From the NCBI GenBank assembly GCA_020861185.1, contig JAJBSV010000003.1, positions 1 to 64,000 on the forward strand: DNA of 64,000 nt. The letters run 5' to 3'. The translations under genes were made by a program, and so were the position numbers. Origin of the DNA: Ruminococcus sp. Its GTDB lineage: Bacteria > Bacillota > Clostridia > Oscillospirales > Ruminococcaceae. The notes below the pieces were generated by a model, which had not been told where the DNA came from, did no database searches, and saw only the letters and a program-made list of their open reading frames with translations. Position 1 is the stretch's first letter. Each line of letters starts with the position of its first letter. Below, piece by piece: positions 1 through 64,000 of the stretch.

Positions 1-274
1 ACAGACTGTTACTCCACCCATTCAACCGGTATGTATGTACGTTGCGAATTGGCGTAAAATTCTCTTATATTGATCTTTGTTTCCAATCCGATCGTATGTC
101 TATTCTAAGGCAAAAAAATGCCGCCGTTAGTTTTCAAGCGAAAAACGTAAACGGCGACAAATTTGTTCTCTATTATTTCAAATTTGCACAGGGCATGATA
201 CAAGGCATTCTGTTCATACTGAGGACATTTGGAAAGAAGCGACAGGCGGAAGACTGATATACCTTTCCAAAACA
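1..274. other. Left edge, no confident gene
   Basis: All three forward frames are open at the window edge, so the tail of a gene may lie here, but none is recognisable. One frame ends at a TAA at 55-57 after 18 codons. Another runs to a TGA at 255-257 and could start at TTG 42 (71 aa), with no clear ribosome-binding site and no family resemblance. I do not call a protein here. The stretch is followed by a strong hairpin at 281-304 and an oriT-like structured block. Confidence 0.3.
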
Positions 275-280
275 AACAAC

Positions 281-304
281 AAGGGAGCCGACACAGGCTC
301 CCTT
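281..304 (-). terminator. Strong hairpin, likely terminator
   Basis: A perfect 9-bp stem (AAGGGAGCC / GGCTCCCTT) closes a 6-nt loop. On the minus strand it is followed by the T-rich run GTTGTTTGTTTT, so it fits an intrinsic terminator for leftward transcription better than for rightward. Confidence 0.6.
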
Positions 305-307
305 CTG

Positions 308-456
308 TAATCCATATTGAGTTTTCGTCCGACGGCTATTTTGCAAAGGTATAACACACTAGACTTTCCATCTGGGAAAGTCGTGTGCCAACAGGGGGTA
401 GCCCTTTTGGATTGCCCCCGGAATGGTGTGGTTGTAAACTGATTTCATAGAAATAA
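308..456 (-). other. Structured non-coding block, candidate oriT
   Basis: No gene covers this stretch. It has two adjacent inverted repeats. One is a long hairpin at about 354-390, with GACTTTCC/GGAAAGTC arms flanked by CACAC/GTGTG. The other is GGGGG...CCCCC at about 394-419. On the minus strand the long hairpin runs directly into GTGTGTTATACC. An inverted repeat a few bases from a conserved nick-like sequence is how the transfer origins of many Firmicutes conjugative elements are built. No relaxase gene is visible, so the function is inferred. It could also be a small RNA leader or an element end. Confidence 0.3.
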
Positions 457-485
457 AGCGTTCACAGTTACGACTGTGAACGCTT
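457..485. terminator. Bidirectional terminator after ABC operon
   Basis: The arms AGCGTTCACAGT and ACTGTGAACGCT form a long stem, with A-rich sequence on one side and TTTTCTT on the other. It lies about 15 nt beyond the minus-strand ABC permease stop and is its natural terminator. Confidence 0.8.
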
Positions 486-500
486 TTCTTATATCTGCAA

Positions 501-2540
501 CTATATGATGAGTGCCACCGCAAAGCTAGGCAGTGCCAAGATTCCTACTGATGCGACATATGCCCCGACCGTAGTCTTTGACCGACTGCTTATCAGAAGA
601 ACGATCATCGAAACTGCCATCAGGAACAAGAGGCGCAATAAGTAAATCAAAACTAACAGTCCTCCTATGGATATTTGCAGCGGGAAGTCGGCAAGAATCT
701 CTAAATTCTGAACTGGTGCTGAAAGCGGCGTGGTGTATTCCGCGAGGAAATACTTAAGCTCCTGCATATAGACGCAAGCCCAGACCGCCGTTGCCATCAA
801 AAGGCAGGTCAATATTTTCATACCAAGAAGATATCCTCTTCCACGCTTGAGGCTCTTAAGGAGCGGAACCACTCCCGATTTCTTCTCATAAACCATAATT
901 CCTGCACATCCAAGGCAGACAAACAGTATCGCAACTGCCATGTTCAGCCTCCGAGTGTCCTTGGCTTCGGTTCCGTAAACTGAATGAAACGGCTTTGAAT
1001 CGAGGATATAGGGAGTATAGCCGCCCTCTTCTGCACGGGCTTTAGCCTCGCTTATCTCAAGCTCAAGACGGTCAAGTGCAATCGTGAGATCGCCATAATA
1101 GCTGGAGCTTTCGGCATTGGCTCTGGCTATTTCAAAATATTCTTCCGTTTTCTCATTTATCTCGCCCTCGATGTCGGAAAGATACAGCTGATACCACTGG
1201 TCGCTCTCATAGATAGCGACGTCATAGTCGAGGGCTCCTCCAACAAGAAATACGGCAATAATTATGACCGCTCCGAAAGAGTATATGAGCACTTTATAGA
1301 GCTCCCATCCGAATGCTCCCAGGTGAGCTCTCAGCTTGTCGAATATATAGTTGAGCTTCAGCCAGATAACCGAGAGAACGTCCCTCTGCCCGTCGGGATA
1401 GCGTGTTAAGGACTTAAAGCATAAAGCCGCAAACAGCACCAATACCACCGGCAGGACGGCGAACATCATCGCCCTGATTCCAATCGGGTAGCCGAAGATA
1501 TTGACGTTTAGATAATTGCTGTAGAGCGCAGTGAGATTGACATATGAGAATATATTCAGGTATTTAAAAACGTTTGCAAAGCTCTGAACCGGAAGAAGCG
1601 TATTGAGAAGGTATTCGACCGCAAGCGTAACTCCAATGGCTCCTAAAGAGAACTGAACATTCGCCACGGTGGACATTACTGCCCAGATGAACAGCCCTAA
1701 AAGCACTCCGCAAAGCACCTTCATGAGTAGATACTGACCCAGCCACTGCGCAACCGTCAGGTTGAGTGTACACCGTGAAAAGTACTCGAGTGACTGCAAC
1801 GACCTCCCGAGACTCCCGAAGCTGTTTGTGAAGCCTAAGCTCAGGCAAAGCGGCAGCAGATAGAAAAGCAAGGTCAAGGCGACGCTCGCTATCCCAAGAG
1901 TGGCGATTCTTTGCATGCAGAGCCTAGTTCTACCGTACTTCGTTGTGCGGATGACCGACCACAGCCCGACTTTTCTCTCCTCCAGAAAGCCGATGACTAT
2001 AACTACTAAAGCCGCAAGGAAAAAGTAATCGGCAAGGGTGAACCCAAGCCATTTTGTTATACCGTAGCTGTCGCCGAATTCGAGGATTACGCCGTCAAGC
2101 GTGCTGAAATCATCAGCCGTCTTTGTAATATTTCTGCCCGAAAAGGTGTTGGCAGAGGAAAAGATGCTCGTCTTGCCGAGAAGCTCCGCCTGAGCTTGGA
2201 CGTTTTCCAAGTAATCATAATAGCCGAGCTGGTATTCCACCTCATCAGTTAGGAAATAGAGCCTTGTCTGTAGGATAGATCTGAGCTGGCTGTCAACCGT
2301 GCTGTACAACAGGCTCATCTTTTCTTCGTCAAGATATTCGTCTATTTCTTCAAGACTTTTGCCCTCGCAGTTTCCCAGGATATTCTGAATATGCTCGTTG
2401 GCTTCTATGTTGTCGGAGATTATGCCCGAGCGGATGCTTCCCAAAAAATCATACATAAAAACGCAGAGCATGACAAAAAGCATGGCGAGAATAATTGCAA
2501 TCCGGCTTTTACTGAGAAGAGCTCTTTTTATCTCGCCCAT
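501..2540 (-). CDS. ABC-2-like transporter permease
   Basis: A 679-residue polytopic membrane protein encoded with an ATPase and a lipoprotein. The protein starts MGEIKRALLS with a membrane helix at about residues 13-34. A long extracytoplasmic, helix-rich region follows (about 35-165), then a group of about six helices. A second copy of this plan begins near residue 420: a helix, an exposed Glu/Ala-rich segment and a terminal helix cluster. This fits two ABC-2-type halves joined in one chain. I chose the ATG at 2538-2540, one base beyond the ATPase stop codon; the longer open frame overlaps the ATPase gene and is unlikely. The substrate is unknown. Export of a peptide, lipid or drug is typical for such sets but not shown here. 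Confidence 0.8.
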   Translation of the reverse strand: MGEIKRALLSKSRIAIILAMLFVMLCVFMYDFLGSIRSGIISDNIEANEHIQNILGNCEGKSLEEIDEYLDEEKMSLLYSTVDSQLRSILQTRLYFLTDEVEYQLGYYDYLENVQAQAELLGKTSIFSSANTFSGRNITKTADDFSTLDGVILEFGDSYGITKWLGFTLADYFFLAALVVIVIGFLEERKVGLWSVIRTTKYGRTRLCMQRIATLGIASVALTLLFYLLPLCLSLGFTNSFGSLGRSLQSLEYFSRCTLNLTVAQWLGQYLLMKVLCGVLLGLFIWAVMSTVANVQFSLGAIGVTLAVEYLLNTLLPVQSFANVFKYLNIFSYVNLTALYSNYLNVNIFGYPIGIRAMMFAVLPVVLVLFAALCFKSLTRYPDGQRDVLSVIWLKLNYIFDKLRAHLGAFGWELYKVLIYSFGAVIIIAVFLVGGALDYDVAIYESDQWYQLYLSDIEGEINEKTEEYFEIARANAESSSYYGDLTIALDRLELEISEAKARAEEGGYTPYILDSKPFHSVYGTEAKDTRRLNMAVAILFVCLGCAGIMVYEKKSGVVPLLKSLKRGRGYLLGMKILTCLLMATAVWACVYMQELKYFLAEYTTPLSAPVQNLEILADFPLQISIGGLLVLIYLLRLLFLMAVSMIVLLISSRSKTTVGAYVASVGILALPSFAVALII

Positions 2541-2541
2541 A

Positions 2542-3282
2542 TCATTCACCACCCAGGTAGTAAAGATAGACGTCCTCAATGTTCGGATAGTGGTTGACGG
2601 GGACATAATCATCGGGCAGAGATTCAATAAGCCCTGCCGGACTGCCACACATGAGGAGCTTGCCATTTTTCATAAGCAGGACTTTATCTGCGACGGACTC
2701 TATATCTGAGACTATATGGGTGCAAAGAAGAACTATCCTGTCCTTTGCAAGCTCGCTTATAAAGCTTCGGATTCTTATACGCTCTTTCGGGTCTAAACCT
2801 GCTGTCGGCTCATCCAAAATAAGTATCTTCGGGTCGCCTAAGATTGCCTGAGCAAGCAGAACCCTCTGTCTCATCCCTCCTGAAAATCCGCCTACAGCCT
2901 TGTTTCTGACATGTGATAAATTCGTAATCTCAAGAACTCTTTCGGTCTCCTCTTTAAGAGCCTTGCCTTTCAAGCCCTTGAGCCTGCCGATGTATGAAAC
3001 GAAGCTAAGGGCGGTCATCTTATCATAAACGCCCTGCTGCTGGGGCATATATCCTACAAGACTTCGGAATTCTGCGCCCATTTCAAGTATTTCTTTTCCG
3101 TCAAGAGTTATCGAGCCGCTGTCACGCTTAACATTATCTGTAATCAGGCTCATCATCGTGGATTTTCCCGCACCGTTCGCTCCTAAGATTCCGGTAATCC
3201 CAATATCAAATGTGACCGAAAAGTCGTCAAGAGCCGTGACGTCGCCATAGCGTTTTGTGAGATTATCGAGTCTCAGCTCCAC
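2542..3282 (-). CDS. ABC transporter ATP-binding protein
   Basis: A 246-residue ATPase that powers the permease downstream. It has Walker A GANGAGKS near residue 35, the Q-loop segment GYMPQQQG, the signature FSGGMRQRV, Walker B ILILDEPTAGLD and the switch histidine in LLCTHIVSD. The length and the CcmA/NatA-like pattern fit the ABC-2 exporter class. It lies 2 nt after the lipoprotein gene and 1 nt before the permease start, so the three are co-transcribed and probably translationally coupled. Confidence 0.92.
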   Translation of the reverse strand: MELRLDNLTKRYGDVTALDDFSVTFDIGITGILGANGAGKSTMMSLITDNVKRDSGSITLDGKEILEMGAEFRSLVGYMPQQQGVYDKMTALSFVSYIGRLKGLKGKALKEETERVLEITNLSHVRNKAVGGFSGGMRQRVLLAQAILGDPKILILDEPTAGLDPKERIRIRSFISELAKDRIVLLCTHIVSDIESVADKVLLMKNGKLLMCGSPAGLIESLPDDYVPVNHYPNIEDVYLYYLGGE

Positions 3283-3284
3283 AT

Positions 3285-4463
3285 TTATCCCTCCCCGTTC
3301 ACTTCATCCGCATTGCTCCAGAGGGTTATCTGCTCGCTTCCGTCAAGGGACAAGGCAATTATGCTCTCATATGGATACTCGTTTGACCACACAAGAGCAT
3401 CGATATAGATGTAGTCATCATCAGTGCCCATAATCGTAGGAATCACGAAGCGTCCTGCCTCCAAGTCCTCATATATGACAGTAGTCGCCATTAGAGTGTT
3501 TCCGTCTAAATCTATAATACTGATATCAAAACCGTCAATCGTGTAGAGCCCAAGAAGAATATTCTCCCCGATGAAGCCGTAGGTGTAGTAATATGTGCTT
3601 TCATATACAGTTTCTATCGTATCTTCCCCGAAAGTGAGTTTATAAATTGTGTAGTCCTCAGTAGTGCAACCGCCGAAGATGATAGCATCATCAGTCACAC
3701 AGAATCTGCGGGATTGGAATGGCTTCTCACCCTTGTAGAGTATCTCGCTTTCGCCGGTTTCAACGGAATACCTGACCATCTCCATAGTGTTTACATCATC
3801 TGATGAATCGTCATATGCCATTATGTAGATATAATCGCCATAAGGCTCGATTGCGACATCTTTGTATTCATCTGATGAGTATATAAGAGTTCCCTCCTCG
3901 TCGGAATCTATAGGATAGGCAATAACTCTTGAATACTCCTTGGTAGTACCGGCACTGACCACGGTTACTCCTGCGGCATAGTAAAACCAACCTCTGTGGA
4001 ATGCTGATGATGGATTGGAGATATAGCTACCGGAGAAGTTATTGGTGAAAAGAGTGGTATTTACAGAACGCACAGTTGTCTTGTTGGTGCCGTCGGTGTC
4101 ACTGCACACAATTGTCTTGTCGCTTTCATAAAAGCGATAGAGCTTTCCGTTATAGAGGCAGAGCCCGTCGCCGCTAGGGTAGTAAGCGTTACAGGAAGCA
4201 TCCGAGTGGTCGCACTCCGGCTTTCCGCAAAGAGGCGCACATATCCCACTTTGCTTGTCATAAAACATCAGCATTTGCTCATCGGAAAGCTCGAAGTATA
4301 CCACCGCCTCATTGCTGCAAGCGTTCTCGCGGTACTGGAAGAAGTTATAGTCGCAGTCTTCAGTAATGGTCACCTCGATGGCTTCCTTGCTTCCACAGGA
4401 GCAAAGAGTGGTGAGCAGAAGAACTGCTATGGTGAGCTTGGTCAGTATTTTGCGGATGGTCAT
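3285..4463 (-). CDS. Lipoprotein with CGKPECDH motif, ABC-associated
   Basis: A 392-residue exported protein. The N-terminus is a signal sequence ending in the lipobox LCSC, with Cys23 the likely lipidated residue. Shortly after come PLCGKPECDH and DASCNAYYP, a Cys/His signature I know from Clostridia lipoproteins encoded beside ABC transporters. The rest repeats short Tyr/Asp-rich beta strands such as GDYIYIMAYDD, suggesting a beta-propeller-like fold. It is the first gene of a three-gene operon with ATPase and permease. A sensor or accessory role for the exporter is inferred; the ligand is unknown. The start follows a GGGGGAC ribosome-binding site. Confidence 0.75.
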   Translation of the reverse strand: MTIRKILTKLTIAVLLLTTLCSCGSKEAIEVTITEDCDYNFFQYRENACSNEAVVYFELSDEQMLMFYDKQSGICAPLCGKPECDHSDASCNAYYPSGDGLCLYNGKLYRFYESDKTIVCSDTDGTNKTTVRSVNTTLFTNNFSGSYISNPSSAFHRGWFYYAAGVTVVSAGTTKEYSRVIAYPIDSDEEGTLIYSSDEYKDVAIEPYGDYIYIMAYDDSSDDVNTMEMVRYSVETGESEILYKGEKPFQSRRFCVTDDAIIFGGCTTEDYTIYKLTFGEDTIETVYESTYYYTYGFIGENILLGLYTIDGFDISIIDLDGNTLMATTVIYEDLEAGRFVIPTIMGTDDDYIYIDALVWSNEYPYESIIALSLDGSEQITLWSNADEVNGEG

Positions 4464-4521
4464 TTTTTAGTCCCCCATTCTTTCTTAACCTATAATCGTT
4501 TTCTACTTTTTATATAAAATC

Positions 4522-4551
4522 GACATTGGGCTATATTTCAAACCCAATGTC
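4522..4551 (-). terminator. Terminator after small secreted protein gene
   Basis: GACATTGGG and CCCAATGTC form a 9-bp stem with a 12-nt loop. On the minus strand it follows the 131-residue protein gene and is trailed by GATTTTATAT. It separates that gene from the ABC operon. Confidence 0.65.
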
Positions 4552-4567
4552 AAATCACAATAAATAA

Positions 4568-4963
4568 TTAGCCTCCGTAGAGATTCGCTACAGCTGTACC
4601 ATTTACCATAAATCTGCCACTGGATGCTACAACATAAGCATCGAATGGTATCTCTTCATTACTGATTACACTGCCAGCAGCTGCATGTGCATAACCAGTC
4701 ACGGTATCGTTAGGGCTAACTACTGCTGTGACATTTACCTGTGTGTTATAACTGTTACCTGACGTGCTATTGTACTCTGACAAGGTAACGTATACGGAAT
4801 TACCACTATGATACATAGAGCAACTGTACAAATACCTACTGCCATTGCTATCATCAATATACTCAGCAGTTGTAGACGATCTAGCCATCGGCGAAGCACC
4901 TACAGTCACAGCCAAGCAAACAACAGTAGCTAACGCAACTATAGTTGTAAGTATTTTTTTCAT
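4568..4963 (-). CDS. Small secreted protein, unknown function
   Basis: A 131-residue protein beginning MKKILTTIVALATVV with a standard signal peptide, probably cleaved after VGA near residue 23. The mature part has no cysteine pair and no lipobox. It is rich in Ser, Thr, Asn and Tyr and alternates polar and hydrophobic residues as in a small beta sandwich (YLYSCSMYHS, SVYVTLSEY, NTQVNVTAVV). I recognise no family. It is read away from a second secreted small protein, and both promoters flank one palindrome at 5078-5096. That points to joint regulation, perhaps by the XRE-TPR protein nearby. A secreted effector or adhesin-like role is possible but unproven. Confidence 0.7.
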   Translation of the reverse strand: MKKILTTIVALATVVCLAVTVGASPMARSSTTAEYIDDSNGSRYLYSCSMYHSGNSVYVTLSEYNSTSGNSYNTQVNVTAVVSPNDTVTGYAHAAAGSVISNEEIPFDAYVVASSGRFMVNGTAVANLYGG

Positions 4964-5040
4964 GATAATCTTTTCTTTCTAAAAGTATTTGCTTCCTTAG
5001 TCGACATAGAAGCATAGGAACTGAATTCAAGTTCAAAATA

Positions 5041-5069
5041 ATGATAGCAAAAGTTTTGAATGGTGTCAA
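5041..5069 (-). promoter_or_regulatory. Promoter of the 131-residue secreted protein
   Basis: On the minus strand TTGACA (5064-5069) and TATCAT (5041-5046) are separated by exactly 17 nt, an almost ideal sigma-A promoter. The leader to the start codon is about 70 nt. Confidence 0.75.
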
Positions 5070-5077
5070 CTGTGCTA

Positions 5078-5096
5078 ATGTGACCAACGGTCATAT
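5078..5096. promoter_or_regulatory. Palindrome between divergent promoters
   Basis: ATGTGACC-AAC-GGTCATAT is an inverted repeat with 8-bp arms and one mismatch. It lies 9 nt from the -35 of the leftward promoter and touches the -35 of the rightward one, an ideal place for a regulator controlling both small secreted genes. The core TGACCAA also occurs on the minus strand at 6324-6330, upstream of the XRE-TPR gene. Confidence 0.5.
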
Positions 5097-5124
5097 TGAC
5101 AATCAGAAATCGGTGTGCAATAAT
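5096..5124 (+). promoter_or_regulatory. Promoter of the 70-residue secreted peptide
   Basis: TTGACA (5096-5101) and AATAAT (5119-5124) are 17 nt apart. The transcript would start about 50 nt before the ATG at 5179. Confidence 0.55.
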
Positions 5125-5178
5125 TGAACAGTGTGATCATGCTGATTACACTAAATTTACATTTGGAGGTATCCATTT

Positions 5179-5391
5179 ATGAAAAATATTTTAGCCAAAT
5201 TACTCGCCACTCTTTCAGCAGTCTTCATCTTATCATCCGTATTAGTCGGCAGTCCAATAGAATTGCCTTCTATTCCCACACATCCACCAGTGACTGAAGT
5301 GACTGATCCATACGAACCAGAAGGGGACTTTGATGACATATCCACACCTCAATATGACGAACCAATACTTGACGACGACTTCCATCAGTAA
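5179..5391 (+). CDS. Small secreted acidic peptide precursor
   Basis: A 70-residue product with ribosome-binding site TGGAGG 10 nt before the ATG. Residues 1-24 (MKNILAKLLATLSAVFILSS) form a signal sequence. The remaining roughly 45 residues are Pro-rich and strongly acidic, ending DEPILDDDFHQ. There is no cysteine and no family I recognise. Its 3' end overlaps by 7 nt the 3' end of the XRE-TPR regulator on the other strand. Small secreted precursors beside TPR regulators are typical of RRNPP peptide signalling, so a signal-peptide role is a reasonable hypothesis. At 70 residues it is longer than most such precursors. Confidence 0.6.
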   Translation: MKNILAKLLATLSAVFILSSVLVGSPIELPSIPTHPPVTEVTDPYEPEGDFDDISTPQYDEPILDDDFHQ

Positions 5392-6293
5392 ATGAAGTTA
5401 TTTTCAAGAAATTCCTTATATAGTCTTGTAAATTTAGGAATCATATCAAAAACTCTACTTGTATTGTAAGCATCACTCGCCATCTGTTTGGCTTCCTCGT
5501 AGTTCTTTTTGCCACCTATCTTCAGCAAGCAAACAGCAACGTTATACATACAGCTGGAAGCTGTTTCATTAATAACATTCATATATTTTGCCCACTCAAG
5601 ACCCTCTCGTGCAGTCTTTAGAGCTTCTTTGTATTCACCGCAGGCAACTAATATTTCTGCTAAATTATTGCATGTCAATAACAAACTTCGAGCTGCTGCT
5701 GTTTTGTCCAACATTACATCTTCCAAACACTTTTTTAGATGACTATGAATATGTATTGCAGTCTCGAAATCGCCTATGAAATAGTAGCAATTAGCTATCA
5801 CATTTATAACTAAATGCTCCACATTGGTAATGTATGACGGCAATTTCATTGGACTAAAATCATCAATGGTATACCGGATTATCTTTTCGAAGTTATCGAG
5901 CTTTTGTTCATGACTCATACCGACAGTTTTTTCAGTAAGCAGTGTTTCGCACATGTCGAAACGTTGTTTTGTTGATACAGAGAAGTTTTCGTAATCGTCA
6001 ACTATGGACGAGAGCAAATCGTATGCTTTGTCAGTGTCACCGCCGATTCTCAGCGCATTTATCTGACGTATGGTCTGAATATAACGATAGTCATTTGCGG
6101 TTATCAATTCACCGTCAAAGACGTTGTGCATGCCGAGCCTTTCCAAGATAAGCGCAAGGGTTTCGGGATTGAATCGCTTTAAACCTGTTTCAACCTTATA
6201 GAGCATTGAAACTGTGCAAATTCCGTGGCAAATGTCCTCACGGCTTGCACCAAGTTCTTCTCTGCGACTTTTGATTATTTCTCCTATAGTCAT
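5385..6293 (-). CDS. XRE-family regulator with TPR-like C-terminus
   Basis: A 302-residue cytoplasmic regulator. Residues 1-60 are a helix-turn-helix of the XRE type (MTIGEIIKSRREELGASRED, then CTVSMLYKVETG). The rest is all helical with TPR-like segments, for example ETAIHIHSHLKKCLEDV and GEYKEALKTAREGLEWA. This plan is that of RRNPP/Rgg-like proteins, which bind short peptides in the TPR groove. The gene has its own strong promoter and a palindrome across the likely transcription start. The neighbouring small secreted proteins are the obvious candidates for signal and target. Peptide binding is inferred from architecture. Confidence 0.8.
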   Translation of the reverse strand: MTIGEIIKSRREELGASREDICHGICTVSMLYKVETGLKRFNPETLALILERLGMHNVFDGELITANDYRYIQTIRQINALRIGGDTDKAYDLLSSIVDDYENFSVSTKQRFDMCETLLTEKTVGMSHEQKLDNFEKIIRYTIDDFSPMKLPSYITNVEHLVINVIANCYYFIGDFETAIHIHSHLKKCLEDVMLDKTAAARSLLLTCNNLAEILVACGEYKEALKTAREGLEWAKYMNVINETASSCMYNVAVCLLKIGGKKNYEEAKQMASDAYNTSRVFDMIPKFTRLYKEFLENNFIY

Positions 6294-6331
6294 TATTTCT
6301 CCTTCTTTCTGCCAAACTTTCTTTGGTCAAT

Positions 6332-6355
6332 GATGTATAGATACTATCATACATC
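6332..6355. promoter_or_regulatory. Palindrome over the XRE-TPR transcription start
   Basis: GATGTAT and ATACATC (7-bp perfect arms) enclose a second small palindrome GATA-C-TATC. The element lies just downstream of the -10 box of the regulator gene, covering the expected start site. A second, shorter inverted repeat CCAAA/TTTGG is at 6312-6325. Autoregulation is the likely reason. Confidence 0.45.
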
Positions 6356-6362
6356 TATATCT

Positions 6363-6392
6363 ATAATACCCTCTTAGAAGTGACTTTGTCAA
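6363..6392 (-). promoter_or_regulatory. Promoter of the XRE-TPR regulator
   Basis: On the minus strand TTGACA (6387-6392) and TATTAT (6363-6368) are 18 nt apart. The 5' leader is about 60 nt. Confidence 0.7.
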
Positions 6393-6470
6393 GAAGCAAA
6401 ATAGGATTTGAAATAAATGCTATTTCATAGGGACTCTTTTCATCAAAAGACTTACGATATAAGAGCATAA

Positions 6471-6512
6471 AAGAACCGATTGCCTTCCAGTTAGAAAACA
6501 ATCGGTTCTTTC
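6471..6512. terminator. Terminator-like hairpin
   Basis: AAAGAACCGATTG and CAATCGGTTCTTT form a 13-bp stem with a 16-nt loop. It is T-rich on the plus side and lies between the regulator promoter and the SDR gene stop, where it could end minus-strand SDR transcription. The rest of 6393-6669 shows no gene I can support. Confidence 0.5.
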
Positions 6513-6669
6513 TTTGTTTTGTCTTTTGCACAATATCAGTTGAACTTATCCCCAACTGTATGCTGTGCACACACCTGTCCTGTCAGCTAATAGTTGGTAG
6601 GTTTTGTTAGTTACTTACCGGTATTCAGCTTTTTCGGGGGGATTTTTTGAGAGAATCAATTTTTAAGAA

Positions 6670-7428
6670 TCAGACGGTAGAGCCGTAGTCGGTGACGATA
6701 GCCTGTCCCGTAATGGGCTTAGCCTCATCACTTGCAAGGAAGAGAACAACGTTTGCAACATCTCTCGGAGTGCAAGGAGTAGCTCTGATATCGGTGTGTT
6801 TGCTCATCTGTGTTATCATGTCGATGTCCATGTTGCTCTGATTCATTCCAGCAACCATCGGGGTGAGAATGGTTCCGGGGCATACAGCGTTGCATCTGAT
6901 ATGAGCGTCAGCGAATCTCATAGCGGTGTGCTTTGTGACACCGATAATTGCCGCCTTCGAAGCAACATAAACAGCTCCGCCGCAACCGAAAGCACCTGCA
7001 ATAGAAGCAACATTTACGATAGAAGCCCATTCGCCCATGACGTTGGTTGCGGCTCTGATGCAATTCATTGTGCCCTTTTCGTTGATAGATGTGACAAAGT
7101 CGTAATCCTCATCTGTAAATCTGTCAATAGGCTTGAGACCTTCCTCTAAAACTCCTGCATTGTTGACTAAGATGTCAAGCTTGCCGAACTTCTCAACAGC
7201 AGTATTGATGAGTGCTTTGCAAGACTCGTTGTCGGAAATGTCGGTCTTTACTACCTCCACAGTTCCTCCGGCGTTTTTGATTTCCTCTGCGACTGCATTG
7301 AGCGGTTCGAGTCTTCTTGCGCTGATGACAACTGTTGCACCCTCAGCAGCGAAGAGCTTTGCGGTCTCAGCACCTACTCCGGAGTTAGCGCCTGTGATAA
7401 CGGCTACCTTTCCTTCAAGACGATTCAT
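6670..7428 (-). CDS. Short-chain dehydrogenase/reductase (SDR)
   Basis: A 252-residue NAD(P)-dependent oxidoreductase of the classical SDR family. It has the nucleotide-binding motif TGANSGVG near residue 13, NNAG near 88, the catalytic serine in NVASIAG and the YVASK pair (Tyr, Lys). The C-terminal SDR segment CPGTILTPM is also present. I place the start at the ATG before NRLEGKV because AAAGGA lies 8 nt upstream; a TTG six codons earlier gives a longer frame but lacks a site. The gene stands alone with its own promoter. The substrate cannot be read from the sequence. Confidence 0.9.
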   Translation of the reverse strand: MNRLEGKVAVITGANSGVGAETAKLFAAEGATVVISARRLEPLNAVAEEIKNAGGTVEVVKTDISDNESCKALINTAVEKFGKLDILVNNAGVLEEGLKPIDRFTDEDYDFVTSINEKGTMNCIRAATNVMGEWASIVNVASIAGAFGCGGAVYVASKAAIIGVTKHTAMRFADAHIRCNAVCPGTILTPMVAGMNQSNMDIDMITQMSKHTDIRATPCTPRDVANVVLFLASDEAKPITGQAIVTDYGSTV

Positions 7429-7478
7429 GCTATCAAATCCTTTCAAGTTGTATTTTTTGCAACTGTTTTGCAGGGAGC

Positions 7479-7508
7479 ATTATATCATATAAGTCACCTG
7501 TCGGTCAA
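7479..7508 (-). promoter_or_regulatory. Promoter of the SDR gene
   Basis: On the minus strand TTGACC (7503-7508) and TATAAT (7479-7484) are 18 nt apart. TCACCTG (7494-7500) in the spacer is mirrored by CAGGTGA at 7535-7541, a possible regulator site. Confidence 0.6.
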
Positions 7509-7579
7509 TACTAATATCTGAAATTTGACTCCATCAGGTGATTTATCCCGAATGTTTCACATAGTTTTTAGGTTTATTT

Positions 7580-7613
7580 AAGCTTCATGGGATATCATAT
7601 CCACAGTGAAGCT
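7580..7613 (+). promoter_or_regulatory. Nested palindrome before beta-helix lipoprotein gene
   Basis: AAGCTTCA and TGAAGCTT are perfect 8-bp arms that enclose a second perfect palindrome GGATAT-C-ATATCC. The element ends 24 nt before the ATG at 7638. It could be an operator or an RNA hairpin in the leader. Confidence 0.45.
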
Positions 7614-7637
7614 TAATAAGAAAGGAAATCCTGTATT

Positions 7638-9665
7638 ATGAACTTAAAATTCAAAAGAATACTTTCAATGATAATAGCGCTCAGCATGGTCTTCATGCTT
7701 TCTTCATGTGCGGAATCAGTAAGCGACAGCGACAGTGATTCCGACACTTCTGTAACCGACTCAGCGGTCGGCGCGGCTTTCCTCGTTTCCTGCACCCTTT
7801 CGGGAACCGTTACCGAAGTCTCCGGCTATGAGATAACCCTCTCAGTAGCCCTTTCATCCGGCAACTCCGACATGATGGGCATGGGCGGAGACATGCAGAT
7901 GGGCGACATGAACAGCGTGGGCGATATGGGCAAGATGAGCGGCGAAGGTGGAGACGTCCCCTCCGACATGCCCGACGATGTACCCTCTGACGACGGTCAT
8001 GGCGGCGGAAACGGCGACGGCGGCGATGTTCCCGACAAGCCCGACGCAGAAGGCGAGGGCAGAGACAATGGTGAGCCAGAACCCATGTCCTCAACAGGCG
8101 ACTATGAAATAGAACTTCTTGCCGATACATCTGAAGAGCTCACAGAAAGCTCTGACAACACTTTCACAGTAACTCTCATAGTTCCCGATGAATCGGTAAT
8201 CACCGACACCGATGGCAACAGCCTGACTCTTTCCGACATAGAAGCAGGGGACACCCTGACGTTCACCGTTGACGACGGCGGCGAAATCGCTTCAATAGTG
8301 GTCGGCGGCGAATCCTCCGATATGGGCAACCTCTCTAACGGTGGCGGCATGGGCGGCTCATCCTCCGGCGTCGACAGCTACGACGCGATCGTAACCTACA
8401 CAGAGGACGGCATCTATTCGGATATGGATTACACCTCGACAGGTTCCGATGAAAACGCTGTTTTGGTCACTTCCGGCGACGTCACCATCTCCGATAGCAC
8501 TATCTCGAGAATCTCTTCTGACTCCACAGGTGGAGATAATTCGAGCTTCTATGGTGTCGGAGCAAGTGCACTTGTCACGAGCGGCACCTTGAGAATTACC
8601 AACACGACCATCACCTCCGACTCGGCAGGCGGTGCGGGAGTATTTGCCTATGGCGACGGCGTTGCATACGTCAGCGACACCACCATCACCACCGAGCAGG
8701 ACACCTCGGGTGGCATTCATGTTGCCGGCGGCGGAACGCTCTACGCATGGAATCTGACAGTCAGCACCTCCGGCGAATCCTCTGCGGCTATAAGAAGCGA
8801 CCGTGGCAGTGGAACCATGGTAGTTGACGGCGGCACCTATGTCTCAAACGGCACCGGCTCTCCCGCAGTCTACAGCACCGCAGACATCACAGTTGCGAAC
8901 GCTACCCTGACAGCCAATTCCTCCGAAGCCATCTGCATCGAAGGGCTCAACACGATTCGCCTTTTCGACTGCGACCTTTCCGGCAGTATGCTTGACAGCT
9001 CCCAGAACGACTGCACATGGAACGTCATCGTCTATCAGAGCATGTCAGGCGACTCGGAGGTCGGCAACGGCACATTCATGATGATTGGCGGCTCTCTGAC
9101 AGCCAATAACGGTGGCATGTTCTATACCACCAACACCGAGAGCACTTTCCTTATCAGCGGCGTTGACATCACCTACGCCGAAGACTCGGAATTCTTCCTC
9201 AAGTGCACTGGCAACTCCAATCAGCGTGGTTGGGGATCGACCGGCTCGAACGGCGCCGACTGCAGCTTCACAGCTCGCAAGCAGGCAATGGAGGGCGCAG
9301 TTATCTACGACAGCATCAGCAACCTTGACTTCTATATGCTCGACGGCAGTGTCTTGACCGGCTACTTCGTCGACGACGAATCGAATGCAGGCAACGGCGG
9401 CGACGGCGAGTGCAACGTCTACATTGACAGCACTTCTACCTGGATTGTCACGAACTACAGCACCGTTACAAACCTCTACTGCGAAGGCACCATCACAGAT
9501 GCTGACGGCAACACCGTCACCATCTTGAGCTCTGACGGCACCGTCTACGTCACCGGTGACAGCGAATACACCATCACCGTTGAGTCCTACTCGACCGCCG
9601 TCGACACCACCGGCGCCAGCGAGCTCGTCAGCTTCGAAGACTACTCTGTAGAAAATCCCTTCTGA
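7638..9665 (+). CDS. Large beta-helix lipoprotein
   Basis: A 675-residue surface lipoprotein. The signal sequence ends in the lipobox LSSC (Cys24), followed by a Ser/Asp run. Residues about 75-150 are unusually rich in Met, Gly and Asp (DMMGMGGDMQMGDM, then MPDDVPSDD). Residues about 170-225 form a small beta domain (DTDGNSLTLSDIEAGD). From about 245 to 620 short repeats with patterns such as SGDVTISDSTIS and GTLRITNTTIT mark a right-handed parallel beta helix, the fold of pectate lyases and many adhesins. I see no pectate-lyase catalytic signature. Codon use is visibly richer in G+C than in neighbouring genes. Ribosome-binding site AAAGGA. Binding to carbohydrate or metal is a guess. Confidence 0.75.
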   Translation: MNLKFKRILSMIIALSMVFMLSSCAESVSDSDSDSDTSVTDSAVGAAFLVSCTLSGTVTEVSGYEITLSVALSSGNSDMMGMGGDMQMGDMNSVGDMGKMSGEGGDVPSDMPDDVPSDDGHGGGNGDGGDVPDKPDAEGEGRDNGEPEPMSSTGDYEIELLADTSEELTESSDNTFTVTLIVPDESVITDTDGNSLTLSDIEAGDTLTFTVDDGGEIASIVVGGESSDMGNLSNGGGMGGSSSGVDSYDAIVTYTEDGIYSDMDYTSTGSDENAVLVTSGDVTISDSTISRISSDSTGGDNSSFYGVGASALVTSGTLRITNTTITSDSAGGAGVFAYGDGVAYVSDTTITTEQDTSGGIHVAGGGTLYAWNLTVSTSGESSAAIRSDRGSGTMVVDGGTYVSNGTGSPAVYSTADITVANATLTANSSEAICIEGLNTIRLFDCDLSGSMLDSSQNDCTWNVIVYQSMSGDSEVGNGTFMMIGGSLTANNGGMFYTTNTESTFLISGVDITYAEDSEFFLKCTGNSNQRGWGSTGSNGADCSFTARKQAMEGAVIYDSISNLDFYMLDGSVLTGYFVDDESNAGNGGDGECNVYIDSTSTWIVTNYSTVTNLYCEGTITDADGNTVTILSSDGTVYVTGDSEYTITVESYSTAVDTTGASELVSFEDYSVENPF

Positions 9666-9688
9666 TATATAATACCTTCCTAACTTGC

Positions 9689-9715
9689 AAAAGAGCGGCA
9701 CAAAACCGCTCTTTT
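9689..9715 (+). terminator. Terminator after beta-helix lipoprotein gene
   Basis: AAAAGAGCGG and CCGCTCTTTT form a 10-bp stem with a 7-nt loop and a T run, 24 nt after the stop codon. Confidence 0.85.
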
Positions 9716-9727
9716 TGCGTTTTCCAC

Positions 9728-9756
9728 TTTACACACCAGCAAAAATATGCTACAAT
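9728..9756 (+). promoter_or_regulatory. Promoter of the PAS protein gene
   Basis: TTTACA (9728-9733) and TACAAT (9751-9756) are 17 nt apart. The spacer ends in ATATGC, closely matching the promoter at 10206-10234. Confidence 0.65.
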
Positions 9757-9786
9757 AACTTAATAAAAAGCAATGGAGGAATAGCA

Positions 9787-10143
9787 ATGACCGAATTTTT
9801 CAAAGCAGTAGTCGACGTCGACGATGCGCCGATTGTAATCTGTGACGTGAACCACATAATCATTTACATGAACCCGACAGCCATTAAGCGCTATGCAAAG
9901 CGTGGCGGAGCCAACCTCATCGGACAGTCCATCTTCGACTGCCACAACGCCCATTCAAAAGAAATAATCCTGTCGGTTTTCGAGAAGTTCTTAAATGACC
10001 CCAACCTGAACAAAGTATACACCTACACGAAAAACTGGGACAACGAAGACAGCGACGCCTACATAGTCGCCCTCCGAGCCCCCACCGGCACCCTCATCGG
10101 CTACTACGAAAAGCACGAAAGCAGGTTGCATGAGAAAGCATAA
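9787..10143 (+). CDS. Small stand-alone PAS-domain protein
   Basis: A 118-residue protein made of one PAS-like sensor fold. Its segments DDAPIVICDVNHIIIYMNPT, GANLIGQSIFDCHN and TGTLIGYYEKHE are typical PAS positions. No output domain (kinase, cyclase or DNA-binding) is attached, so it probably works by binding a partner or a small ligand in the cytoplasm. The ATG is preceded by GGAGGAATAGCA, an excellent ribosome-binding site; the upstream open frame is spurious. The gene is a single transcription unit between two terminators. The ligand is unknown. Confidence 0.75.
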   Translation: MTEFFKAVVDVDDAPIVICDVNHIIIYMNPTAIKRYAKRGGANLIGQSIFDCHNAHSKEIILSVFEKFLNDPNLNKVYTYTKNWDNEDSDAYIVALRAPTGTLIGYYEKHESRLHEKA

Positions 10144-10159
10144 GAATAATCATAACAAG

Positions 10160-10186
10160 AAAGAGCGGTTCAAACCCGCTCTTTTT
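10160..10186 (+). terminator. Terminator after PAS protein gene
   Basis: AAAGAGCGG and CCGCTCTTT with a T run, 16 nt after the stop. It is nearly the same hairpin as the one at 9689-9715. Confidence 0.85.
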
Positions 10187-10205
10187 GCTTTTTCAGAAAA
10201 AACGC

Positions 10206-10234
10206 TTTACAACTTAAGAAAAGTATGCTACAAT
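10206..10234 (+). promoter_or_regulatory. Promoter of the DUF6591-type lipoprotein gene
   Basis: TTTACA (10206-10211) and TACAAT (10229-10234), 17 nt apart. Transcription would begin near 10241, leaving a leader of about 185 nt. Confidence 0.65.
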
Positions 10235-10239
10235 ATTTC

Positions 10240-10392
10240 TGCCACATAATCTAATATTTTATTCACAAGTGGATACCCTTTTCTTGGTAAAAGGTGTTTT
10301 TCTCTTGCTCTTTTCCGCTTGTGAAACTGAGATTGTGTGGCAACAATGAGGGATTCACTTTTTCGTGCGTCTCTTATTGGGGCGCATTTTTT
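10240..10392 (+). ncRNA. Structured leader with switch-like terminator
   Basis: Between the promoter and the gene at 10427 the RNA can form TGCCACATAATC (10240-10251) paired with GATTGTGTGGCA (10331-10342). Inside it, TTCACAAGTGG (10262-10272) pairs with CCGCTTGTGAA (10315-10325). Downstream, AATGAGGGA (10345-10353) can pair with TCTCTTATT (10370-10378). The terminator TGCGTC (10366-10371) / GGCGCA (10381-10386) plus six Ts uses some of the same bases. Two mutually exclusive hairpins before a gene are the mark of an attenuator or riboswitch. It matches no riboswitch consensus I know. An independent small RNA is the alternative. Confidence 0.45.
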
Positions 10393-10426
10393 ATGCGTAA
10401 TAACAAGTAAAAGGAGTTCATTTATC

Positions 10427-11512
10427 ATGGGAAAAATCAAGAAGGTTCTGCTGGTTTTCATGCTCTGCATGGTGCTATTTGTAATGAGTGGTTGCGGTGG
10501 GGAGTCATACGGTGAATTCACATGGCCCAGTACAGAACTTGGAAGCGTAATGCCACAGCCTGATATGGAGCTTATAGGTGAAGTTGACGGTTACAGCGAT
10601 GATTATCTCTACATAACTGTTGCAAAAGTGTCCACAGACGATTTTGCGGCATATAAGGAGCTGTGTTCCAGTGAAGGATTTATCGTAGGTGCTTATTCGT
10701 CCAGTATAATGTATTCAGCTAAGAACGACATGGGGTATGATTTATCGGTTATTTACAGCGAAAGAGAAAAAACAATGTCAATCTCACTGTATGCAAATGG
10801 AGTATATGGAGAGTTTACATGGTCGGACGGTGATATTGCAAAGTTATTGCCAGTACCTGAGTCGAGCTATGGATATGTGTATCGTGACTCTTCAGATTCG
10901 TATGTAGTTTATGTTGCTCAGACAACTGCTGAGGACTACGATGAATATGTTAGTCTTTGCAAAGATGCAGGCTTCACAGTTGATTACAAAGCCGGTAGTG
11001 ACTACTATAAAGCTTATAATGAAAATGGGTATTACTTGTCTCTGAGACTTGATGATGGCGATGTCATGTATATCAGTATTGATGCTCCTGACGAGCCGGA
11101 AGAAACAGAAGAGCCGGAAGTTACGGAAGTCGAACCTGAGATAACCGAAGACGAGCCGGAAGTAACCGAGCAGGAAGAAGAGCAAGAAGAGGTTACCACA
11201 GCAGAGACCGAGGAAGAACCCGAAGAAGAGAAAGAAGAGACTTCTGATGACGGTATACGCCCCGAAGTCAAAGAAGCTTTAGACAGCTATGAGGAATTTA
11301 TGGATGAGTATATAGAGTTCATGGAGAAGTATGAGGAAGAAGGAAATCCTATTTCTATGCTTACAGACTATCTTGACTATATCTCAAAGTATGCTGAAAC
11401 AATGGAAAAGCTTGATGCTTTGGATGATATAGAAATGACAAACGCCGAGTTAGCTTACTACATAGAGGTTACCTCAAGAGTAAGCCAGAAACTTTTGGAA
11501 TACGCAGATTAA
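10427..11512 (+). CDS. DUF6591-type lipoprotein with repeated domain
   Basis: A 361-residue lipoprotein with lipobox MSGC (Cys23). Two related domains of about 85 residues follow, opening with YGEFTWPSTELGSVMPQP (near residue 28) and YGEFTWSDGDIAKLLPVP (near 127). Each contains a stretch like DFAAYKELCSSEGF or DYDEYVSLCKDAGF. After them comes a Glu/Pro/Thr-rich linker (about 215-285) and a helical C-terminal domain (SYEEFMDEYIEFMEKYEEE). The combination is what I know as DUF6591. The start is the ATG at 10427 after AAAGGAGTTC; the frame is open further upstream but without a site. Function is unknown; the position outside the membrane follows from the lipobox. Confidence 0.75.
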   Translation: MGKIKKVLLVFMLCMVLFVMSGCGGESYGEFTWPSTELGSVMPQPDMELIGEVDGYSDDYLYITVAKVSTDDFAAYKELCSSEGFIVGAYSSSIMYSAKNDMGYDLSVIYSEREKTMSISLYANGVYGEFTWSDGDIAKLLPVPESSYGYVYRDSSDSYVVYVAQTTAEDYDEYVSLCKDAGFTVDYKAGSDYYKAYNENGYYLSLRLDDGDVMYISIDAPDEPEETEEPEVTEVEPEITEDEPEVTEQEEEQEEVTTAETEEEPEEEKEETSDDGIRPEVKEALDSYEEFMDEYIEFMEKYEEEGNPISMLTDYLDYISKYAETMEKLDALDDIEMTNAELAYYIEVTSRVSQKLLEYAD

Positions 11513-11518
11513 ACAAAA

Positions 11519-11550
11519 ACCGAGATGCAACTCGCATCTCGGTATTTTTA
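11519..11550. terminator. Bidirectional terminator
   Basis: ACCGAGATGC and GCATCTCGGT form a 10-bp stem flanked by A-rich and T-rich runs. It separates the convergent DUF6591-type and HAD genes. Confidence 0.85.
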
Positions 11551-12312
11551 TACTAACAGACTTTCAAGATATTCCGCCACCCCATCCTCTTCATTCGTCC
11601 CAATGACAATATCCGCAGCTTCCTTGGTTTCGGGAATTGCATTGCCCATGGCAACGCCGGTGCCGCAGAGTTTGAGCATACCGATGTCGGTGAATTCGTC
11701 GCCGAAGGCGGTGATGTCTTCGAGATTGAAGAGACCGGTTTCGCAGAGCTTTTCTACGCCGTAGGCTTTGGTGACTTCTTTTTTGCCGATTTCGTGCCAG
11801 AAGCCGTCGGAGTATCTGCCACAGTAGTATTCGGGGATAGCGTTAATCATCCGCTGAGCAACCTCGGGGTCGGGGATTTCGGTGCAGATTTTCAGGGCTT
11901 CGACGTTGAAGTCTGAGAAGTCGTCGATGACTATCTCGCCCCAGTCCCAGCCGAGGCGGTCGCCGGTGTAGATGAAGTTCCGGTATTCTCTGCCGTCGGT
12001 GTCGACCATGATGCGGTTGTCGCCGCAGATTTCTTTTATGAGCCCCAGGATTCTTCTTGTTTCCGGGATAGGGAAGGATGCGGTGTGAACTATTTCCCCA
12101 TAAGCTCTTACCTGAGCTCCGCTGTTGGAGATGACCACCTTCGGCTTGAAGGCGTCGATGAATTTTCCGATGCTGTATTCGCCTCTGGCGGTGGCGATTC
12201 CGAGTATGTATCCCTGTTCACGGCAGCGTTCAAGAGTCTTGATGGTTCTTTCCGACAAGGTTTTGTCGTGGTGAAGTAATGTGCCGTCCAAATCAAACAA
12301 TAGTAATTTCAA
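11548..12312 (-). CDS. Cof-type HAD-superfamily phosphatase
   Basis: A 254-residue hydrolase. Motif I DLDGTLL is at residues 7-13 with the nucleophile Asp, motif II is SNSGAQ, and motif IV is GDEFTDIGML followed by GVAMGNAIPETKEAAD. These, with a type-IIB cap between motifs II and III, define the Cof subfamily that removes phosphate from sugar phosphates or similar small molecules. The start is TTG, supported by GGAGG 8 nt upstream and by the protein beginning at MKLLLFDLDG as usual for the family. The substrate is not predictable. Confidence 0.9.
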   Translation of the reverse strand: MKLLLFDLDGTLLHHDKTLSERTIKTLERCREQGYILGIATARGEYSIGKFIDAFKPKVVISNSGAQVRAYGEIVHTASFPIPETRRILGLIKEICGDNRIMVDTDGREYRNFIYTGDRLGWDWGEIVIDDFSDFNVEALKICTEIPDPEVAQRMINAIPEYYCGRYSDGFWHEIGKKEVTKAYGVEKLCETGLFNLEDITAFGDEFTDIGMLKLCGTGVAMGNAIPETKEAADIVIGTNEEDGVAEYLESLLV

Positions 12313-12391
12313 ATTTCGTACCTCCTATTTAGATATCAGGATAGTATAGCACAAAGGCGTTCAAAATGCAAATAAAATTTTCGGAAATTCT

Positions 12392-12420
12392 TGAAAAAGA
12401 GTGCGTTATGCTGTATACTT
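12392..12420 (+). promoter_or_regulatory. Promoter of the GH5-CE2 operon
   Basis: TTGAAA (12392-12397) and TATACT (12415-12420) are 17 nt apart. The leader to the GTG start is about 27 nt. Confidence 0.7.
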
Positions 12421-12453
12421 GATTGTACAGAATACTATGTGGAGGTATTACAG

Positions 12454-13632
12454 GTGATATTCAAAAAAGTAATATGCGTTCTCACGGCGGCGGTTGTGAT
12501 GCTGACTGTGTTTGCGGGTTGTTCAAGTACGAGTGAGACTGAGACAGCCGAAGACATGAGCACGATGGACTTCGTTCTGAGTATGGGCTTGGGCATCAAT
12601 CTCGGTAATACGATGGAGTGCTCCGGTTTTACGAAAGAGACTGTTCGTGAATACGAAACGGCTTGGGGAAGCCCCGAAATAACCGAGAGAATTATCCAAG
12701 GCTATGCCGACCTCGGCTTCGGAGTTATCCGTATCCCTGTTGCATGGTCAAACATGATGGCTGAGGATTATACCATCAATGAGGAGTATCTTGCCAGAGT
12801 TCAGGAGATTGTCGACTGGGTTCTCGATGCCGGAATGAAGTGCATCGTCAATATCCATTGGGACGGCGGCTGGTGGGAAGGCTTCTCGACCGATAAAGAC
12901 GAGTGCATGGCGAAGTACGAGAGCATCTGGACGCAGCTTTCGGAAGCCTTCAAGGACTACTCGCTTGATTTGATGTTCGAATCCCTCAACGAGGAAGGCT
13001 GTTGGGACGATATCTGGAACCGTTATGGTAATACCCCTGAGGGCAAAGCAGAGGCATTTGAACTCTTGGGTGAAATCAATCAGACGTTTGTCGACATAGT
13101 CCGTGCTTCGGGCGGAAATAACGAGCTTCGGCATCTTCTGATAGCCGGCTACGCCACCGACCCAGAGCTTACATGTGATGAGATGTTCGTTCTTCCCGAC
13201 GACCCTTCAAACAGATATGCAATCTCTGTCCACTATTATGCGCCGTCGACCTTCGCCGTAATTGAAGAAGACGCTTCATGGGGCAAGGCGGAGACAACAT
13301 GGGGAACCGATGACGATTATGCTTATCTCGACTCAATAATGGACATGCTTTATGATACTTATGTCGCCAACGGGATCCCCGTCATAATCGGCGAGTACGG
13401 TTGCACGACTTCAAACAAAATGCCCGACCAGATAAGGAATTATATCACTTCCGTCTGCGAAGCGGCATATACAAGAGGCATGTGCCCGGTTCTCTGGGAT
13501 ACCACCGGCACACACTATGACAGAAGCTCCTGCGAGTTCTACGACATGGAGATTATAGAAGCGTTTGACGAAATAAAGACCCTTGATCGTGCGGTTGAGA
13601 GCACTTATACAGAATCGGAGGAAGCGGCATGA
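12454..13632 (+). CDS. GH5 family endoglucanase, lipoprotein
   Basis: A 392-residue glycoside hydrolase of family 5, likely cutting beta-1,4-glucan or a related backbone outside the cell. Residues 1-23 are a signal sequence with lipobox AGC (Cys23), so the enzyme would be anchored to the membrane. The GH5 features are GINLGNTME near 47, FGVIRIPVAWS near 89, the acid/base Glu180 in ESLNE, HYYAP near 260 and the nucleophile Glu314 in IIGEYG. I chose GTG 12454, which has GGAGG 8 nt upstream; a longer frame starts inside the promoter. Its stop overlaps the next gene's ATG (ATGA), so the CE2 esterase is translationally coupled. Confidence 0.9.
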   Translation: MIFKKVICVLTAAVVMLTVFAGCSSTSETETAEDMSTMDFVLSMGLGINLGNTMECSGFTKETVREYETAWGSPEITERIIQGYADLGFGVIRIPVAWSNMMAEDYTINEEYLARVQEIVDWVLDAGMKCIVNIHWDGGWWEGFSTDKDECMAKYESIWTQLSEAFKDYSLDLMFESLNEEGCWDDIWNRYGNTPEGKAEAFELLGEINQTFVDIVRASGGNNELRHLLIAGYATDPELTCDEMFVLPDDPSNRYAISVHYYAPSTFAVIEEDASWGKAETTWGTDDDYAYLDSIMDMLYDTYVANGIPVIIGEYGCTTSNKMPDQIRNYITSVCEAAYTRGMCPVLWDTTGTHYDRSSCEFYDMEIIEAFDEIKTLDRAVESTYTESEEAA

Positions 13633-14669
13633 AGCATATAAAACCCATAGGCGACAAGTTCAACTATTCCGGTAGAATCGATTTTTCGGAGCCGGACAGT
13701 GCAGTCTTTTGCTGGACGGGAAGCTACCTTAGCTTTTCGTTCAAGGGCACGGAGATTTCGGCAGTAATCGAGAACTTGAAATACTGGTACGGCAGATTCA
13801 TCGGCTTCGTAATCGACGGGGAGGAGAAGTGCATCCCGATTCCCGACGGTGAAGCAGAAGTGCTTCTTGCCTCCGGGCTCGAAAACACCCGTCACGACTG
13901 CGTCCTCTACAAGCGGATGGAAGGACACTATTTCAAGCTCAAGGGCTTTGTTCTCCCCGATGATGGCGAGATTCTGGAGCCGATTCCCAAGCCCAAAAAG
14001 CGCATCGAGTTCTACGGCGATTCGGTAACCGCCGGCTCGGTTGTCGATGCTGTTGATTATGTAGGGCAGTGCGACCCCAAGAATCACGACGGCGTTTATG
14101 ACAACTCGTGGCATAGCTACTCCCTGATGACTGCGCGTCTTCTTCCTGCGGAGGTCTATAACACCGCTCAGGGCGGCATCGCCATCTTTGACGGTACCGG
14201 TTATTTTGAAGACCCGGCACTTGGTCTTGAGTCCTGCTATGACAAGACGAGATATTGTTCGATGCCTCCGAGAACTCCTTGGGACTTCTCGAAGTTCGTC
14301 CCACATGTTATGGTTTACGCCGTAGGTCAGAACGACGACCATCCGCACAACGGCTGTATTCACGACCCCGAATACCGTGAAAAGTGGATGAAGCGCTATA
14401 TCGAAATCATCGAGGACACTCGCTCACACACCAACCATGCAACCGTAGTTTTAGCCCTCACTATCCTTATGCACGACCCGGCTTGGGATGAAGCCCTTGA
14501 AGAAATCAAGAACCGCCTCGGCAGCGAGGAAAACAGGGTATACCACTTCACCTATACCCGTTGCGGTAAAGCCACCCCCGGACACCCCCGAATCCCCGAG
14601 CAGGAAGAAATGGCAAAGGAACTCACAGCGTTCTTAAATTCGCTTCCGGAAGATACATGGGAAGACTGA
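13629..14669 (+). CDS. CE2-like SGNH carbohydrate esterase
   Basis: A 346-residue protein with the two-part plan of carbohydrate esterase family 2, which deacetylates sugars. An N-terminal jelly-roll (about 1-115, with SYLSFSFKGTEI and RFIGFVIDGEE) leads into an SGNH hydrolase with the nucleophile Ser132 in YGDSVTAG, Asn235 in VGQNDD and His319 in TPGHPRIPEQE. CE2 modules are known fused to GH5 in Clostridium thermocellum; here the same pair is split into two genes joined by a 4-nt overlap. Unlike the GH5 lipoprotein, this product has no signal peptide and so may act in the cytoplasm on imported oligosaccharides. Confidence 0.85.
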   Translation: MKHIKPIGDKFNYSGRIDFSEPDSAVFCWTGSYLSFSFKGTEISAVIENLKYWYGRFIGFVIDGEEKCIPIPDGEAEVLLASGLENTRHDCVLYKRMEGHYFKLKGFVLPDDGEILEPIPKPKKRIEFYGDSVTAGSVVDAVDYVGQCDPKNHDGVYDNSWHSYSLMTARLLPAEVYNTAQGGIAIFDGTGYFEDPALGLESCYDKTRYCSMPPRTPWDFSKFVPHVMVYAVGQNDDHPHNGCIHDPEYREKWMKRYIEIIEDTRSHTNHATVVLALTILMHDPAWDEALEEIKNRLGSEENRVYHFTYTRCGKATPGHPRIPEQEEMAKELTAFLNSLPEDTWED

Positions 14670-14683
14670 TTCAAACATAATAA

Positions 14684-14711
14684 AAGCACCGTCACGAGGC
14701 GGTGCTTCTTT
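14684..14711. terminator. Bidirectional terminator
   Basis: AAGCACCG and CGGTGCTT (8 bp) with A and T runs on either side, between the convergent CE2 and GNAT genes. Confidence 0.8.
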
Positions 14712-14715
14712 TGTG

Positions 14716-15234
14716 CTATTTACTTCTGTAAATCATCCCATAAGATCTCGGATTTGTAGGTTCATTCGGATTCAGAAACTGAACAGCATCCTGAAACTCA
14801 ATCTCAAACCCGACTTTCATATGAGCCGCAAGAGAAGCGGTGTTTTTCTTTGAAACGTGGCTTCTGATGATAAAGTTACCGCTCTCTGAGAGCTTATCAA
14901 ATACTGCCTTGAAAAGCTTTTCTGAATAACCCATTCTGCGACTGTCAGGGCGGGTTTCCAAAGCCTCCATGAAGTAGCAACTGTCAAGCTTCGTAAGTCT
15001 GAAAGCGCTTCTCCATATGCCGTCCTTCTCCCAGACGTAGTAAGAATTTTGCTCGTTCTGGAAAAACTCATCAAGAAGAAAGCTCTTGAATCTATTCACA
15101 ACCTGATTAAACCCTTCTCGTTTGTCCTTGCAGTCGGGATAGAAGTACCCGACATTTTCAAGATTACTCCCTTGATAGACTTCCATAAGTCTGTCGGCTT
15201 CATCAGGTGTCATGTTTTCAAAAATCAGAAGCAT
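14716..15234 (-). CDS. GNAT-family acetyltransferase
   Basis: A 172-residue N-acetyltransferase. The acetyl-CoA binding segment is SRRMGYSEKLFKAVFDKL near residue 98, preceded by a strand with SCYFMEALETRPD. HVSKKNTASLAAHMKVGFE near 120-138 is the typical GNAT motif B region. It starts 3 nt after apgM ends and is probably in its operon. The acceptor substrate is unknown. Confidence 0.85.
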   Translation of the reverse strand: MLLIFENMTPDEADRLMEVYQGSNLENVGYFYPDCKDKREGFNQVVNRFKSFLLDEFFQNEQNSYYVWEKDGIWRSAFRLTKLDSCYFMEALETRPDSRRMGYSEKLFKAVFDKLSESGNFIIRSHVSKKNTASLAAHMKVGFEIEFQDAVQFLNPNEPTNPRSYGMIYRSK

Positions 15235-15237
15235 ATC

Positions 15238-16449
15238 TCAATCTTCCTTGATAAACCTATCCATAATCGTATGTCCCACGGGAATAAATCTTCCTGTTTC
15301 TTTTGCAGATTCCTCGCAGAGGCAGTCAACGCCGGACTTCGGGGAATTCTTGTGATAGATGAGATAGGGAATCGGGTCGTTGGTGTGGGTCTTGAGAGCC
15401 AGCGGAGTGGCGTGGTCGGGCATGATGAGAATCTTGTAGTCGTCATATCCCTCGAGAGCTTCAAGAACCGGACCTAAGATTTTCTTGTCGATAAGCTCGA
15501 TAGCCTTGACTTTGTTTTCGATTTCGTGACGATGTCCGCATTCGTCGGGAGCTTCAACGTGGATATAGACGAAGTCCTGCCCTGCGGCAAACTCGTCGAT
15601 GCAAGCCTGAGCCTTACCCTCGAAGTTGGTGTCGATATATCCGGTAGCACCTTCGACATTTACAACATTCATGCCGCTGAATTTGCCAATGCCCTTGAGG
15701 AGGTCGACGGCTGAAATCATGGAGGCTTTGAGCCCGTACCTGTCCTTGAACTGAGCCAAGGGCTTTCTTACGCCTTCGCCCCAGAACCACATCGAATTAG
15801 CCGGGTTCTTGCCTTGCTTGACTCTCTCGAGATTGAGTGGGTGATTCTTGAGGAGCTCATAGCTCTTCTTCATCATATTGATAAGCTTCTCGGCATTCGG
15901 ACTTGTTGAAAGATACTGCCCGATAACTCTTCCCGAAATGTCATGCGGGGGAGTCAGAGTCCCGACATCAAGTGTCCCGTTCTTCTGAATCAGACAGTGG
16001 CGGTAGCTTACGCCTGCATAAAGGGTGAATTCCTCATCGTCGAAGTTCTCCTTCAGGAAGTCGACCAGAATCTTCGCATCAGCGGTGGAGATATCTCCCG
16101 AGCAGTAGTCAACCATGGTCTTGTCTTCATACTTTTCTTCGTCGGAAAGAGTGACAAGATTGCATCTGAAAGATACGTCACTGGGGAGCATGTCGATTCC
16201 GATAGAGCCTGCCTCAAGAGGTGAGCGCCCTGAGTAGTAGATAGCCGGGTCATACCCGAGAACCGAGAGGTTTGCAACGTCAGATCCCGGCTTCAAGCCG
16301 TCCGCAACGGTTTTGACAAGACCGATTTCCGAGGTCTTCGCCAGCTTGTCCATATTCGGCTTGTACGCTTTCGCCATAGGCGTAACGCCGCCGAGCTCTT
16401 CGACGGGATAGTCCGCCATGCCGTCGCAAAGTAAAACAAGATATTTCAT
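15238..16449 (-). CDS. apgM: 2,3-bisphosphoglycerate-independent phosphoglycerate mutase
   Basis: A 403-residue metalloenzyme of the archaeal-type apgM branch of the alkaline phosphatase superfamily, interconverting 3- and 2-phosphoglycerate in glycolysis. It opens MKYLVLLCDGMADYPVEELG, with the metal-binding Asp. The phospho-acceptor loop is DGLKPGSDVANLSVLGYD near 60, and metal ligands are in HVEAPDECGHRHE (about 308-320) and MPDHATPLALKTHTNDPIPY near 355. The start is the ATG with GGAGA 8 nt upstream, not the earlier frame opening. Many Clostridia use this form beside or instead of GpmI. Confidence 0.92.
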   Translation of the reverse strand: MKYLVLLCDGMADYPVEELGGVTPMAKAYKPNMDKLAKTSEIGLVKTVADGLKPGSDVANLSVLGYDPAIYYSGRSPLEAGSIGIDMLPSDVSFRCNLVTLSDEEKYEDKTMVDYCSGDISTADAKILVDFLKENFDDEEFTLYAGVSYRHCLIQKNGTLDVGTLTPPHDISGRVIGQYLSTSPNAEKLINMMKKSYELLKNHPLNLERVKQGKNPANSMWFWGEGVRKPLAQFKDRYGLKASMISAVDLLKGIGKFSGMNVVNVEGATGYIDTNFEGKAQACIDEFAAGQDFVYIHVEAPDECGHRHEIENKVKAIELIDKKILGPVLEALEGYDDYKILIMPDHATPLALKTHTNDPIPYLIYHKNSPKSGVDCLCEESAKETGRFIPVGHTIMDRFIKED

Positions 16450-16590
16450 ATTATCGTCTCCTTCGAGTTGTGATTCAATAAAGCGTACCCAGTATACCAT
16501 ATTTCAAAGAAAAAAGCAATAGCTCTTATAGGGATAATTTCCCGCCGTCCGCAAATAATAGCACAAAATACTGTTTGAAAGGCGACGGTT

Positions 16591-19500
16591 ATGAGCGAAC
16601 TTATAAGAATAGGCAAGTATTTCGGGAAAATAAGAAGGTTGCGTGCACGCATTGAGCGGCGATATAAAACCCTTTGCCTTGACGGTTGCAACACCGACGA
16701 CGAAATCTTCTTTGCGGATAACTATAGAATTCTGAACGATGCAATCGGATATCTTCTTGGATGTGACCCGAAGGCAGAGATAACCGCCGGGCTTCCTCTT
16801 GCCGGATATCTGATATCTCATTTTTCGGGGAAAATCCCGTCTTCGGATGAGATAATCTTTCTAATCAGTAGCTACGCGTCTGAAAACACAGTCAACCCCT
16901 GCGATATAGAAAATCTCAGGTTTGAGCTGACATATCTTCTTCTCGAAAAGTCCGAGCAGAATATCCGCGAAGCTGTTACCATGCTCTCAGAACTGAATGC
17001 TCTTGATGAATACCGAATCAACGAGACTGTCAATCCCGTCGCAATAGAGCTATCCCGGGACGAATATTATCCCAAGTGCGACCGCAAAACGAAAAAGCAA
17101 TATCGTGAGCAAATCTATGCTTCGAAGCCCGTTCTTTTCCCAAACAGATGCCCCAAATCGAGAATCGCCACGGATCTGACGGTCGAATTTCTTGAAGTCG
17201 TAATTGCTTTCATGTTCACTATGGCATTCACTGTCCGTATCGGCGAGCCGTGGACAACGCTGTTTCTTATCTGTCCCGCCTATGCCGCAGTCAAGGCAGT
17301 CGTCAACGATATTCTTATCCGTCGTGTGCCGAGAATCCGTCTTCCTCGCCTCGATATAAATTCCGAAGAGGTCAGAAGCACGTCTTGCACTATTGTCCTA
17401 TCAGCGGTTGTAAACAGCGTCAACGACTCGGACAATCTCTATTCAAAGCTTTTGAAGCTCCACGCATCAAATCCTCAACATAATATTTCCGTATGCCTGC
17501 TTGCCGATTTCTCTGCCTCTAAGTCTCCTGTAACCGGCGACGATAAAGCTATCTCAGAAAGCCTTGAAGATATGATTGACAGGCTCAATCGAGAGAACGG
17601 CGATATCTTCTCCTGCATAATGAGAAAACGCACCTATTCCGAGACTCAGGACGAATTTATGGGATATGAGCGCAAACACGGTGCGATAATGGATTTGGCT
17701 CGCTACATGAAATCCGGTGAGCAGGATTTTTACTGCATGTCCGGTTGTACGGAGAAGCTTGTCGGAACGGAATATATCGTCTGCGCCGACAGCGACACCG
17801 AGCCCTATATGGATTCCGTGGCGGAGCTCCTGTCGATAGCGTTGCACCCGGCAAACAGTAGGTACGGCATAATCGCTCCCCGAATGGTAACCCGTCTTGG
17901 AGATTCACTTGCAACCGGCTTCTCAAGAGCCATGGGCGGCATAGGCTCCATATCCGGCTATGACCTCGAGAGCATGGATTTCTGGCAGGATGTTTACGGC
18001 AGGGGAACCTTCTGCGGCAAAGGACTGCTCAGGATATCATCCCTCTTGGAGTGCACGAGCTTCCTTCCCCATGAGAGAGTTCTCTCGCACGACATCCTCG
18101 AAGGTGAGCTGATGAATACTGCTTATGCCCACGACGTAATCTTCACCGAGGGCTTTCCGAAAAATCCCGTCAGCTATTTCAAGCGCCTCGACCGTTGGAT
18201 AAGAGGAGATATCCAGAATCTCAGATTCATTTTTTCTCGAAAGTTAGATATGCTTTCAAAGCTTAAGCTTTGGGAGAATCTTCGCCGTTCATTTCTGCCG
18301 ATAGCCGTCTTTGCAACTCTGCTTCTTGGATTATTTTTGTATCCCGAAGCCTCCGGCAAAATCGCACTTTCGGCAGTCATAATGAATCTGTTTCCACAGC
18401 TTCTGGGGCTTATCGGAACGCTTCTGAATCAGGGCACCGGCTCACGCCGCTTCTATTCCGCAATGATAAGCGGAGCGGCATTGAATCTCTCTTCTCTTGT
18501 CTATTCTCTTGTCCTTCTTCCGACACTCGCTTTGAAATCCGCCCGGGCAATGCTCACGGCGATTATACGAATGATAACAAAGCGCAAGCTCCTGGAGTGG
18601 ATGGTGTCGTCATCGTATGACAGTAAGTCTCCAGACAGCTTTTCATTCTTCTTTCTTTCGTGGATATCGGGAACCGTACTTGTATTTTCACCGAGCTATA
18701 TTGTGAGATTTTTCGGAATTATATTTGCATTCCTACCGGTGCTTCTTGCAATCGGAACGCGGAGAACCGGAATATCGAATAAGAGTTTGTCGGAGCGCAA
18801 TCGTCGTGAGCTTTCGGCGCAAATAGCCGACATGTGGGGCTTTTTCTCCGACTACGTCACCGAATCGGAGAATTGCCTGCCGCCCGACAACGTCCAGTTT
18901 TCACCGGTATATCGGATTGCCCACAGAACTTCTCCCACCAATATCGGCATGTATCTTCTGTCTGTACTGGCGGCATGCGACCGCCGCCTTATCAGCCCCG
19001 AAGTTATGAATATGCGCATAAGTGGCACCCTTGACTCGATTGACAGAATGGAGAAATACAAGGGCAATCTCTACAACTGGTACGACACCAAAACCCTCAA
19101 GCTATGTCCGAATCCTTATGTCTCAAGCGTCGACAGCGGCAATTTTATCTGCTCTCTGGTCGCTCTGAAAGAAGGCTTGAAGGAGTACACAGCCCGCTGT
19201 CCCGAACTCACTGAAATCATATCAAGAATTGAGAATATAATCGCAGATTGCGACCTGTCAGTTTTCTTTGACGATGTCCGTGGGCTGATGGCGATAGGCA
19301 TCAATCCCGAAACGGGCGAGCCCGACAATTCCCGATACGATTACCTCATGAGCGAAGCCCGCCTCGGCTCCTTCTATGCAATAGCCTCGCATCAGATCCC
19401 GAAAAGCCATTGGTACAGCCTGTCAAGAACAACCTTGAGCTGTGGATTCTATGCCGGAACAGCTTCCTATAGCGGTACCATGTTCGAATACTTCATGCCC

Positions 19501-22500
19501 GAGATGCTTCTGGAAAGCCCCGAGGGTTCGCTTCTTAACGAAAGTCTTCGCTATGCCCTCTGGTGTCAGAAAAGATACGCAAAAGCCTTTGGCAGACCCT
19601 TTGGCATTTCCGAAAGCGGCTATTACAGCTTCGACAGCAGTCTCTCATACCGCTATATGGCGCACGGCGTGCCGAAGACAGGCTTGAGAAGGGGACTGGA
19701 GCAGGATTTCGTAGTCTCGCCCTATTCCTCATATCTTTCGCTCGGTTACTCCGCAGATAACGGCATGGATAACTTAAGCCGCCTTAAAAAATACGGCATG
19801 TATTCATGCTACGGCTTCTATGAAGCACTTGATTTTACTGCGCCCGACACGCCCGAAGGCTATGGAGTGGTGAAGAGCTACATGTCCCACCACGCCGGGA
19901 TGAGCATAATCTCGGCTGTCAATATTCTCGAAGACGGTATTTTCCGACGCAGATTCATGCGCGATAAGAACGTCATGGGCGCAAGCGAGCTTCTTGATGA
20001 ACGTGTAAGGCTCGAGCGAAATACCTACGAGGACGCAGTTCTCAAGCCGAAGCACCGGAAAGCAGAGAAGCCGCCGGCTCCTACCTCCGAGTATTTTGCC
20101 GCTATATCGCCATTCAATCCAAGAGTAAAGCTCTTACGAAACGGCGAATATACTCTCGCACTCACCGATAGCGGCATATCAATCGCTTTATACAGAGGGA
20201 GAAATGTCTACTCCGCAACGCATGACCAAGTAAGTCGCCCCAAGGGCGCGTTCTTCGGAATTATATCCGGCGATGAAAAAGCATACTTCACCGGCGACAC
20301 CTGCGAATTCGGCGACGGCTTTGCAGTTTACCGTAATGCCTCCGCCGAGATGAGAGTTACCCTTCATAAAACATTGCCGTGCGAGCTGAGGACCTTCACG
20401 ATAAAGAATGATTCCGATGTCGAAAAAGAGGCATTTTTATGCTCTTATATCGAGCCGTCGTTACTTTCGGATGAAGCCGAGCGGGCTCATCCGGCATACG
20501 TAAAGATGTTCCTTCGGCTTGATGTAGACCCGAATCTTGATATCATTACCGCCACAAGAAGCGATTGCGACGGTTCGGACAAGCCCTATATGGCTATTGG
20601 ATTTACAGACAGCTCTTTGGGCTTGGTCTCGTTCGACAGGGAAGACGTGTTATCTCGTCCTGACGGTGCAACCGGTTTTCTTGACAGAGCGGATAAAGTC
20701 TCGAGCAGTCTTATTTCCGAACCCGACCCTTGCATATTCTTAAAGACTCCCGTGAAGCTTCCGCCGTCGGGAGAAGTAACTCTAAATATGTTCATCCTCG
20801 CCGCCGACAGCCCCGACGAGCTTATAAACACGGTAAGTGAGCTAAGGGTAAGGCAAGCGGAAACATGCACCGGCTACAGCTCAGCGTCGTCTAGGCTACT
20901 CGAGATTCTTGCCGGAAATGTGCTCTTTGCGCCTTGCAATTCACGGCAGAGGAGGGAAGCGCTTCAGGAAAACACCCTGCCGCTCAATTCCCTCTGTGAG
21001 CTTTCGATTTCAACCGATTTGCCGCTTATTCTATATTGTGTCGACGATATATCCGATGCCGATAAGCTCTCGGTCTATATCCATGGTTTCCGTGATTTGC
21101 GGCTTTCTGGAATCAGGGCACAGATGGCGGTTCTCTTCGATGACGCCGGCAGATACGAAAGAGAGCACTATACTGCGCTTGTGAAAGCCGCAAGAGATTT
21201 TTCCTGTGAAGGGCTTTTATATTCCGAAGGCGGAATATATCCCGTCGACCGTTCAGCTGTTCGCGAGGAGCTCATCACTCTTCTGAAATCCTACGCCTGC
21301 CATATCTCTCACGGCGAAATAGAGACAAATATCCCAACTTCACAGTTCTCACAAATTGAGATTAAGTCTGTCAGTCCCAAGAAACAGCCTGTAGACAAAG
21401 AAATCGCCTGTGGCGGATTCTCCCGGGGCAAGTACGTCATAAACTCGAGACCACCACTGCCTTGGTGCCATGTCTTGTCCTCAAGACAGTTCGGAACACT
21501 TCTTTCGGAGGGTTCTCTCGGCTTCACCTATGCCCATAATTCCCGTGAGCTCAGGATCACTCCGTGGGACAACGATACAAGCCGGGACAATATCGGTGAG
21601 CGCCTGGTTCTGCACATTGGCAACGAATATTTCGATATAATCCGAGGGTCAGCCGCTGTCTTCGCTCCCTATACTGCCGAATATTATTTCGAAGAGAAGC
21701 ATTTTCACGGAAATGTCGCAGTTAGCGTTTCGGAAAAAGGCATGTGCAAGCGCATCCGCGTGAATATTTCCGTGGATGAACCGGCGGAGCTGTCATACTA
21801 TACTGAGCCCTGCCTCGGTCGCGACCGTTCAAAATCTGCTTTATTGAAACCCGAAAAGAAAGGTAATACGCTTCTTATTTCAAATTGCGCTTCGCCTGTT
21901 GGTGGGTTCATGGCGATAACTTCTTCGCTCGATTGTAATTTTCAGACCGACAGAAAAGCATTCTTAAGCGGCGATTGGCAGGAAAATATCGCCGTCGGTG
22001 AAGACACCATAGCGGCGGCAACGGTTGATATTCAGGGTACAACCGTCGTCGACTTCTATATGTCCTATGCTCACACCGAAAAAGCCGCAATACTGATGCC
22101 GGAATACTTCGAAATGCAGACCGACACCCGGGAGCATAAGCTTTTGTTTAAGTCCCAAGAGAGCGGGCTCAGGATTCTTTCGGGCGACTGGCTTCGCTAT
22201 CAGGCGCTACACGCAAGAATGTGGGCTCGAACCGGCTTCTATCAGTCGTCGGGAGCCTACGGCTTCCGTGACCAGCTACAGGACGCTGTCGGGATTATCC
22301 TTGAGAACCCTCACGAATGTCGTACTCATATTATCAGAGCGGCAGGAGCACAGTTCATAGAAGGCGACGTGATGCACTGGTGGCATGAGTTCCCACTCAA
22401 GAAGACCGCCGGAATCCGTACAAGAATCTCCGATGACCCTCTGTGGCTCGTTTATGCAGTATGCGAATATGTCGACAAGACCGGCGATGCTTCTATACTC

Positions 22501-23472
22501 GATGTGAAGGTTGCATATTCAGCCGGGATTACTCTGTTGGACGGTGAGCGTGACAGATGCGGCGAGGTCTATAAGACTTCTCTTCGGGAGAGTGTCTTTG
22601 AACATTGTGTAAGAGCCATAGAGTATGTCGGCTCGAGGACCGGCAAGCATGGACTTCTTCTCATCGGCACCGGCGACTGGAACGACGGCTTTTCGAATCT
22701 TGGCGAGGATGGAATCGGCGAATCTGTCTGGCTCAGTGAGTTTTATGTGCTTGTCGTTAAGCGATTCTCGACATTTTGCAAATCAGACTACAGAGAAACT
22801 CTTTTAGCAAGAGTAAAAGCTTTTGAATCGGCAATATCCGCAAGCGGCAAGGGCGAGAAGTGGTATCTGAGAGCCTATTCTGATTCTGGAACAGTCTTGG
22901 GCTCTGAAAGCTCCGTCTCCTGCAAGCTCGATTCGCTTTCACAGTCGTTTGCAAAGTTTGCAAATCTCACGGATAAAGATTTTACGAAGTCTGCGCTGTC
23001 GGAGGCATATTCAAGGCTTGCCGACACCGAAAACGGCGTTATCAAGCTTTTTTATCCTGCATTCAGCGACGATTCAAGAGCCGAGGTCGGCTATATAGCA
23101 AGCTATCCCGACGGCATCCGTGAAAACGGTGGGCAGTATACCCATGCGGCAATCTGGCTCGGTATGGCTTGTATTGAGGCAGGGCTCACCGACGAAGGCT
23201 TCGAAATTTTAAGAGCTCTCAACCCGATTCTGCGTTCCGAAAGTGGGGGATATGAGAGATACAAAACCGAGCCTTACTATATCTGCGGCGATGTCTACTC
23301 AAACAAGAACTGCTACTCCAGAGGCGGTTGGTCAATCTATACCGGCTCTGCGGCGTGGTATTATCGTGCGATTATCGAAGATGTCTTAGGACTCAAGCTG
23401 AATTCCGGCAAGCTCACAAGAGGAAAGTCCCTCGTGGATGCGCAAATTTATCTTGACGGAAAAGAAGTATAA
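16591..23472 (+). CDS. Giant GT84-GH94 protein, cyclic beta-1,2-glucan synthase-like
   Basis: A 2293-residue membrane enzyme with the module order of NdvB/ChvB, which polymerise and cyclise beta-1,2-glucan from UDP-glucose. A pair of membrane helices near 205-235 precedes a GT84-type transferase (about 270-570) with the DxD-like CADSDTEP near 400, RVLSHDILEG near 497 and RLDRWIRGD near 533. Several helices follow (about 565-700), then a glycoamylase-type domain (about 830-1115: SHHAGMSI, GYYSFDSSLSYR). The last is a GH94 phosphorylase-like domain (about 1200-2290) with GTGDWNDGF near 2026, whose Asp is the GH94 general acid. It is shorter than the proteobacterial enzymes (about 2800). It is flanked by an unrelated apgM gene and a terminator. 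Product is inferred. Confidence 0.85.
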   Translation: MSELIRIGKYFGKIRRLRARIERRYKTLCLDGCNTDDEIFFADNYRILNDAIGYLLGCDPKAEITAGLPLAGYLISHFSGKIPSSDEIIFLISSYASENTVNPCDIENLRFELTYLLLEKSEQNIREAVTMLSELNALDEYRINETVNPVAIELSRDEYYPKCDRKTKKQYREQIYASKPVLFPNRCPKSRIATDLTVEFLEVVIAFMFTMAFTVRIGEPWTTLFLICPAYAAVKAVVNDILIRRVPRIRLPRLDINSEEVRSTSCTIVLSAVVNSVNDSDNLYSKLLKLHASNPQHNISVCLLADFSASKSPVTGDDKAISESLEDMIDRLNRENGDIFSCIMRKRTYSETQDEFMGYERKHGAIMDLARYMKSGEQDFYCMSGCTEKLVGTEYIVCADSDTEPYMDSVAELLSIALHPANSRYGIIAPRMVTRLGDSLATGFSRAMGGIGSISGYDLESMDFWQDVYGRGTFCGKGLLRISSLLECTSFLPHERVLSHDILEGELMNTAYAHDVIFTEGFPKNPVSYFKRLDRWIRGDIQNLRFIFSRKLDMLSKLKLWENLRRSFLPIAVFATLLLGLFLYPEASGKIALSAVIMNLFPQLLGLIGTLLNQGTGSRRFYSAMISGAALNLSSLVYSLVLLPTLALKSARAMLTAIIRMITKRKLLEWMVSSSYDSKSPDSFSFFFLSWISGTVLVFSPSYIVRFFGIIFAFLPVLLAIGTRRTGISNKSLSERNRRELSAQIADMWGFFSDYVTESENCLPPDNVQFSPVYRIAHRTSPTNIGMYLLSVLAACDRRLISPEVMNMRISGTLDSIDRMEKYKGNLYNWYDTKTLKLCPNPYVSSVDSGNFICSLVALKEGLKEYTARCPELTEIISRIENIIADCDLSVFFDDVRGLMAIGINPETGEPDNSRYDYLMSEARLGSFYAIASHQIPKSHWYSLSRTTLSCGFYAGTASYSGTMFEYFMPEMLLESPEGSLLNESLRYALWCQKRYAKAFGRPFGISESGYYSFDSSLSYRYMAHGVPKTGLRRGLEQDFVVSPYSSYLSLGYSADNGMDNLSRLKKYGMYSCYGFYEALDFTAPDTPEGYGVVKSYMSHHAGMSIISAVNILEDGIFRRRFMRDKNVMGASELLDERVRLERNTYEDAVLKPKHRKAEKPPAPTSEYFAAISPFNPRVKLLRNGEYTLALTDSGISIALYRGRNVYSATHDQVSRPKGAFFGIISGDEKAYFTGDTCEFGDGFAVYRNASAEMRVTLHKTLPCELRTFTIKNDSDVEKEAFLCSYIEPSLLSDEAERAHPAYVKMFLRLDVDPNLDIITATRSDCDGSDKPYMAIGFTDSSLGLVSFDREDVLSRPDGATGFLDRADKVSSSLISEPDPCIFLKTPVKLPPSGEVTLNMFILAADSPDELINTVSELRVRQAETCTGYSSASSRLLEILAGNVLFAPCNSRQRREALQENTLPLNSLCELSISTDLPLILYCVDDISDADKLSVYIHGFRDLRLSGIRAQMAVLFDDAGRYEREHYTALVKAARDFSCEGLLYSEGGIYPVDRSAVREELITLLKSYACHISHGEIETNIPTSQFSQIEIKSVSPKKQPVDKEIACGGFSRGKYVINSRPPLPWCHVLSSRQFGTLLSEGSLGFTYAHNSRELRITPWDNDTSRDNIGERLVLHIGNEYFDIIRGSAAVFAPYTAEYYFEEKHFHGNVAVSVSEKGMCKRIRVNISVDEPAELSYYTEPCLGRDRSKSALLKPEKKGNTLLISNCASPVGGFMAITSSLDCNFQTDRKAFLSGDWQENIAVGEDTIAAATVDIQGTTVVDFYMSYAHTEKAAILMPEYFEMQTDTREHKLLFKSQESGLRILSGDWLRYQALHARMWARTGFYQSSGAYGFRDQLQDAVGIILENPHECRTHIIRAAGAQFIEGDVMHWWHEFPLKKTAGIRTRISDDPLWLVYAVCEYVDKTGDASILDVKVAYSAGITLLDGERDRCGEVYKTSLRESVFEHCVRAIEYVGSRTGKHGLLLIGTGDWNDGFSNLGEDGIGESVWLSEFYVLVVKRFSTFCKSDYRETLLARVKAFESAISASGKGEKWYLRAYSDSGTVLGSESSVSCKLDSLSQSFAKFANLTDKDFTKSALSEAYSRLADTENGVIKLFYPAFSDDSRAEVGYIASYPDGIRENGGQYTHAAIWLGMACIEAGLTDEGFEILRALNPILRSESGGYERYKTEPYYICGDVYSNKNCYSRGGWSIYTGSAAWYYRAIIEDVLGLKLNSGKLTRGKSLVDAQIYLDGKEV

Positions 23473-23474
23473 AA

Positions 23475-23503
23475 AATCGGCTGAGTATTCTCAGCCGATT
23501 TTG
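23475..23503. terminator. Bidirectional terminator
   Basis: AATCGGCTGAG and CTCAGCCGATT form an 11-bp stem with a 4-nt loop, between the convergent GT84-GH94 and carboxypeptidase genes. Confidence 0.85.
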
Positions 23504-23506
23504 TGA

Positions 23507-24883
23507 TTACCATTTCTTTCGTGACGATTGCCTTTTCGGTGTCGCGTACACTTTTACACGTTTCTTGTTCACTCTGTGTACGACTATCTTGAGGACGATA
23601 ATCAGTATAGTATACGCAAGAAAAAATATTGCGCTGTACATTGCCGCTTTATAGAATTGGTCGGAACCGATGAAGCTCTGCATGATTGCGAGCGTCTCGG
23701 CGCTTTCCGAACGTCCGAGGTCAGTCTCAGAAACGAGGCCGATTACCGCAAGCGTTTCGCCGCCGTATTGAAGCTCCAACGTTCCCAATACATCCCCGGC
23801 ACTTACCGGGGCAACCACATCGGTGCTCAGAGTAATAACCTCGTGAATGGAGCTCGTCGATATGTTCGAGTTCCACATCATCGAGAACGATTCAGCCGGA
23901 ACGACTATGACATAGTCCTGTCCGTCGCCGTATTCAACCGCAACCTCGGCTTTTTCCTCGGTTCCGGTGAGTATTTCCGTGTAGACAAGATTGTCGAACG
24001 CCCATTCATAGATGTTCTTGTGGTCGATGAAGTTATAGTAAACGGTGTTCCCGTTGTCGTCATACTGCGGGGCGCCCAACGTGACCAGAAGATAGCTGTA
24101 GCCGTCTTTGTATGCAAGCGACACAAGGCATCTTCCTGCTTCATCAAGGGTACCTGTCTTGATGCCCTTGACGTACTCATAGTAATAGTCACCGCCGTTG
24201 GTCTTTGACATCATGTAGTTGGTGTGGGTGATGGTTCTTTCGGAAGTGTGATAAGCCGTCGCTTCCATGGTGTAGCTTTCGGTGCATGCAATTTCGGTGA
24301 ACATAGGCAGGCTCATTGCATACTGAGTGATGATAGCCATGTCGTGAGCTGTTGTGTAATGGTCGTCGATGAAGAGCCCATGAGCGTTTGTAAAGTGAGT
24401 GTTCTCACACCCGAGCTCCTCAGCTTTGTCGTTCATCATCTCGACGAAGTCCTCAAGGCTTCCGCCGACGTTATAGGCGATGATATTCGCCGCCTCACAT
24501 GCCGAGCGAAGCATCAGTGCATAGAGCAAATCCTTATAGGAGACCATCTCGCCAATCTGTATATCCGCCGTTGAACAACCGGTCAGGTAAAGCTCATCAA
24601 AGCATTCCGAGGTTCCGCAGACATATGTAGTCGAGAGAGAGGAAATGTCATCCTGAAATTGCTCTAAAAGTATAACCGCTGTCATAATCTTCGTCAGCGA
24701 AGCCGGAACAAGCTGTTCGTCGGCATTCTTCGAATAGACAACGTCACCTGTGTCGAGGCTTACAAGATATGCCGCCTCCGAGTAAACCTCAAAGTCGGGC
24801 GTGAAGGTCACAGCGGAAACATTGCATGTGAGCACCACAAATGTAAACACGGCGCAGATGATTATTGAGAGCCTCTTTTTCAT
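23507..24883 (-). CDS. D-alanyl-D-alanine carboxypeptidase (PBP5/DacF family)
   Basis: A 458-residue penicillin-binding protein that trims the last D-Ala from peptidoglycan stem peptides. It has a signal peptide (1-24), active-site SLTK with Ser62 and Lys65, and IKTGT with Lys242. The third motif, normally SxN, reads SAC at 127-129. A C-terminal beta domain and a membrane helix near 420-440 followed by a basic tail (RVNKKRVKVYATPKR) anchor it. I start at MKKRLSII, preceded by AGGAAACACTCC-type purines on the minus strand; the longer frame would overlap the activase gene. It lies 44 nt after that gene, possibly in one transcript. DacF-type enzymes act in spore cortex formation; a vegetative role is equally possible. 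Confidence 0.88.
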   Translation of the reverse strand: MKKRLSIIICAVFTFVVLTCNVSAVTFTPDFEVYSEAAYLVSLDTGDVVYSKNADEQLVPASLTKIMTAVILLEQFQDDISSLSTTYVCGTSECFDELYLTGCSTADIQIGEMVSYKDLLYALMLRSACEAANIIAYNVGGSLEDFVEMMNDKAEELGCENTHFTNAHGLFIDDHYTTAHDMAIITQYAMSLPMFTEIACTESYTMEATAYHTSERTITHTNYMMSKTNGGDYYYEYVKGIKTGTLDEAGRCLVSLAYKDGYSYLLVTLGAPQYDDNGNTVYYNFIDHKNIYEWAFDNLVYTEILTGTEEKAEVAVEYGDGQDYVIVVPAESFSMMWNSNISTSSIHEVITLSTDVVAPVSAGDVLGTLELQYGGETLAVIGLVSETDLGRSESAETLAIMQSFIGSDQFYKAAMYSAIFFLAYTILIIVLKIVVHRVNKKRVKVYATPKRQSSRKKW

Positions 24884-24927
24884 TTTAGGAAACACTCCTC
24901 TCTTGGAATATTGCTGATTTGTCTTAT

Positions 24928-25896
24928 CTATTTCTTTGCGTGAGCCTTGATTTCGCCTTTTTCGCACCTGTTGCCCCATGAGTCGATAAGAACACCGTCT
25001 CTTGAAACACAGATAATCTCGCAGTGGTTCGAGCACTTTCCGCATGTGACTTCCTTCGTGACGAAGTCCATCTCGCCGACATCGAACGAGAAAGGTGCTT
25101 CCTTTCTTGATTCCATCGCAAGGATAGCCGAACCGTATGCGCCCATGAGGTGACCGTTTTCATCAACAGTAACCGGCACTCCGAGCTCGTCCGAAAACGC
25201 CTTGACAACGCCCTGATTCTTGCTGACGCCGCCCTGGAAGACGATGGGGGAGATAATCTTCTTGCCCTTTGCAACATTGTTGAGATAGTTCGATGCAACC
25301 GCACGGCAAAGACCAGCGATAATGTCTTCTCTCGAGTGACCCATCTGAATCTTGTGTACAAGGTCTGACTCAGCAAATACCGTGCATCTTGCGGCGATAG
25401 GGGTCGGGTGCTTGGATTTAAGAGCAATCTCGCCGAACTCTTCAACCTCTACCCCCAGTCTGTGCGCCTGACTCGAGAGGAAAGCTCCGGTTCCTGCGGC
25501 ACAGAGGGTATTCATCGCATAGTCGACGGCGATACCGTTCTCGACGAGGATTATCTTTGAATCCTGACCGCCGATTTCGAATATCGTTCTTACATCAGGG
25601 TGGATGGTCGTGGTGCCTACGGCGTGAGCTGTAATCTCGTTCTTGACGACTCCCGCTCCAATCATTGCGCCGATAAGCCTTCTTGCGCTTCCTGTTGTTC
25701 CGGACGATACGATCGTGTACTTCTCGTCGTCGAACTGCTCTTCAAGAACTCCCAGGAGCTTTCTTACCGCTCCGACTGGGTTTCCTTCCGTCCACAAGTA
25801 GGACGATGCGATTATGTTTTTCGATTCGTCTATGATTACGCCTTTTGTTGATATGGAACCGATGTCGATTCCTATGTATGCTTTAGCTTTACTCAA
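24928..25896 (-). CDS. Acyl-CoA dehydratase activase (HgdC/BadF type)
   Basis: A 322-residue ATPase of the ASKHA fold that passes electrons by ATP hydrolysis to a radical dehydratase or reductase partner. The phosphate-binding motif is GIDIGSISTKG (9-19), adenosine-binding segments are EIGGQDSK and FQGGVSKN, and the two cysteines that bridge the dimer [4Fe-4S] cluster are Cys132 (LCAAGTGAF) and Cys171 (ARCTVFAES). A C-terminal tail carries CGKCSNHCEI and NRCEKGE, extra cysteines seen in the COG1924 group. It is the third gene of a set with COG3580- and COG3581-like proteins and overlaps the middle one by 4 nt. Confidence 0.9.
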   Translation of the reverse strand: MSKAKAYIGIDIGSISTKGVIIDESKNIIASSYLWTEGNPVGAVRKLLGVLEEQFDDEKYTIVSSGTTGSARRLIGAMIGAGVVKNEITAHAVGTTTIHPDVRTIFEIGGQDSKIILVENGIAVDYAMNTLCAAGTGAFLSSQAHRLGVEVEEFGEIALKSKHPTPIAARCTVFAESDLVHKIQMGHSREDIIAGLCRAVASNYLNNVAKGKKIISPIVFQGGVSKNQGVVKAFSDELGVPVTVDENGHLMGAYGSAILAMESRKEAPFSFDVGEMDFVTKEVTCGKCSNHCEIICVSRDGVLIDSWGNRCEKGEIKAHAKK

Positions 25897-27011
25897 TTTT
25901 TCAGTACCTTCTTCTTAAGTGAAATCATATCATAAAATGCCTCAAGTCGGGTGTCGAGACCCGTGTCCGAGGTCTGGGTGTCGTAGCTCAGATACAAGAC
26001 GGGAATATGATAGTCCTGCGACAGCTTCTGCAAAAGCGGCATAACGTCGACCTCCGGAGTGCATCCGAAGCACTTGACGTGAACCAAGCCGTCAAAGCCC
26101 TGTTTTGCGTACTTTTCGGCGGCGGCGACGGTTGTCGCACTTGTCGGACCCATCTGGAACTTCATATAGTTCTTCGCCGCAGGGAACATCTTCTGCTCAC
26201 TTCCGCCGAGGTTGTAGTTAGAGAAATTCATCAGTCTGTGGACTTCAATTCCCATCCGGCAGAGCTTATTCTCAACGTCCAGATTCGAGAATTTATCCAT
26301 GATGGTGTAATACTCGCCGACAATACCGACCCTCAGCGGCATATCCGGCTTGTTTAGAGGCTCGTCGTCTATAACCATCTTGGCTTTTCGGTAGACATTC
26401 TTGATGTCGTTTCCCGAAGCCGCCATTCTCATATCGAAGAGAAAATCACGATAAATTTTATCATATGCGCCTTCATTCGTTTCGAAGCCCATGTTTGCAT
26501 GATATAGCTCTTCGATTTCGTCGATGTACTTTATCATCTTCACAGTATTGGTCGACTCATACAGGAGCTGAGGAACATTCACATCGGGGTTGACCGATTT
26601 TATGACCTTGAGCCATTCGCTCTTTTTCGTGTCCTTGAACCATTCAAGGTCAATCATCGTGAACTCATAGCCCATATCCTCGAGAATCTTCTTCTGAAGC
26701 TCTCCGTAAAAGCCGAGCCTGCAAGGTCCGCCGCTCATGACGAGGGTATCCGCACCGAGCTCTAAAAGCTCAATCATACTTCCGAGAGTATGCTTGAAAG
26801 GGGTGCAGACAAAGTCGGGGCTGTTGAGCTCACCGAAATGAACGGTCTTTTTTGTGTGTGCGGCAGGCAGAACGCATTCAACGCCGATGCCTTGCTCTAA
26901 GAAGTACTTAAAGGGCAGGTTGTAGTTGCCGAATGTCGGAAATGCCACTTTTCTTGTATTGCCGCTGATACTTGTATTATTCTTTTTGTTTTTATTGTTT
27001 TTACTTGCCAT
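25893..27011 (-). CDS. COG3581-like activase-associated protein
   Basis: A 372-residue protein resembling 2-hydroxyacyl-CoA dehydratase subunits and the central part of the large activase proteins of Clostridia. After a Lys/Asn-rich start come VAFPTFGNYNLPFKYFLEQG, SGGPCRLGFYGELQ near 117 and VKCFGCTPEVD near 313, conserved cysteine sites that probably bind an Fe-S cluster. The end LSYDTQTSDTGLDTRLEAFYD repeats the pattern at the end of the preceding gene product, showing common ancestry. It overlaps both neighbours, so it is translated with them. The final electron acceptor is unknown. Confidence 0.8.
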   Translation of the reverse strand: MASKNNKNKKNNTSISGNTRKVAFPTFGNYNLPFKYFLEQGIGVECVLPAAHTKKTVHFGELNSPDFVCTPFKHTLGSMIELLELGADTLVMSGGPCRLGFYGELQKKILEDMGYEFTMIDLEWFKDTKKSEWLKVIKSVNPDVNVPQLLYESTNTVKMIKYIDEIEELYHANMGFETNEGAYDKIYRDFLFDMRMAASGNDIKNVYRKAKMVIDDEPLNKPDMPLRVGIVGEYYTIMDKFSNLDVENKLCRMGIEVHRLMNFSNYNLGGSEQKMFPAAKNYMKFQMGPTSATTVAAAEKYAKQGFDGLVHVKCFGCTPEVDVMPLLQKLSQDYHIPVLYLSYDTQTSDTGLDTRLEAFYDMISLKKKVLKN

Positions 27012-27972
27012 AGCCGCCGTTTTCCCTGAATCTGATTATGTCCACGAAGCTCTCAAGTCTTGTCTCAAGACCCGCAGTGCCGTCCTGAACATCCATTGTT
27101 ACCTGCAAGATGGGAATATCCTTGACAGTTCTGAGTATGTACTCATTGGTCATTGAGTCCGTACAGCACGGGTAAGCGCTCATAAGAATAATTCCGTCAA
27201 GCTTGTTCTTGTACAAATCAATCGTGCCTAAGATTTCACGGCTTTCAATCCACGGTAATGTGTGAACCATAGCCTGGCTTCTTTTGACAGCCGCACGGGT
27301 ATTCGCTCTGTCGACATATAATACCTTACAGCCGAGCTCGTTAAGATAGCTTTCAACCTGACCGCCGATATACGGGTCATGTGCTATGTAGGGGTGAGCC
27401 GCAATCAGAAGCTTGAATCCGTCGTCAGATACGACGAGACGTCGCTGTTCCTTTGCTTCTGCCTGAGAAGCCTGCTGAGAAGCTTTGACCGCCTGAGAAT
27501 AAGCCTTCTTCGCTTCTTTCTTGGATTTGCCGAGCTTTATTCCGAGCTCGATATAGTCGTCTTCGATTTCGTTTTCCGATTTCCAGTCGTGCGACAGGGT
27601 GACAACCTGTATACCCTTGTCGGCGAAAATTGTCGAAACAACATCATAAAGCGACTCAAACCGGGTGCAGAATTTTTCTCTCAGCTTAAATCCGGCGATT
27701 CTCGGAACAAATACGGCATCGCACCTTCCGATGAGGCTGTCGACATGCCCGAGATATACCTTCAGAGAATAGCAAGCCTCGTCGATTGAGCGGTTGATTC
27801 CGTTGGTCAGAATTTCTTTTGTTGTGGGTTCACTCACTACGCATTCAATTCCCAGACCACGGAAAAATTCTATCCAAAGCCTGCCGTACCTGTAGTAATG
27901 CAGGGCTCTCGGAATTCCGATGGTCTTGACTCCGGCATATTCGTGAAATTCCTTCATAAAGTCAAGATTCAT
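27001..27972 (-). CDS. COG3580-like activase-associated protein
   Basis: A 323-residue protein, first gene of the three-gene set. It starts GVKTIGIPRALHYYRYGRLW, with cysteine motifs DEACYSLKVYLGH near 64 and SAYPCCTDSMTNEY near 265, and ends VTMDVQDGTAGLETRLESFVD. These features match the DUF2229/COG3580 part of very large activase proteins. Residues 155-200 form a Lys/Ala/Gln-rich helix likely to be a flexible insert. The ATG has GAAGG 9 nt upstream and the gene has a strong promoter. The role is probably ATP-driven low-potential electron transfer, in a double-cubane-cluster-like or dehydratase-like reaction. Confidence 0.78.
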   Translation of the reverse strand: MNLDFMKEFHEYAGVKTIGIPRALHYYRYGRLWIEFFRGLGIECVVSEPTTKEILTNGINRSIDEACYSLKVYLGHVDSLIGRCDAVFVPRIAGFKLREKFCTRFESLYDVVSTIFADKGIQVVTLSHDWKSENEIEDDYIELGIKLGKSKKEAKKAYSQAVKASQQASQAEAKEQRRLVVSDDGFKLLIAAHPYIAHDPYIGGQVESYLNELGCKVLYVDRANTRAAVKRSQAMVHTLPWIESREILGTIDLYKNKLDGIILMSAYPCCTDSMTNEYILRTVKDIPILQVTMDVQDGTAGLETRLESFVDIIRFRENGGYGK

Positions 27973-28023
27973 TTATATTTGCCTTCAATTCGTTGTCGTA
28001 AAACCGTTGTGTTGATTACATCT

Positions 28024-28052
28024 ATTATAGTCGAAAGAGGGACTTATGTCAA
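28024..28052 (-). promoter_or_regulatory. Promoter of the activase operon
   Basis: On the minus strand TTGACA (28047-28052) and TATAAT (28024-28029), a consensus sigma-A promoter with a 17-nt spacer. Confidence 0.85.
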
Positions 28053-28098
28053 GCGAAACACTTCGGAGCTGAAATACGCAAATTACGAAAATAGCCTC

Positions 28099-28127
28099 TT
28101 GACAAATGCTTCGCAATGTGTTAATAT
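28099..28127 (+). promoter_or_regulatory. Promoter of the thiT-thiN operon
   Basis: TTGACA (28099-28104) and TAATAT (28122-28127), spacer 17 nt, just before the TPP riboswitch. Confidence 0.75.
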
Positions 28128-28137
28128 CGTATCAATA

Positions 28138-28235
28138 AAACAGGGGAGCTTGCAAGGGCAGGCTGAGAGGGAGCGCGTTTCGCTCCGACCCATAACCTGA
28201 TTCGGATAATACCGACGTAGGGCGTATAGCTTTTG
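28138..28235 (+). promoter_or_regulatory. TPP (THI element) riboswitch
   Basis: The stretch holds the hallmark THI-box segments GGGCAGGCTGAGAGGG and ACCTGATTCGGATAAT-ACCG-ACGTAGGG in the right order. A variable hairpin (GGAGCGCGTTTCGCTCC) lies between them as the P3 arm. It binds thiamine pyrophosphate and should repress the operon through the terminator at 28271-28294. Confidence 0.95.
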
Positions 28236-28270
28236 AATGTTCATAGCATTCAGAACACTGTGCTTTGATT

Positions 28271-28294
28271 GCCCCGTCGTTACGGGGCTTTTTT
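28271..28294 (+). terminator. Riboswitch expression-platform terminator
   Basis: GCCCCGT and ACGGGGC close a 4-nt loop followed by six Ts. It lies between the TPP aptamer and thiT. Confidence 0.9.
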
Positions 28295-28352
28295 GTTGGA
28301 ATCTTCTCAACCGGGCGATGTTTTAAATAACACAAAGAAAGGGATTATTATA

Positions 28353-28919
28353 ATGAAATCCTCACAGAAAACAAGAATCTTAGTCGAAGGAGCGCTTATG
28401 ATAGCTCTCGCTACTATCCTTTCCTACCTGAAGCTCTTCAATCTTCCCTATGGCGGCTCAATCACGTTTGAGATGATTCCGCTTATCCTTATGGGACTTA
28501 GAAACGGACCCCAGTGGGGTTGTTTCACCGGTCTTGTTCATGGGCTTCTGCAGATGATTATTGGTTTTGAGAACGTTCTTTACTGCACAACTCTTCTGAG
28601 CCAGATTGGTTGCATCCTTCTTGACTACCTCGTAGCATTCACCGTTCTCGGTCTTGCACTCGTGTTCGCAAAGCCTTTCAAGAACCAGCTCGTCGGCGTA
28701 GGAGTCGGAACCGCAGTAGTCGGAGTGTTCAGATTTATCTGCAGCTTCCTTTCGGGTGTTCTCATCTGGGGTGGCTATGCTCCTGAGGGAATGGGTGCAG
28801 TCGTTTACAGCTTCCTCTATAACGGCGCATACATGCTTCCTGACATTATCATCTGTGTTGTAGTCCTCGTTCTTCTCAGAAAATTTGCTCCGAGACTCTT
28901 CAGAGTCGAAAAGGCATAA
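28353..28919 (+). CDS. thiT: ECF transporter S component ThiT (thiamine)
   Basis: A 188-residue integral membrane protein with six predicted helices that binds thiamine and docks with the shared ECF energising module, whose genes are not in this window. It has the family features KLFNLPYGGSITFEMIPL, RNGPQWGCFTGLVHGLLQ and GGYAPEGMGAVVYSFLYNGA. The ATG follows AAAGGGATTATTATA. The TPP riboswitch upstream and thiN downstream support thiamine as substrate. Confidence 0.93.
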   Translation: MKSSQKTRILVEGALMIALATILSYLKLFNLPYGGSITFEMIPLILMGLRNGPQWGCFTGLVHGLLQMIIGFENVLYCTTLLSQIGCILLDYLVAFTVLGLALVFAKPFKNQLVGVGVGTAVVGVFRFICSFLSGVLIWGGYAPEGMGAVVYSFLYNGAYMLPDIIICVVVLVLLRKFAPRLFRVEKA

Positions 28920-28923
28920 TTAC

Positions 28924-29556
28924 ATGTCCCGGGCGTTTGTATTCGGTGCCGGTGAGACGGTGCCGCGTCGGGCTGTCCCCGAGGACGGCGACTTCGTAAT
29001 CGCCGCCGACGGTGGAATGAGATATCTTGACAGCCTCGGCATCAAGCCTGACCTGATTATCGGTGATTTTGATTCTTCACCCGAACCCGATTCCGGCGAA
29101 ATAATCAAGCTCCCCGTAGAAAAAGACGATACGGATTCGGTATTTGCCGTCAGGTATTGCCTCGAGCACGGCTTCAAGGAAATCCATATCTACGGCGGAA
29201 CCGGCGGACGACTTGATCACACGATTGCCAATATCCAGACGCTTTCGTATATCGCCGTGCATGGCGGAAGGGGATATCTCTACAGCTCCGAAATGGTTAT
29301 GACCGTGATTCGGGATAACTTCACGTTTGAACCGACCGGCATTTTCTCGGCGTTCTCGCTCGGCGGGACTTCTCATGGGGTGTCGATAACCGGCGGCTTC
29401 TATGAAATGCGGAACGGTGAAATCTCATCGAGCTTCCCGATAGGAGTCAGCAATCATTCCGTCGGAAAGCCCGTGACTGTAACTGTTGGCGATGGAATCC
29501 TGCTTGTGATGTGGGCTGACCACGGAAAAGCGGCTGAAAAATTTATTGCCTACTGA
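28924..29556 (+). CDS. thiN: Thiamine pyrophosphokinase
   Basis: A 210-residue enzyme that converts thiamine to TPP with ATP. Diagnostic segments are AADGGMRYLDSLGIKPDLIIGDFDS (key Asp residues in IIGDFDS), the DDTDS-type DKDTDS-like site written KDDTDSVFAV, and YGGTGGRLDHTIANIQ. It starts 4 nt after thiT, so uptake and activation are coupled in one riboswitch-controlled operon. The end carries the beta-rich thiamine-binding domain (HSVGKPVTVTVGDGILLVM). Confidence 0.93.
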   Translation: MSRAFVFGAGETVPRRAVPEDGDFVIAADGGMRYLDSLGIKPDLIIGDFDSSPEPDSGEIIKLPVEKDDTDSVFAVRYCLEHGFKEIHIYGGTGGRLDHTIANIQTLSYIAVHGGRGYLYSSEMVMTVIRDNFTFEPTGIFSAFSLGGTSHGVSITGGFYEMRNGEISSSFPIGVSNHSVGKPVTVTVGDGILLVMWADHGKAAEKFIAY

Positions 29557-29840
29557 CAACTTGATATAATAAGCCAAAGGGATGCCCGACTTAAGTAGGT
29601 ATCCCTTTGTTGCTTATCTATATTTTGGATGGAGGAAAAAGATGGAACTGCGAAGTTTATAATATAGATCGGACCGTTTACGCTTCATCTTTACAAAATA
29701 TTCAGTAAAGACCCGTTTTGAACCGCAACGTCTCGGAAGCTGTCTTTATCTTTTCTATGCTTTTATTTTAGCACATTTTGAGCCGGATTCAAGAACAGGA
29801 AGATTACAAATGGTGACAACTCGGTTACAAAACCGGGCTA
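29557..29840. other. Intergenic stretch with thiN terminator
   Basis: AAAGGGATGCC (29576-29586) and GGTATCCCTTT (29598-29608) form the terminator of the thiT-thiN operon. In the remaining sequence to the convergent FkbM gene I see no gene, repeat or clear RNA. Confidence 0.6.
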
Positions 29841-30914
29841 TCAGTTACAAATTTGTTCACTCAGAGCAAACAGGTTCGTATCCCATGCGGGGTAATAGGG
29901 ATAGTGCCGGATATAGAGCTTATAGCTCGGATTCATCTTGTGAACCAGAAGCGGCAGTTCAAACAAATCTCCAACCCTGTGATAAATCGCAATATTCAGC
30001 TTTGGTGAGCACTTTTTAATAGTCTCTTCGGCTCCCAAGAGTGCCGACTTTTCCTCGCCCTCAATGTCCATCTTAATATATGAGCATCCGGAATTACCGA
30101 GAATACTGTCAACGCTTCTTACTTCTATCTCTATCCCGTCATCACTTCGCCTGATTTTTCTTCCTCCGCCTTTCAGAACACGGGTAACTCCGTCTTCAGC
30201 CCCGATTGCGGCGTTTATGAGTTTGATACCCGGCAGGGAAGCGGTGTTCTCCGAAAGCTTCCGGAAATTTCTCTTGTCCGGTTCGACGGCATATATCGCT
30301 TTATAATTTCCACCTGTAGTTTCCAAAAAGCCCGAAATAGTATCGCCTGTGTACGCACCCAAATCAACATAAATTTCGTCACTACCGAGACCAAGTATAT
30401 TTTCCTTCGGCGAGCTTTCGCAAGCCCGCAGAGGCTCAAGAAGCCCGGTAATCTTGTATTCAATCAGCTTTTCGTAGCAAAGCTTTGATTGCTCATCACT
30501 CAGCAGTTCATATACTTCCGAAATCTTATCAAAGTTCTCTCTGAGGTATTTTTTCGTGAAAAGTCCATCGCCGATAACCGGCATGTCAGGGACGAAGAGC
30601 AGATGCTTCTTTTCGATGCTGTCAATCTTGTCTCTCAGCTCTTGATAACCTGCTCCGAATGCAAGTACTATCGTAAACTTCTCAACTTGGTCTTCAATAT
30701 CCGACAGCCTGTGTATTTTGTGCCCCTCAAAGGTTTTATCTCTGACAAACTCGTCGCTCGCAAATATACCTGCGCTGGGGATTCCGTACTCATTAAATAT
30801 CTTAAGAAGCTTGAGGCAACCGTCACCCATTCCGTAGATAAATATGGGATCGCTAGTGCTCTTAAGAACCTCTATGTATGAATCAAGCGAAAGAAATTTA
30901 TTTATATCTGTCAT
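29841..30914 (-). CDS. FkbM-family methyltransferase with N-terminal Rossmann-like domain
   Basis: A 357-residue protein. Residues 1-125 resemble the nucleotide-binding-like domain (FIYGMGDGCLKLLKIFNEYG, VLAFGAGYQELRDKI) often joined to FkbM transferases. The C-terminal part is an SAM-dependent methyltransferase with motif I YVDLGAYTGDT, an acidic motif II VEPDKRNF and SYIKMDIEGEE. FkbM enzymes methylate hydroxyls on glycans or secondary metabolites. I use the ATG at 30912-30914, 7 nt after GGAGC; the longer frame needs a TTG with no site. It stands alone, so the substrate is unclear; surface glycan modification is plausible. Confidence 0.85.
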   Translation of the reverse strand: MTDINKFLSLDSYIEVLKSTSDPIFIYGMGDGCLKLLKIFNEYGIPSAGIFASDEFVRDKTFEGHKIHRLSDIEDQVEKFTIVLAFGAGYQELRDKIDSIEKKHLLFVPDMPVIGDGLFTKKYLRENFDKISEVYELLSDEQSKLCYEKLIEYKITGLLEPLRACESSPKENILGLGSDEIYVDLGAYTGDTISGFLETTGGNYKAIYAVEPDKRNFRKLSENTASLPGIKLINAAIGAEDGVTRVLKGGGRKIRRSDDGIEIEVRSVDSILGNSGCSYIKMDIEGEEKSALLGAEETIKKCSPKLNIAIYHRVGDLFELPLLVHKMNPSYKLYIRHYPYYPAWDTNLFALSEQICN

Positions 30915-31106
30915 AATGTGCTCCAAACCGAATTTCTATACATCAATTATACGATTTTTGAGACAAGACTGCAACAGAAATTTTCACAACTCTGAAAGTA
31001 CGGTCAGGAATAAATCTGTGACTGCACACAAAATTTAACGCAGGCTATTGCATTTTGAATCAAAAACGAATAAAATATATCCATAAACTCATACGGGAGA
31101 ATAGCT

Positions 31107-31880
31107 ATGGTTTTTACTGTTGATGCCGGAAATACAAACATAGTCCTCGGCGTATTTGACGACGACGGAAAGCTCATATTCACTTCAAGAGTGGCGACTG
31201 AAGCCTCGAAAACTGAGGATCAGTACGCTGTGACTTTTGGTGACATTTTGCGTCTTTACGGTGTCGACAAAGCGGAGATAATGGGTGCGGCTGTTTCGAC
31301 TGTCGTTCCTCAGCTCACGACCACTCTCAAAAACGCTGTAAAGAAGCTTTTCGGTGTCGATGCGGTTGTGGTCGGCGCAGGTATCAAAACCGGTCTTAAC
31401 ATCAAAATCGGTAATCCCGCAAGCCTCGGCGCAGACCTCGTCTGCGGCGCAGTCGGAGCACTCCTTAAGTATGCTCCTCCGCTTATAATTTTCGACTTCG
31501 GAACCGCAACGACGATTTCCGGAATCGACCGTAGCGGAAGCTTTCTCGGTGGCTCGATTATCCCCGGCGTTAATGTCTCACTTCGTGCGCTTTCCTCGTC
31601 TGCAGCTCAGCTTCAGGACATCAATCCTGACTCTGGTGCAATAGATGTAATAGGTGCGGATACAGTTGCTTCAATGCGTTCAGGCGTAATATTGGGCAAC
31701 GCTTCTATGATGGACGGCATGATTGAAAGGTATCGTTCCGAGCTCGGTGAAGATGCCAGGGTCATCGCAACCGGTGGACTCGCTTCAAGTATCGTTCCTT
31801 ATTGCAAAACCGAGGGAATCGTCCTTGACGGCGGACTTCTTCTTGACGGTCTCTACGCCATCTATCAGAAAAACCGTTAA
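31107..31880 (+). CDS. coaX: Type III pantothenate kinase
   Basis: A 257-residue ASKHA-fold kinase making 4'-phosphopantothenate, the first committed step to coenzyme A. It begins VFTVDAGNTNIVLGVFDDDG (phosphate motif with Asp6), has GADLVCGAVGAL near 110 and IIFDFGTATTISGI near 130, then the GGSIIPGVN loop. GGGAG lies 8 nt before the ATG. An ECF S component follows at 77 nt, perhaps supplying pantothenate. Confidence 0.95.
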   Translation: MVFTVDAGNTNIVLGVFDDDGKLIFTSRVATEASKTEDQYAVTFGDILRLYGVDKAEIMGAAVSTVVPQLTTTLKNAVKKLFGVDAVVVGAGIKTGLNIKIGNPASLGADLVCGAVGALLKYAPPLIIFDFGTATTISGIDRSGSFLGGSIIPGVNVSLRALSSSAAQLQDINPDSGAIDVIGADTVASMRSGVILGNASMMDGMIERYRSELGEDARVIATGGLASSIVPYCKTEGIVLDGGLLLDGLYAIYQKNR

Positions 31881-31956
31881 AACAAAATATTCTGCTTCGT
31901 GAGTTTAAATACGGCGATTTACCGATTCACTCGGAAATCAGTCAGGAGTAGATAAT

Positions 31957-32553
31957 ATGCAAAAAACAAATTCCGCAAAAATCCGTCAGCTCACAATCCT
32001 CGGAATGCTGACCGCCATAGTTGTAGTTTTACAGCTTCTTGGCTCATTCATTCACTTCGGCGTGTTCTCAATTTCGCTGGTGCTCATCCCGATAGTAGTC
32101 GGAGCGGCACTTTGTGGACCCGCCTCTGGGGCGTGGCTCGGTTTCGTGTTCGGCATTGTAGTCCTCATTTCAGGCGATGCTTCAGCGTTTTTAGCCGTGA
32201 ATGTTCCGGGAACAATATTCATTTGTGTCCTTAAGGGCGCATGCGCAGGACTTGTTGCAGGTCTCGTATTCAGCCTTGTGAACAAGCTAAAGTTCAAGGG
32301 AAGCAAATACGTTGCAACCGTTGTAGCAGCAGTAGTTTGCCCGGTTGTCAACACCGGAATCTTTCTAATTGGTTGCTTCCTCTTCTTCTATGATACCGTA
32401 GCTGAATGGGCATCGGCATTGGGATATCAGAATGCTGTTGCGTACATGTTCTTGGGTCTTGCAGGAGGCAACTTCCTCTTCGAGCTTCTCTTCAACGTAA
32501 TCCTGAGCCCCGTCATAGTGCGGATAGTAAATATAGGCGAAAAAACAGCATAA
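31957..32553 (+). CDS. ECF transporter S component, substrate unknown
   Basis: A 198-residue protein with about six membrane helices, starting KIRQLTILGMLTAIVVVLQL, the docking region for the ECF T subunit. Helix 3 has GPASGAWLGFVFGIVVL, a layout usual in S components. It lacks the signature residues of ThiT and has no riboswitch. Its place behind coaX suggests pantothenate, but biotin, riboflavin or another vitamin cannot be excluded. RBS AGGAG. Confidence 0.8.
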   Translation: MQKTNSAKIRQLTILGMLTAIVVVLQLLGSFIHFGVFSISLVLIPIVVGAALCGPASGAWLGFVFGIVVLISGDASAFLAVNVPGTIFICVLKGACAGLVAGLVFSLVNKLKFKGSKYVATVVAAVVCPVVNTGIFLIGCFLFFYDTVAEWASALGYQNAVAYMFLGLAGGNFLFELLFNVILSPVIVRIVNIGEKTA

Positions 32554-32560
32554 TTTTTCA

Positions 32561-32595
32561 GGCTGATAGGTTTGAACACCTGTCAGCCATTTTTA
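32561..32595 (+). terminator. Terminator after ECF S component gene
   Basis: GGCTGATAGG and CCTGTCAGCC with one G-T pair, followed by ATTTTTATG. Confidence 0.8.
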
Positions 32596-32598
32596 TGC

Positions 32599-32627
32599 TT
32601 GACAATCTTCTGCGATTATGTTATCAT
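32599..32627 (+). promoter_or_regulatory. Promoter of valS
   Basis: TTGACA (32599-32604) and TATCAT (32622-32627), spacer 17 nt, directly before the T-box leader. Confidence 0.8.
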
Positions 32628-32633
32628 ACAGAA

Positions 32634-32880
32634 AGAAATGGCGTTGACGAAGAGCGGCAAGGTAATTTTCTCCAAAAGAGAGACAGCGGTTGGTGCGAGC
32701 TGTCGGGAAAGCCTCAGCCGGTAGCTTCCGAGCCGACGGGAAGAAAGGGAAGACTCGAGTAGAACCCGTCCGTAAGCGAACGTTATCCGCATTAAGAGGC
32801 AGGAAAGTTTCTTTTCTGCAATTTGAGTGGTACCGCGGGTTATCTCGTCTCAAGAATTTCTTGGGGCGATTTTTTATTTC
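32634..32880 (+). promoter_or_regulatory. T-box riboswitch controlling valS
   Basis: The leader shows the Stem I piece GCGGTTGGTGCGAGC, the AGTAGAAC segment that follows Stem I, and the T-box TGGTACCGCG at 32828-32837. A terminator follows at 32845-32877 (CGTCTCAAG / CTTGGGGCG, then TTTTTT). Uncharged tRNA would pair with the T-box and prevent termination. A GTA at 32721-32723 could be the valine specifier, but I cannot prove it from sequence alone. Confidence 0.93.
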
Positions 32881-32911
32881 GCGGAATTTTATAAGGAAAG
32901 GTTCATCCAAA

Positions 32912-35530
32912 ATGAAAAAGGAAATGTCCAAGCTCTATGAGCCAAAGCAGGTCGAAGACAAGATTTATCAGTATTGGCTTGATAACGATTGCTTCAAGGC
33001 TCATGCAGACCCCGATAAGGAACACTATACCATCGTTATACCGCCGCCGAATATTACCGGTCAGCTCCATATGGGACATGCTCTTGATAATACACTTCAG
33101 GATATTCTCGTAAGATACAAGAGAATGTCCGGCTACGCGACTCTATGGGTTCCCGGAACAGACCATGCTTCGATAGCTACCGAGGCTAAAATAGTCGAGT
33201 CCATGCGTAAAGAGGGCTTGACCAAGGACGACCTCGGCAGAGAGGGCTTCCTCGAACGTGCCTGGGCATGGAAAGACAAGTACGGCGGAAGAATCATCGA
33301 GCAGTTAAAGAAGCTCGGTTCTTCCTGCGACTGGTCTCGCGAAAGATTCACCCTAGATGAAGGCTGTTCAAAGGCTGTAAAAGAAGTATTCGTAAAATAC
33401 TACGAAAAAGGTCTCATCTACAGGGGCGAGAGAATCATCAACTGGTGTCCTCACTGCATGACCTCTATTTCCAATGCAGAGGTTGAATATGAAGACCAGG
33501 CAGGGCACTTCTGGCATTTAAGATATCCGCTTACCGACGGGTCAGGCTGGCTCGAGCTCGCCACCACAAGACCTGAAACTCTCCTCGGTGATACCGCAGT
33601 AGCCGTAAACCCGAAGGACGAAAGATATAAGGACTATGTCGGAAAGACCGTAACTCTTCCTCTTGTCGGCAGAGCCATCCCTGTAGTTGCCGATTCCTAT
33701 GTCGATATGGAATTCGGAACCGGCGTTGTAAAGATCACTCCCGCACACGACCCAAATGACTTTGAGGTCGGACAGCGCCACAATCTGCCCGTTATAAACG
33801 TAATGACCGACGACGCAAAGATTGTCGATGATTATCCGAAGTATGCCGGTATGGACAGATTTGAAGCAAGAAAGGCGATTGTCGAAGACCTCGAAGCCGG
33901 AGGATACCTCGTTTCCGTCGAGGAGCACGAGCATAATGTCGGCACCTGCTATCGTTGCGGAACAACAATCGAGCCGAGAGTATCGCTTCAGTGGTTCGTC
34001 AAGATGGCGGACCTCGCAAAGCCCGCAATCGAAGTCGTCAAGAATGGCGACATCAAGTTCGTTCCCGAAAGATTCGAGAAGAATTACTTCAACTGGATGG
34101 AGGACATCCGCGACTGGTGTATCTCCCGTCAGCTCTGGTGGGGTCATAGAATCCCCGCATTCTATTGCGACGATTGCGGCGAGATGATAGTCACGAAGGA
34201 AGACTCCGCAGTCTGCCCGCATTGCGGCAAGTCGATGCGTCAGGACCCGGACACCCTTGATACATGGTTCAGCTCTGCACTCTGGCCGTTCTCAACCCTC
34301 GGTTGGCCTGACGAAACGGAAGACCTCAAGTACTTCTATCCGACATCAACAATGGTCACCGGCTACGATATCATAACCTTCTGGGTTTCAAGAATGATTG
34401 TTGCCGGTATGGAGCATATGCACGAGAAGCCGTTTGACACCGTCTTCATCCACGGTCTCGTAAGAGATTCGCAGGGCAGAAAGATGTCGAAGTCTCTCGG
34501 CAACGGTATTGACCCGCTCGAGATTATCGACCAGTACGGTGCTGATGCGCTTCGGTTCATGCTCGCTTCCGGCAATTCACCCGGAAACGACATGAGATAT
34601 TCCGACGAAAAGGTCAAAGCCGCCCGTAACTTTGCCAATAAGCTCTGGAACGCAACAAGATATATAATGATGAACCTGCCCGAGGGTATGGAGATAATGG
34701 GAGAGCTTCCCGAAACCCTCACACTCGAGGACAAGTGGGTTGTTTCAAAGCTCAATACTCTCGCAAAAGAAGTAGGGGAGAACATCGACAAGTTCGAGCT
34801 CGGCGTCGCCGCTTCGAAGCTTTACGACTTCATCTGGGATGTATTCTGTGACTGGTATATCGAGCTCACCAAGCCGAGAATTTCAGCCGGTGGCGAAACC
34901 GCCGAATCCGCTCAGAAGGTTCTCGTCTGGGCTATGATAAGAATCTTAAAGCTTCTTCACCCGTTCATGCCGTTTATAACCGAGGAAATCTGGCAGAACT
35001 TGAAGGGCGGAACTCCTCTGATGCTCGAAAGCTATCCCGTATACGAGGAAGCTCTTTCCTATCCCGAGGAAGAATACGACTTCGAGAAGATTATCGAGGC
35101 TATCAAGGCTATAAGAAATCTGCGTAGCGGCATGAACGTGCCTCCGTCGAAAAAAGCCGAGCTTTTCATCGAAACATCACACGCCGAGATATTCGAAAAG
35201 GGTATAATGTTCTTTGAACGCCTTGCCTATGCTTCATCCGTCGAGATAACGGAAAAGGTAGAAAAAGAGGGCTGTGTAACCGCCGTTACCGATCAGGCAA
35301 GACTCTTCATTCCGCTCAGTGAGATTGTCGACAAGGACAAGGAGCTTGCAAGACTTAATCGCGAAAAGGCATCCGCCGAGAAGGATATTGCAATCATCTC
35401 CGGCAAGCTTAATAACGAAGGCTTCTTAAAGAAGGCACCCGCACAGCTTATTGAATCTGAGCGCGAAAAGCTCGAGCGTGCCAAGGACAAGCTCTCAAAG
35501 ATTGAGCAGTCGATAAGCGATTTGTCTTAA
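32912..35530 (+). CDS. valS: Valyl-tRNA synthetase
   Basis: An 872-residue class I synthetase charging tRNA-Val. It has PPPNITGQLHMGHALDN near 42 (the HIGH-type motif as HMGH), the editing domain with TTRPETLLGDTAVAV near 215, a zinc-binding segment (TCYRCGTTIEP, YCDDCGEM, CPHCGK), and KMSKS in GRKMSKSLGNGIDP near 522. The C-terminus is a coiled coil (LARLNREKASAEKDI) that grips the tRNA. The start is ATG 32912 after AAGGTTCATCC, inside a frame left open through the leader. It is controlled by the T-box above. Confidence 0.97.
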   Translation: MKKEMSKLYEPKQVEDKIYQYWLDNDCFKAHADPDKEHYTIVIPPPNITGQLHMGHALDNTLQDILVRYKRMSGYATLWVPGTDHASIATEAKIVESMRKEGLTKDDLGREGFLERAWAWKDKYGGRIIEQLKKLGSSCDWSRERFTLDEGCSKAVKEVFVKYYEKGLIYRGERIINWCPHCMTSISNAEVEYEDQAGHFWHLRYPLTDGSGWLELATTRPETLLGDTAVAVNPKDERYKDYVGKTVTLPLVGRAIPVVADSYVDMEFGTGVVKITPAHDPNDFEVGQRHNLPVINVMTDDAKIVDDYPKYAGMDRFEARKAIVEDLEAGGYLVSVEEHEHNVGTCYRCGTTIEPRVSLQWFVKMADLAKPAIEVVKNGDIKFVPERFEKNYFNWMEDIRDWCISRQLWWGHRIPAFYCDDCGEMIVTKEDSAVCPHCGKSMRQDPDTLDTWFSSALWPFSTLGWPDETEDLKYFYPTSTMVTGYDIITFWVSRMIVAGMEHMHEKPFDTVFIHGLVRDSQGRKMSKSLGNGIDPLEIIDQYGADALRFMLASGNSPGNDMRYSDEKVKAARNFANKLWNATRYIMMNLPEGMEIMGELPETLTLEDKWVVSKLNTLAKEVGENIDKFELGVAASKLYDFIWDVFCDWYIELTKPRISAGGETAESAQKVLVWAMIRILKLLHPFMPFITEEIWQNLKGGTPLMLESYPVYEEALSYPEEEYDFEKIIEAIKAIRNLRSGMNVPPSKKAELFIETSHAEIFEKGIMFFERLAYASSVEITEKVEKEGCVTAVTDQARLFIPLSEIVDKDKELARLNREKASAEKDIAIISGKLNNEGFLKKAPAQLIESEREKLERAKDKLSKIEQSISDLS

Positions 35531-35556
35531 TATAGAACAGGAAAAGGAGAAATGAA

Positions 35557-36870
35557 ATGAGAACAACCGTAAGCAAGCACCCGTTGCTTTGGAGCATAGT
35601 AACTGTCGTGGTGTTCCTGATAGCACTGTGGGGACCGGCGATATTGATATCCTATTTCGGACCGAGCTTCTTCCTTACGAACGGCGACTATGTCTATCAG
35701 GGAACGGTCGAGTGCTTCACCTCGCTGATTGGCATCGGCTTCGTCGCCTTGATGGGCTACGGTTGGATATGGAACGAGCGGGGAAAGGGTCTCGGCAAGG
35801 GCTTCCTCAGCGCCGGATACTTCATAGTGGTCTCGCTCTATTCGCTCGTAATCTACATTGCAGACATCGCCTTGATGGATGACGTCGAGTTTAATCCTCT
35901 GTGGCAGATAATCGTATTTGTGCTGACAGTGCTTCTTATCGGACTTGCCGAGGAAACGTTTTTCAGGGGAGTGGTCGCAAACCTGTTCCTCGATAAGTAC
36001 GGCAACGACCCAGCCGGTGTTTGGTGCGCCACGATTTGCTCGGGAATGGTTTTCGGACTGATGCACCTGTCGAACCTCATGTCTTCCGATACGGTCGGAG
36101 TTCTTGTTCAGGTCGTGGCGGCGTGCGCCATGGGAATGGCTCTTACTGCGATTTATTACCGTTGTCGCAACATCTGGGTTCTGGTTCTTGTCCATGCCTT
36201 TGTCGATTTCTGCGGAGCATTCTACTCCGGATTTATAGCCGGCGGCTCGCTCTCTTCAACGATAAGTAGCTACGAGCCCTATCAGGTTATTTCGGCACTT
36301 CCATACCTCATTGTGACTGTAATTCTTCTGAGACCGAAGAAGTTGCGTGAGATAATCGCGCTTCACCGTCTCAGCGGAGTGGAGGACACCTCCGTAGGCG
36401 TTGTAATGCCTGAGGAAAAGCTGAAATCTTCATCAAAATCCAAGAAAAGCTGTGCGATCACAGTAATTCTTGCAGTGGTGATTCTTCTCGGACTCTTCGG
36501 AGCAAGCGTTTGCGCTTCCGAATATTCGAATTCGATATCCTATGGGTACAGCGGCGAATGGGACGGCGAAGGATACTTCGGCACGGATGCATTGGTCTTT
36601 ACAACTCTTCACACCGCCGACTACACCTTCACAATCTCGAATCTCCCGTCAACCAATTCGGCAAAGATGACAGTAATAGTCACCGATTCGAGCGGTGAGA
36701 CCGTCTACAGCGAAACCTTCGAGGGCAGAACAAGTGCCACAAGAACCGTCGGACTACAGGAAGGCGAGACCTATACGGTCTCAATCAACTATGATTATTC
36801 CGAAGTCGGCGAGCTCGCTGAGGGCGAGCGGGATTACATGACATCAATAACGGTCGAATATCTTGAATAA
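35557..36870 (+). CDS. CPBP-family membrane protease-like protein with exposed C-terminal domain
   Basis: A 437-residue membrane protein. The CPBP (CAAX protease/bacteriocin-processing, Abi) core has about eight helices in residues 10-285 with the catalytic motif LAEETFFRG (Glu132, Glu133, Arg137), FGLMHLSN near 165 and VLVHAFVDF near 210. A lysine-rich cytoplasmic link then leads to another membrane helix (about 293-312), and residues about 320-437 form a beta-rich domain like a prepeptidase C-terminal domain (DYTFTISNLPS, EGETYTVSINYDY), probably outside the cell. This tail is not part of the ordinary CPBP length. The gene sits 26 nt after valS and may be co-transcribed. Confidence 0.82.
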   Translation: MRTTVSKHPLLWSIVTVVVFLIALWGPAILISYFGPSFFLTNGDYVYQGTVECFTSLIGIGFVALMGYGWIWNERGKGLGKGFLSAGYFIVVSLYSLVIYIADIALMDDVEFNPLWQIIVFVLTVLLIGLAEETFFRGVVANLFLDKYGNDPAGVWCATICSGMVFGLMHLSNLMSSDTVGVLVQVVAACAMGMALTAIYYRCRNIWVLVLVHAFVDFCGAFYSGFIAGGSLSSTISSYEPYQVISALPYLIVTVILLRPKKLREIIALHRLSGVEDTSVGVVMPEEKLKSSSKSKKSCAITVILAVVILLGLFGASVCASEYSNSISYGYSGEWDGEGYFGTDALVFTTLHTADYTFTISNLPSTNSAKMTVIVTDSSGETVYSETFEGRTSATRTVGLQEGETYTVSINYDYSEVGELAEGERDYMTSITVEYLE

Positions 36871-36879
36871 AAATAAGAA

Positions 36880-36911
36880 AAGACCCTCATCAAGCGATGA
36901 GGGTCTTGTTT
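36880..36911. terminator. Bidirectional terminator
   Basis: AAGACCCTCAT and ATGAGGGTCTT, an 11-bp stem with a 6-nt loop between the convergent CPBP gene and sigF. Confidence 0.88.
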
Positions 36912-36914
36912 ACT

Positions 36915-37607
36915 TCAGTACAGCTTTTCTCTAAGATAGAGAAGAAGCTTCTTCTCTCTTCTTGAGACTTGCACCTGAGTCATGCCTAATCTTTCGGCGG
37001 TAGCCTGCTGGGTGAGGTCAAGAGTAAACCGGCAATATATCAGCGCTTTGTCTCTGTCGTTCAGTTCGTTTAATGCCTGCCTCAATGCAAGCGAATTTGT
37101 GATTTTGGTTTCGGGCGACTCCACGGGCAAATCGAGCTGCGGCTCGCCGTCTTCTACTGGAGTCAGGCTCACAGTCGGCTGTGATACGCTTAAAGCTTCG
37201 ATAATCTCTTCCTGTGAGAATCCGGTTATCTCGGAAAGCTCGCTTATGGTCGGCTCTCTGCCGTTATCAAGCTCGAATTTGCCTGAAGCTCTCGAAACGG
37301 CAAGGGAACGCTCTTTTATGGAGCGTGAGACCTTGAGGCTTCCGCCATCCCGGAAAAGCCGCCTTATTTCCCCCAATATGACCGGCACGGCATAGGTTGA
37401 AAATCGAACGCCTCTCGACGTGTCAAAAGACTTTACCGCCTTCACGAGTCCTACGCATCCGGCACTGTACAGCTCTTCATATTCAATTCCTTTGCCCCTG
37501 AATCTTCCGGCACATAATCTGATAAGTCCAAGATTGTTTTCAACCGTTATCTCGTCTTCAATAATGTCAGGAAACGCTTCATTTTTAGCATATGTCTGAA
37601 TGCACAT
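36915..37607 (-). CDS. sigF: Forespore sigma factor, sigma-F
   Basis: A 230-residue sigma-70 family factor (SigF/SigG/SigB group) that directs RNA polymerase in the early forespore. Region 2 includes GIEYEELYSAGCVGLVKAVKSF and GVRFSTYAVPVILGEIRR, region 3 has GREPTISELSEITG, and region 4.2 ends LTQQATAERLGMTQVQVSRREK, the DNA-recognition helix. The identity as sigF rather than sigG or sigB rests on the upstream spoIIAA and spoIIAB genes. It begins 5 nt after spoIIAB. Confidence 0.93.
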   Translation of the reverse strand: MCIQTYAKNEAFPDIIEDEITVENNLGLIRLCAGRFRGKGIEYEELYSAGCVGLVKAVKSFDTSRGVRFSTYAVPVILGEIRRLFRDGGSLKVSRSIKERSLAVSRASGKFELDNGREPTISELSEITGFSQEEIIEALSVSQPTVSLTPVEDGEPQLDLPVESPETKITNSLALRQALNELNDRDKALIYCRFTLDLTQQATAERLGMTQVQVSRREKKLLLYLREKLY

Positions 37608-37612
37608 AATAC

Positions 37613-38059
37613 CTAAAGCTTGATTCCGAGCTTCTTGCGTAACGTTACCGTAGTCCCCGAGCCGGGTTTACTGGTCACTTTCACATCGTCGCAGAAGCTC
37701 TCCATAACGGAGAACCCGAGACCGGAGCGTTCCTCTTCGGGATGAGTGGTATAAAGCGGCTCCATAGCCTGTCCGATATCCTCAATTCCGCACCCTCGGT
37801 CTTTGATTTTTATGTATACCGTTCTGTCGGGATAGATTTTTGCTGTGAGCTCGATGTTGCCCGAGCTGTCTCTGTAGGCGTGGACTATGCAGTTTGTGAC
37901 CGCCTCGCTGACCGCTGTTTTTATGTCGATGAGCTCGTCCATCTTCGGATTCATAAGTCCGACAAAACTGCTGACTGCCGCCCTCGCAAAGCTTTCGTTT
38001 GCGGACAGGGCAGGGAACACAAGCTTCATTTCGTTTGCGGGTTTAGCCTTGTTTGCCAT
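37613..38059 (-). CDS. spoIIAB: Anti-sigma-F factor / kinase SpoIIAB
   Basis: A 148-residue GHKL-fold serine kinase. It holds sigma-F inactive and phosphorylates SpoIIAA. The N box is DIKTAVSEAVTNCIVHAY near 44, the G1 box KDRGCGIEDIG near 84, and the G2 region EERSGLGFSVMESF near 109. I start at MANKAKPAN; the frame is longer but would lie mostly inside spoIIAA. It overlaps spoIIAA by 17 nt. Confidence 0.94.
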   Translation of the reverse strand: MANKAKPANEMKLVFPALSANESFARAAVSSFVGLMNPKMDELIDIKTAVSEAVTNCIVHAYRDSSGNIELTAKIYPDRTVYIKIKDRGCGIEDIGQAMEPLYTTHPEEERSGLGFSVMESFCDDVKVTSKPGSGTTVTLRKKLGIKL

Positions 38060-38387
38060 CCTGATTACCTCCTTTTCCGAAAACAGTCCCCGTGAGCTTG
38101 TCCATACCCGCAATCGACATGACTCTTTCGATATATGGCGGCATGTTCACAAGCTCAACTTTTCCACCGATTTCTTTCATATTGAGATTTCTTCCCATGA
38201 CAAGCCCGACTCCCGAGCTGTCCATAAATGTCACTCCCGAGAAATCAAGCCTGAGTAACCGAGGCTTATTGTCGTTGATTGCTGTGTCGATATCTGCCCG
38301 AAGCCATTTAGCACTGTGATGATCGATTTCACCCGTAATTTTTGCAGTGAGGACGCAATCGTCTTCCGATTCCATATATACCGGCAT
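38043..38387 (-). CDS. spoIIAA: Anti-anti-sigma factor SpoIIAA
   Basis: A 114-residue STAS-domain protein. When unphosphorylated it frees sigma-F from SpoIIAB. The phosphorylation site is in DFSGVTFMDSSGVGLVMGR (Ser57/Ser58). The ATG at 38385-38387 gives the usual length, but GGAG is 14 nt upstream, which is long. A GTG four codons earlier lies only 2 nt from GGAG, too close. The start is therefore the least certain point. It is the first gene of the spoIIA operon. Confidence 0.93.
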   Translation of the reverse strand: MPVYMESEDDCVLTAKITGEIDHHSAKWLRADIDTAINDNKPRLLRLDFSGVTFMDSSGVGLVMGRNLNMKEIGGKVELVNMPPYIERVMSIAGMDKLTGTVFGKGGNQDGKQG

Positions 38388-38492
38388 TTTAGTTTTCACT
38401 TCTCCTTCTTTGTTCTTTTTGCATAATTTTAAGGCGGCAAAGCCGCGAAATCTGTCACACTCGGAAGATTTGAAAAAATTTTTAAAAACCTC

Positions 38493-38520
38493 TTGACTTT
38501 CGCGGAAAAAGGGGTATACT
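38493..38520 (+). promoter_or_regulatory. Promoter of the hrcA-grpE-dnaK-dnaJ operon
   Basis: TTGACT (38493-38498) and TATACT (38515-38520), spacer 16 nt, directly before the CIRCE operator. Confidence 0.8.
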
Positions 38521-38524
38521 ATAA

Positions 38525-38551
38525 TTAGCACTCGGAAAGAAAGAGTGCTAA
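38525..38551 (+). promoter_or_regulatory. CIRCE operator
   Basis: TTAGCACTC-N9-GAGTGCTAA, the perfect consensus for HrcA binding, placed at the transcription start of the heat-shock operon. HrcA represses at normal temperature; misfolded protein titrates GroE and relieves it. Confidence 0.97.
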
Positions 38552-38602
38552 CACTTAAAAATTCAAATTGCCAACAGTCTTAATTCAAAGGTGAGGAATA
38601 TT

Positions 38603-39685
38603 GTGGACGACCGAAAAATGAGAATACTTGCCGCCGTTATTGACGAATATATCGTTACAGGCGAGCCGGTAGGGTCAAAATCAATAATGCGCTATGTCAA
38701 TGCCTCAAGCGCGACCATCCGCAACGAAATGGCGGAGCTTGAGAAGCAGGGCTACCTCGAACAGCCTCATACTTCCTCGGGAAGAGTTCCGACCTACAGC
38801 GGCTACAGGCTTTATGTCGACCATCTTATGAAGACGAATCCGATTCCCCCGGAAGAGCAGGAAAAGCTCGAAAGCATGCTCCCTAAGGATGACTATTTCG
38901 AAGAGAACCTCGTCAAGTCCGCTTCAAACGCTTTGGCGGAGCTCACAAGCTGTGCGACGTTTGTAACCACAGAGAACCCGAAGTTCTCGGTAATATCGAA
39001 GGTTGAGGTCATCCCGGCAGGCAAGAGGATGTATGTCCTTCTGATGATTTCTTCGACAGGAAGAATCCAGAACCGTACATGCAGACTACAGCTTGACCTG
39101 ACCGACGAACAGCTCAGCTACTTCACTGATTTCGTCAAGGAGAATCTTGAGGGCATCCCGGTAAACGTATTCAGCGATGAGATGCTTGAGAAGCTTGAAA
39201 CGGCGATGGGAACCTACTTATTGACGCTTTCACCGCTCATGCAGGCTATATTCGACATGTCAAAGGACATGGCACAAAGAGATATAAGCATCTCGGGCGC
39301 CAAGAATCTGATTACGAGAACCGACGTCGATAAAAACGAGCTCATGACGTTTATCGACACAAGCGATGAGTTAAGGGAGCTCATTGACGACAGCTTCAGC
39401 GGAATTCATGTCCTGTTCTCAGAAGAGAACGATAACTTCGTAATCGGAAATTCAAGCCTTGTAAGCGGAGATTTCACGAAGAACGGCGAGGTTGCCGGGC
39501 ATCTTGGCGTAATAGGTCCGATGAGAATCGATTACAAGAAAGTAATCCCTTATGTTGAATTTTTCACAAATAAGATTTCCGAAATTCTTTCGACCGCCGA
39601 AGGCGCGCAGAATGAATTAAGAGTTATTCAAAACGATGATGTCGTTGAAGAACACAAAAAGACAGATGAAGAGGTGGATAGCTAA
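38603..39685 (+). CDS. hrcA: Heat-inducible transcription repressor HrcA
   Basis: A 360-residue repressor that binds the CIRCE site upstream. The N-terminal winged helix contains EPVGSKSIMRYVNASSATIRNEM and GYLEQPHTSSGRVPT (about 25-65), and the GAF-like core follows (TGRIQNRTCRLQ, NLITRTDVDKNEL). I choose GTG 38603 because AAGGTGAGG sits 6 nt upstream; a GTG four codons earlier lies inside that site. First gene of the operon. Confidence 0.95.
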   Translation: MDDRKMRILAAVIDEYIVTGEPVGSKSIMRYVNASSATIRNEMAELEKQGYLEQPHTSSGRVPTYSGYRLYVDHLMKTNPIPPEEQEKLESMLPKDDYFEENLVKSASNALAELTSCATFVTTENPKFSVISKVEVIPAGKRMYVLLMISSTGRIQNRTCRLQLDLTDEQLSYFTDFVKENLEGIPVNVFSDEMLEKLETAMGTYLLTLSPLMQAIFDMSKDMAQRDISISGAKNLITRTDVDKNELMTFIDTSDELRELIDDSFSGIHVLFSEENDNFVIGNSSLVSGDFTKNGEVAGHLGVIGPMRIDYKKVIPYVEFFTNKISEILSTAEGAQNELRVIQNDDVVEEHKKTDEEVDS

Positions 39686-39686
39686 G

Positions 39687-40250
39687 ATGTGTAATGAAGA
39701 TATAAAGGAAGAGAAAACTGAAGAGGAGATTTCAGATACAGTAGAAGAAACTGAAACCGTACCGGACGAAGAAGTTCCCGAAGAGGAAGATGAGTTCGCA
39801 CTTCTCAAAAAAGAGAACGACGAGATAATAAAAGAGCTTGCAGACCTCAAGGATAAGTATCAGAGGCTTGCCGCTGAGTACGACAATTTCAGAAAGCGCA
39901 CCCAGAAGGAAAAGGCGGATATTTATCCCGACGCAATGGTTGCCGCAATAAAGGAATTCCTTCCGATGGCGGATAACTTCGAGCGTGCCGCTACTGCCGA
40001 GACAACCGATGAAAAGTATAAGTCGGGCGTCATGATGATCCAGAATCAGCTTGCTGATGCTTTCAAAAAGCTCGGAGTTGAGATAATCGACCCGAAAGGG
40101 GAGGAATTCGACCCTCAATTAGAGGATGCCGTAACTCAGATAATTGATGAAAACCTTGGCGACAATGTCGTTGCCGAAGTTTATCAGAAGGGCTACAAGC
40201 GTGGCGATAAAGTCATAAGACCCGCAATGGTTGCCGTTGCAAACTGTTAG
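39687..40250 (+). CDS. grpE: Nucleotide exchange factor GrpE
   Basis: A 187-residue DnaK cofactor that releases ADP. An acidic, disordered N-terminus (EEKTEEEISDTVEETETVP) leads into a long coiled coil (KKENDEIIKELADLKDKYQR) and the family core AEYDNFRKRTQKEK. The beta-wing domain follows, ending GYKRGDKVIRPAMVAV. It starts one base after the hrcA stop. Confidence 0.95.
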   Translation: MCNEDIKEEKTEEEISDTVEETETVPDEEVPEEEDEFALLKKENDEIIKELADLKDKYQRLAAEYDNFRKRTQKEKADIYPDAMVAAIKEFLPMADNFERAATAETTDEKYKSGVMMIQNQLADAFKKLGVEIIDPKGEEFDPQLEDAVTQIIDENLGDNVVAEVYQKGYKRGDKVIRPAMVAVANC

Positions 40251-40305
40251 TCCGAATAAAACAAGAAAAATCCAAATTTATCATACTTAATAAGGAGAGA
40301 TTTAT

Positions 40306-42138
40306 ATGTCAAAAATCATAGGTATAGACCTTGGTACAACCAATTCATGCGTAGCTGTTGTTGAAGGCAGCGAGGCAGTAGTAATCCCCAACAGTGAAGG
40401 CGCAAGAACAACTCCTTCTGTTGTCGGAGTATCAAAGAACGGCGACAGACTCGTAGGTCAGGTTGCCAAGAGACAGGCAGTTGTCAACTATGACAACACC
40501 GTAATTTCAATCAAGCGCCACATGGGCTCCGATTACAAGGCTCAGATGGGCGGCAAGAGCTACACTCCTCAGGAGATTTCCGCAATGATTCTCCAGAAGC
40601 TGAAGGCTGATGCAGAAGCTTATCTCGGCGAAAAGGTAACCGATGCTGTTATCACCGTTCCGGCTTACTTCACCGACTCTCAGCGTCAGGCAACCAAGGA
40701 CGCAGGACAGATTGCCGGTCTTAACGTCAAGAGAATCATCAACGAGCCTACAGCCGCGGCGCTTTCCTACGGAATCGACAAGGAAGACAGCCAGAAGGTT
40801 ATGGTTTATGACCTCGGCGGTGGCACCTTCGATGTATCCATCATCGAGATGGGCGAGGGTGTAACCGAAGTTCTTGCTACAGCAGGTAATAATCACCTCG
40901 GCGGCGACGACTTCGACCAGAGAATCATTGACCTTCTCGTAAGCGAATTCAAGAAGTCGGACGGCATCGACCTTTCAAATGATAAGATGGCGATGCAGAG
41001 ACTCAAGGAAGCCGCTGAAAAGGCTAAGATTGAGCTTTCAAATGTTGCTTCCTCCAACATCAACCTTCCGTTCATCACAGCTGATGCAACAGGACCTAAG
41101 CACCTCGACTATACTCTCACAAGAGCCAAGTTCAACGAAATCACCGCTGACCTCGTTGAGGCTACAGTAGGACCGGTTAAGCAGGCGCTTTCCGACAGCG
41201 GACTTTCGACTAACGATATCCATAAGGTTCTCATGGTCGGCGGTTCTTCAAGAATCCCCACAGTCGTAGATACAGTAAGAAAGATTACCGGTAAGGAGCC
41301 GTTCAAGGGAATCAACCCCGATGAGTGCGTTGCTCTCGGTGCCGCACTTCAGGGTGGTATCCTCGGCGGCGACGTCAAGGAAGGACTTCTCCTTCTTGAT
41401 GTAACCCCGCTTTCACTCGGTCTTGAGACCATGGGCGGTATCTGCACCAGAATCATCGACAGAAACACCACTATCCCTGTTTCCAAGTCTCAGGTATTCT
41501 CTACCGCGGCAGACAATCAGTCTGCAGTTGATATCAACATCCTTCAGGGCGAAAGAGAGTTCGCCAAGGACAACAAACAGCTCGGTATGTTCCGCCTCGA
41601 CGGTATTGCTCCCGCTCCGAGAGGAATCCCTCAGATCGAGGTTACCTTCGATATTGATGCCAACGGTATCGTAAACGTATCCGCAAAGGATCTCGGCACC
41701 GGCAAACAGCAGAAGATTACAATCACTTCTTCCACCAACATGTCCAAAGACGATATCGACAAGGCTGTAAAGGAAGCCGAGCAGTTCGCCGCAGAGGACA
41801 AGAAGAAGCGTGAGGATGTCGACGCAAGAAATCAGGCTGACCAGATGGTCTTCCAGTGCAAGAAGTCCCTCGAGGAATTCGGTGATAAGGTTGATGCTTC
41901 GGATAAGTCCGATTGCGAAGCCAAGATTGCAGCACTTGAGGAAGCTCTCAAGGGCACCGACATGGAAGCCATCAAGTCGAAAGAGAAGGAGCTCGAGACT
42001 TCTATCCAGAATATCGCTACAAAGGTATACTCTGCCGCAGCCGCTGAACAGCAGGATCAGCAGGGACCTGACGACAACGGTGGCAATAACGGCAGAGACG
42101 ACAACGTAGTCGATGCCGACTTCACCGACACCGACTGA
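40306..42138 (+). CDS. dnaK: Chaperone DnaK (Hsp70)
   Basis: A 610-residue ATP-driven chaperone. It opens [20 protein letters not shown] and has phosphate 2 [16 protein letters not shown] near 165, the adenosine motif [13 protein letters not shown] near 305, the linker [18 protein letters not shown] near 365 and a helical lid. The end [10 protein letters not shown] is close to the DnaK C-terminal consensus. As in many Gram-positive species, the 24-residue stretch of the E. coli ATPase domain is lacking. RBS AAGGAGA. Confidence 0.98.
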
Positions 42139-42158
42139 TTCAGACAGACAAAATAAAG

Positions 42159-42194
42159 CCAATCCGCCGAGCTTCATGGCGCGGCGGATTGGCA
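42159..42194 (+). terminator. Strong intercistronic hairpin between dnaK and dnaJ
   Basis: GCCAATCCGCCG and CGGCGGATTGGC form a 12-bp perfect stem with a 12-nt loop. There is no T run, so it is more likely a partial terminator or RNA-processing/stability element that lowers dnaJ relative to dnaK. Confidence 0.6.
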
Positions 42195-42217
42195 AACTTT
42201 CAATATGGGAGTAAATT

Positions 42218-43402
42218 ATGGCGGATAAAAGAGATTATTACGAGGTCTTGGGTGTGCAGAAGGGTGCGACGGACGACGAGCTCAAGCATGCCTACAGAAC
42301 CCTCGCAAAGAAATATCATCCCGACCTTCACCCGAACGATAAGGAAGCCGAGGCAAAATTCAAAGAGGTCAACGAGGCATACGAGGTTCTTTCCGACAAG
42401 GATAAGAGGCAGAAGTATGACCAGTTCGGCTTTGCCGGAGTAGACCCGAGCTATGGCGCCGGTCAGGGTGCCGGAGGCGCATATGGCTCCTACGGCGGCA
42501 CCGGCGGCTACGGAGGAGGCTTTGGCGGATTCGGTGCCGATATGGGCGACATCTTCGACGCTTTCTTCGGCGGCGGTTCAACCCGTTCGAGCGCTTCAAA
42601 TGCCAATGCTCCGAAGCGTGGTCAGGATCTGCGTCAGGAAATGACAATAAGCTTCATGGAAGCCTGCAAGGGCACAAAGAAGAATGTGAGAGTTTCACGT
42701 TACGACACCTGTCCCGACTGTAAAGGCACCGGAGCCAAGGGCGGCGCACAGCCGGACACCTGCCCCGATTGCCGCGGCACAGGAACAGTAAGAATAAATC
42801 AGAGAACCGCTTTCGGCACCTTCCAGTCAACACAGACCTGTTCGAGGTGCGGAGGCAGAGGAAAGATTATAAGAGAAGCCTGCACAACCTGTCAGGGGCA
42901 GGGAAGAGTCCGTTCGACCCTTTCCCGTGAGGTTGAGATTCCCGCCGGAATTGACGACGGTCAGACGCTTCGCGTTCCGGGAGCCGGCAACTGCGGCGTA
43001 AACGGCGGAGGCTTCGGTGACCTCAATATAAAGATCAACGTCACCGAGGATGAGCTTTTCGAGCGTGAAGGCTATGACATCTATACCGAAGTTCCGATTT
43101 CATATATCCAGGCAGTTCTGGGCGACGAGATAACTGTACCTACTATCGGCGGCAATGTTAAGTATACAGTTCCCGCCGGGACTCAGACCGGCACAGTATT
43201 CAGGCTTCGCGGCAAGGGCGTCAAGCGCCTTTACAAGAACGACCGTGGCGACCAGTATGTAACCGTTAAAGTCGAGGTTCCGAAGAATCTGAATAAGAAA
43301 CAGGCTGATTTGCTGAAGGCGTTCGATGATTCTCTTGAGGATAAGAACTCGGCTTCGAGAAAAGGCTTCTTTGATAAGCTCAAGGATTACTGGAACGGAT
43401 GA
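42218..43402 (+). CDS. dnaJ: Chaperone DnaJ (Hsp40)
   Basis: A 394-residue type I J-protein. The J domain (residues 1-70) has the HPD tripeptide in [10 protein letters not shown] Gly/Phe/Tyr-rich linker ([17 protein letters not shown]) follows, then a zinc domain of four CxxCxGxG repeats: [24 protein letters not shown] and CTTCQGQG. Next is the substrate-binding beta domain with RGKGVKRL. It passes clients to DnaK. RBS GGGAG. Confidence 0.97.
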
Positions 43403-43591
43403 AGTTGACGGCTGTATTGTGTGGAAGTACACCAATCCGTATCATATATTTATATTTACAATCAATGCTGTATGAGTTATAATCTTAATATAAAAGGCTT
43501 GCTGTGCGCATTTTCGGATAATTTCCTAAAAACGATCGCAAAGCCTTGACGGTTAATAAATTCATACTTGCATCTGAAAGGAAGAGATTAT

Positions 43592-44752
43592 ATGCCTAAG
43601 AATCTGGGACGTACTCCGCCTATGGGCTGGAACTCATGGAATACCTTTACATGGAACATCAACGAAGAGCTTGTTATGCAGGCGGCCGACGAAATGGTCG
43701 CAACGGGGCTTAAAGATTGCGGCTATGAATACATAGTTATCGACGATTGCTGGTCCAAAAAAGAAAGAGATGAAAACGGCAAGCTCGTTGCCGACCCCGA
43801 AAAGTTCCCACACGGAATGAAGTATCTTGCCGACTACATTCATTCGAAAGGGCTCAAATTCGGTATGTATTCCTGCTCGGGAACCCACACCTGTGTGGCT
43901 TATCCTGCATCCTTCGAGCATGAATTCGTCGACGCAAATACCTTTGCAGAGTGGGGCGTTGACTTCCTCAAATATGATTATTGCTTCAAGCCGAAGGGAA
44001 TCCCCGGCGAGCTTCTTTACAAGAGAATGGGAATGGCACTCCGCAACTGCGGAAGAGATATCCTCTTTTCTGCCTGCAACTGGGGTCAGGATGACGTCTA
44101 CACATGGATCAAGGAAACCGGTGCCCAGATGTTTCGTTCTACCGGCGACATTCAGGACAGCTGGAACTCCATCGTAAATCTTGCGAAATCCCAGTTTGGC
44201 AGACAGAGTCAGCAGGGTGTTTACTGCTGGAACGATATCGACATGCTCGTTGTCGGAATGCACGGCGGTTCGAATAACGACTTTATTGGTGATGGCGGCT
44301 TCGGTTGCACCGATACCGAATACAAGACCCACTTCTCGCTCTGGGCGATGATGAATTCTCCCTTGATGATTGGTTGTGACATCAGAAATATGAGCGACGC
44401 CACCAAGGAAATCCTCATGAACAAGGACGTTATCGCCATCAATCAGGACCCCGAAGGCAGGGGAGCATATGTCCTTGATTCTTCCGGATGGGACGACGGT
44501 CAGGTCAAGATTCTTGTCAAGCCTCTTGAGAACGGCGATTATGCAATCGGTCTCTTCAACTTCGGCGACAAGTTCGGCAGAGCGGCATCCTTCCCGTTCT
44601 GGGATATGGGACTTCCGTCTTCTGCGGGTTATGGCTTCGAGATGTACGATTGCTGGAAGCATGAAACAATCGGCACCTATGCCGAAAGGTTCACAGCCGA
44701 TGTTGATGCTCACGATTGCCTTATTCTGAGAGCCAAGCTCGTCAAGCTCTGA
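43592..44752 (+). CDS. GH27 family alpha-galactosidase
   Basis: A 386-residue retaining glycosidase removing terminal alpha-galactose, for example from raffinose-type sugars or galactomannan fragments. It shows TPPMGWNSWNTF near 8, YEYIVIDDCW near 46, the nucleophile Asp129 in FLKYDYC, and the acid/base Asp186 in RSTGDIQDSW. The Greek-key C-terminal domain is present. There is no signal peptide, so it works inside the cell on imported sugar. I start at MPKNLGRTPP; GGAAG is 8 nt upstream. Its stop overlaps the next start (TGATG). Confidence 0.93.
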   Translation: MPKNLGRTPPMGWNSWNTFTWNINEELVMQAADEMVATGLKDCGYEYIVIDDCWSKKERDENGKLVADPEKFPHGMKYLADYIHSKGLKFGMYSCSGTHTCVAYPASFEHEFVDANTFAEWGVDFLKYDYCFKPKGIPGELLYKRMGMALRNCGRDILFSACNWGQDDVYTWIKETGAQMFRSTGDIQDSWNSIVNLAKSQFGRQSQQGVYCWNDIDMLVVGMHGGSNNDFIGDGGFGCTDTEYKTHFSLWAMMNSPLMIGCDIRNMSDATKEILMNKDVIAINQDPEGRGAYVLDSSGWDDGQVKILVKPLENGDYAIGLFNFGDKFGRAASFPFWDMGLPSSAGYGFEMYDCWKHETIGTYAERFTADVDAHDCLILRAKLVKL

Positions 44753-44955
44753 TGGCAAATTTCGAAACTTGTCGTCAGTGCGGACGTAAGCTCGAGGGCG
44801 ATGATATAGCGATTTATCGTAAGCTTGTACTCAGGTGCGCAGATGAGTTTCTGTGCATTGATTGCCTCGCGGAGTATCTGGGGGTAAGCCGTGCGGCAAT
44901 AGAAGCAAAAATCAGGTATTATCGCGAAAGTGGCACATGCCTTTTGTTCAGATAA
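44752..44955 (+). CDS. Small zinc-ribbon-like protein
   Basis: A 67-residue protein (MANFETCRQCGRKLEGDD) with paired cysteines CRQC (7-10) and CIDC near 37, spaced for one zinc ion. The end AAIEAKIRYYRESGTCLLF is amphipathic. Proteins of this shape are common in Clostridia and of unknown function. Its ATG overlaps the alpha-galactosidase stop, so it is translationally coupled, which may mean only shared expression. Confidence 0.75.
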   Translation: MANFETCRQCGRKLEGDDIAIYRKLVLRCADEFLCIDCLAEYLGVSRAAIEAKIRYYRESGTCLLFR

Positions 44956-44964
44956 GTTAATAAG

Positions 44965-44990
44965 AAGCCGGCAATCACGCCAGCTTTTTT
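44965..44990 (+). terminator. Terminator after GH27-zinc ribbon operon
   Basis: AAGCCGGC and GCCAGCTT pair with one mismatch and are followed by a run of Ts. From there to 45189 I see only the promoter of the ABC exporter. Confidence 0.65.
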
Positions 44991-45056
44991 AACGGGCTTT
45001 CAACATCTTAAGTGTGATACAGCGGTGAAAAACTGTTGAAAGATAGCCGAGGCTAA

Positions 45057-45085
45057 TTGACTTTTGCGACATGCGATGATATTAT
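45057..45085 (+). promoter_or_regulatory. Promoter of the MacB-like ABC exporter
   Basis: TTGACT (45057-45062) and TATTAT (45080-45085), spacer 17 nt. The leader is about 100 nt and holds no feature I recognise. Confidence 0.65.
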
Positions 45086-45188
45086 AGACTTTAAGACAAA
45101 ATCAATAATAAGACACTTTTGAAAAAAGTTGTCGGGAAATGGTATTACATATGTGAAAGGAGAGCCTGGAACAAGGCGACATATAATA

Positions 45189-48128
45189 ATGCTGAAACTA
45201 ACCAATATCACAAAGGATTATTTCGTCGGTGACGAAACGATACATGCCCTGAAAGGAATAAGCATCGAGTTCAGAAAAAGTGAATTTGTTGCAATCTTAG
45301 GACCTTCTGGTTGTGGCAAGACAACGCTTTTAAACATCATCGGCGGACTCGACCAATACACGTCCGGCGACCTGTCCATAAATCGCCGTTCAACCAAGAA
45401 ATTCAAAGACTCTGACTGGGACAGCTACCGTAACCACTCGGTTGGCTTCGTCTTCCAGTCGTATAACCTGATTCCACATCAAACAGTCCTCGCAAACGTT
45501 GAGCTTGCCCTGACACTTACCGGCGTCGGCAAGGCTGAGCGCAGGAAGAGGGCGATTGAAGCCCTCAAAAAAGTCGGTCTCGAGGACCAGTTAAACAAAA
45601 AGCCGAACCAGATGTCCGGCGGTCAGATGCAAAGAGTCGCTATCGCAAGAGCGCTTGTCAACGACCCCGAAATCCTGATGGCGGATGAACCCACAGGCGC
45701 ACTCGATTCGACGACAAGCGTTCAGATTATGGAGATTCTGAAGGAGGTCTCGAAGGACCGACTTGTCATAATGGTAACCCATAACCCCGAGCTTGCTGAG
45801 CAATACGCCACAAGAATCGTCCGTTGTCTTGACGGTGTGGTTCAGAGCGATTCAAATCCTTATACCGAAGATGAATCTCAGCCTTCTCCCGACGAAATAA
45901 GAAAAGTCGGTAAAGAGAAGAAGCCTTCGATGTCCTTCGGAACCGCTCTTTCTCTGTCACTTAACAACCTCATGACGAAGAAGGCACGAACGATACTGAC
46001 CTGTTTTGCAGGTAGTATCGGAATAATAGGTATTGCTCTGATTTTAGCTGTGTCTACGGGTGTTCAGAACTATATCGACAGGGTTCAGGAGGACACACTT
46101 TCGTCATATCCGATAACCATCAGTGCAAGCGAGGTCGACATGACGGAGCTCATGACATCGCTGATGTCGACAAGCAGTGAAAGCGAAGAAGAGCATGAGC
46201 TTGACGCCGTTTACAAGAGCAGTATCATGTCAAGCATGATGGAGTCGATGACGAATATCGAGACGAGAGAAAACAACCTTGTCAAGTTCAAGGAATATCT
46301 TGAAACGTCGGAGGAAATGAAGGACTATGCCTCCGCATACAGCTATGAGTACGACATCGATATGAGCGTCTATGTCACGAATGCTGACGGTGAAATCGTC
46401 AAATCGGACTTAACCGACCTTGTGACTTCTCTTTATTCAAGCATGGGAGTTGATATTTCAGGCTCAACACTCACGAGCTACATGTCTCTTGACGCTTGGC
46501 AACAGCTTCTGAGCGGTATGGACGGCGAGATTATAAACGAGTCGATGACAGAGCAGTATGACGTTGTCGCGGGACGTTGGCCCGAAAGCTACGATGAGAT
46601 TGTCATAGTTGTCGATTCGAACAACGAAATCAACGATATGATGCTCTATGCAATGGGACTCGTCACGAGCGATGAGCTTATCAGCGCGATGAGCGGTGAA
46701 GAGACAGACGATGAAGACAGCGGTGTGACCTCATGGAGTTATGAAGACATCATGAACCTTGATTTCCGTGTAATCCTGAACTGCGATAAATACCAGCTCA
46801 GCGAGGACGGAACCACATATATTGATGCCACAGAAACCGAAACGGGTCTTCAGTTCCTCTATGATTCCGACAACGCCATAAAGCTTAAGGTCGTCGGCAT
46901 CATACGTCAGAGCGAAGACTCTGCATCAAGCTTCATGAGCGGAGTTATCGGCTACACAGGTGCGCTGACTGAATATATCATCGAAAGAACCGGGTCGAGT
47001 GACCTCGTAACAGAGCAGATGGAGAATCCCGAGACCGATGTCCTGACAGGACTTAAGTTCTCAACCGGCGATGACGAGCTTTCTCTTGAGGAAATCAAGG
47101 TCGAAGTTGATGAGTGGATTTCAGAACTCACTGACTCGGAAAAAGCGGAAGCATACCTGTCGCTTGCAAGCGTTCCGAGCGAAGATTATATAAGCACAGC
47201 TGTTGAGCAATACCGCACGACAATGACCGATGAGCAGATTGAAGACCTTCTCGTACAGGCATTTGTCAGCCAGACCCAGATGGATGAAGAGTCTATAAGG
47301 TCTTATATCGCGACGCTCGATGCCACCACAGAGGACACATATATAAACCAGATTCTTTCCGCTTTGGTCACTCAGCAATATGCCGAGACCATCTCGACTC
47401 AGCTCTCTGCTCTCAGCGATGCTGAGGTTGCCGCAATGTTCGATTCATATGAGCTTTCCGACGATGAATACCAGTCGCTCTATGACGAGAATATTCCGAG
47501 CGGTTTCTCGGATTCGACCTATGATGACAACATGTCGCTCCTGGGATATGTCGATCAGGGCTCACCCAGTGCAATCTATATCTACGCCGCATCGTTTGAA
47601 GACAAGGACGAAATCTCAACATTGATAGAGGAGTATAATGAAAGTGTTGACGAGGATGACCAGATTTCCTATACCGACTATACTGCACTCCTGATGTCCT
47701 CGATGACTACGATAATCAACGCCATTTCCTATGTCCTGATTGCGTTCGTAGCTATTTCGCTTATCGTTTCCTCAATCATGATTGCGGTTATAACCTATAT
47801 CTCAGTTCTCGAGAGGACGAAGGAGATCGGTATTCTTCGTGCAATCGGTGCGTCGAAGGGCGATATCTCAAGAGTATTCAACGCCGAAACGCTTATCGAA
47901 GGATTTGTATCTGGCACAATGGGAATTATTATTTCTCTCCTGTTGCTGATTCCTATAAATATCATCCTGCAAAGCGTCACAGGCATTTCCTATCTTGCGG
48001 CTTCGCTTCCTGCTTCGAGTGCAGTTGTACTCATAGTCATAAGCACGGTTCTCACTCTTATTTCCGGACTTGTTCCGTCAAGTATGGCGGCGAAGAAGGA
48101 CCCCGTAGAAGCCCTGCGAACCGAATAA
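45189..48128 (+). CDS. MacB-like ABC exporter, ATPase fused to FtsX-type permease
   Basis: A 979-residue fusion. Residues 1-225 are the ATPase with Walker A GPSGCGKTT near 38, signature QMSGGQMQRVAIARAL, and Walker B ILMADEPTGALD. A membrane helix lies near 268-290, then about 540 residues outside the membrane rich in Asp, Glu, Ser and Met. A cluster of three helices (about 841-970) with FtsX-type sequence ERTKEIGILRAIGASKGDI ends the chain. This mechanotransmission design serves in peptide or antibiotic resistance and lipoprotein export. The large exposed domain is atypically acidic. The start is the ATG after AAGGCGACATATAATA; a better site is not visible. No partner gene adjoins. Confidence 0.88.
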   Translation: MLKLTNITKDYFVGDETIHALKGISIEFRKSEFVAILGPSGCGKTTLLNIIGGLDQYTSGDLSINRRSTKKFKDSDWDSYRNHSVGFVFQSYNLIPHQTVLANVELALTLTGVGKAERRKRAIEALKKVGLEDQLNKKPNQMSGGQMQRVAIARALVNDPEILMADEPTGALDSTTSVQIMEILKEVSKDRLVIMVTHNPELAEQYATRIVRCLDGVVQSDSNPYTEDESQPSPDEIRKVGKEKKPSMSFGTALSLSLNNLMTKKARTILTCFAGSIGIIGIALILAVSTGVQNYIDRVQEDTLSSYPITISASEVDMTELMTSLMSTSSESEEEHELDAVYKSSIMSSMMESMTNIETRENNLVKFKEYLETSEEMKDYASAYSYEYDIDMSVYVTNADGEIVKSDLTDLVTSLYSSMGVDISGSTLTSYMSLDAWQQLLSGMDGEIINESMTEQYDVVAGRWPESYDEIVIVVDSNNEINDMMLYAMGLVTSDELISAMSGEETDDEDSGVTSWSYEDIMNLDFRVILNCDKYQLSEDGTTYIDATETETGLQFLYDSDNAIKLKVVGIIRQSEDSASSFMSGVIGYTGALTEYIIERTGSSDLVTEQMENPETDVLTGLKFSTGDDELSLEEIKVEVDEWISELTDSEKAEAYLSLASVPSEDYISTAVEQYRTTMTDEQIEDLLVQAFVSQTQMDEESIRSYIATLDATTEDTYINQILSALVTQQYAETISTQLSALSDAEVAAMFDSYELSDDEYQSLYDENIPSGFSDSTYDDNMSLLGYVDQGSPSAIYIYAASFEDKDEISTLIEEYNESVDEDDQISYTDYTALLMSSMTTIINAISYVLIAFVAISLIVSSIMIAVITYISVLERTKEIGILRAIGASKGDISRVFNAETLIEGFVSGTMGIIISLLLLIPINIILQSVTGISYLAASLPASSAVVLIVISTVLTLISGLVPSSMAAKKDPVEALRTE

Positions 48129-48141
48129 TTTCGATAAAAAT

Positions 48142-48168
48142 AACGCTTCCGAGCTTTTCGGAAGCGTT
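48142..48168. terminator. Bidirectional terminator
   Basis: AACGCTTCCG and CGGAAGCGTT, a 10-bp stem with a 7-nt loop between the convergent ABC exporter and mfd. Confidence 0.88.
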
Positions 48169-48172
48169 TTTA

Positions 48173-51100
48173 TTATTCTGCTTGCATTGTCTCTACGACC
48201 GCCTTCATCATCTGTAGCGGCTGTTCTTTCTTTCCGAGTGTGAGCTGGATATATCCGCCCTCGGAGCCGTTTACAAGGATTCTGCCGGCAAACTTCTTCG
48301 TCAGATTCATGATGGAATTGACCGAAGCATTTTCGGTGACATAAAAGATAAGGTTGTTTCCTCGCTGGGTTATTTCCTTGATTCCGAGTCTCGCCGCACC
48401 GTTTCTTACGAGTGCAACGTCTATAAGTCCCATAACCGATTTCGGCGGCTCGCCATAGCGGTCGATAAACTCATCGATAACGTCTTCCGAATCCTCAACG
48501 GTCAGAATAGAAGCAATCTTCCGATAGGCTTCAAGCCTTGCCTTGAGCGATTCGATATATGTCTCGGGAATAAACGCATCTATCGTGACGTCGACAAGAC
48601 AGTCCTCCGACGCTTTCGGCTTGGTTTCTCCCTTGCTTGCGGCGATGGCTTCCTCCAGGAGCTGCAGATACATATCATATCCGACAGCCTCCATGTGCCC
48701 ATGCTGTTTCGCAGAGAGTATCGACCCGACGCCTCTTATTTCGAGGTCCCTGAGGGCTATCTTGAATCCCGAACCGAACTGCGTCAGTTCTCTTATTGCT
48801 TCAAGTCTCTTTGCGGCGACCTCCGACAGGACCTTTCCACGCCTGAATGTGAAATAGGCATACGCTCTTCTTGACGACCGTCCGACACGCCCCCTCAGCT
48901 GATAGAGCTGTGAAAGCCCGAATCTGTCGGCATCCTCGATGATAAGCGTATTTACGTTCGGAACATCGACACCGGTCTCAATGATAGTGGTACATACGAG
49001 AATGTCGATTTCTCGTTCCAGAAGCTGTCGCCATATTTCCGAAAGCTCCCTCTCGTCCATCTGTCCGTGAGCCACGCCGATTTTAGCTCCCGGGAGATTC
49101 TGTTGAAGCCTGTAAGTGCACGCGTCGAGGGTTTCAATCCTGTTGTGTATGTAATATACCTGTCCGCCACGGCAAAGCTCTTTGTGAATTGCCTGCAGGA
49201 TAACGCCCTGCTGATATTCTATAACATATGTCTGAACGGGATATCTGTCCGCTGGCGGTTCCTCGATAACAGACATATCTCTTATCCCGCTGAGCGCCAT
49301 GTTAAGGGTTCGGGGGATAGGGGTAGCCGAAAGAGTCAGAATATCAACAGAAGGGTAGAGCTCCTTCATATGCTCCTTATGGGCGACACCGAATCTCTGC
49401 TCTTCATCTATAATGAGAAGCCCCAAGTCCTTGAACCTTATATCATTCTGAACAAGTCTGTGAGTGCCGATTACGAGGTCGATTTCTCCACGTTCAAGCT
49501 TTCTTGCGATTACTTTCTGCTCTTTCTGAGAACGGAACCTTGACATCAGCTCTATATTTACGTCGAAGTGCTCGAAACGTCTTAAAGCCGTCTGATAGTG
49601 TTGCCATGCAAGAACAGTCGTCGGAACGAGAATTGCACATTGCTTTCCGTCAAGAATGCACTTCATGGCGGCTCTGAGAGCGACTTCGGTCTTCCCGAAT
49701 CCTACGTCTCCGCAGAGAAGTCTGTCCATCGGGACAGGCTTTTGCATGTCGGATTTTATTTCTTGTATTGACCTGAGCTGGTCGTCGGTTTCCTGATATT
49801 CGAATCTCTCTTCAAACTCCGTCTGCCAGACATTGTCTTCCGAGAATGCAAAACCCTTCGCAAGCTGTCTCTGAGCATAAAGCTTTATAAGCTCGTCTGC
49901 CATGTCCTTGCACGCTTTCTTGACCCGGGCTCTCGTTTTCGCCCATTCGGTTCCGCCGAGCTTACTTAGCTTGACGTTCTCGTCGTCGCCGGTTCCCACA
50001 TACTTCGAAACCATATCAAGCTGTGTGACGGGGACGTACAATACGTCTGTTCCGGCATACTTGATAGTTATGTAGTCTTTCGTGACTCCGTTCGTCTCGA
50101 TATTCGAGATTCCCTCAAACTTGCCGATTCCATGCAGGCTGTGGACAACAAGATCTCCTTTTGAAATATCCGAAATGCTGTTGATTCGCTCCGAATTGTC
50201 GGGGCGCTTTTTGCTTCTCTTTCGAGCCGTAAAGACCTTTTGCTGAGTGATAACGGCGAATTTCGCGGTTGGATATTCAAATCCTCCCGAAAGGCAACCG
50301 ACTCCGACATACACAAGCCCTTCCTGATAGACCGACTTGTCGTTGAGCCTCTGGACTTTATAGCCACTTCGCTCGATATCCTGAGATACTATGCTTGCCG
50401 CCTTTGTGCTCCCGACAAGGACGACCATGCAAAAGCCCCTAGTGATATAGTTTTCAATCTCGTCGTCAAGTGTCGCCGAGTCTCCGCTCCAGACGGACGA
50501 CTGGTAAGCCTCCGCTGAAATAAGCTTCTTGAGCCTTACGTCCGACCTGTGCATGAACGTGTCGAGATAAACGCATCCCATCTTAAGTGCTTTCTGGAAC
50601 ATCACAGCCGGTTCGATAGTGAATCCCGACATCTCCTTGAACAGGAGCCCGTCTTCATACAGAAGTTTAATATCTTCCGAGAGCTGTGCCATGACGTCTT
50701 TTGCTTTCTCCAGAACGTCCGAATACTCGCAGATAACGCAGACGCCGTCCTCGAAATAATCGAAAACTGTGCTTGTCTCGCCGTAAATCTGCTTGTAGTA
50801 TTTGTCAAGGCTTGCCGGCATCAGGCCGGAATTTATCAGATCAAGATCCTGATTAAGATGCTTCTTAATCTCCGGCGAACGCTTGCCGGTAGCTTTTTCA
50901 AGAAGCTCTTTAATTTCAAAAGCAAGATTCTCATCTGATATCAGAAGCTCTTTAGCAGGGGATATGGTAACGCTCTTGATAGTGTCAAATCGTCTCTGTG
51001 ATTCGATATCAAAGGTTGAAACCGTGTCAATCTCGTCGCCCCAGAGCTCGAGTCTTATCGGCATGTTCATCCTGACGGGGAAGATGTCGACAATCGAGCC

Positions 51101-51625
51101 TCTTATTGAAAACTGCCCGACTCCCTCTGTCTGCGGATAGTGTGTGTAGCCCATCTCGATGAGCCTCTCCGAGAGCTTTCCCGTATCTACCGAGTCGGCA
51201 GGGGAGAGAGTAAAGCTCATATCTTTTAAAACCTCAGGGGGAATCGTCCCTTCAAGGCATGCTTCGGCACTGCAAACGAGCACTTTTGCGGACCCACTTT
51301 GAAGCTTTTCAAGAGCATAAATCCTTTTCTGCTCATATTCCCGCGAGACAGTGTCGACATCGGCGAGTATTATATCTCTTGCAGGGAACTGGCAGGCGAA
51401 TTCTCTTCCCACCATCTCGTTTATGTCGGACACCATTCTCACTGCGCTTGCATCGTCGGGAGTGATGACCAGAACCGGTCTGTCCTGCGAAAGGCTGAGA
51501 ACCGCATGCGCTTTATGAACGGACGAAAGCCCCGCCACCGAAGTGGGGAGCTGTCCTGATTTTACTGCCGAATTGAGCTCCCGTAAGAACGAAAGCCTGT
51601 CTATGGCATCATAAAATATACTCAT
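48173..51625 (-). CDS. mfd: Transcription-repair coupling factor Mfd
   Basis: A 1150-residue ATP-driven DNA translocase that removes stalled RNA polymerase and calls in UvrABC. The UvrB-like N-terminus (residues 1-330) precedes the RNA polymerase interaction domain (about 470-560, with GDLVVHSLHGIGKFEGI). Helicase domains follow with Walker A CGDVGFGKTEVALRAA near 640, DEEQRFGV near 735 and QLRGRVGRSSRRAYAY near 905. It ends in the TRCF domain. It is last in the glmU-pth-mfd operon, a usual order in Firmicutes. Confidence 0.97.
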   Translation of the reverse strand: MSIFYDAIDRLSFLRELNSAVKSGQLPTSVAGLSSVHKAHAVLSLSQDRPVLVITPDDASAVRMVSDINEMVGREFACQFPARDIILADVDTVSREYEQKRIYALEKLQSGSAKVLVCSAEACLEGTIPPEVLKDMSFTLSPADSVDTGKLSERLIEMGYTHYPQTEGVGQFSIRGSIVDIFPVRMNMPIRLELWGDEIDTVSTFDIESQRRFDTIKSVTISPAKELLISDENLAFEIKELLEKATGKRSPEIKKHLNQDLDLINSGLMPASLDKYYKQIYGETSTVFDYFEDGVCVICEYSDVLEKAKDVMAQLSEDIKLLYEDGLLFKEMSGFTIEPAVMFQKALKMGCVYLDTFMHRSDVRLKKLISAEAYQSSVWSGDSATLDDEIENYITRGFCMVVLVGSTKAASIVSQDIERSGYKVQRLNDKSVYQEGLVYVGVGCLSGGFEYPTAKFAVITQQKVFTARKRSKKRPDNSERINSISDISKGDLVVHSLHGIGKFEGISNIETNGVTKDYITIKYAGTDVLYVPVTQLDMVSKYVGTGDDENVKLSKLGGTEWAKTRARVKKACKDMADELIKLYAQRQLAKGFAFSEDNVWQTEFEERFEYQETDDQLRSIQEIKSDMQKPVPMDRLLCGDVGFGKTEVALRAAMKCILDGKQCAILVPTTVLAWQHYQTALRRFEHFDVNIELMSRFRSQKEQKVIARKLERGEIDLVIGTHRLVQNDIRFKDLGLLIIDEEQRFGVAHKEHMKELYPSVDILTLSATPIPRTLNMALSGIRDMSVIEEPPADRYPVQTYVIEYQQGVILQAIHKELCRGGQVYYIHNRIETLDACTYRLQQNLPGAKIGVAHGQMDERELSEIWRQLLEREIDILVCTTIIETGVDVPNVNTLIIEDADRFGLSQLYQLRGRVGRSSRRAYAYFTFRRGKVLSEVAAKRLEAIRELTQFGSGFKIALRDLEIRGVGSILSAKQHGHMEAVGYDMYLQLLEEAIAASKGETKPKASEDCLVDVTIDAFIPETYIESLKARLEAYRKIASILTVEDSEDVIDEFIDRYGEPPKSVMGLIDVALVRNGAARLGIKEITQRGNNLIFYVTENASVNSIMNLTKKFAGRILVNGSEGGYIQLTLGKKEQPLQMMKAVVETMQAE

Positions 51626-51633
51626 ATTTACCC

Positions 51634-52236
51634 TCAGTTAAGTCTGTTCATAGCTTCGTCAATCTTGCCATCGACGATAAGCTCAACACCGGTGATAGCT
51701 CTGTCAAAGGCTTCATTCATGGTGACGAATTCCTTGTCAGTGAATCTCGAAAGTACCCATGCCGCCAGATCGTATTCCTGGTTCGGCTTTGCACCGATGC
51801 CGATTTTGACACGGGGGAAGGTGTCCTTTCCACTTAAGTATATGATGCTCCGAAGTCCCTTCTGACCTCCGTCAGAGCCTTTTCTTTTGACCCGAATCTT
51901 GCCTAAATCCAAAGAAATATCGTCGCAGATGACAAGCACATTCTCGATGGGGATTTTATAGAAATTCATCGCCTCGACAACGGCTTCGCCGCTCGAGTTC
52001 ATCATCGTTGTCGGTTTCATGATAAGACACTTCTTGCCGGATATCGTAGCCTCTCCGCAGAGCGACTTGAACTTGAGCTTTTTGAGCTTGATGTTATACT
52101 TCTCAGCTAGCTTTTCGACCGTAAGCCAGCCGCAATTATGCCTTGTCCGCTCATACTGAGACCCGGGATTCCCCAAGCCGACAATAAGCCATTCAATGCT
52201 TCCTGATGTCTCTTTCTTTTTTGTGAATAACCCCAT
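51634..52236 (-). CDS. pth: Peptidyl-tRNA hydrolase
   Basis: A 200-residue enzyme that recycles peptidyl-tRNA dropped by ribosomes. It has the Pth signature VGLGNPGSQYERTRHNCGW with the catalytic His in TRHN, a conserved MKPTTMMNSSGEAV and ICDDISLDLGKIRVKRKGSDGGQKG (the catalytic Asp). About 15 extra residues (MGLFTKKKETSGSIE) lie before the core, possibly a slightly different true start. It is followed 8 nt later by mfd. Confidence 0.96.
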   Translation of the reverse strand: MGLFTKKKETSGSIEWLIVGLGNPGSQYERTRHNCGWLTVEKLAEKYNIKLKKLKFKSLCGEATISGKKCLIMKPTTMMNSSGEAVVEAMNFYKIPIENVLVICDDISLDLGKIRVKRKGSDGGQKGLRSIIYLSGKDTFPRVKIGIGAKPNQEYDLAAWVLSRFTDKEFVTMNEAFDRAITGVELIVDGKIDEAMNRLN

Positions 52237-52312
52237 TTATATCCTCCGTTCATGACTTCAACCCGCACAACCGAAGTCGGGCGGGTGAGTGGTTTTATTT
52301 CTTCATTATGAT

Positions 52313-53731
52313 TTAATCCTTGAGCTTTTCCTCAAGCTTCTTGCCTTTTTCGATGTGCCTTGCAAGCTTTCTCTCGGAATAGCCTTCTTTGATTTCAAGC
52401 TTTGAACGCTCGATAGCGAGTGCCCCATCGGGAATATTCCTATTTACGGTTGACCCCGCCGCAGTGTAGGCACAGTCGCCGATATTGACAGGAGCAATCA
52501 GATTGGTATTGCATCCGATAAACGCATTATCGCCAATAGTGCATCTTGCTTTATTGGTCCCGTCATAGTTGACCGTCACAACTCCACAACCGAAGTTTAC
52601 GTTCTTTCCGACGTCACTGTCTCCGACATATGTAAGATGTGCCACAGCCGTGCCTTCTCCGATTACGGAATTTTTAATCTCGACGAAATCTCCGACATGG
52701 GCATAGTCTTTGATAACAGTACCGGCTCTCAACTGTACGAACGGACCTACGGAAACGTGGGACCCGACAGTGGCGTCATGGGCAACAACGTTATCGAGCG
52801 TCGAATCATCCCCGACAACGGTATTCTCAAGCCTCGAGTTCGGACCGATAACGCAATTCGTACCAATAACGGTGTTGCCTGAGAGAATAGTGGACGGCAA
52901 AATCTTTGTGCCTGCACCTATTTTAACATCAGGGGAGATAGTAATCCCATCGGTTGTGATAAACTCAACGCCGTTTTCAAGGTGCCTTTCAATTATTCTC
53001 TTTCTTGCGATGTCGTTGAGTTTGAGAAGACCCTTGCGGTCGTTGGCACCGAGTACAGCATCCGAATTGTCGGTCTTGAAAGCAGTGACCTTCAAGCCTT
53101 TCGAAGTCATCAGTGCAACCGTATCCGTAAGATAATACTCTCCCTGAGCGTTTTCTCTTGTAAGCATCGGAAGAAATTCGAGAAGCTTCTCGGTATCGAA
53201 CCAATAGCATCCGGAATTTATCTCCCGGATTTTTCTCTCCTTGGGCGTGCAGTCTCTTTCTTCGATGATTGCACTCAGCTCTCCGCCTTTGCGGATTATT
53301 CTTCCGTAACCGTATGGGTTAGGTGAGTCGGCTGTGATAACGGTTGCCGCACTTCCGCTCAGCTTGTGAAATTCAAGAGCCGCTCTTATCGTCTTGAAAT
53401 CGACAAAAGGTGAGTCGCCGCAGGCAACGAGTGTGTGGCTTTCAGGATTCTTTTTAAGAAAATCCGAAAGAAACTCTTTTGCACACATAACTGCATGACC
53501 CGTTCCAAGTCTTTGAGACTGAAAAACGGTTTCATATTTTCCGCAAAGATAATTGTCTATTTCATCCGCACCGTAGCCCTTGACTACGCAGATATTTTCA
53601 ATTCCCGCATTCTCGCAAGCTTCCGTTACCCATGAGAGCATCGGCTTTCCGAGCACCTCCATAAGGACCTTCGGCTTGTCTGAGTGCATTCTTTTTCCCG
53701 CACCGGCGGCGAGGATAATCGCGTTCTCCAT
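52313..53731 (-). CDS. glmU: Bifunctional GlmU (GlcN-1-P acetyltransferase / UDP-GlcNAc pyrophosphorylase)
   Basis: A 472-residue enzyme making UDP-GlcNAc for peptidoglycan. The uridyltransferase half opens AIILAAGAGKRMHSDKPKVL and contains VACGDSPFVD and YYLTDTVALM. The C-terminal half is a left-handed beta helix of hexapeptide repeats (about 265-450) with GPFVQLRAGTVIKDYAHVG and GVVTVNYDGTNK. I start at MENAIILAAG, 5 nt after GGAGG, since longer frames run through the promoter. First gene of the glmU-pth-mfd operon; 76 nt with a small inverted repeat (ACCCGC/GCGGGT) lie before pth. Confidence 0.97.
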   Translation of the reverse strand: MENAIILAAGAGKRMHSDKPKVLMEVLGKPMLSWVTEACENAGIENICVVKGYGADEIDNYLCGKYETVFQSQRLGTGHAVMCAKEFLSDFLKKNPESHTLVACGDSPFVDFKTIRAALEFHKLSGSAATVITADSPNPYGYGRIIRKGGELSAIIEERDCTPKERKIREINSGCYWFDTEKLLEFLPMLTRENAQGEYYLTDTVALMTSKGLKVTAFKTDNSDAVLGANDRKGLLKLNDIARKRIIERHLENGVEFITTDGITISPDVKIGAGTKILPSTILSGNTVIGTNCVIGPNSRLENTVVGDDSTLDNVVAHDATVGSHVSVGPFVQLRAGTVIKDYAHVGDFVEIKNSVIGEGTAVAHLTYVGDSDVGKNVNFGCGVVTVNYDGTNKARCTIGDNAFIGCNTNLIAPVNIGDCAYTAAGSTVNRNIPDGALAIERSKLEIKEGYSERKLARHIEKGKKLEEKLKD

Positions 53732-53789
53732 GTCTGCCTCCATAATCGCATTAAGAGCGTTTTTTCTGACGCTCATTCTAACCCAACTT

Positions 53790-53818
53790 ATTATAGCGCA
53801 AACGAAAAATTCTTTCAA
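53790..53818 (-). promoter_or_regulatory. Promoter of the glmU-pth-mfd operon
   Basis: On the minus strand TTGAAA (53813-53818) and TATAAT (53790-53795), spacer 17 nt. The 5' leader is about 50 nt. Confidence 0.75.
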
Positions 53819-53991
53819 GAGCATTCTTACGTTGCATTTTGTATAAAAATGCACAAATTTTGTGCCTGTAATTTGTCATATTTTTTCTTCAAAGGGTATG
53901 GAAAAAATGAGAAGTATCTGATATAATTATTGTAACCGTTTTATGGGCAAAATCGAATGAAATCGGTCAAATAACTTGGAGGTAAAAAAGT
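53819..53991 (+). promoter_or_regulatory. Upstream region of ppdK
   Basis: A TATAAT at 53922-53927 is the likely -10, with a weak -35 (TGGAAA, 53899-53904) 17 nt before. GGAGG lies 10 nt before the ATG. No other structure stands out. Confidence 0.5.
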
Positions 53992-56625
53992 ATGAGTAAA
54001 AAGTATTGTTACCTTTTCACTGAAGGCAACGCAAACATGCGTGAGCTTCTCGGCGGAAAGGGCGCAAATCTCGCTGAGATGACCAATATCGGTCTTCCTG
54101 TTCCTCAGGGCTTCACAATTTCCACCGAAGCCTGCACCCAGTACTATGAGGACGGTCATGTAATCAATGATGAGATCATGGCTGAAATCATGCAGTACGT
54201 TGAGAAGATGGAGCAGATCACCGGTAAGAAGTTCGGCGACAAGGAAAATCCTCTTCTCGTATCCGTTCGTTCCGGTGCAAGAGCTTCAATGCCCGGTATG
54301 ATGGACACGATTCTTAATCTCGGTCTTAACGAAGACGTTGTCAACGTCATCGCCGAGAAGTCCGGTAACCCCAGATGGGCTTGGGACTGCTACAGAAGAT
54401 TCATCCAGATGTTCTCCGACGTCGTCATGGAAGTCGGAAAGAAGCATTTTGAAAAGCTTATCGACCAGATGAAGCAGGAGAAGGGTGTTGTTTACGACGT
54501 TGAGCTCGATGCCGACGATCTTCACAACCTTGCTAACCAGTTCAAGGCTGAATACAAAGCTCAGCTCGGCAAGGACTTCCCCGACGATCCCAAGGAGCAG
54601 CTTTACGAAGCAATCAGAGCTGTATTCCGTTCTTGGGATAACCCGAGAGCTAACGTTTATCGTATGGACCACGATATCCCTTATTCCTGGGGTACCGCTG
54701 TCAACGTACAGATGATGGCATTCGGCAACATGGGCGACGATTGCGGTACCGGTGTTGCGTTCACCCGTGACCCGTCTACCGGTAACAAGGGTCTTTACGG
54801 CGAATTCCTCACCAATGCACAGGGCGAGGACGTTGTTGCGGGCGTAAGAACTCCTATGCACATCTCCGAGATGGAGCAGAAGTTCCCCGAAGCATTCAAG
54901 CAGTTCACCGAGGTTTGCAAGACCCTCGAGAACCACTACAGAGACATGCAGGATATGGAGTTCACCGTCGAGCACGGCAAGCTCTATATGCTTCAGACAA
55001 GAAACGGCAAGAGAACCGCTCAGGCGGCTATCAAGATTGCCTGCGACCTTATCGACGAGGGTATGATTACGGAAGAGGAAGCTCTTATGCAGATTGATGC
55101 CAAGAGCCTCGATATGCTCCTCCACCCGACATTCGATCCTGCCGCCCTCAAGAAGGCTAAGCCTGTAGGCAAGGGTATCGCCGCTTCTCCTGGAGCAGCC
55201 GCCGGCACCATCGTATTCACAGCAGAGGATGCTGTTGAGCATGGCAAGAACAAGGAGAAGGTTGTTCTCGTAAGACTCGAGACCTCTCCCGAAGACATCG
55301 AGGGTATGAAGTACTCTCAGGGTATCCTCACCGTCAGAGGCGGACAGACTTCTCACGCCGCTGTTGTTGCAAGAGGAATGGGAACCTGCTGTGTTTCCGG
55401 TTGCGGCGACATCAAGATGGACGAGGAGAACAAGCAGTTCACTCTCGCAGGCAAGGTTTACCACGAAGGCGATCCTATCTCCCTCGACGGCTCCACCGGT
55501 AACATCTATGATGAGATTATCCCCACCGTTCCCGCTGATCCCAATTCCGGCTACTTCGGAAGAATCATGGCACTCTCCGACAAGTACAAGAAGCTTGGCG
55601 TAAGAACCAATGCAGATACCCCGAAGGATGCCAAGCAGGCAGCCGCTTTCGGCGCACAGGGAATCGGTCTTTGCCGTACCGAGCACATGTTCTTCGATCC
55701 TGACAGAATCGGTGCATTCAGAGAAATGATTTGCTCCGAAACCGTTGAGGAAAGAGAGAAGGCTCTCGCTAAGATTGAGCCTATGCAGCAGGCTGACTTT
55801 GAAGGACTCTTCGAAGCTTTGGGCGGATATCCCGTTACCATCAGATTCCTCGACCCGCCGCTTCACGAATTCGTTCCCACCGAGGAAGCTGACATCGAGG
55901 CTTTGGCTGAGTCTCAGGGCAAGAGTGTTGCTTACATCAAGCAGGTTATCAATGACCTCCACGAGTTCAACCCGATGATGGGTCACCGTGGATGCCGTCT
56001 TACCGTAACATATCCTGAGATTGCCGTTATGCAGACCAATGCTGTCATCAAGGCGGCTATCAACGTACAGGCCAAGCATCCCGACTGGAACATCGTTCCC
56101 GAAATCATGATTCCTCTCGTAGGCGATGTCAAGGAGCTCAAGTTCGTAAAGGATGTAGTTGTCAAGACTGCTGACGAGGTTATCAAGACCGCAGGCGTTG
56201 ACCTTAAGTATGAGGTCGGCACCATGATCGAAATCCCGAGAGCCGCTCTTACCGCTGATGAGATTGCTACTGAGGCTGAGTTCTTCTGCTTCGGTACCAA
56301 CGACCTCACTCAGATGACCTTCGGCTTCAGCCGTGACGATGCCGGCATGTTCTTGCCTGCATACTATGAGAACAAGATTTACGAGTCCGATCCGTTCGCT
56401 CGTCTTGACACCACCGGTGTTGGCAAGCTTATGGATATGGCTGTTACCCTTGGCAAGAAGACCAGACCTTCGCTCCACTGCGGTATCTGCGGCGAGCACG
56501 GCGGCGATCCTTCTTCCATCGAGTTCTGCCACAACATCGGTCTTGACTATGTTTCCTGCTCACCGTTCAGAGTTCCGATTGCCCGTCTTGCCGCCGCTCA
56601 GGCTGCAATCAAGGACAAGAAGTAA
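53992..56625 (+). CDS. ppdK: Pyruvate, phosphate dikinase
   Basis: An 877-residue enzyme that interconverts pyruvate + ATP + Pi and PEP + AMP + PPi. In anaerobic fermenters it often replaces pyruvate kinase in glycolysis. The ATP-grasp part has EGNANMRELLGGKGANLAEM near the start and SVRSGARASMPGMMDT near 90. The swivelling phosphohistidine domain has GGQTSHAAVVARGMG (His454 by my count). The PEP-binding barrel has GLCRTEHMF and HCGICGEHGGDP (catalytic Cys near 830). With pckG it gives flexible flow at the PEP node. Confidence 0.98.
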   Translation: MSKKYCYLFTEGNANMRELLGGKGANLAEMTNIGLPVPQGFTISTEACTQYYEDGHVINDEIMAEIMQYVEKMEQITGKKFGDKENPLLVSVRSGARASMPGMMDTILNLGLNEDVVNVIAEKSGNPRWAWDCYRRFIQMFSDVVMEVGKKHFEKLIDQMKQEKGVVYDVELDADDLHNLANQFKAEYKAQLGKDFPDDPKEQLYEAIRAVFRSWDNPRANVYRMDHDIPYSWGTAVNVQMMAFGNMGDDCGTGVAFTRDPSTGNKGLYGEFLTNAQGEDVVAGVRTPMHISEMEQKFPEAFKQFTEVCKTLENHYRDMQDMEFTVEHGKLYMLQTRNGKRTAQAAIKIACDLIDEGMITEEEALMQIDAKSLDMLLHPTFDPAALKKAKPVGKGIAASPGAAAGTIVFTAEDAVEHGKNKEKVVLVRLETSPEDIEGMKYSQGILTVRGGQTSHAAVVARGMGTCCVSGCGDIKMDEENKQFTLAGKVYHEGDPISLDGSTGNIYDEIIPTVPADPNSGYFGRIMALSDKYKKLGVRTNADTPKDAKQAAAFGAQGIGLCRTEHMFFDPDRIGAFREMICSETVEEREKALAKIEPMQQADFEGLFEALGGYPVTIRFLDPPLHEFVPTEEADIEALAESQGKSVAYIKQVINDLHEFNPMMGHRGCRLTVTYPEIAVMQTNAVIKAAINVQAKHPDWNIVPEIMIPLVGDVKELKFVKDVVVKTADEVIKTAGVDLKYEVGTMIEIPRAALTADEIATEAEFFCFGTNDLTQMTFGFSRDDAGMFLPAYYENKIYESDPFARLDTTGVGKLMDMAVTLGKKTRPSLHCGICGEHGGDPSSIEFCHNIGLDYVSCSPFRVPIARLAAAQAAIKDKK

Positions 56626-56649
56626 TTCTGTCTCAAAGTGTTGTAATTT

Positions 56650-56674
56650 CGCCGTCCCAATCGATGGGGCGGCG
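56650..56674 (+). terminator. Terminator-like hairpin after ppdK
   Basis: CGCCGTCCC and GGGGCGGCG with one mismatch, followed by ATTATTATG. The T run is poor, so read-through is possible. Confidence 0.6.
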
Positions 56675-56687
56675 ATTATTATGCCTC

Positions 56688-56716
56688 TTGATTAAATGCG
56701 ACGAATATGATACAAT
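56688..56716 (+). promoter_or_regulatory. Promoter of the hydrolase-fusion operon
   Basis: TTGATT (56688-56693) and TACAAT (56711-56716), spacer 17 nt. Confidence 0.65.
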
Positions 56717-56760
56717 ATGGCATAGAGTGATGAAACTTAAATTGAAACGGAGGCGGTAAA

Positions 56761-58923
56761 TTGACTGAAAAATTCTTTCGCTCACAACTGAGTATTCTGA
56801 AGCCTAAGCTCGTCGGCAGTACATTAGAACAGGCACGAAAAGGGCAGGATTTGCTTGGTGAGCTCATGGCATTTGTCGAGCACAAATCCGTAAGGACCGT
56901 CCGGCAGGACTTTCAGGATTTTTCAGCCGAATGGGTTATCCCGGACGAGTGCAGTTCAGCCGGAGTAATTCTTTATCTCCACGGCGGTGGCTACACTTGC
57001 GACGGTCTTGAATATGCCCGAGGCTTCGGCTCAAAGCTTGCGTCCGAATATGGTTTGAAGGTCTTCTGCTGTGCCTATCGCCTTGCACCCGAAAACAGAT
57101 TTCCTGCGGCGCTCGATGATGCGCTCGCTTCGTATAAATACCTGATAGACAGCGGCTTCCCGTCCGACAGAATCATCTTAGCCGGAGAGTCGGCGGGCGG
57201 TGGACTTTGCTACAGCCTTTGTCTCAAGCTGAATGAACTCGGATTTTCTCAGCCTGCGGGAATAGTCGCAATTTCTCCTTGGACCGATTTGACCGCTTCG
57301 GGCGAATCCTATGAAACCAATAAGGAAATCGACCCAACGCTGACTTTTGAACAGCTCGAGTTTTATGCCGATAGCTATTCCGATGACAGAACAAATCCCT
57401 TCGTATCGCCGCTTTTCTTTGAGGATGGCACCAAGCTTCCGCCCTCGCTTATATTTGTCGGAGGCGACGAAATTCTCCTTAACGATTCGACAAGATTGCA
57501 TAAGAAGCTTCTCGATAGCGGCAACCGTTCAAAGCTCATAATTGCGGAAAGAATGTGGCACGCCTACGTCCTGTATGACGTAAAAGAGCGTAAATCCGAT
57601 TACGAGGTTATAAGAGATTTTATCGGCAGTCTGATACCGATTTCCACAGCAAGGTGGGTCAAGTTAGACAACGCCGCGAAGATATTTCCCGCATCCCGTC
57701 GCAAGGGCTGGTACAACATGTTCCGGGTGTCGGCTGAGCTTAACGAGAGAGTGGACCCGGTCGTCCTGCAATCTGCTCTTAATGTCACTGTCGGCAGATT
57801 TCCAACAATCGCCGCAAGGCTCAAAACCGGTTTCTTCTGGTATTACCTCGAAGAGTTGAAGACTCCTCCGACTGTCGTTCAGGACGGTTTCCAACCCTTC
57901 ATGCGCCATCCGTTTGACGACATAAGAAAGTGTGCCATAAGGGTGCTCTATTATAAAAATCGGATCGCTGTTGAATTTTTCCACGCCGTAACCGACGGCA
58001 CCGGCGGAATGATATTTTTGAAAACTCTTCTTGCCGAATATATTACCCAGAAGCATGATTTAAGAATTCCCGACGGACACGGTGTTCTCAACCGGCAGGC
58101 TTATCCTGAACCGGAGGAGCTTGAAGACAGCTTCCTGAAAAACAGAGGCTCGGTCAGCGCACAGCGGGATTTCAGCAAGTCATACCGCCTCAAGGGCACT
58201 CCCGAGCCCGACGGCTTTATCAATATCACGACGGGAACGCTCGACGCAAACGCCATACATGAAGCCGCAAAGAGCAGGGGAGTGACCGTAACGGCATTTC
58301 TGGCGGCCGTAATGTTAATGTCACTTATCGAGATGCAGAATTCCCATCAGAAGAAGCGCGGTAAGCAAAAGATTGTCAGGGTTCAGATTCCCGTAAACCT
58401 TCGGAGATTTTTCCCAAGCAAAACCATGCGCAATTTCGCACTATTCGTCAATGTCGGAGTTGACCCGAGGATGGGCGAATATGAACTCGACGAAATCCTC
58501 TCGATAGTCAGTCATCAGCTATCGCTACAGCTCACAAAGAAGAATATGCAGGCGGAGTTCACACCGAATGTCAACGCCGAGCTCGTGATGGGAATCAAGG
58601 TCGTTCCTCTGTTCATCAAAAACATCGGCATGCGAATTGCTTTTTATCAGCTCGGAGAAGGGCAGTCCTGCCTTTCGATATCTAACTTAGGCATGATTGA
58701 CCTCCCTGAGGAGATGAAAAAGTATATCAGATACTTCGATTTTTCCACGGGAGTGCGCTCCTCTTCGCCGTTTAACTGCGGTGTCTGCTCGTATGACAAC
58801 AAAATGAGAATAAATATAGTAAGAAGCTCGGTAACGCCGGAGCTCGAAAGAATCTTTTTCACGAATCTTGTAAAGCTCGGTTTCAAGGTCGCCGTTGAAA
58901 GCAACCGGCGAGATGCCGAATAG
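56761..58923 (+). CDS. Alpha/beta hydrolase fused to condensation-like acyltransferase
   Basis: A 720-residue two-domain protein. Residues 1-290 are an HSL-family esterase/lipase: HGGGY (74-78, oxyanion hole), GESAGG with Ser144, VGGDE and the histidine in RMWHAY. Residues about 300-720 resemble the condensation/alcohol acetyltransferase fold with HAVTDGTGG (His408, Asp412) as the HxxxD active site and RVQIPVNLRRFFPSKTMRNF. So it may take an acyl group from one ester and pass it to another acceptor. The start is TTG, set by GGAGG 7 nt upstream. A DUF6320-type membrane protein gene follows 17 nt later. The compound made or broken is unknown. Confidence 0.85.
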   Translation: MTEKFFRSQLSILKPKLVGSTLEQARKGQDLLGELMAFVEHKSVRTVRQDFQDFSAEWVIPDECSSAGVILYLHGGGYTCDGLEYARGFGSKLASEYGLKVFCCAYRLAPENRFPAALDDALASYKYLIDSGFPSDRIILAGESAGGGLCYSLCLKLNELGFSQPAGIVAISPWTDLTASGESYETNKEIDPTLTFEQLEFYADSYSDDRTNPFVSPLFFEDGTKLPPSLIFVGGDEILLNDSTRLHKKLLDSGNRSKLIIAERMWHAYVLYDVKERKSDYEVIRDFIGSLIPISTARWVKLDNAAKIFPASRRKGWYNMFRVSAELNERVDPVVLQSALNVTVGRFPTIAARLKTGFFWYYLEELKTPPTVVQDGFQPFMRHPFDDIRKCAIRVLYYKNRIAVEFFHAVTDGTGGMIFLKTLLAEYITQKHDLRIPDGHGVLNRQAYPEPEELEDSFLKNRGSVSAQRDFSKSYRLKGTPEPDGFINITTGTLDANAIHEAAKSRGVTVTAFLAAVMLMSLIEMQNSHQKKRGKQKIVRVQIPVNLRRFFPSKTMRNFALFVNVGVDPRMGEYELDEILSIVSHQLSLQLTKKNMQAEFTPNVNAELVMGIKVVPLFIKNIGMRIAFYQLGEGQSCLSISNLGMIDLPEEMKKYIRYFDFSTGVRSSSPFNCGVCSYDNKMRINIVRSSVTPELERIFFTNLVKLGFKVAVESNRRDAE

Positions 58924-58940
58924 CTCCGGGAGGTGGATTT

Positions 58941-59636
58941 ATGTACTGTGTAAAATGCGGAGTGGAGCTTAAGGACAGTGAGCATGTTTGCCCTTTGTGC
59001 CTGACTCCGGTGTTTCATCCCGATATAAAACAGGATGATTGCGAAAAGCCCTATCCCGAGTTTCGTCGGGTAACCAAAAAGAGCGTCCGGGTAGCAGTCA
59101 TGTTTGTGGTGACTGTCTGCTTTATATTGACGTCGCTCATGGTAGCTATGATTGATTTCAACATCACTTCCGGCATCACATGGTCGGGCTATGTATTGGG
59201 CGCACTTGTGATTTTGTATGTATCGTTCGCGCTTCCCGAGTGGTTCCGTCATCCTAACCCCGTAATATTCACACCGATTGCGTTTGCAACGATAATACTG
59301 TATTTACTCTATATCGACCTTACGGTTCAAGGCGGATGGTTTCTGAGCCTCGCTTTCCCCATAGCGGGAATCGCCGGCATAATTGTGACAACAATGGTGA
59401 CACTTTTACGCTATGTTAAAAGGGGACAGCTCTTTATAGTCGGCGGTACGCTTATCGCAACAGGTGTGTATGTCTCACTTATCGAGCTCTTTATCTCGAT
59501 TACCTTCGAGAGCGTAAGCTTTGTCGGATGGTCGGGCTTTCCGCTTGCGGCGTTCTTCATCCTCGGGATGATGCTGATAATAATTGGAATCTGTAAGCCT
59601 TTGAGACTGGCACTTTCAAAAGTGTTCTTCACATAA
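58941..59636 (+). CDS. DUF6320-type membrane protein with zinc ribbon
   Basis: A 231-residue membrane protein. The N-terminus MYCVKCGVELKDSEHVCPLC is a zinc ribbon (CVKC, CPLC) in the cytoplasm, followed by about six helices from residue 50 on (VAVMFVVTVCFILTSLMVA first). The pattern is what I know as DUF6320, often encoded after hydrolase/acetyltransferase genes as here. Ribosome-binding site GGAGG. The role is unknown; it may recruit the fusion enzyme to the membrane. Confidence 0.78.
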   Translation: MYCVKCGVELKDSEHVCPLCLTPVFHPDIKQDDCEKPYPEFRRVTKKSVRVAVMFVVTVCFILTSLMVAMIDFNITSGITWSGYVLGALVILYVSFALPEWFRHPNPVIFTPIAFATIILYLLYIDLTVQGGWFLSLAFPIAGIAGIIVTTMVTLLRYVKRGQLFIVGGTLIATGVYVSLIELFISITFESVSFVGWSGFPLAAFFILGMMLIIIGICKPLRLALSKVFFT

Positions 59637-59858
59637 AAACACTTTTAAGGCAAAGTGTATCACTGAAATACTTAAGAGATTTAATTCCTGAAAAATCGGT
59701 GAAAGTTATAATTTTCTCTTGATTTCTTGACACAAAGGGTGTATGATTGTATTCGAGGAGAGTTTGGATTTTACATAAAATCCGGCTCCGTACCCCAAAA
59801 AACAATGCGAATGTGACTTACGCCGCAAACGCAAATGATAACAAAGGAGATAACTACT
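59637..59858 (+). promoter_or_regulatory. Regulatory region upstream of pckG
   Basis: TTGACA (59727-59732) is followed 17 nt later by TATTCG (59750-59755), a moderate promoter. Just downstream GGATTTTA-CA-TAAAATCC (59766-59783) is a perfect palindrome with 8-bp arms, well placed for a repressor. A short hairpin ACACTTT/AAAGTGT at 59639-59658 may end the upstream operon. Confidence 0.5.
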
Positions 59859-61649
59859 ATGGCTACACTGACAAAGAACCCAAATGTCAACAAGTGGGTT
59901 GATGAAATGATAGCTTTGACCAAGCCCGACCAGGTTGTCTGGATTGACGGCAGTGAGGATCAGCTCAATGACCTCCGTCGTGAGGCTTGTGAGACCGGCG
60001 AGATGATTGCTCTCAATCCCGAGAAGCTTCCCGGATGCCTCTATCACAGAACCAAGCCGAACGATGTTGCTCGTGTTGAAGACAGAACCTTCATCTGCAC
60101 CAGCAAGAAGGAAGATGCAGGACCGACCAACAACTGGATGGACCCCAAGGAAATGTATGCAATGCTCACTCCTCTTTACGACGGAGTCATGAAGGGCAGA
60201 ACAATGTATGTCATTCCTTATTCCATGGGACCTATCGGCTCGCCTCTTGCTAAGGTTGGCGTTGAGGTTACCGACTCTATCTATGTTGTGCTCAACATGG
60301 CTATCATGACAAGAATGGGTGCCGACGCTTTCAAGAACCTCGGCGACACCTCGAACGATTTTGTAAGAGGTCTCCATTCCAAGGCTGATGTCGACCCCGA
60401 AAAGAGATACATAGTTCAGTTCCCTGAAGATAATACAATCTGGTCAATCAACTCCGCATACGGTGGAAACGTTCTTCTCGGCAAGAAGTGCTTCGCTCTC
60501 AGAATCGCTTCTTATCAGGGCAAGAACGAAGGCTGGATGGCTGAGCATATGCTTATCCTCGGCATTGAGAAGCCGAACGGAGAGGTTGTATATGTAACCG
60601 CCGCATTCCCGTCTGCTTGTGGCAAGACCAACCTTGCAATGCTCATTCCTCCGGAGGGATACAAGAAGAAGGGCTATAAGGTCTGGACCGTCGGCGACGA
60701 TATCGCTTGGCTCAAGCCTGGTGAGGACGGTAGACTCTACGCTATCAACCCTGAGAACGGCTTCTTCGGCGTAGCTCCCGGTACCAACGAAAAGTCCAAC
60801 TATAACGCTCTTGCTTCCACAAGAAAGAATACAATCTTCACCAACGTTGCTATCAACAATGACGACAACACCGTTTGGTGGGAGAAGCTCACCAAAGAGC
60901 CGCCTGTCAATGCAACCGAGTGGAAGGGCGAGAAGGTCAACGGTGTTGAATACACCGAAGCTGGCAACAAGCTTGCTCACCCGAACTCAAGATTCACTGC
61001 TCCCGCAGAGAATTGCCCTTGCATTTCTCCCGAGTTCAACAATCCTCAGGGCGTTCCGATAAGCGCAATGATCTTCGGTGGAAGACGCGCCAAGACCGCT
61101 CCTCTCGTATACCAGTCGTTCAACTGGCAGCATGGTACCTTCGTTGGCTCTATCATGGCTTCCGAGACCACTGCAGCTGCAGCCGGTGCTGTAGGCGTTG
61201 TAAGACGTGACCCAATGGCTATGCTTCCGTTCTGCGGATACAACATGGGTGACTACTGGGCACACTGGCTCGAGATGGGCAAGATTCTCGGCGACAAGGC
61301 TCCTAAGATCTTCCACGTCAACTGGTTCAGAACCGACGACGAAGGCAACTTCATCTGGCCCGGCTTCGGCGACAACATGAGAGTTCTTGACTGGATTATC
61401 AGCCGTTGCGAAGGCACTGTCGATGCTGTCGAAACTCCTATCGGCTATGAGCCCAAGCCCGAGGATATCAATGTCGAAGGTCTCGACGGTATCACCGTTG
61501 ACACTATTGCGGATTTGCTTTCTGTCGATAAGGACCTCTGGCTCGAGGACACCAAGAGCATCGAAGAGTTCTATTCAAGATTCGGCGATAAGCTTCCCAA
61601 GGAAATGGCTTACGAGCTCAATGCCCTCAAGGAAAGACTTTCAAAGTAA
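59859..61649 (+). CDS. pckG: Phosphoenolpyruvate carboxykinase (GTP)
   Basis: A 596-residue enzyme converting oxaloacetate + GTP to PEP + CO2 + GDP, or the reverse in fermenters that fix CO2 towards succinate. The GTP-type signature FPSACGKTNLAML (near 251) has the hyper-reactive Cys and P-loop. Metal-binding and nucleotide segments GDDIAWLKPGEDGRLYAINPENG and NWFRTDDEGNFIWPGFGDN match the GTP family rather than the ATP type. The ATG follows AAGGAGATAACTACT; a frame start eight codons earlier lies within that site. Confidence 0.96.
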   Translation: MATLTKNPNVNKWVDEMIALTKPDQVVWIDGSEDQLNDLRREACETGEMIALNPEKLPGCLYHRTKPNDVARVEDRTFICTSKKEDAGPTNNWMDPKEMYAMLTPLYDGVMKGRTMYVIPYSMGPIGSPLAKVGVEVTDSIYVVLNMAIMTRMGADAFKNLGDTSNDFVRGLHSKADVDPEKRYIVQFPEDNTIWSINSAYGGNVLLGKKCFALRIASYQGKNEGWMAEHMLILGIEKPNGEVVYVTAAFPSACGKTNLAMLIPPEGYKKKGYKVWTVGDDIAWLKPGEDGRLYAINPENGFFGVAPGTNEKSNYNALASTRKNTIFTNVAINNDDNTVWWEKLTKEPPVNATEWKGEKVNGVEYTEAGNKLAHPNSRFTAPAENCPCISPEFNNPQGVPISAMIFGGRRAKTAPLVYQSFNWQHGTFVGSIMASETTAAAAGAVGVVRRDPMAMLPFCGYNMGDYWAHWLEMGKILGDKAPKIFHVNWFRTDDEGNFIWPGFGDNMRVLDWIISRCEGTVDAVETPIGYEPKPEDINVEGLDGITVDTIADLLSVDKDLWLEDTKSIEEFYSRFGDKLPKEMAYELNALKERLSK

Positions 61650-61668
61650 TTCTGTTCTTGCGTTTTTC

Positions 61669-61703
61669 AATCCTTCCGTCCTGAAAAGGGCGGAGGGATT
61701 TTT
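61669..61703 (+). terminator. Terminator after pckG
   Basis: AATCCTTCCGTCC and GGGCGGAGGGATT form a long stem (one G-T pair) with a 6-nt loop and a TTTTT tail. Confidence 0.88.
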
Positions 61704-61841
61704 GCTCACAGGCTCTTATCTTTATAAATGTTTCAGATTTTGATATCAATACATCCAAAATCGTGCAATATTACACATGAAACGGGCTTAAAAAAGCAAA
61801 TATTCGGCGATTTTGACACTTTACTTTTTCAGAAAAATCGG

Positions 61842-61990
61842 TATAATATAATAATGTAAGGTGATGAAAAGAGTATTGCGTATAAGATTTCTTTTCAAAA
61901 CGCCTGACCTTTAATTCTGACAGTTGTCTTCATAATATAATGTTCCAAGTAAATGGTGGAGTAAGAGAGTGACTTTGTCCTCTCTTATTT
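61842..61990 (+). ncRNA. Candidate small RNA in the gap before ttcA-like gene
   Basis: The 413-nt gap between pckG and the next gene holds no ORF with a usable start. A TATAAT at 61842-61847 could start an RNA. Near 61858-61911, AAGGT pairs with ACCTT and, inside it, TGAAAAGA (61865-61872) pairs with TCTTTTCA (61890-61897). TAAGAGAG (61962-61969) / CTCTCTTA (61980-61987) followed by TTTC looks like a terminator. Together they outline an RNA of about 140 nt. It matches no family I know; a leader of the following gene is the alternative. Confidence 0.35.
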
Positions 61991-62062
61991 CACTTTTCGG
62001 TTATTTCTCTTTTCAAGTTGCAAGATCTGTGCTATAATGCAGAAGATAGAAAGGACATTGCC

Positions 62063-62794
62063 ATGCAGAAGATATTAGGATATATGCGTAAAGCGATAAC
62101 GGAATTTGATTTGATTCAGGACGGTGATAAGATAGCCGTCGGAGTCTCGGGTGGAAAGGACAGCCTTGTCCTTCTAACGGGACTGATTCTTCTTCGTCGA
62201 TTCATTGGAATCGATTATGACATAACAGCTCTCACCATCGACCCTCAGTTCGGTGGAGTGGAGACAGACTATTCTCCCGTCATGAGACTGTGCGAAGAAT
62301 ACAGCGTTCCCTATGTTGTCGAGAAATCCGACATTGGAAGCATAGTTTTCGACATAAGAAAAGAGTCGAATCCCTGCTCTCTATGCGCCAATATGCGTAG
62401 GGGAGCGCTGAATAGCAAGGCTAAAGAACTCGGTTGCAACAAGGTAGCCCTCGGGCATCATTATAACGACGTTGTCGAGACATTTATGATGAATCTCTTT
62501 ATCGAGGGCAGAATCGGTTGCTTTTCGCCGAAAACCTATCTCGACAGAAGCGATATTACGATTATAAGACCGCTTGTTTTTGCACCTGAAAGAGAGATTA
62601 AAAACGCCGCAAGGCGGAATAATTTAGAGATAGTGAAATCAAAATGCACTGCCGATGGTGTAACCAAACGACAGGATATGAAGGATTTCCTGAGAGAACG
62701 TGAGCGAGAGGACAAGGGCTTTACCGACCGCATTTTCGGAGCATTAAGACGCTCGGGAGTCGATGGCTGGGGATTCAAGGAGGATACAAAATGA
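62063..62794 (+). CDS. TtcA-like tRNA-modifying PP-loop ATPase
   Basis: A 243-residue adenylate-forming enzyme of the TtcA/TtuA group, which thiolates tRNA. The PP loop SGGKDSLVLL is near residue 30. CSLCANMRRGAL near 110 has one of the CxxC pairs that hold an Fe-S cluster, and LGHHYNDVVETFMMNLFIEG is the family helix. TtcA itself makes 2-thiocytidine at position 32. The start is ATG 62063 with AAAGGA 7 nt upstream. The last 4 nt overlap the ymdB-like gene. Exact tRNA site not certain. Confidence 0.88.
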   Translation: MQKILGYMRKAITEFDLIQDGDKIAVGVSGGKDSLVLLTGLILLRRFIGIDYDITALTIDPQFGGVETDYSPVMRLCEEYSVPYVVEKSDIGSIVFDIRKESNPCSLCANMRRGALNSKAKELGCNKVALGHHYNDVVETFMMNLFIEGRIGCFSPKTYLDRSDITIIRPLVFAPEREIKNAARRNNLEIVKSKCTADGVTKRQDMKDFLREREREDKGFTDRIFGALRRSGVDGWGFKEDTK

Positions 62795-63558
62795 GATTAC
62801 TTATGATTGGCGATGTCGTAGCACAGACCGGCTGTGACTTTCTGGCATCAAAGCTACACGACATCAAGAAGAGATATAGTATTGACGTAACCGTCATCAA
62901 CGGCGAGAATTCCGCCTCCGGCAACGGCATAACCGTTCATTCCTGCGATTTTCTCACAAGAATCGGCGCAGACGTTATCACGACCGGCAATCACGCATTC
63001 AAGAGAAGGGAATCGCTCGGGATTTTCGACAATGTCCCTCACCTTATAAGACCGGCGAACTATTCCGATGAGGTCTGCGGTAAGGGCTATTATGTCCTTG
63101 ACATGGGCAGATGTCAGATTGCGGTTATAAACCTTATGGGCGTCATCTATATGGAGCCGCTTGCAAATCCGTTCAGAACCGTTGATGAGATACTTGCGGG
63201 AATCGAAACCAAGAATATTTTCGTTGATTTCCACGCTGAAGCAACCGCTGAAAAGAAAGCTCTTGGCTTCTATCTCGCCGGAAGAGTAACTGCCGTCATG
63301 GGGACGCATACACATGTCCAGACTGCGGATGAGACTATTCTCGAAGGCGGAACAGCATATATTACCGATGTCGGAATGACCGGTCCCGAGGATTCCGTCT
63401 TGGGGGTAAACAAAGAGATAGCAATCGAAAAGCAACGGCTCAACTTCCCGGTGAGATTCGCCGAAGCCGACACGCCATGCTTCATTAACGGAGTAGTGGT
63501 CGAGTTCGATGAGAAAACCGGCAGAGCATCTCACATAGAGAGAATCATTGAGCGCTGA
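62791..63558 (+). CDS. YmdB-family metallophosphoesterase
   Basis: A 255-residue phosphodiesterase (TIGR00282) with two metals. It has MRLLMIGDVV (first Asp), VINGENSASG, TTGNHAFKRRE and GTHTHVQTADE with the histidine ligands. In Bacillus subtilis YmdB hydrolyses cyclic nucleotides and affects biofilm and motility choices. Here GNH is followed by AFKRRE where the family usually has TWDKKE, a small change. It overlaps the ttcA-like gene by 4 nt (ATGA). Confidence 0.9.
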   Translation: MRLLMIGDVVAQTGCDFLASKLHDIKKRYSIDVTVINGENSASGNGITVHSCDFLTRIGADVITTGNHAFKRRESLGIFDNVPHLIRPANYSDEVCGKGYYVLDMGRCQIAVINLMGVIYMEPLANPFRTVDEILAGIETKNIFVDFHAEATAEKKALGFYLAGRVTAVMGTHTHVQTADETILEGGTAYITDVGMTGPEDSVLGVNKEIAIEKQRLNFPVRFAEADTPCFINGVVVEFDEKTGRASHIERIIER

Positions 63559-63560
63559 GC

Positions 63561-64000
63561 CTACGCTCCGAGAAACAGCCTGACCGCCAGTGCGGAAAGA
63601 ATAAACGCCGTGAAATCGCCCACGAGTGCCGAGGGCAGAGCATGGCGTGTTTTCTTTATCTTGACGGCTCCGAAGTAAACGGCAACGGTGTAAAGTGTGG
63701 TTTCCGTTGAACCCATCAGCACGCTTGCAACCCGACCGATAAAGCTGTCCGCACCGTATTCCGACAGAATGCTGTCGAGCATCGAGAGCGCACCGCTTCC
63801 CGAAACCGGTCGCATGAGCGCCAGAGGCACACATTCGGATGGGATTCCTATAATCGAAGTGATTGGCTCAATCAGATTTGTCAGTGCCGAAAGCGCACCC
63901 GAAGCTTTGAACATCTCTACTGCCAGCATAAGAGCGACCAGAGAGGGGAGTATGTCGAAGCAGACGGCGATATTCTCTTTTGCTCCCGCTATAAACGTAT
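63561..64000 (-). CDS. spmB: Spore maturation protein B (partial)
   Basis: The 3' end of a gene that runs off the right edge (start not seen). The visible residues include FIAGAKENIAVCFDILPSLVA at the edge, then RPVSGSGALSMLD, GRVASVLMGSTETTLYTVAVYFG and a C-terminal membrane helix. These are hallmark SpmB/nucleoside-recognition (Gate) domain sequences. SpmA and SpmB act in spore core dehydration. The gene is convergent with the ymdB-like gene, with only 2 nt between. Confidence 0.92.
   Translation of the reverse strand, partial: TFIAGAKENIAVCFDILPSLVALMLAVEMFKASGALSALTNLIEPITSIIGIPSECVPLALMRPVSGSGALSMLDSILSEYGADSFIGRVASVLMGSTETTLYTVAVYFGAVKIKKTRHALPSALVGDFTAFILSALAVRLFLGA

Follow-up and report, generated by a model that had tools for sequence, protein, structure and literature searches.

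In the PlcR/PapR system of the Bacillus cereus group, the precursor PapR is 48 aa long, its gene lies on the same strand as plcR, and the PlcR box reads TATGNAN4TNCATA. The receptor combines an HTH with a TPR domain, a small secreted precursor is encoded next to it (papR, about 70 bp downstream of plcR), and the regulon consists of secreted proteins (PMC6753895). The PapR-type heptapeptide is ADLPFEF (PMC6568020). Another system of this kind is TprA/PhrA of Streptococcus pneumoniae, in which peptide and regulator are encoded on opposite strands and are adjoined by ABC transporters and secreted-peptide cargo (PMC5436883). A published structural tree, with Sec as the ancestral export route, groups PlcR and TprA in a single clade within the five-TPR clan (PMC12700828). 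In group III of the Rgg/SHP systems of Streptococcus, the signal gene is convergent with the receptor gene and overlaps its 3' end (PMC13361665, PMC3679016), and the SHPs are short, hydrophobic peptides exported by PptAB (PMC13361665). Candidate clusters in which a TPR receptor adjoins a secreted ORF of 10-100 aa have also been collected by RRNPP_detector, which allows propeptides of that length at -60 to +400 bp (PMC10075063).

The DNA analyzed here, a stretch of 64 kb referred to as the window, is contig C6 of its own genome (1.97 Mb), which belongs to a relative of common gut anaerobes. A first-pass annotation had placed a transcription regulator and two small secreted proteins at 4568-6293, and all three ORFs were found there. 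The gene of the XRE-TPR regulator (302 aa) occupies 5385-6293 on the minus strand, and that of a 70-aa secreted acidic propeptide, the candidate pheromone precursor, occupies 5179-5391 on the plus strand, so that the two meet tail-to-tail with an overlap of 7 nt (5385-5391). The precursor ORF starts with ATG, preceded by a ribosome-binding site (TTTGGAGG), and begins with a hydrophobic signal sequence. Divergent from it, on the minus strand, lies the gene of a 131-aa secreted protein (4568-4963). The strong promoters expected for the three genes were located at suitable places, one per gene and each matching the sigma-A-type consensus at 11 of 12 positions, in a region whose total of 8 promoter-like sites does not exceed that of shuffled sequences (mean 7.8). 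They are TTGACA-17-AATAAT for the propeptide (5096-5124, plus strand), TTGACA-17-TATCAT for the 131-aa gene (5041-5069, minus strand), and TTGACA-18-TATTAT for the regulator (6363-6392, minus strand). Between the two divergent promoters, and common to both, is a putative palindromic operator, TGTGACCaacGGTCATA (5079-5095; TGTGACC-AAC-GGTCATA), whose centre is at about -44 of the propeptide promoter and about -52 of the cargo promoter; the regulator promoter is without such an operator. Further along the minus strand follow a gene for a secreted protein of 392 aa, lipoprotein-like by reading and without a Pfam match (3285-4463), an ABC transporter ATPase (2542-3282; ABC_tran, E 5.2e-29), and a large membrane protein, probably an ABC permease, without a Pfam match at E 0.01 and with an uncertain start (501-2567; ATG at 2666). 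Co-expression of the 131-aa gene and the ABC operon is uncertain, since a terminator-like hairpin (4520-4553, minus strand; 2 such sites found vs 1.2 expected) stands between them.

The regulator matches HTH_3 in its N-terminal and TPR families in its C-terminal part, every match lying under the Pfam curated cut-offs. When a profile of 18 regulators was compared with all PDB sequences, PlcR ranked at the top (E 8e-15, positions 1-297), a ranking that holds against PDB chains only, with no TprA chain among the matches listed. PrgX and ComR ranked after it and were matched by the N-terminal part, and PDB chains named only 'Transcriptional regulator', which we take to be Rgg, matched approximately residues 4-106. 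Some matches were to proteins with TPRs only, for example kinesin light chain. Because the match to PlcR extends over the full length, we regard the regulator as a probable PlcR-like RRNPPA receptor with a candidate propeptide. The RRNPP shape ascribed to it earlier, namely an XRE HTH followed by TPRs in a protein of about 300 aa, is thus borne out. Other marks of RRNPPA systems are also present: the adjacent small ORF carries a secretion signal, and two SBP_bac_5 (Opp-type) proteins, candidates for oligopeptide import, exceed the cut-off in the same genome. Homologs of the regulator were found in 19 of 60 genomes including its own, 18 of these being among the 31 genomes of the genus. The family was further detected in 11 of 197 genomes of the order (E <= 1e-12) and in 6 of 293 genomes of the class (E <= 1e-30), its own genome counted in both cases, and its distribution is patchy.

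Compared with the described systems, the locus shares features with several and matches none throughout. Its receptor is closest to PlcR over the whole length, as ranked against PDB chains; however, its precursor gene is convergent and overlapping rather than downstream on the same strand, precursors of the family measure 52-79 aa, and the operators and C-termini differ from the PlcR box and from ADLPFEF. The cargo of TprA/PhrA is a lantibiotic cluster, unlike the cargo found here, and the accessible text on that system reports no tail-to-tail overlap of 3' ends (PMC5436883). With group III Rgg/SHP the locus has a convergent, overlapping signal gene in common, but its receptor matches PlcR from end to end rather than being Rgg-type, and the precursors carry Sec-type signals and acidic tails instead of being short and hydrophobic. 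Two arguments for novelty made in the first-pass annotation therefore do not hold: the tail-to-tail orientation is by itself not new, since it occurs in Rgg/SHP group III (PMC13361665, PMC3679016), and the precursor length falls within what the published detector already accepts (PMC10075063). The module may overlap with one of the 21 novel clusters of RRNPP_detector, as compared through the main text of that report, in which no words beginning with Oscillospir, Ruminococc, Lachnospir, Faecalibacterium, or Flavonifractor occur (PMC10075063). A literature search, mostly without subscription papers, retrieved no description of this module, and the library searched held no paper pairing RRNPP with Oscillospir.

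Neither the 70-aa nor the 131-aa protein belongs to a family above cut-off in Pfam or NCBIfam. The precursors of the regulator family begin with basic residues, continue with a hydrophobic stretch, and finish in an acidic tail. Many of them have a plausible signal-peptidase site (by reading), and in the alignment many carry a C-x3-C pair and an aromatic last residue. The window precursor is free of Cys and terminates in LDDDFHQ. No obvious mature peptide emerged from the precursor alignment, in which the C-termini vary and many contain Cys.

The earlier proposal depended on the small ORFs being conserved together with the regulator, and for the precursor this is the case at many loci. At 25 of 44 homologous regulator places, hand checks included, a convergent secreted ORF of 52-79 aa is intact and its 3' end overlaps that of the regulator by 4-37 nt. 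It is damaged at two places (G001_C39 and G012_C51) and absent at the other 17, among them four of the five orthologs (65-85% identity), one of which, G019_C13, has just 182 nt of contig behind the regulator. When one strict filter was applied throughout, the first set of regulators had the convergent small secreted ORF in 21 of 42 cases and further relatives had it in 5 of 17, as against none of 210 other ORF ends. The control had comprised 227 ORF ends with 5 positives; a profile check identified 17 of them as relatives, including all 5 positives. The remaining 210 were delimited from stop to stop, are at least about 200 codons long, and include some that are not genes. In 32 genomes, the 17 best matches of a peptide profile (E <= 2e-10), 13 of which are its own training rows, each adjoin such a regulator.

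The layout extends beyond the genus. Among 20 order-level loci, six have a clear convergent secreted ORF, overlapping the regulator in L063 (G213), L065 (G048), L067 (G215), and L068 (G177) and ending 2 nt and 6 nt past its stop in L066 (G229) and L076 (G177), respectively; in L071 the ORF is possible, and in 13 there is none. Two of four new class-level loci, L085 and L088, from a genome of another order-level group, also have one. In L085 (G371), a long inverted repeat around TATGGTGTAACTTTTAGTTACACCATA is located upstream of the convergent ORF. A different situation was noted in L050 (G008:C18), where a broken regulator stands beside an intact 68-aa precursor, the signal being kept and the receptor apparently lost. 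At L004, L005, and L007 (G025, G027, and G001), orthologous regulators have no precursor, retain the operator, and precede an ABC-exporter-like gene. In residues 161-230, the G025 receptor shares 97% identity with the window regulator, and it may therefore respond to a window-type signal.

The central palindrome that two promoters had been said to share is present, although by itself it is not significant: palindromes in that intergenic region do not stand out from dinucleotide shuffles (p ~0.15, 60 shuffles). Its core, GACYNNNRGTC, was found in all six orthologous loci at an identical place relative to the cargo promoter, while the 64-kb window holds one occurrence vs 3.9 expected, and the window operator has one site in the whole of its own genome (up to 3 mismatches). 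Many other loci possess a palindrome between precursor and cargo, with a sequence that varies by clade, for example CGTTGCGTcccACGCAACG, ATTGGACTaaaAGTCCAAT, and ATTGTGAGTattACTCACAAT. In a test of 35 intergenic regions against shuffles, p <= 0.05 was reached in 13 of 22 peptide-bearing regions and in 1 of 13 peptide-less ones; outside this test were nine of the 44 places, two with proteins under 250 aa (G004_C1 and G008_C18) and G004_C25, G007_C12, G048_C49, G008_C17, G012_C51, G001_C39, and G048_C21. A search of 15 loci that allowed up to 4 mismatches detected no operator copy a short distance upstream of the regulator, upstream DNA being short in some of them and a single 4-mismatch match lying at -913 in G027_C2b. 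The two paralogs of the regulator have an operator of their own, represented in the same genome by three sites, two beside regulators and one in trans. Together with a -35 box it occurs in 4 of 31 genomes at seven sites, of which six are beside a regulator of the family and the seventh precedes a sigma-factor gene in the window's own genome; a reversed control pattern gave 0. The trans copy, at 296453-296477, belongs to locus L089 (757-3953, G000:C5), where the genes that follow encode a sigma factor (Sigma70_r2 and r4_2), a DUF4367 protein, and an ABC exporter.

The distance between operator and promoter is more constant than the operator sequence. Operators were recognized by eye in 24 loci, and a script sought promoters within a limited distance of them. 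Relative to the predicted cargo start, 18 of these loci have the operator centre at -52 to -54 and the other six, all of one operator type, have it at -46 to -48. Of the 17 peptide-bearing loci, 11 have the centre at -52 to -54 on the peptide side as well, and three have it at -74, with a second copy 20 bp nearer; the window itself has it at -44, not -54, and in two loci the script found no good promoter. In the seven peptide-less loci, the cargo-side promoter is kept in all, whereas a good peptide-side promoter is present in none. Since two outward promoters are near-locked in phase to one operator across unrelated sequences, this arrangement suggests that the regulator is an activator. The spacing could also have been inherited with no selection acting on it, although at such divergence this is less likely.

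The first-pass annotation had treated the 131-aa protein as a part of the module. It is present and divergent as described; however, among 60 genomes it has a match in only two others (99% identity in G024 and a weak 32% in G002), and it is one of many interchangeable cargo genes. It was also considered as a part of the signal and rejected, as the cargo varies between loci. The cargo of other loci includes proteins with Peptidase_C39_2 (E 1.2e-8) or Peptidase_M23 (E 2.3e-12) matches, permeases of FtsX type (E 4e-8), and small CxxC proteins, and in this it resembles the exoproteins that PlcR controls. The genes immediately following several of the peptide-less regulators are ABC exporters, a sigma-factor-like gene, or lipoprotein-like genes.

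That receptor, peptide, and operator function together is indicated most strongly by mosaic alleles. Among 19 locus pairs, a clear valley of identity was seen in two, and the other 17 are uniformly alike, uniformly diverged, or ambiguous. In the pair G030_C27 and G024_C20, nucleotide identity is 87-100% upstream and through the HTH, falls to 38-77% from the TPR domain across the junction of the two 3' ends, and returns to 87-100% over the signal sequence, the operator, and the start of the cargo; the operators are identical, and the cargo body differs as well (42-52%). At four-fold sites, 3 of 38 differ in residues 1-100 vs 24 of 39 beyond (Fisher 7e-7), which shows replacement and not just selection on the protein. 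The second valley lies between the window and G024 (contig C32), which have about 6.4 kb in common (210-6648), comprising the module and its cargo operon. Identity is 97-100% at 4401-5000 and 6301-6600, 83-98% in the outer cargo operon, and 40-87% in the regulator, peptide, and operator, with a low-identity stretch at about 5034-6250. In G024, the 131-aa gene is thus 97-100% identical, yet the regulator, peptide, and operator are replaced. Past 6648 nothing matches within the 19 kb compared, and below 210 only 209 nt of the window contig remain. Just beyond the common stretch, at 7638-9665 on the plus strand, the window encodes a 675-aa secreted protein with long Asp/Ser/Gly/Met-rich stretches.

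A further pair, G013_C23 and G025_C37b, differs in the opposite parts: the HTHs are more distant (0.62) and the operators differ, while the TPR domains and peptide ends are closer (0.41 and 0.55, respectively). These mosaics suggest two separable parts, the HTH with the operator and the TPR domain with the peptide C-terminus. Specific co-evolution of the latter two was also sought in distance correlations and rejected: rho was 0.57 for TPR domain vs peptide C-terminus (20 pairs), similar to HTH vs peptide (0.49) and TPR vs signal sequence (0.65), which indicates co-inheritance only. Because these values are similar across part pairs, the mosaics were taken as the basis instead. The coupled divergence of TPR domain and peptide lends indirect support to the predicted binding of the peptide to that domain.

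Taken together, the trio is very likely a PlcR-like (RRNPPA) cell-cell signalling cassette working through an activator, and the peptide-signalling module proposed at the outset is well supported as a unit that is real, conserved, and recombining; it is backed by the conservation, the full-length match to PlcR, the operators common to loci, and the mosaic alleles, all of which can be read from the DNA. We infer that the precursor is secreted and matured and that its peptide is imported and bound, and likewise the sign with which the regulator acts. The 70-aa precursor would be exported via Sec and trimmed outside the cell to a short C-terminal peptide, which an Opp-type permease would re-import for binding by the TPR domain of the regulator. 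At the palindrome that lies between the promoters of precursor and cargo, a regulator dimer would then in all likelihood activate both genes, which would create positive feedback on the signal. The outcome would be a coordinated release of secreted cargo, perhaps together with the ABC transporter.

The same receptor and peptide could also work with the opposite sign, the regulator repressing both divergent promoters until the peptide relieves it, as in TprA/PhrA. Promoters so near consensus (11/12) could fit repression too, and in TprA, a member of the same clade as PlcR (PMC12700828), a mutant raises expression of the lantibiotic cluster, as does added PhrA2 peptide (PMC6753895, PMC5436883). 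Against this, neither promoter is covered by the operator, which sits immediately upstream of the two -35 boxes, its near-constant phase in unrelated operator families is what an activator requires, and tandem operators 20 bp apart place one copy in phase with each promoter; repression is therefore unlikely, though it deserves serious attention. A smaller chance is given to the 70-aa protein being an output, such as a secreted effector, an antimicrobial, or an immunity peptide, while the regulator senses something else. Such a role would suit a predicted secreted, acidic protein that lacks a recognizable mature signal and whose gene has its operator in common with other secreted cargo; however, between G030 and G024 its C-terminus diverges along with the TPR domain while the signal sequence and operator stay constant, and its place beside the regulator is constant whereas the cargo varies by locus.

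Two readings that deny the small ORF any role in signalling fare worse. The overlap of 3' ends at all 25 intact places could be a mechanism in itself, with convergent transcripts that interfere or pair and an incidental ORF product, but the basic start, hydrophobic stretch, RBS, and acidic tail persist across large divergence, and orthologous regulators without the ORF retain the operator and the cargo promoter, which makes this reading very improbable. That small ORFs merely happen to lie beside an ordinary XRE-TPR regulator is hardly credible: although the window palindrome is not significant alone and the precursor ORF is missing at 17 of 44 regulators and at most order-level loci, an absence that also weighs against the signalling cassette, the strict-filter counts (21/42 and 5/17 vs 0/210) contradict chance, and further families as well as another order-level group show the layout too.

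More tentatively, and with somewhat less than even confidence, we propose that the tail-to-tail layout makes the signalling cassette an exchangeable communication code of two independently recombining parts, spreading among Oscillospirales. The ligand-binding end of the receptor and the signal-encoding end of the precursor meet at one DNA junction, so one short exchange could swap both while the HTH, operator, and signal sequence stay, as between G030 and G024. The HTH and operator could likewise be swapped while the TPR domain and peptide stay closer (G013_C23 and G025_C37b), and the whole receptor-peptide-operator unit could be replaced beside an unchanged cargo gene, as between the window and G024. 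Such a two-part code would specify who is heard and which genes answer. The relatives of this genome include many uncultured anaerobes. From the module, one would predict that secreted peptidases and uncharacterized small proteins are released under the control of cell density. Its many matched sets of receptor, signal, and operator differ in specificity, and some of them occur within one genome; they form a natural dataset from which joint changes of receptors and peptide codes can be learned. Peptide-less receptors could listen to the signals of others.

Elsewhere in the window, two RNA elements on the plus strand, a T-box leader at 32635-32855 (109 bits) and a TPP riboswitch at 28132-28240 (58.2 bits), are its sole Rfam matches at gathering score.
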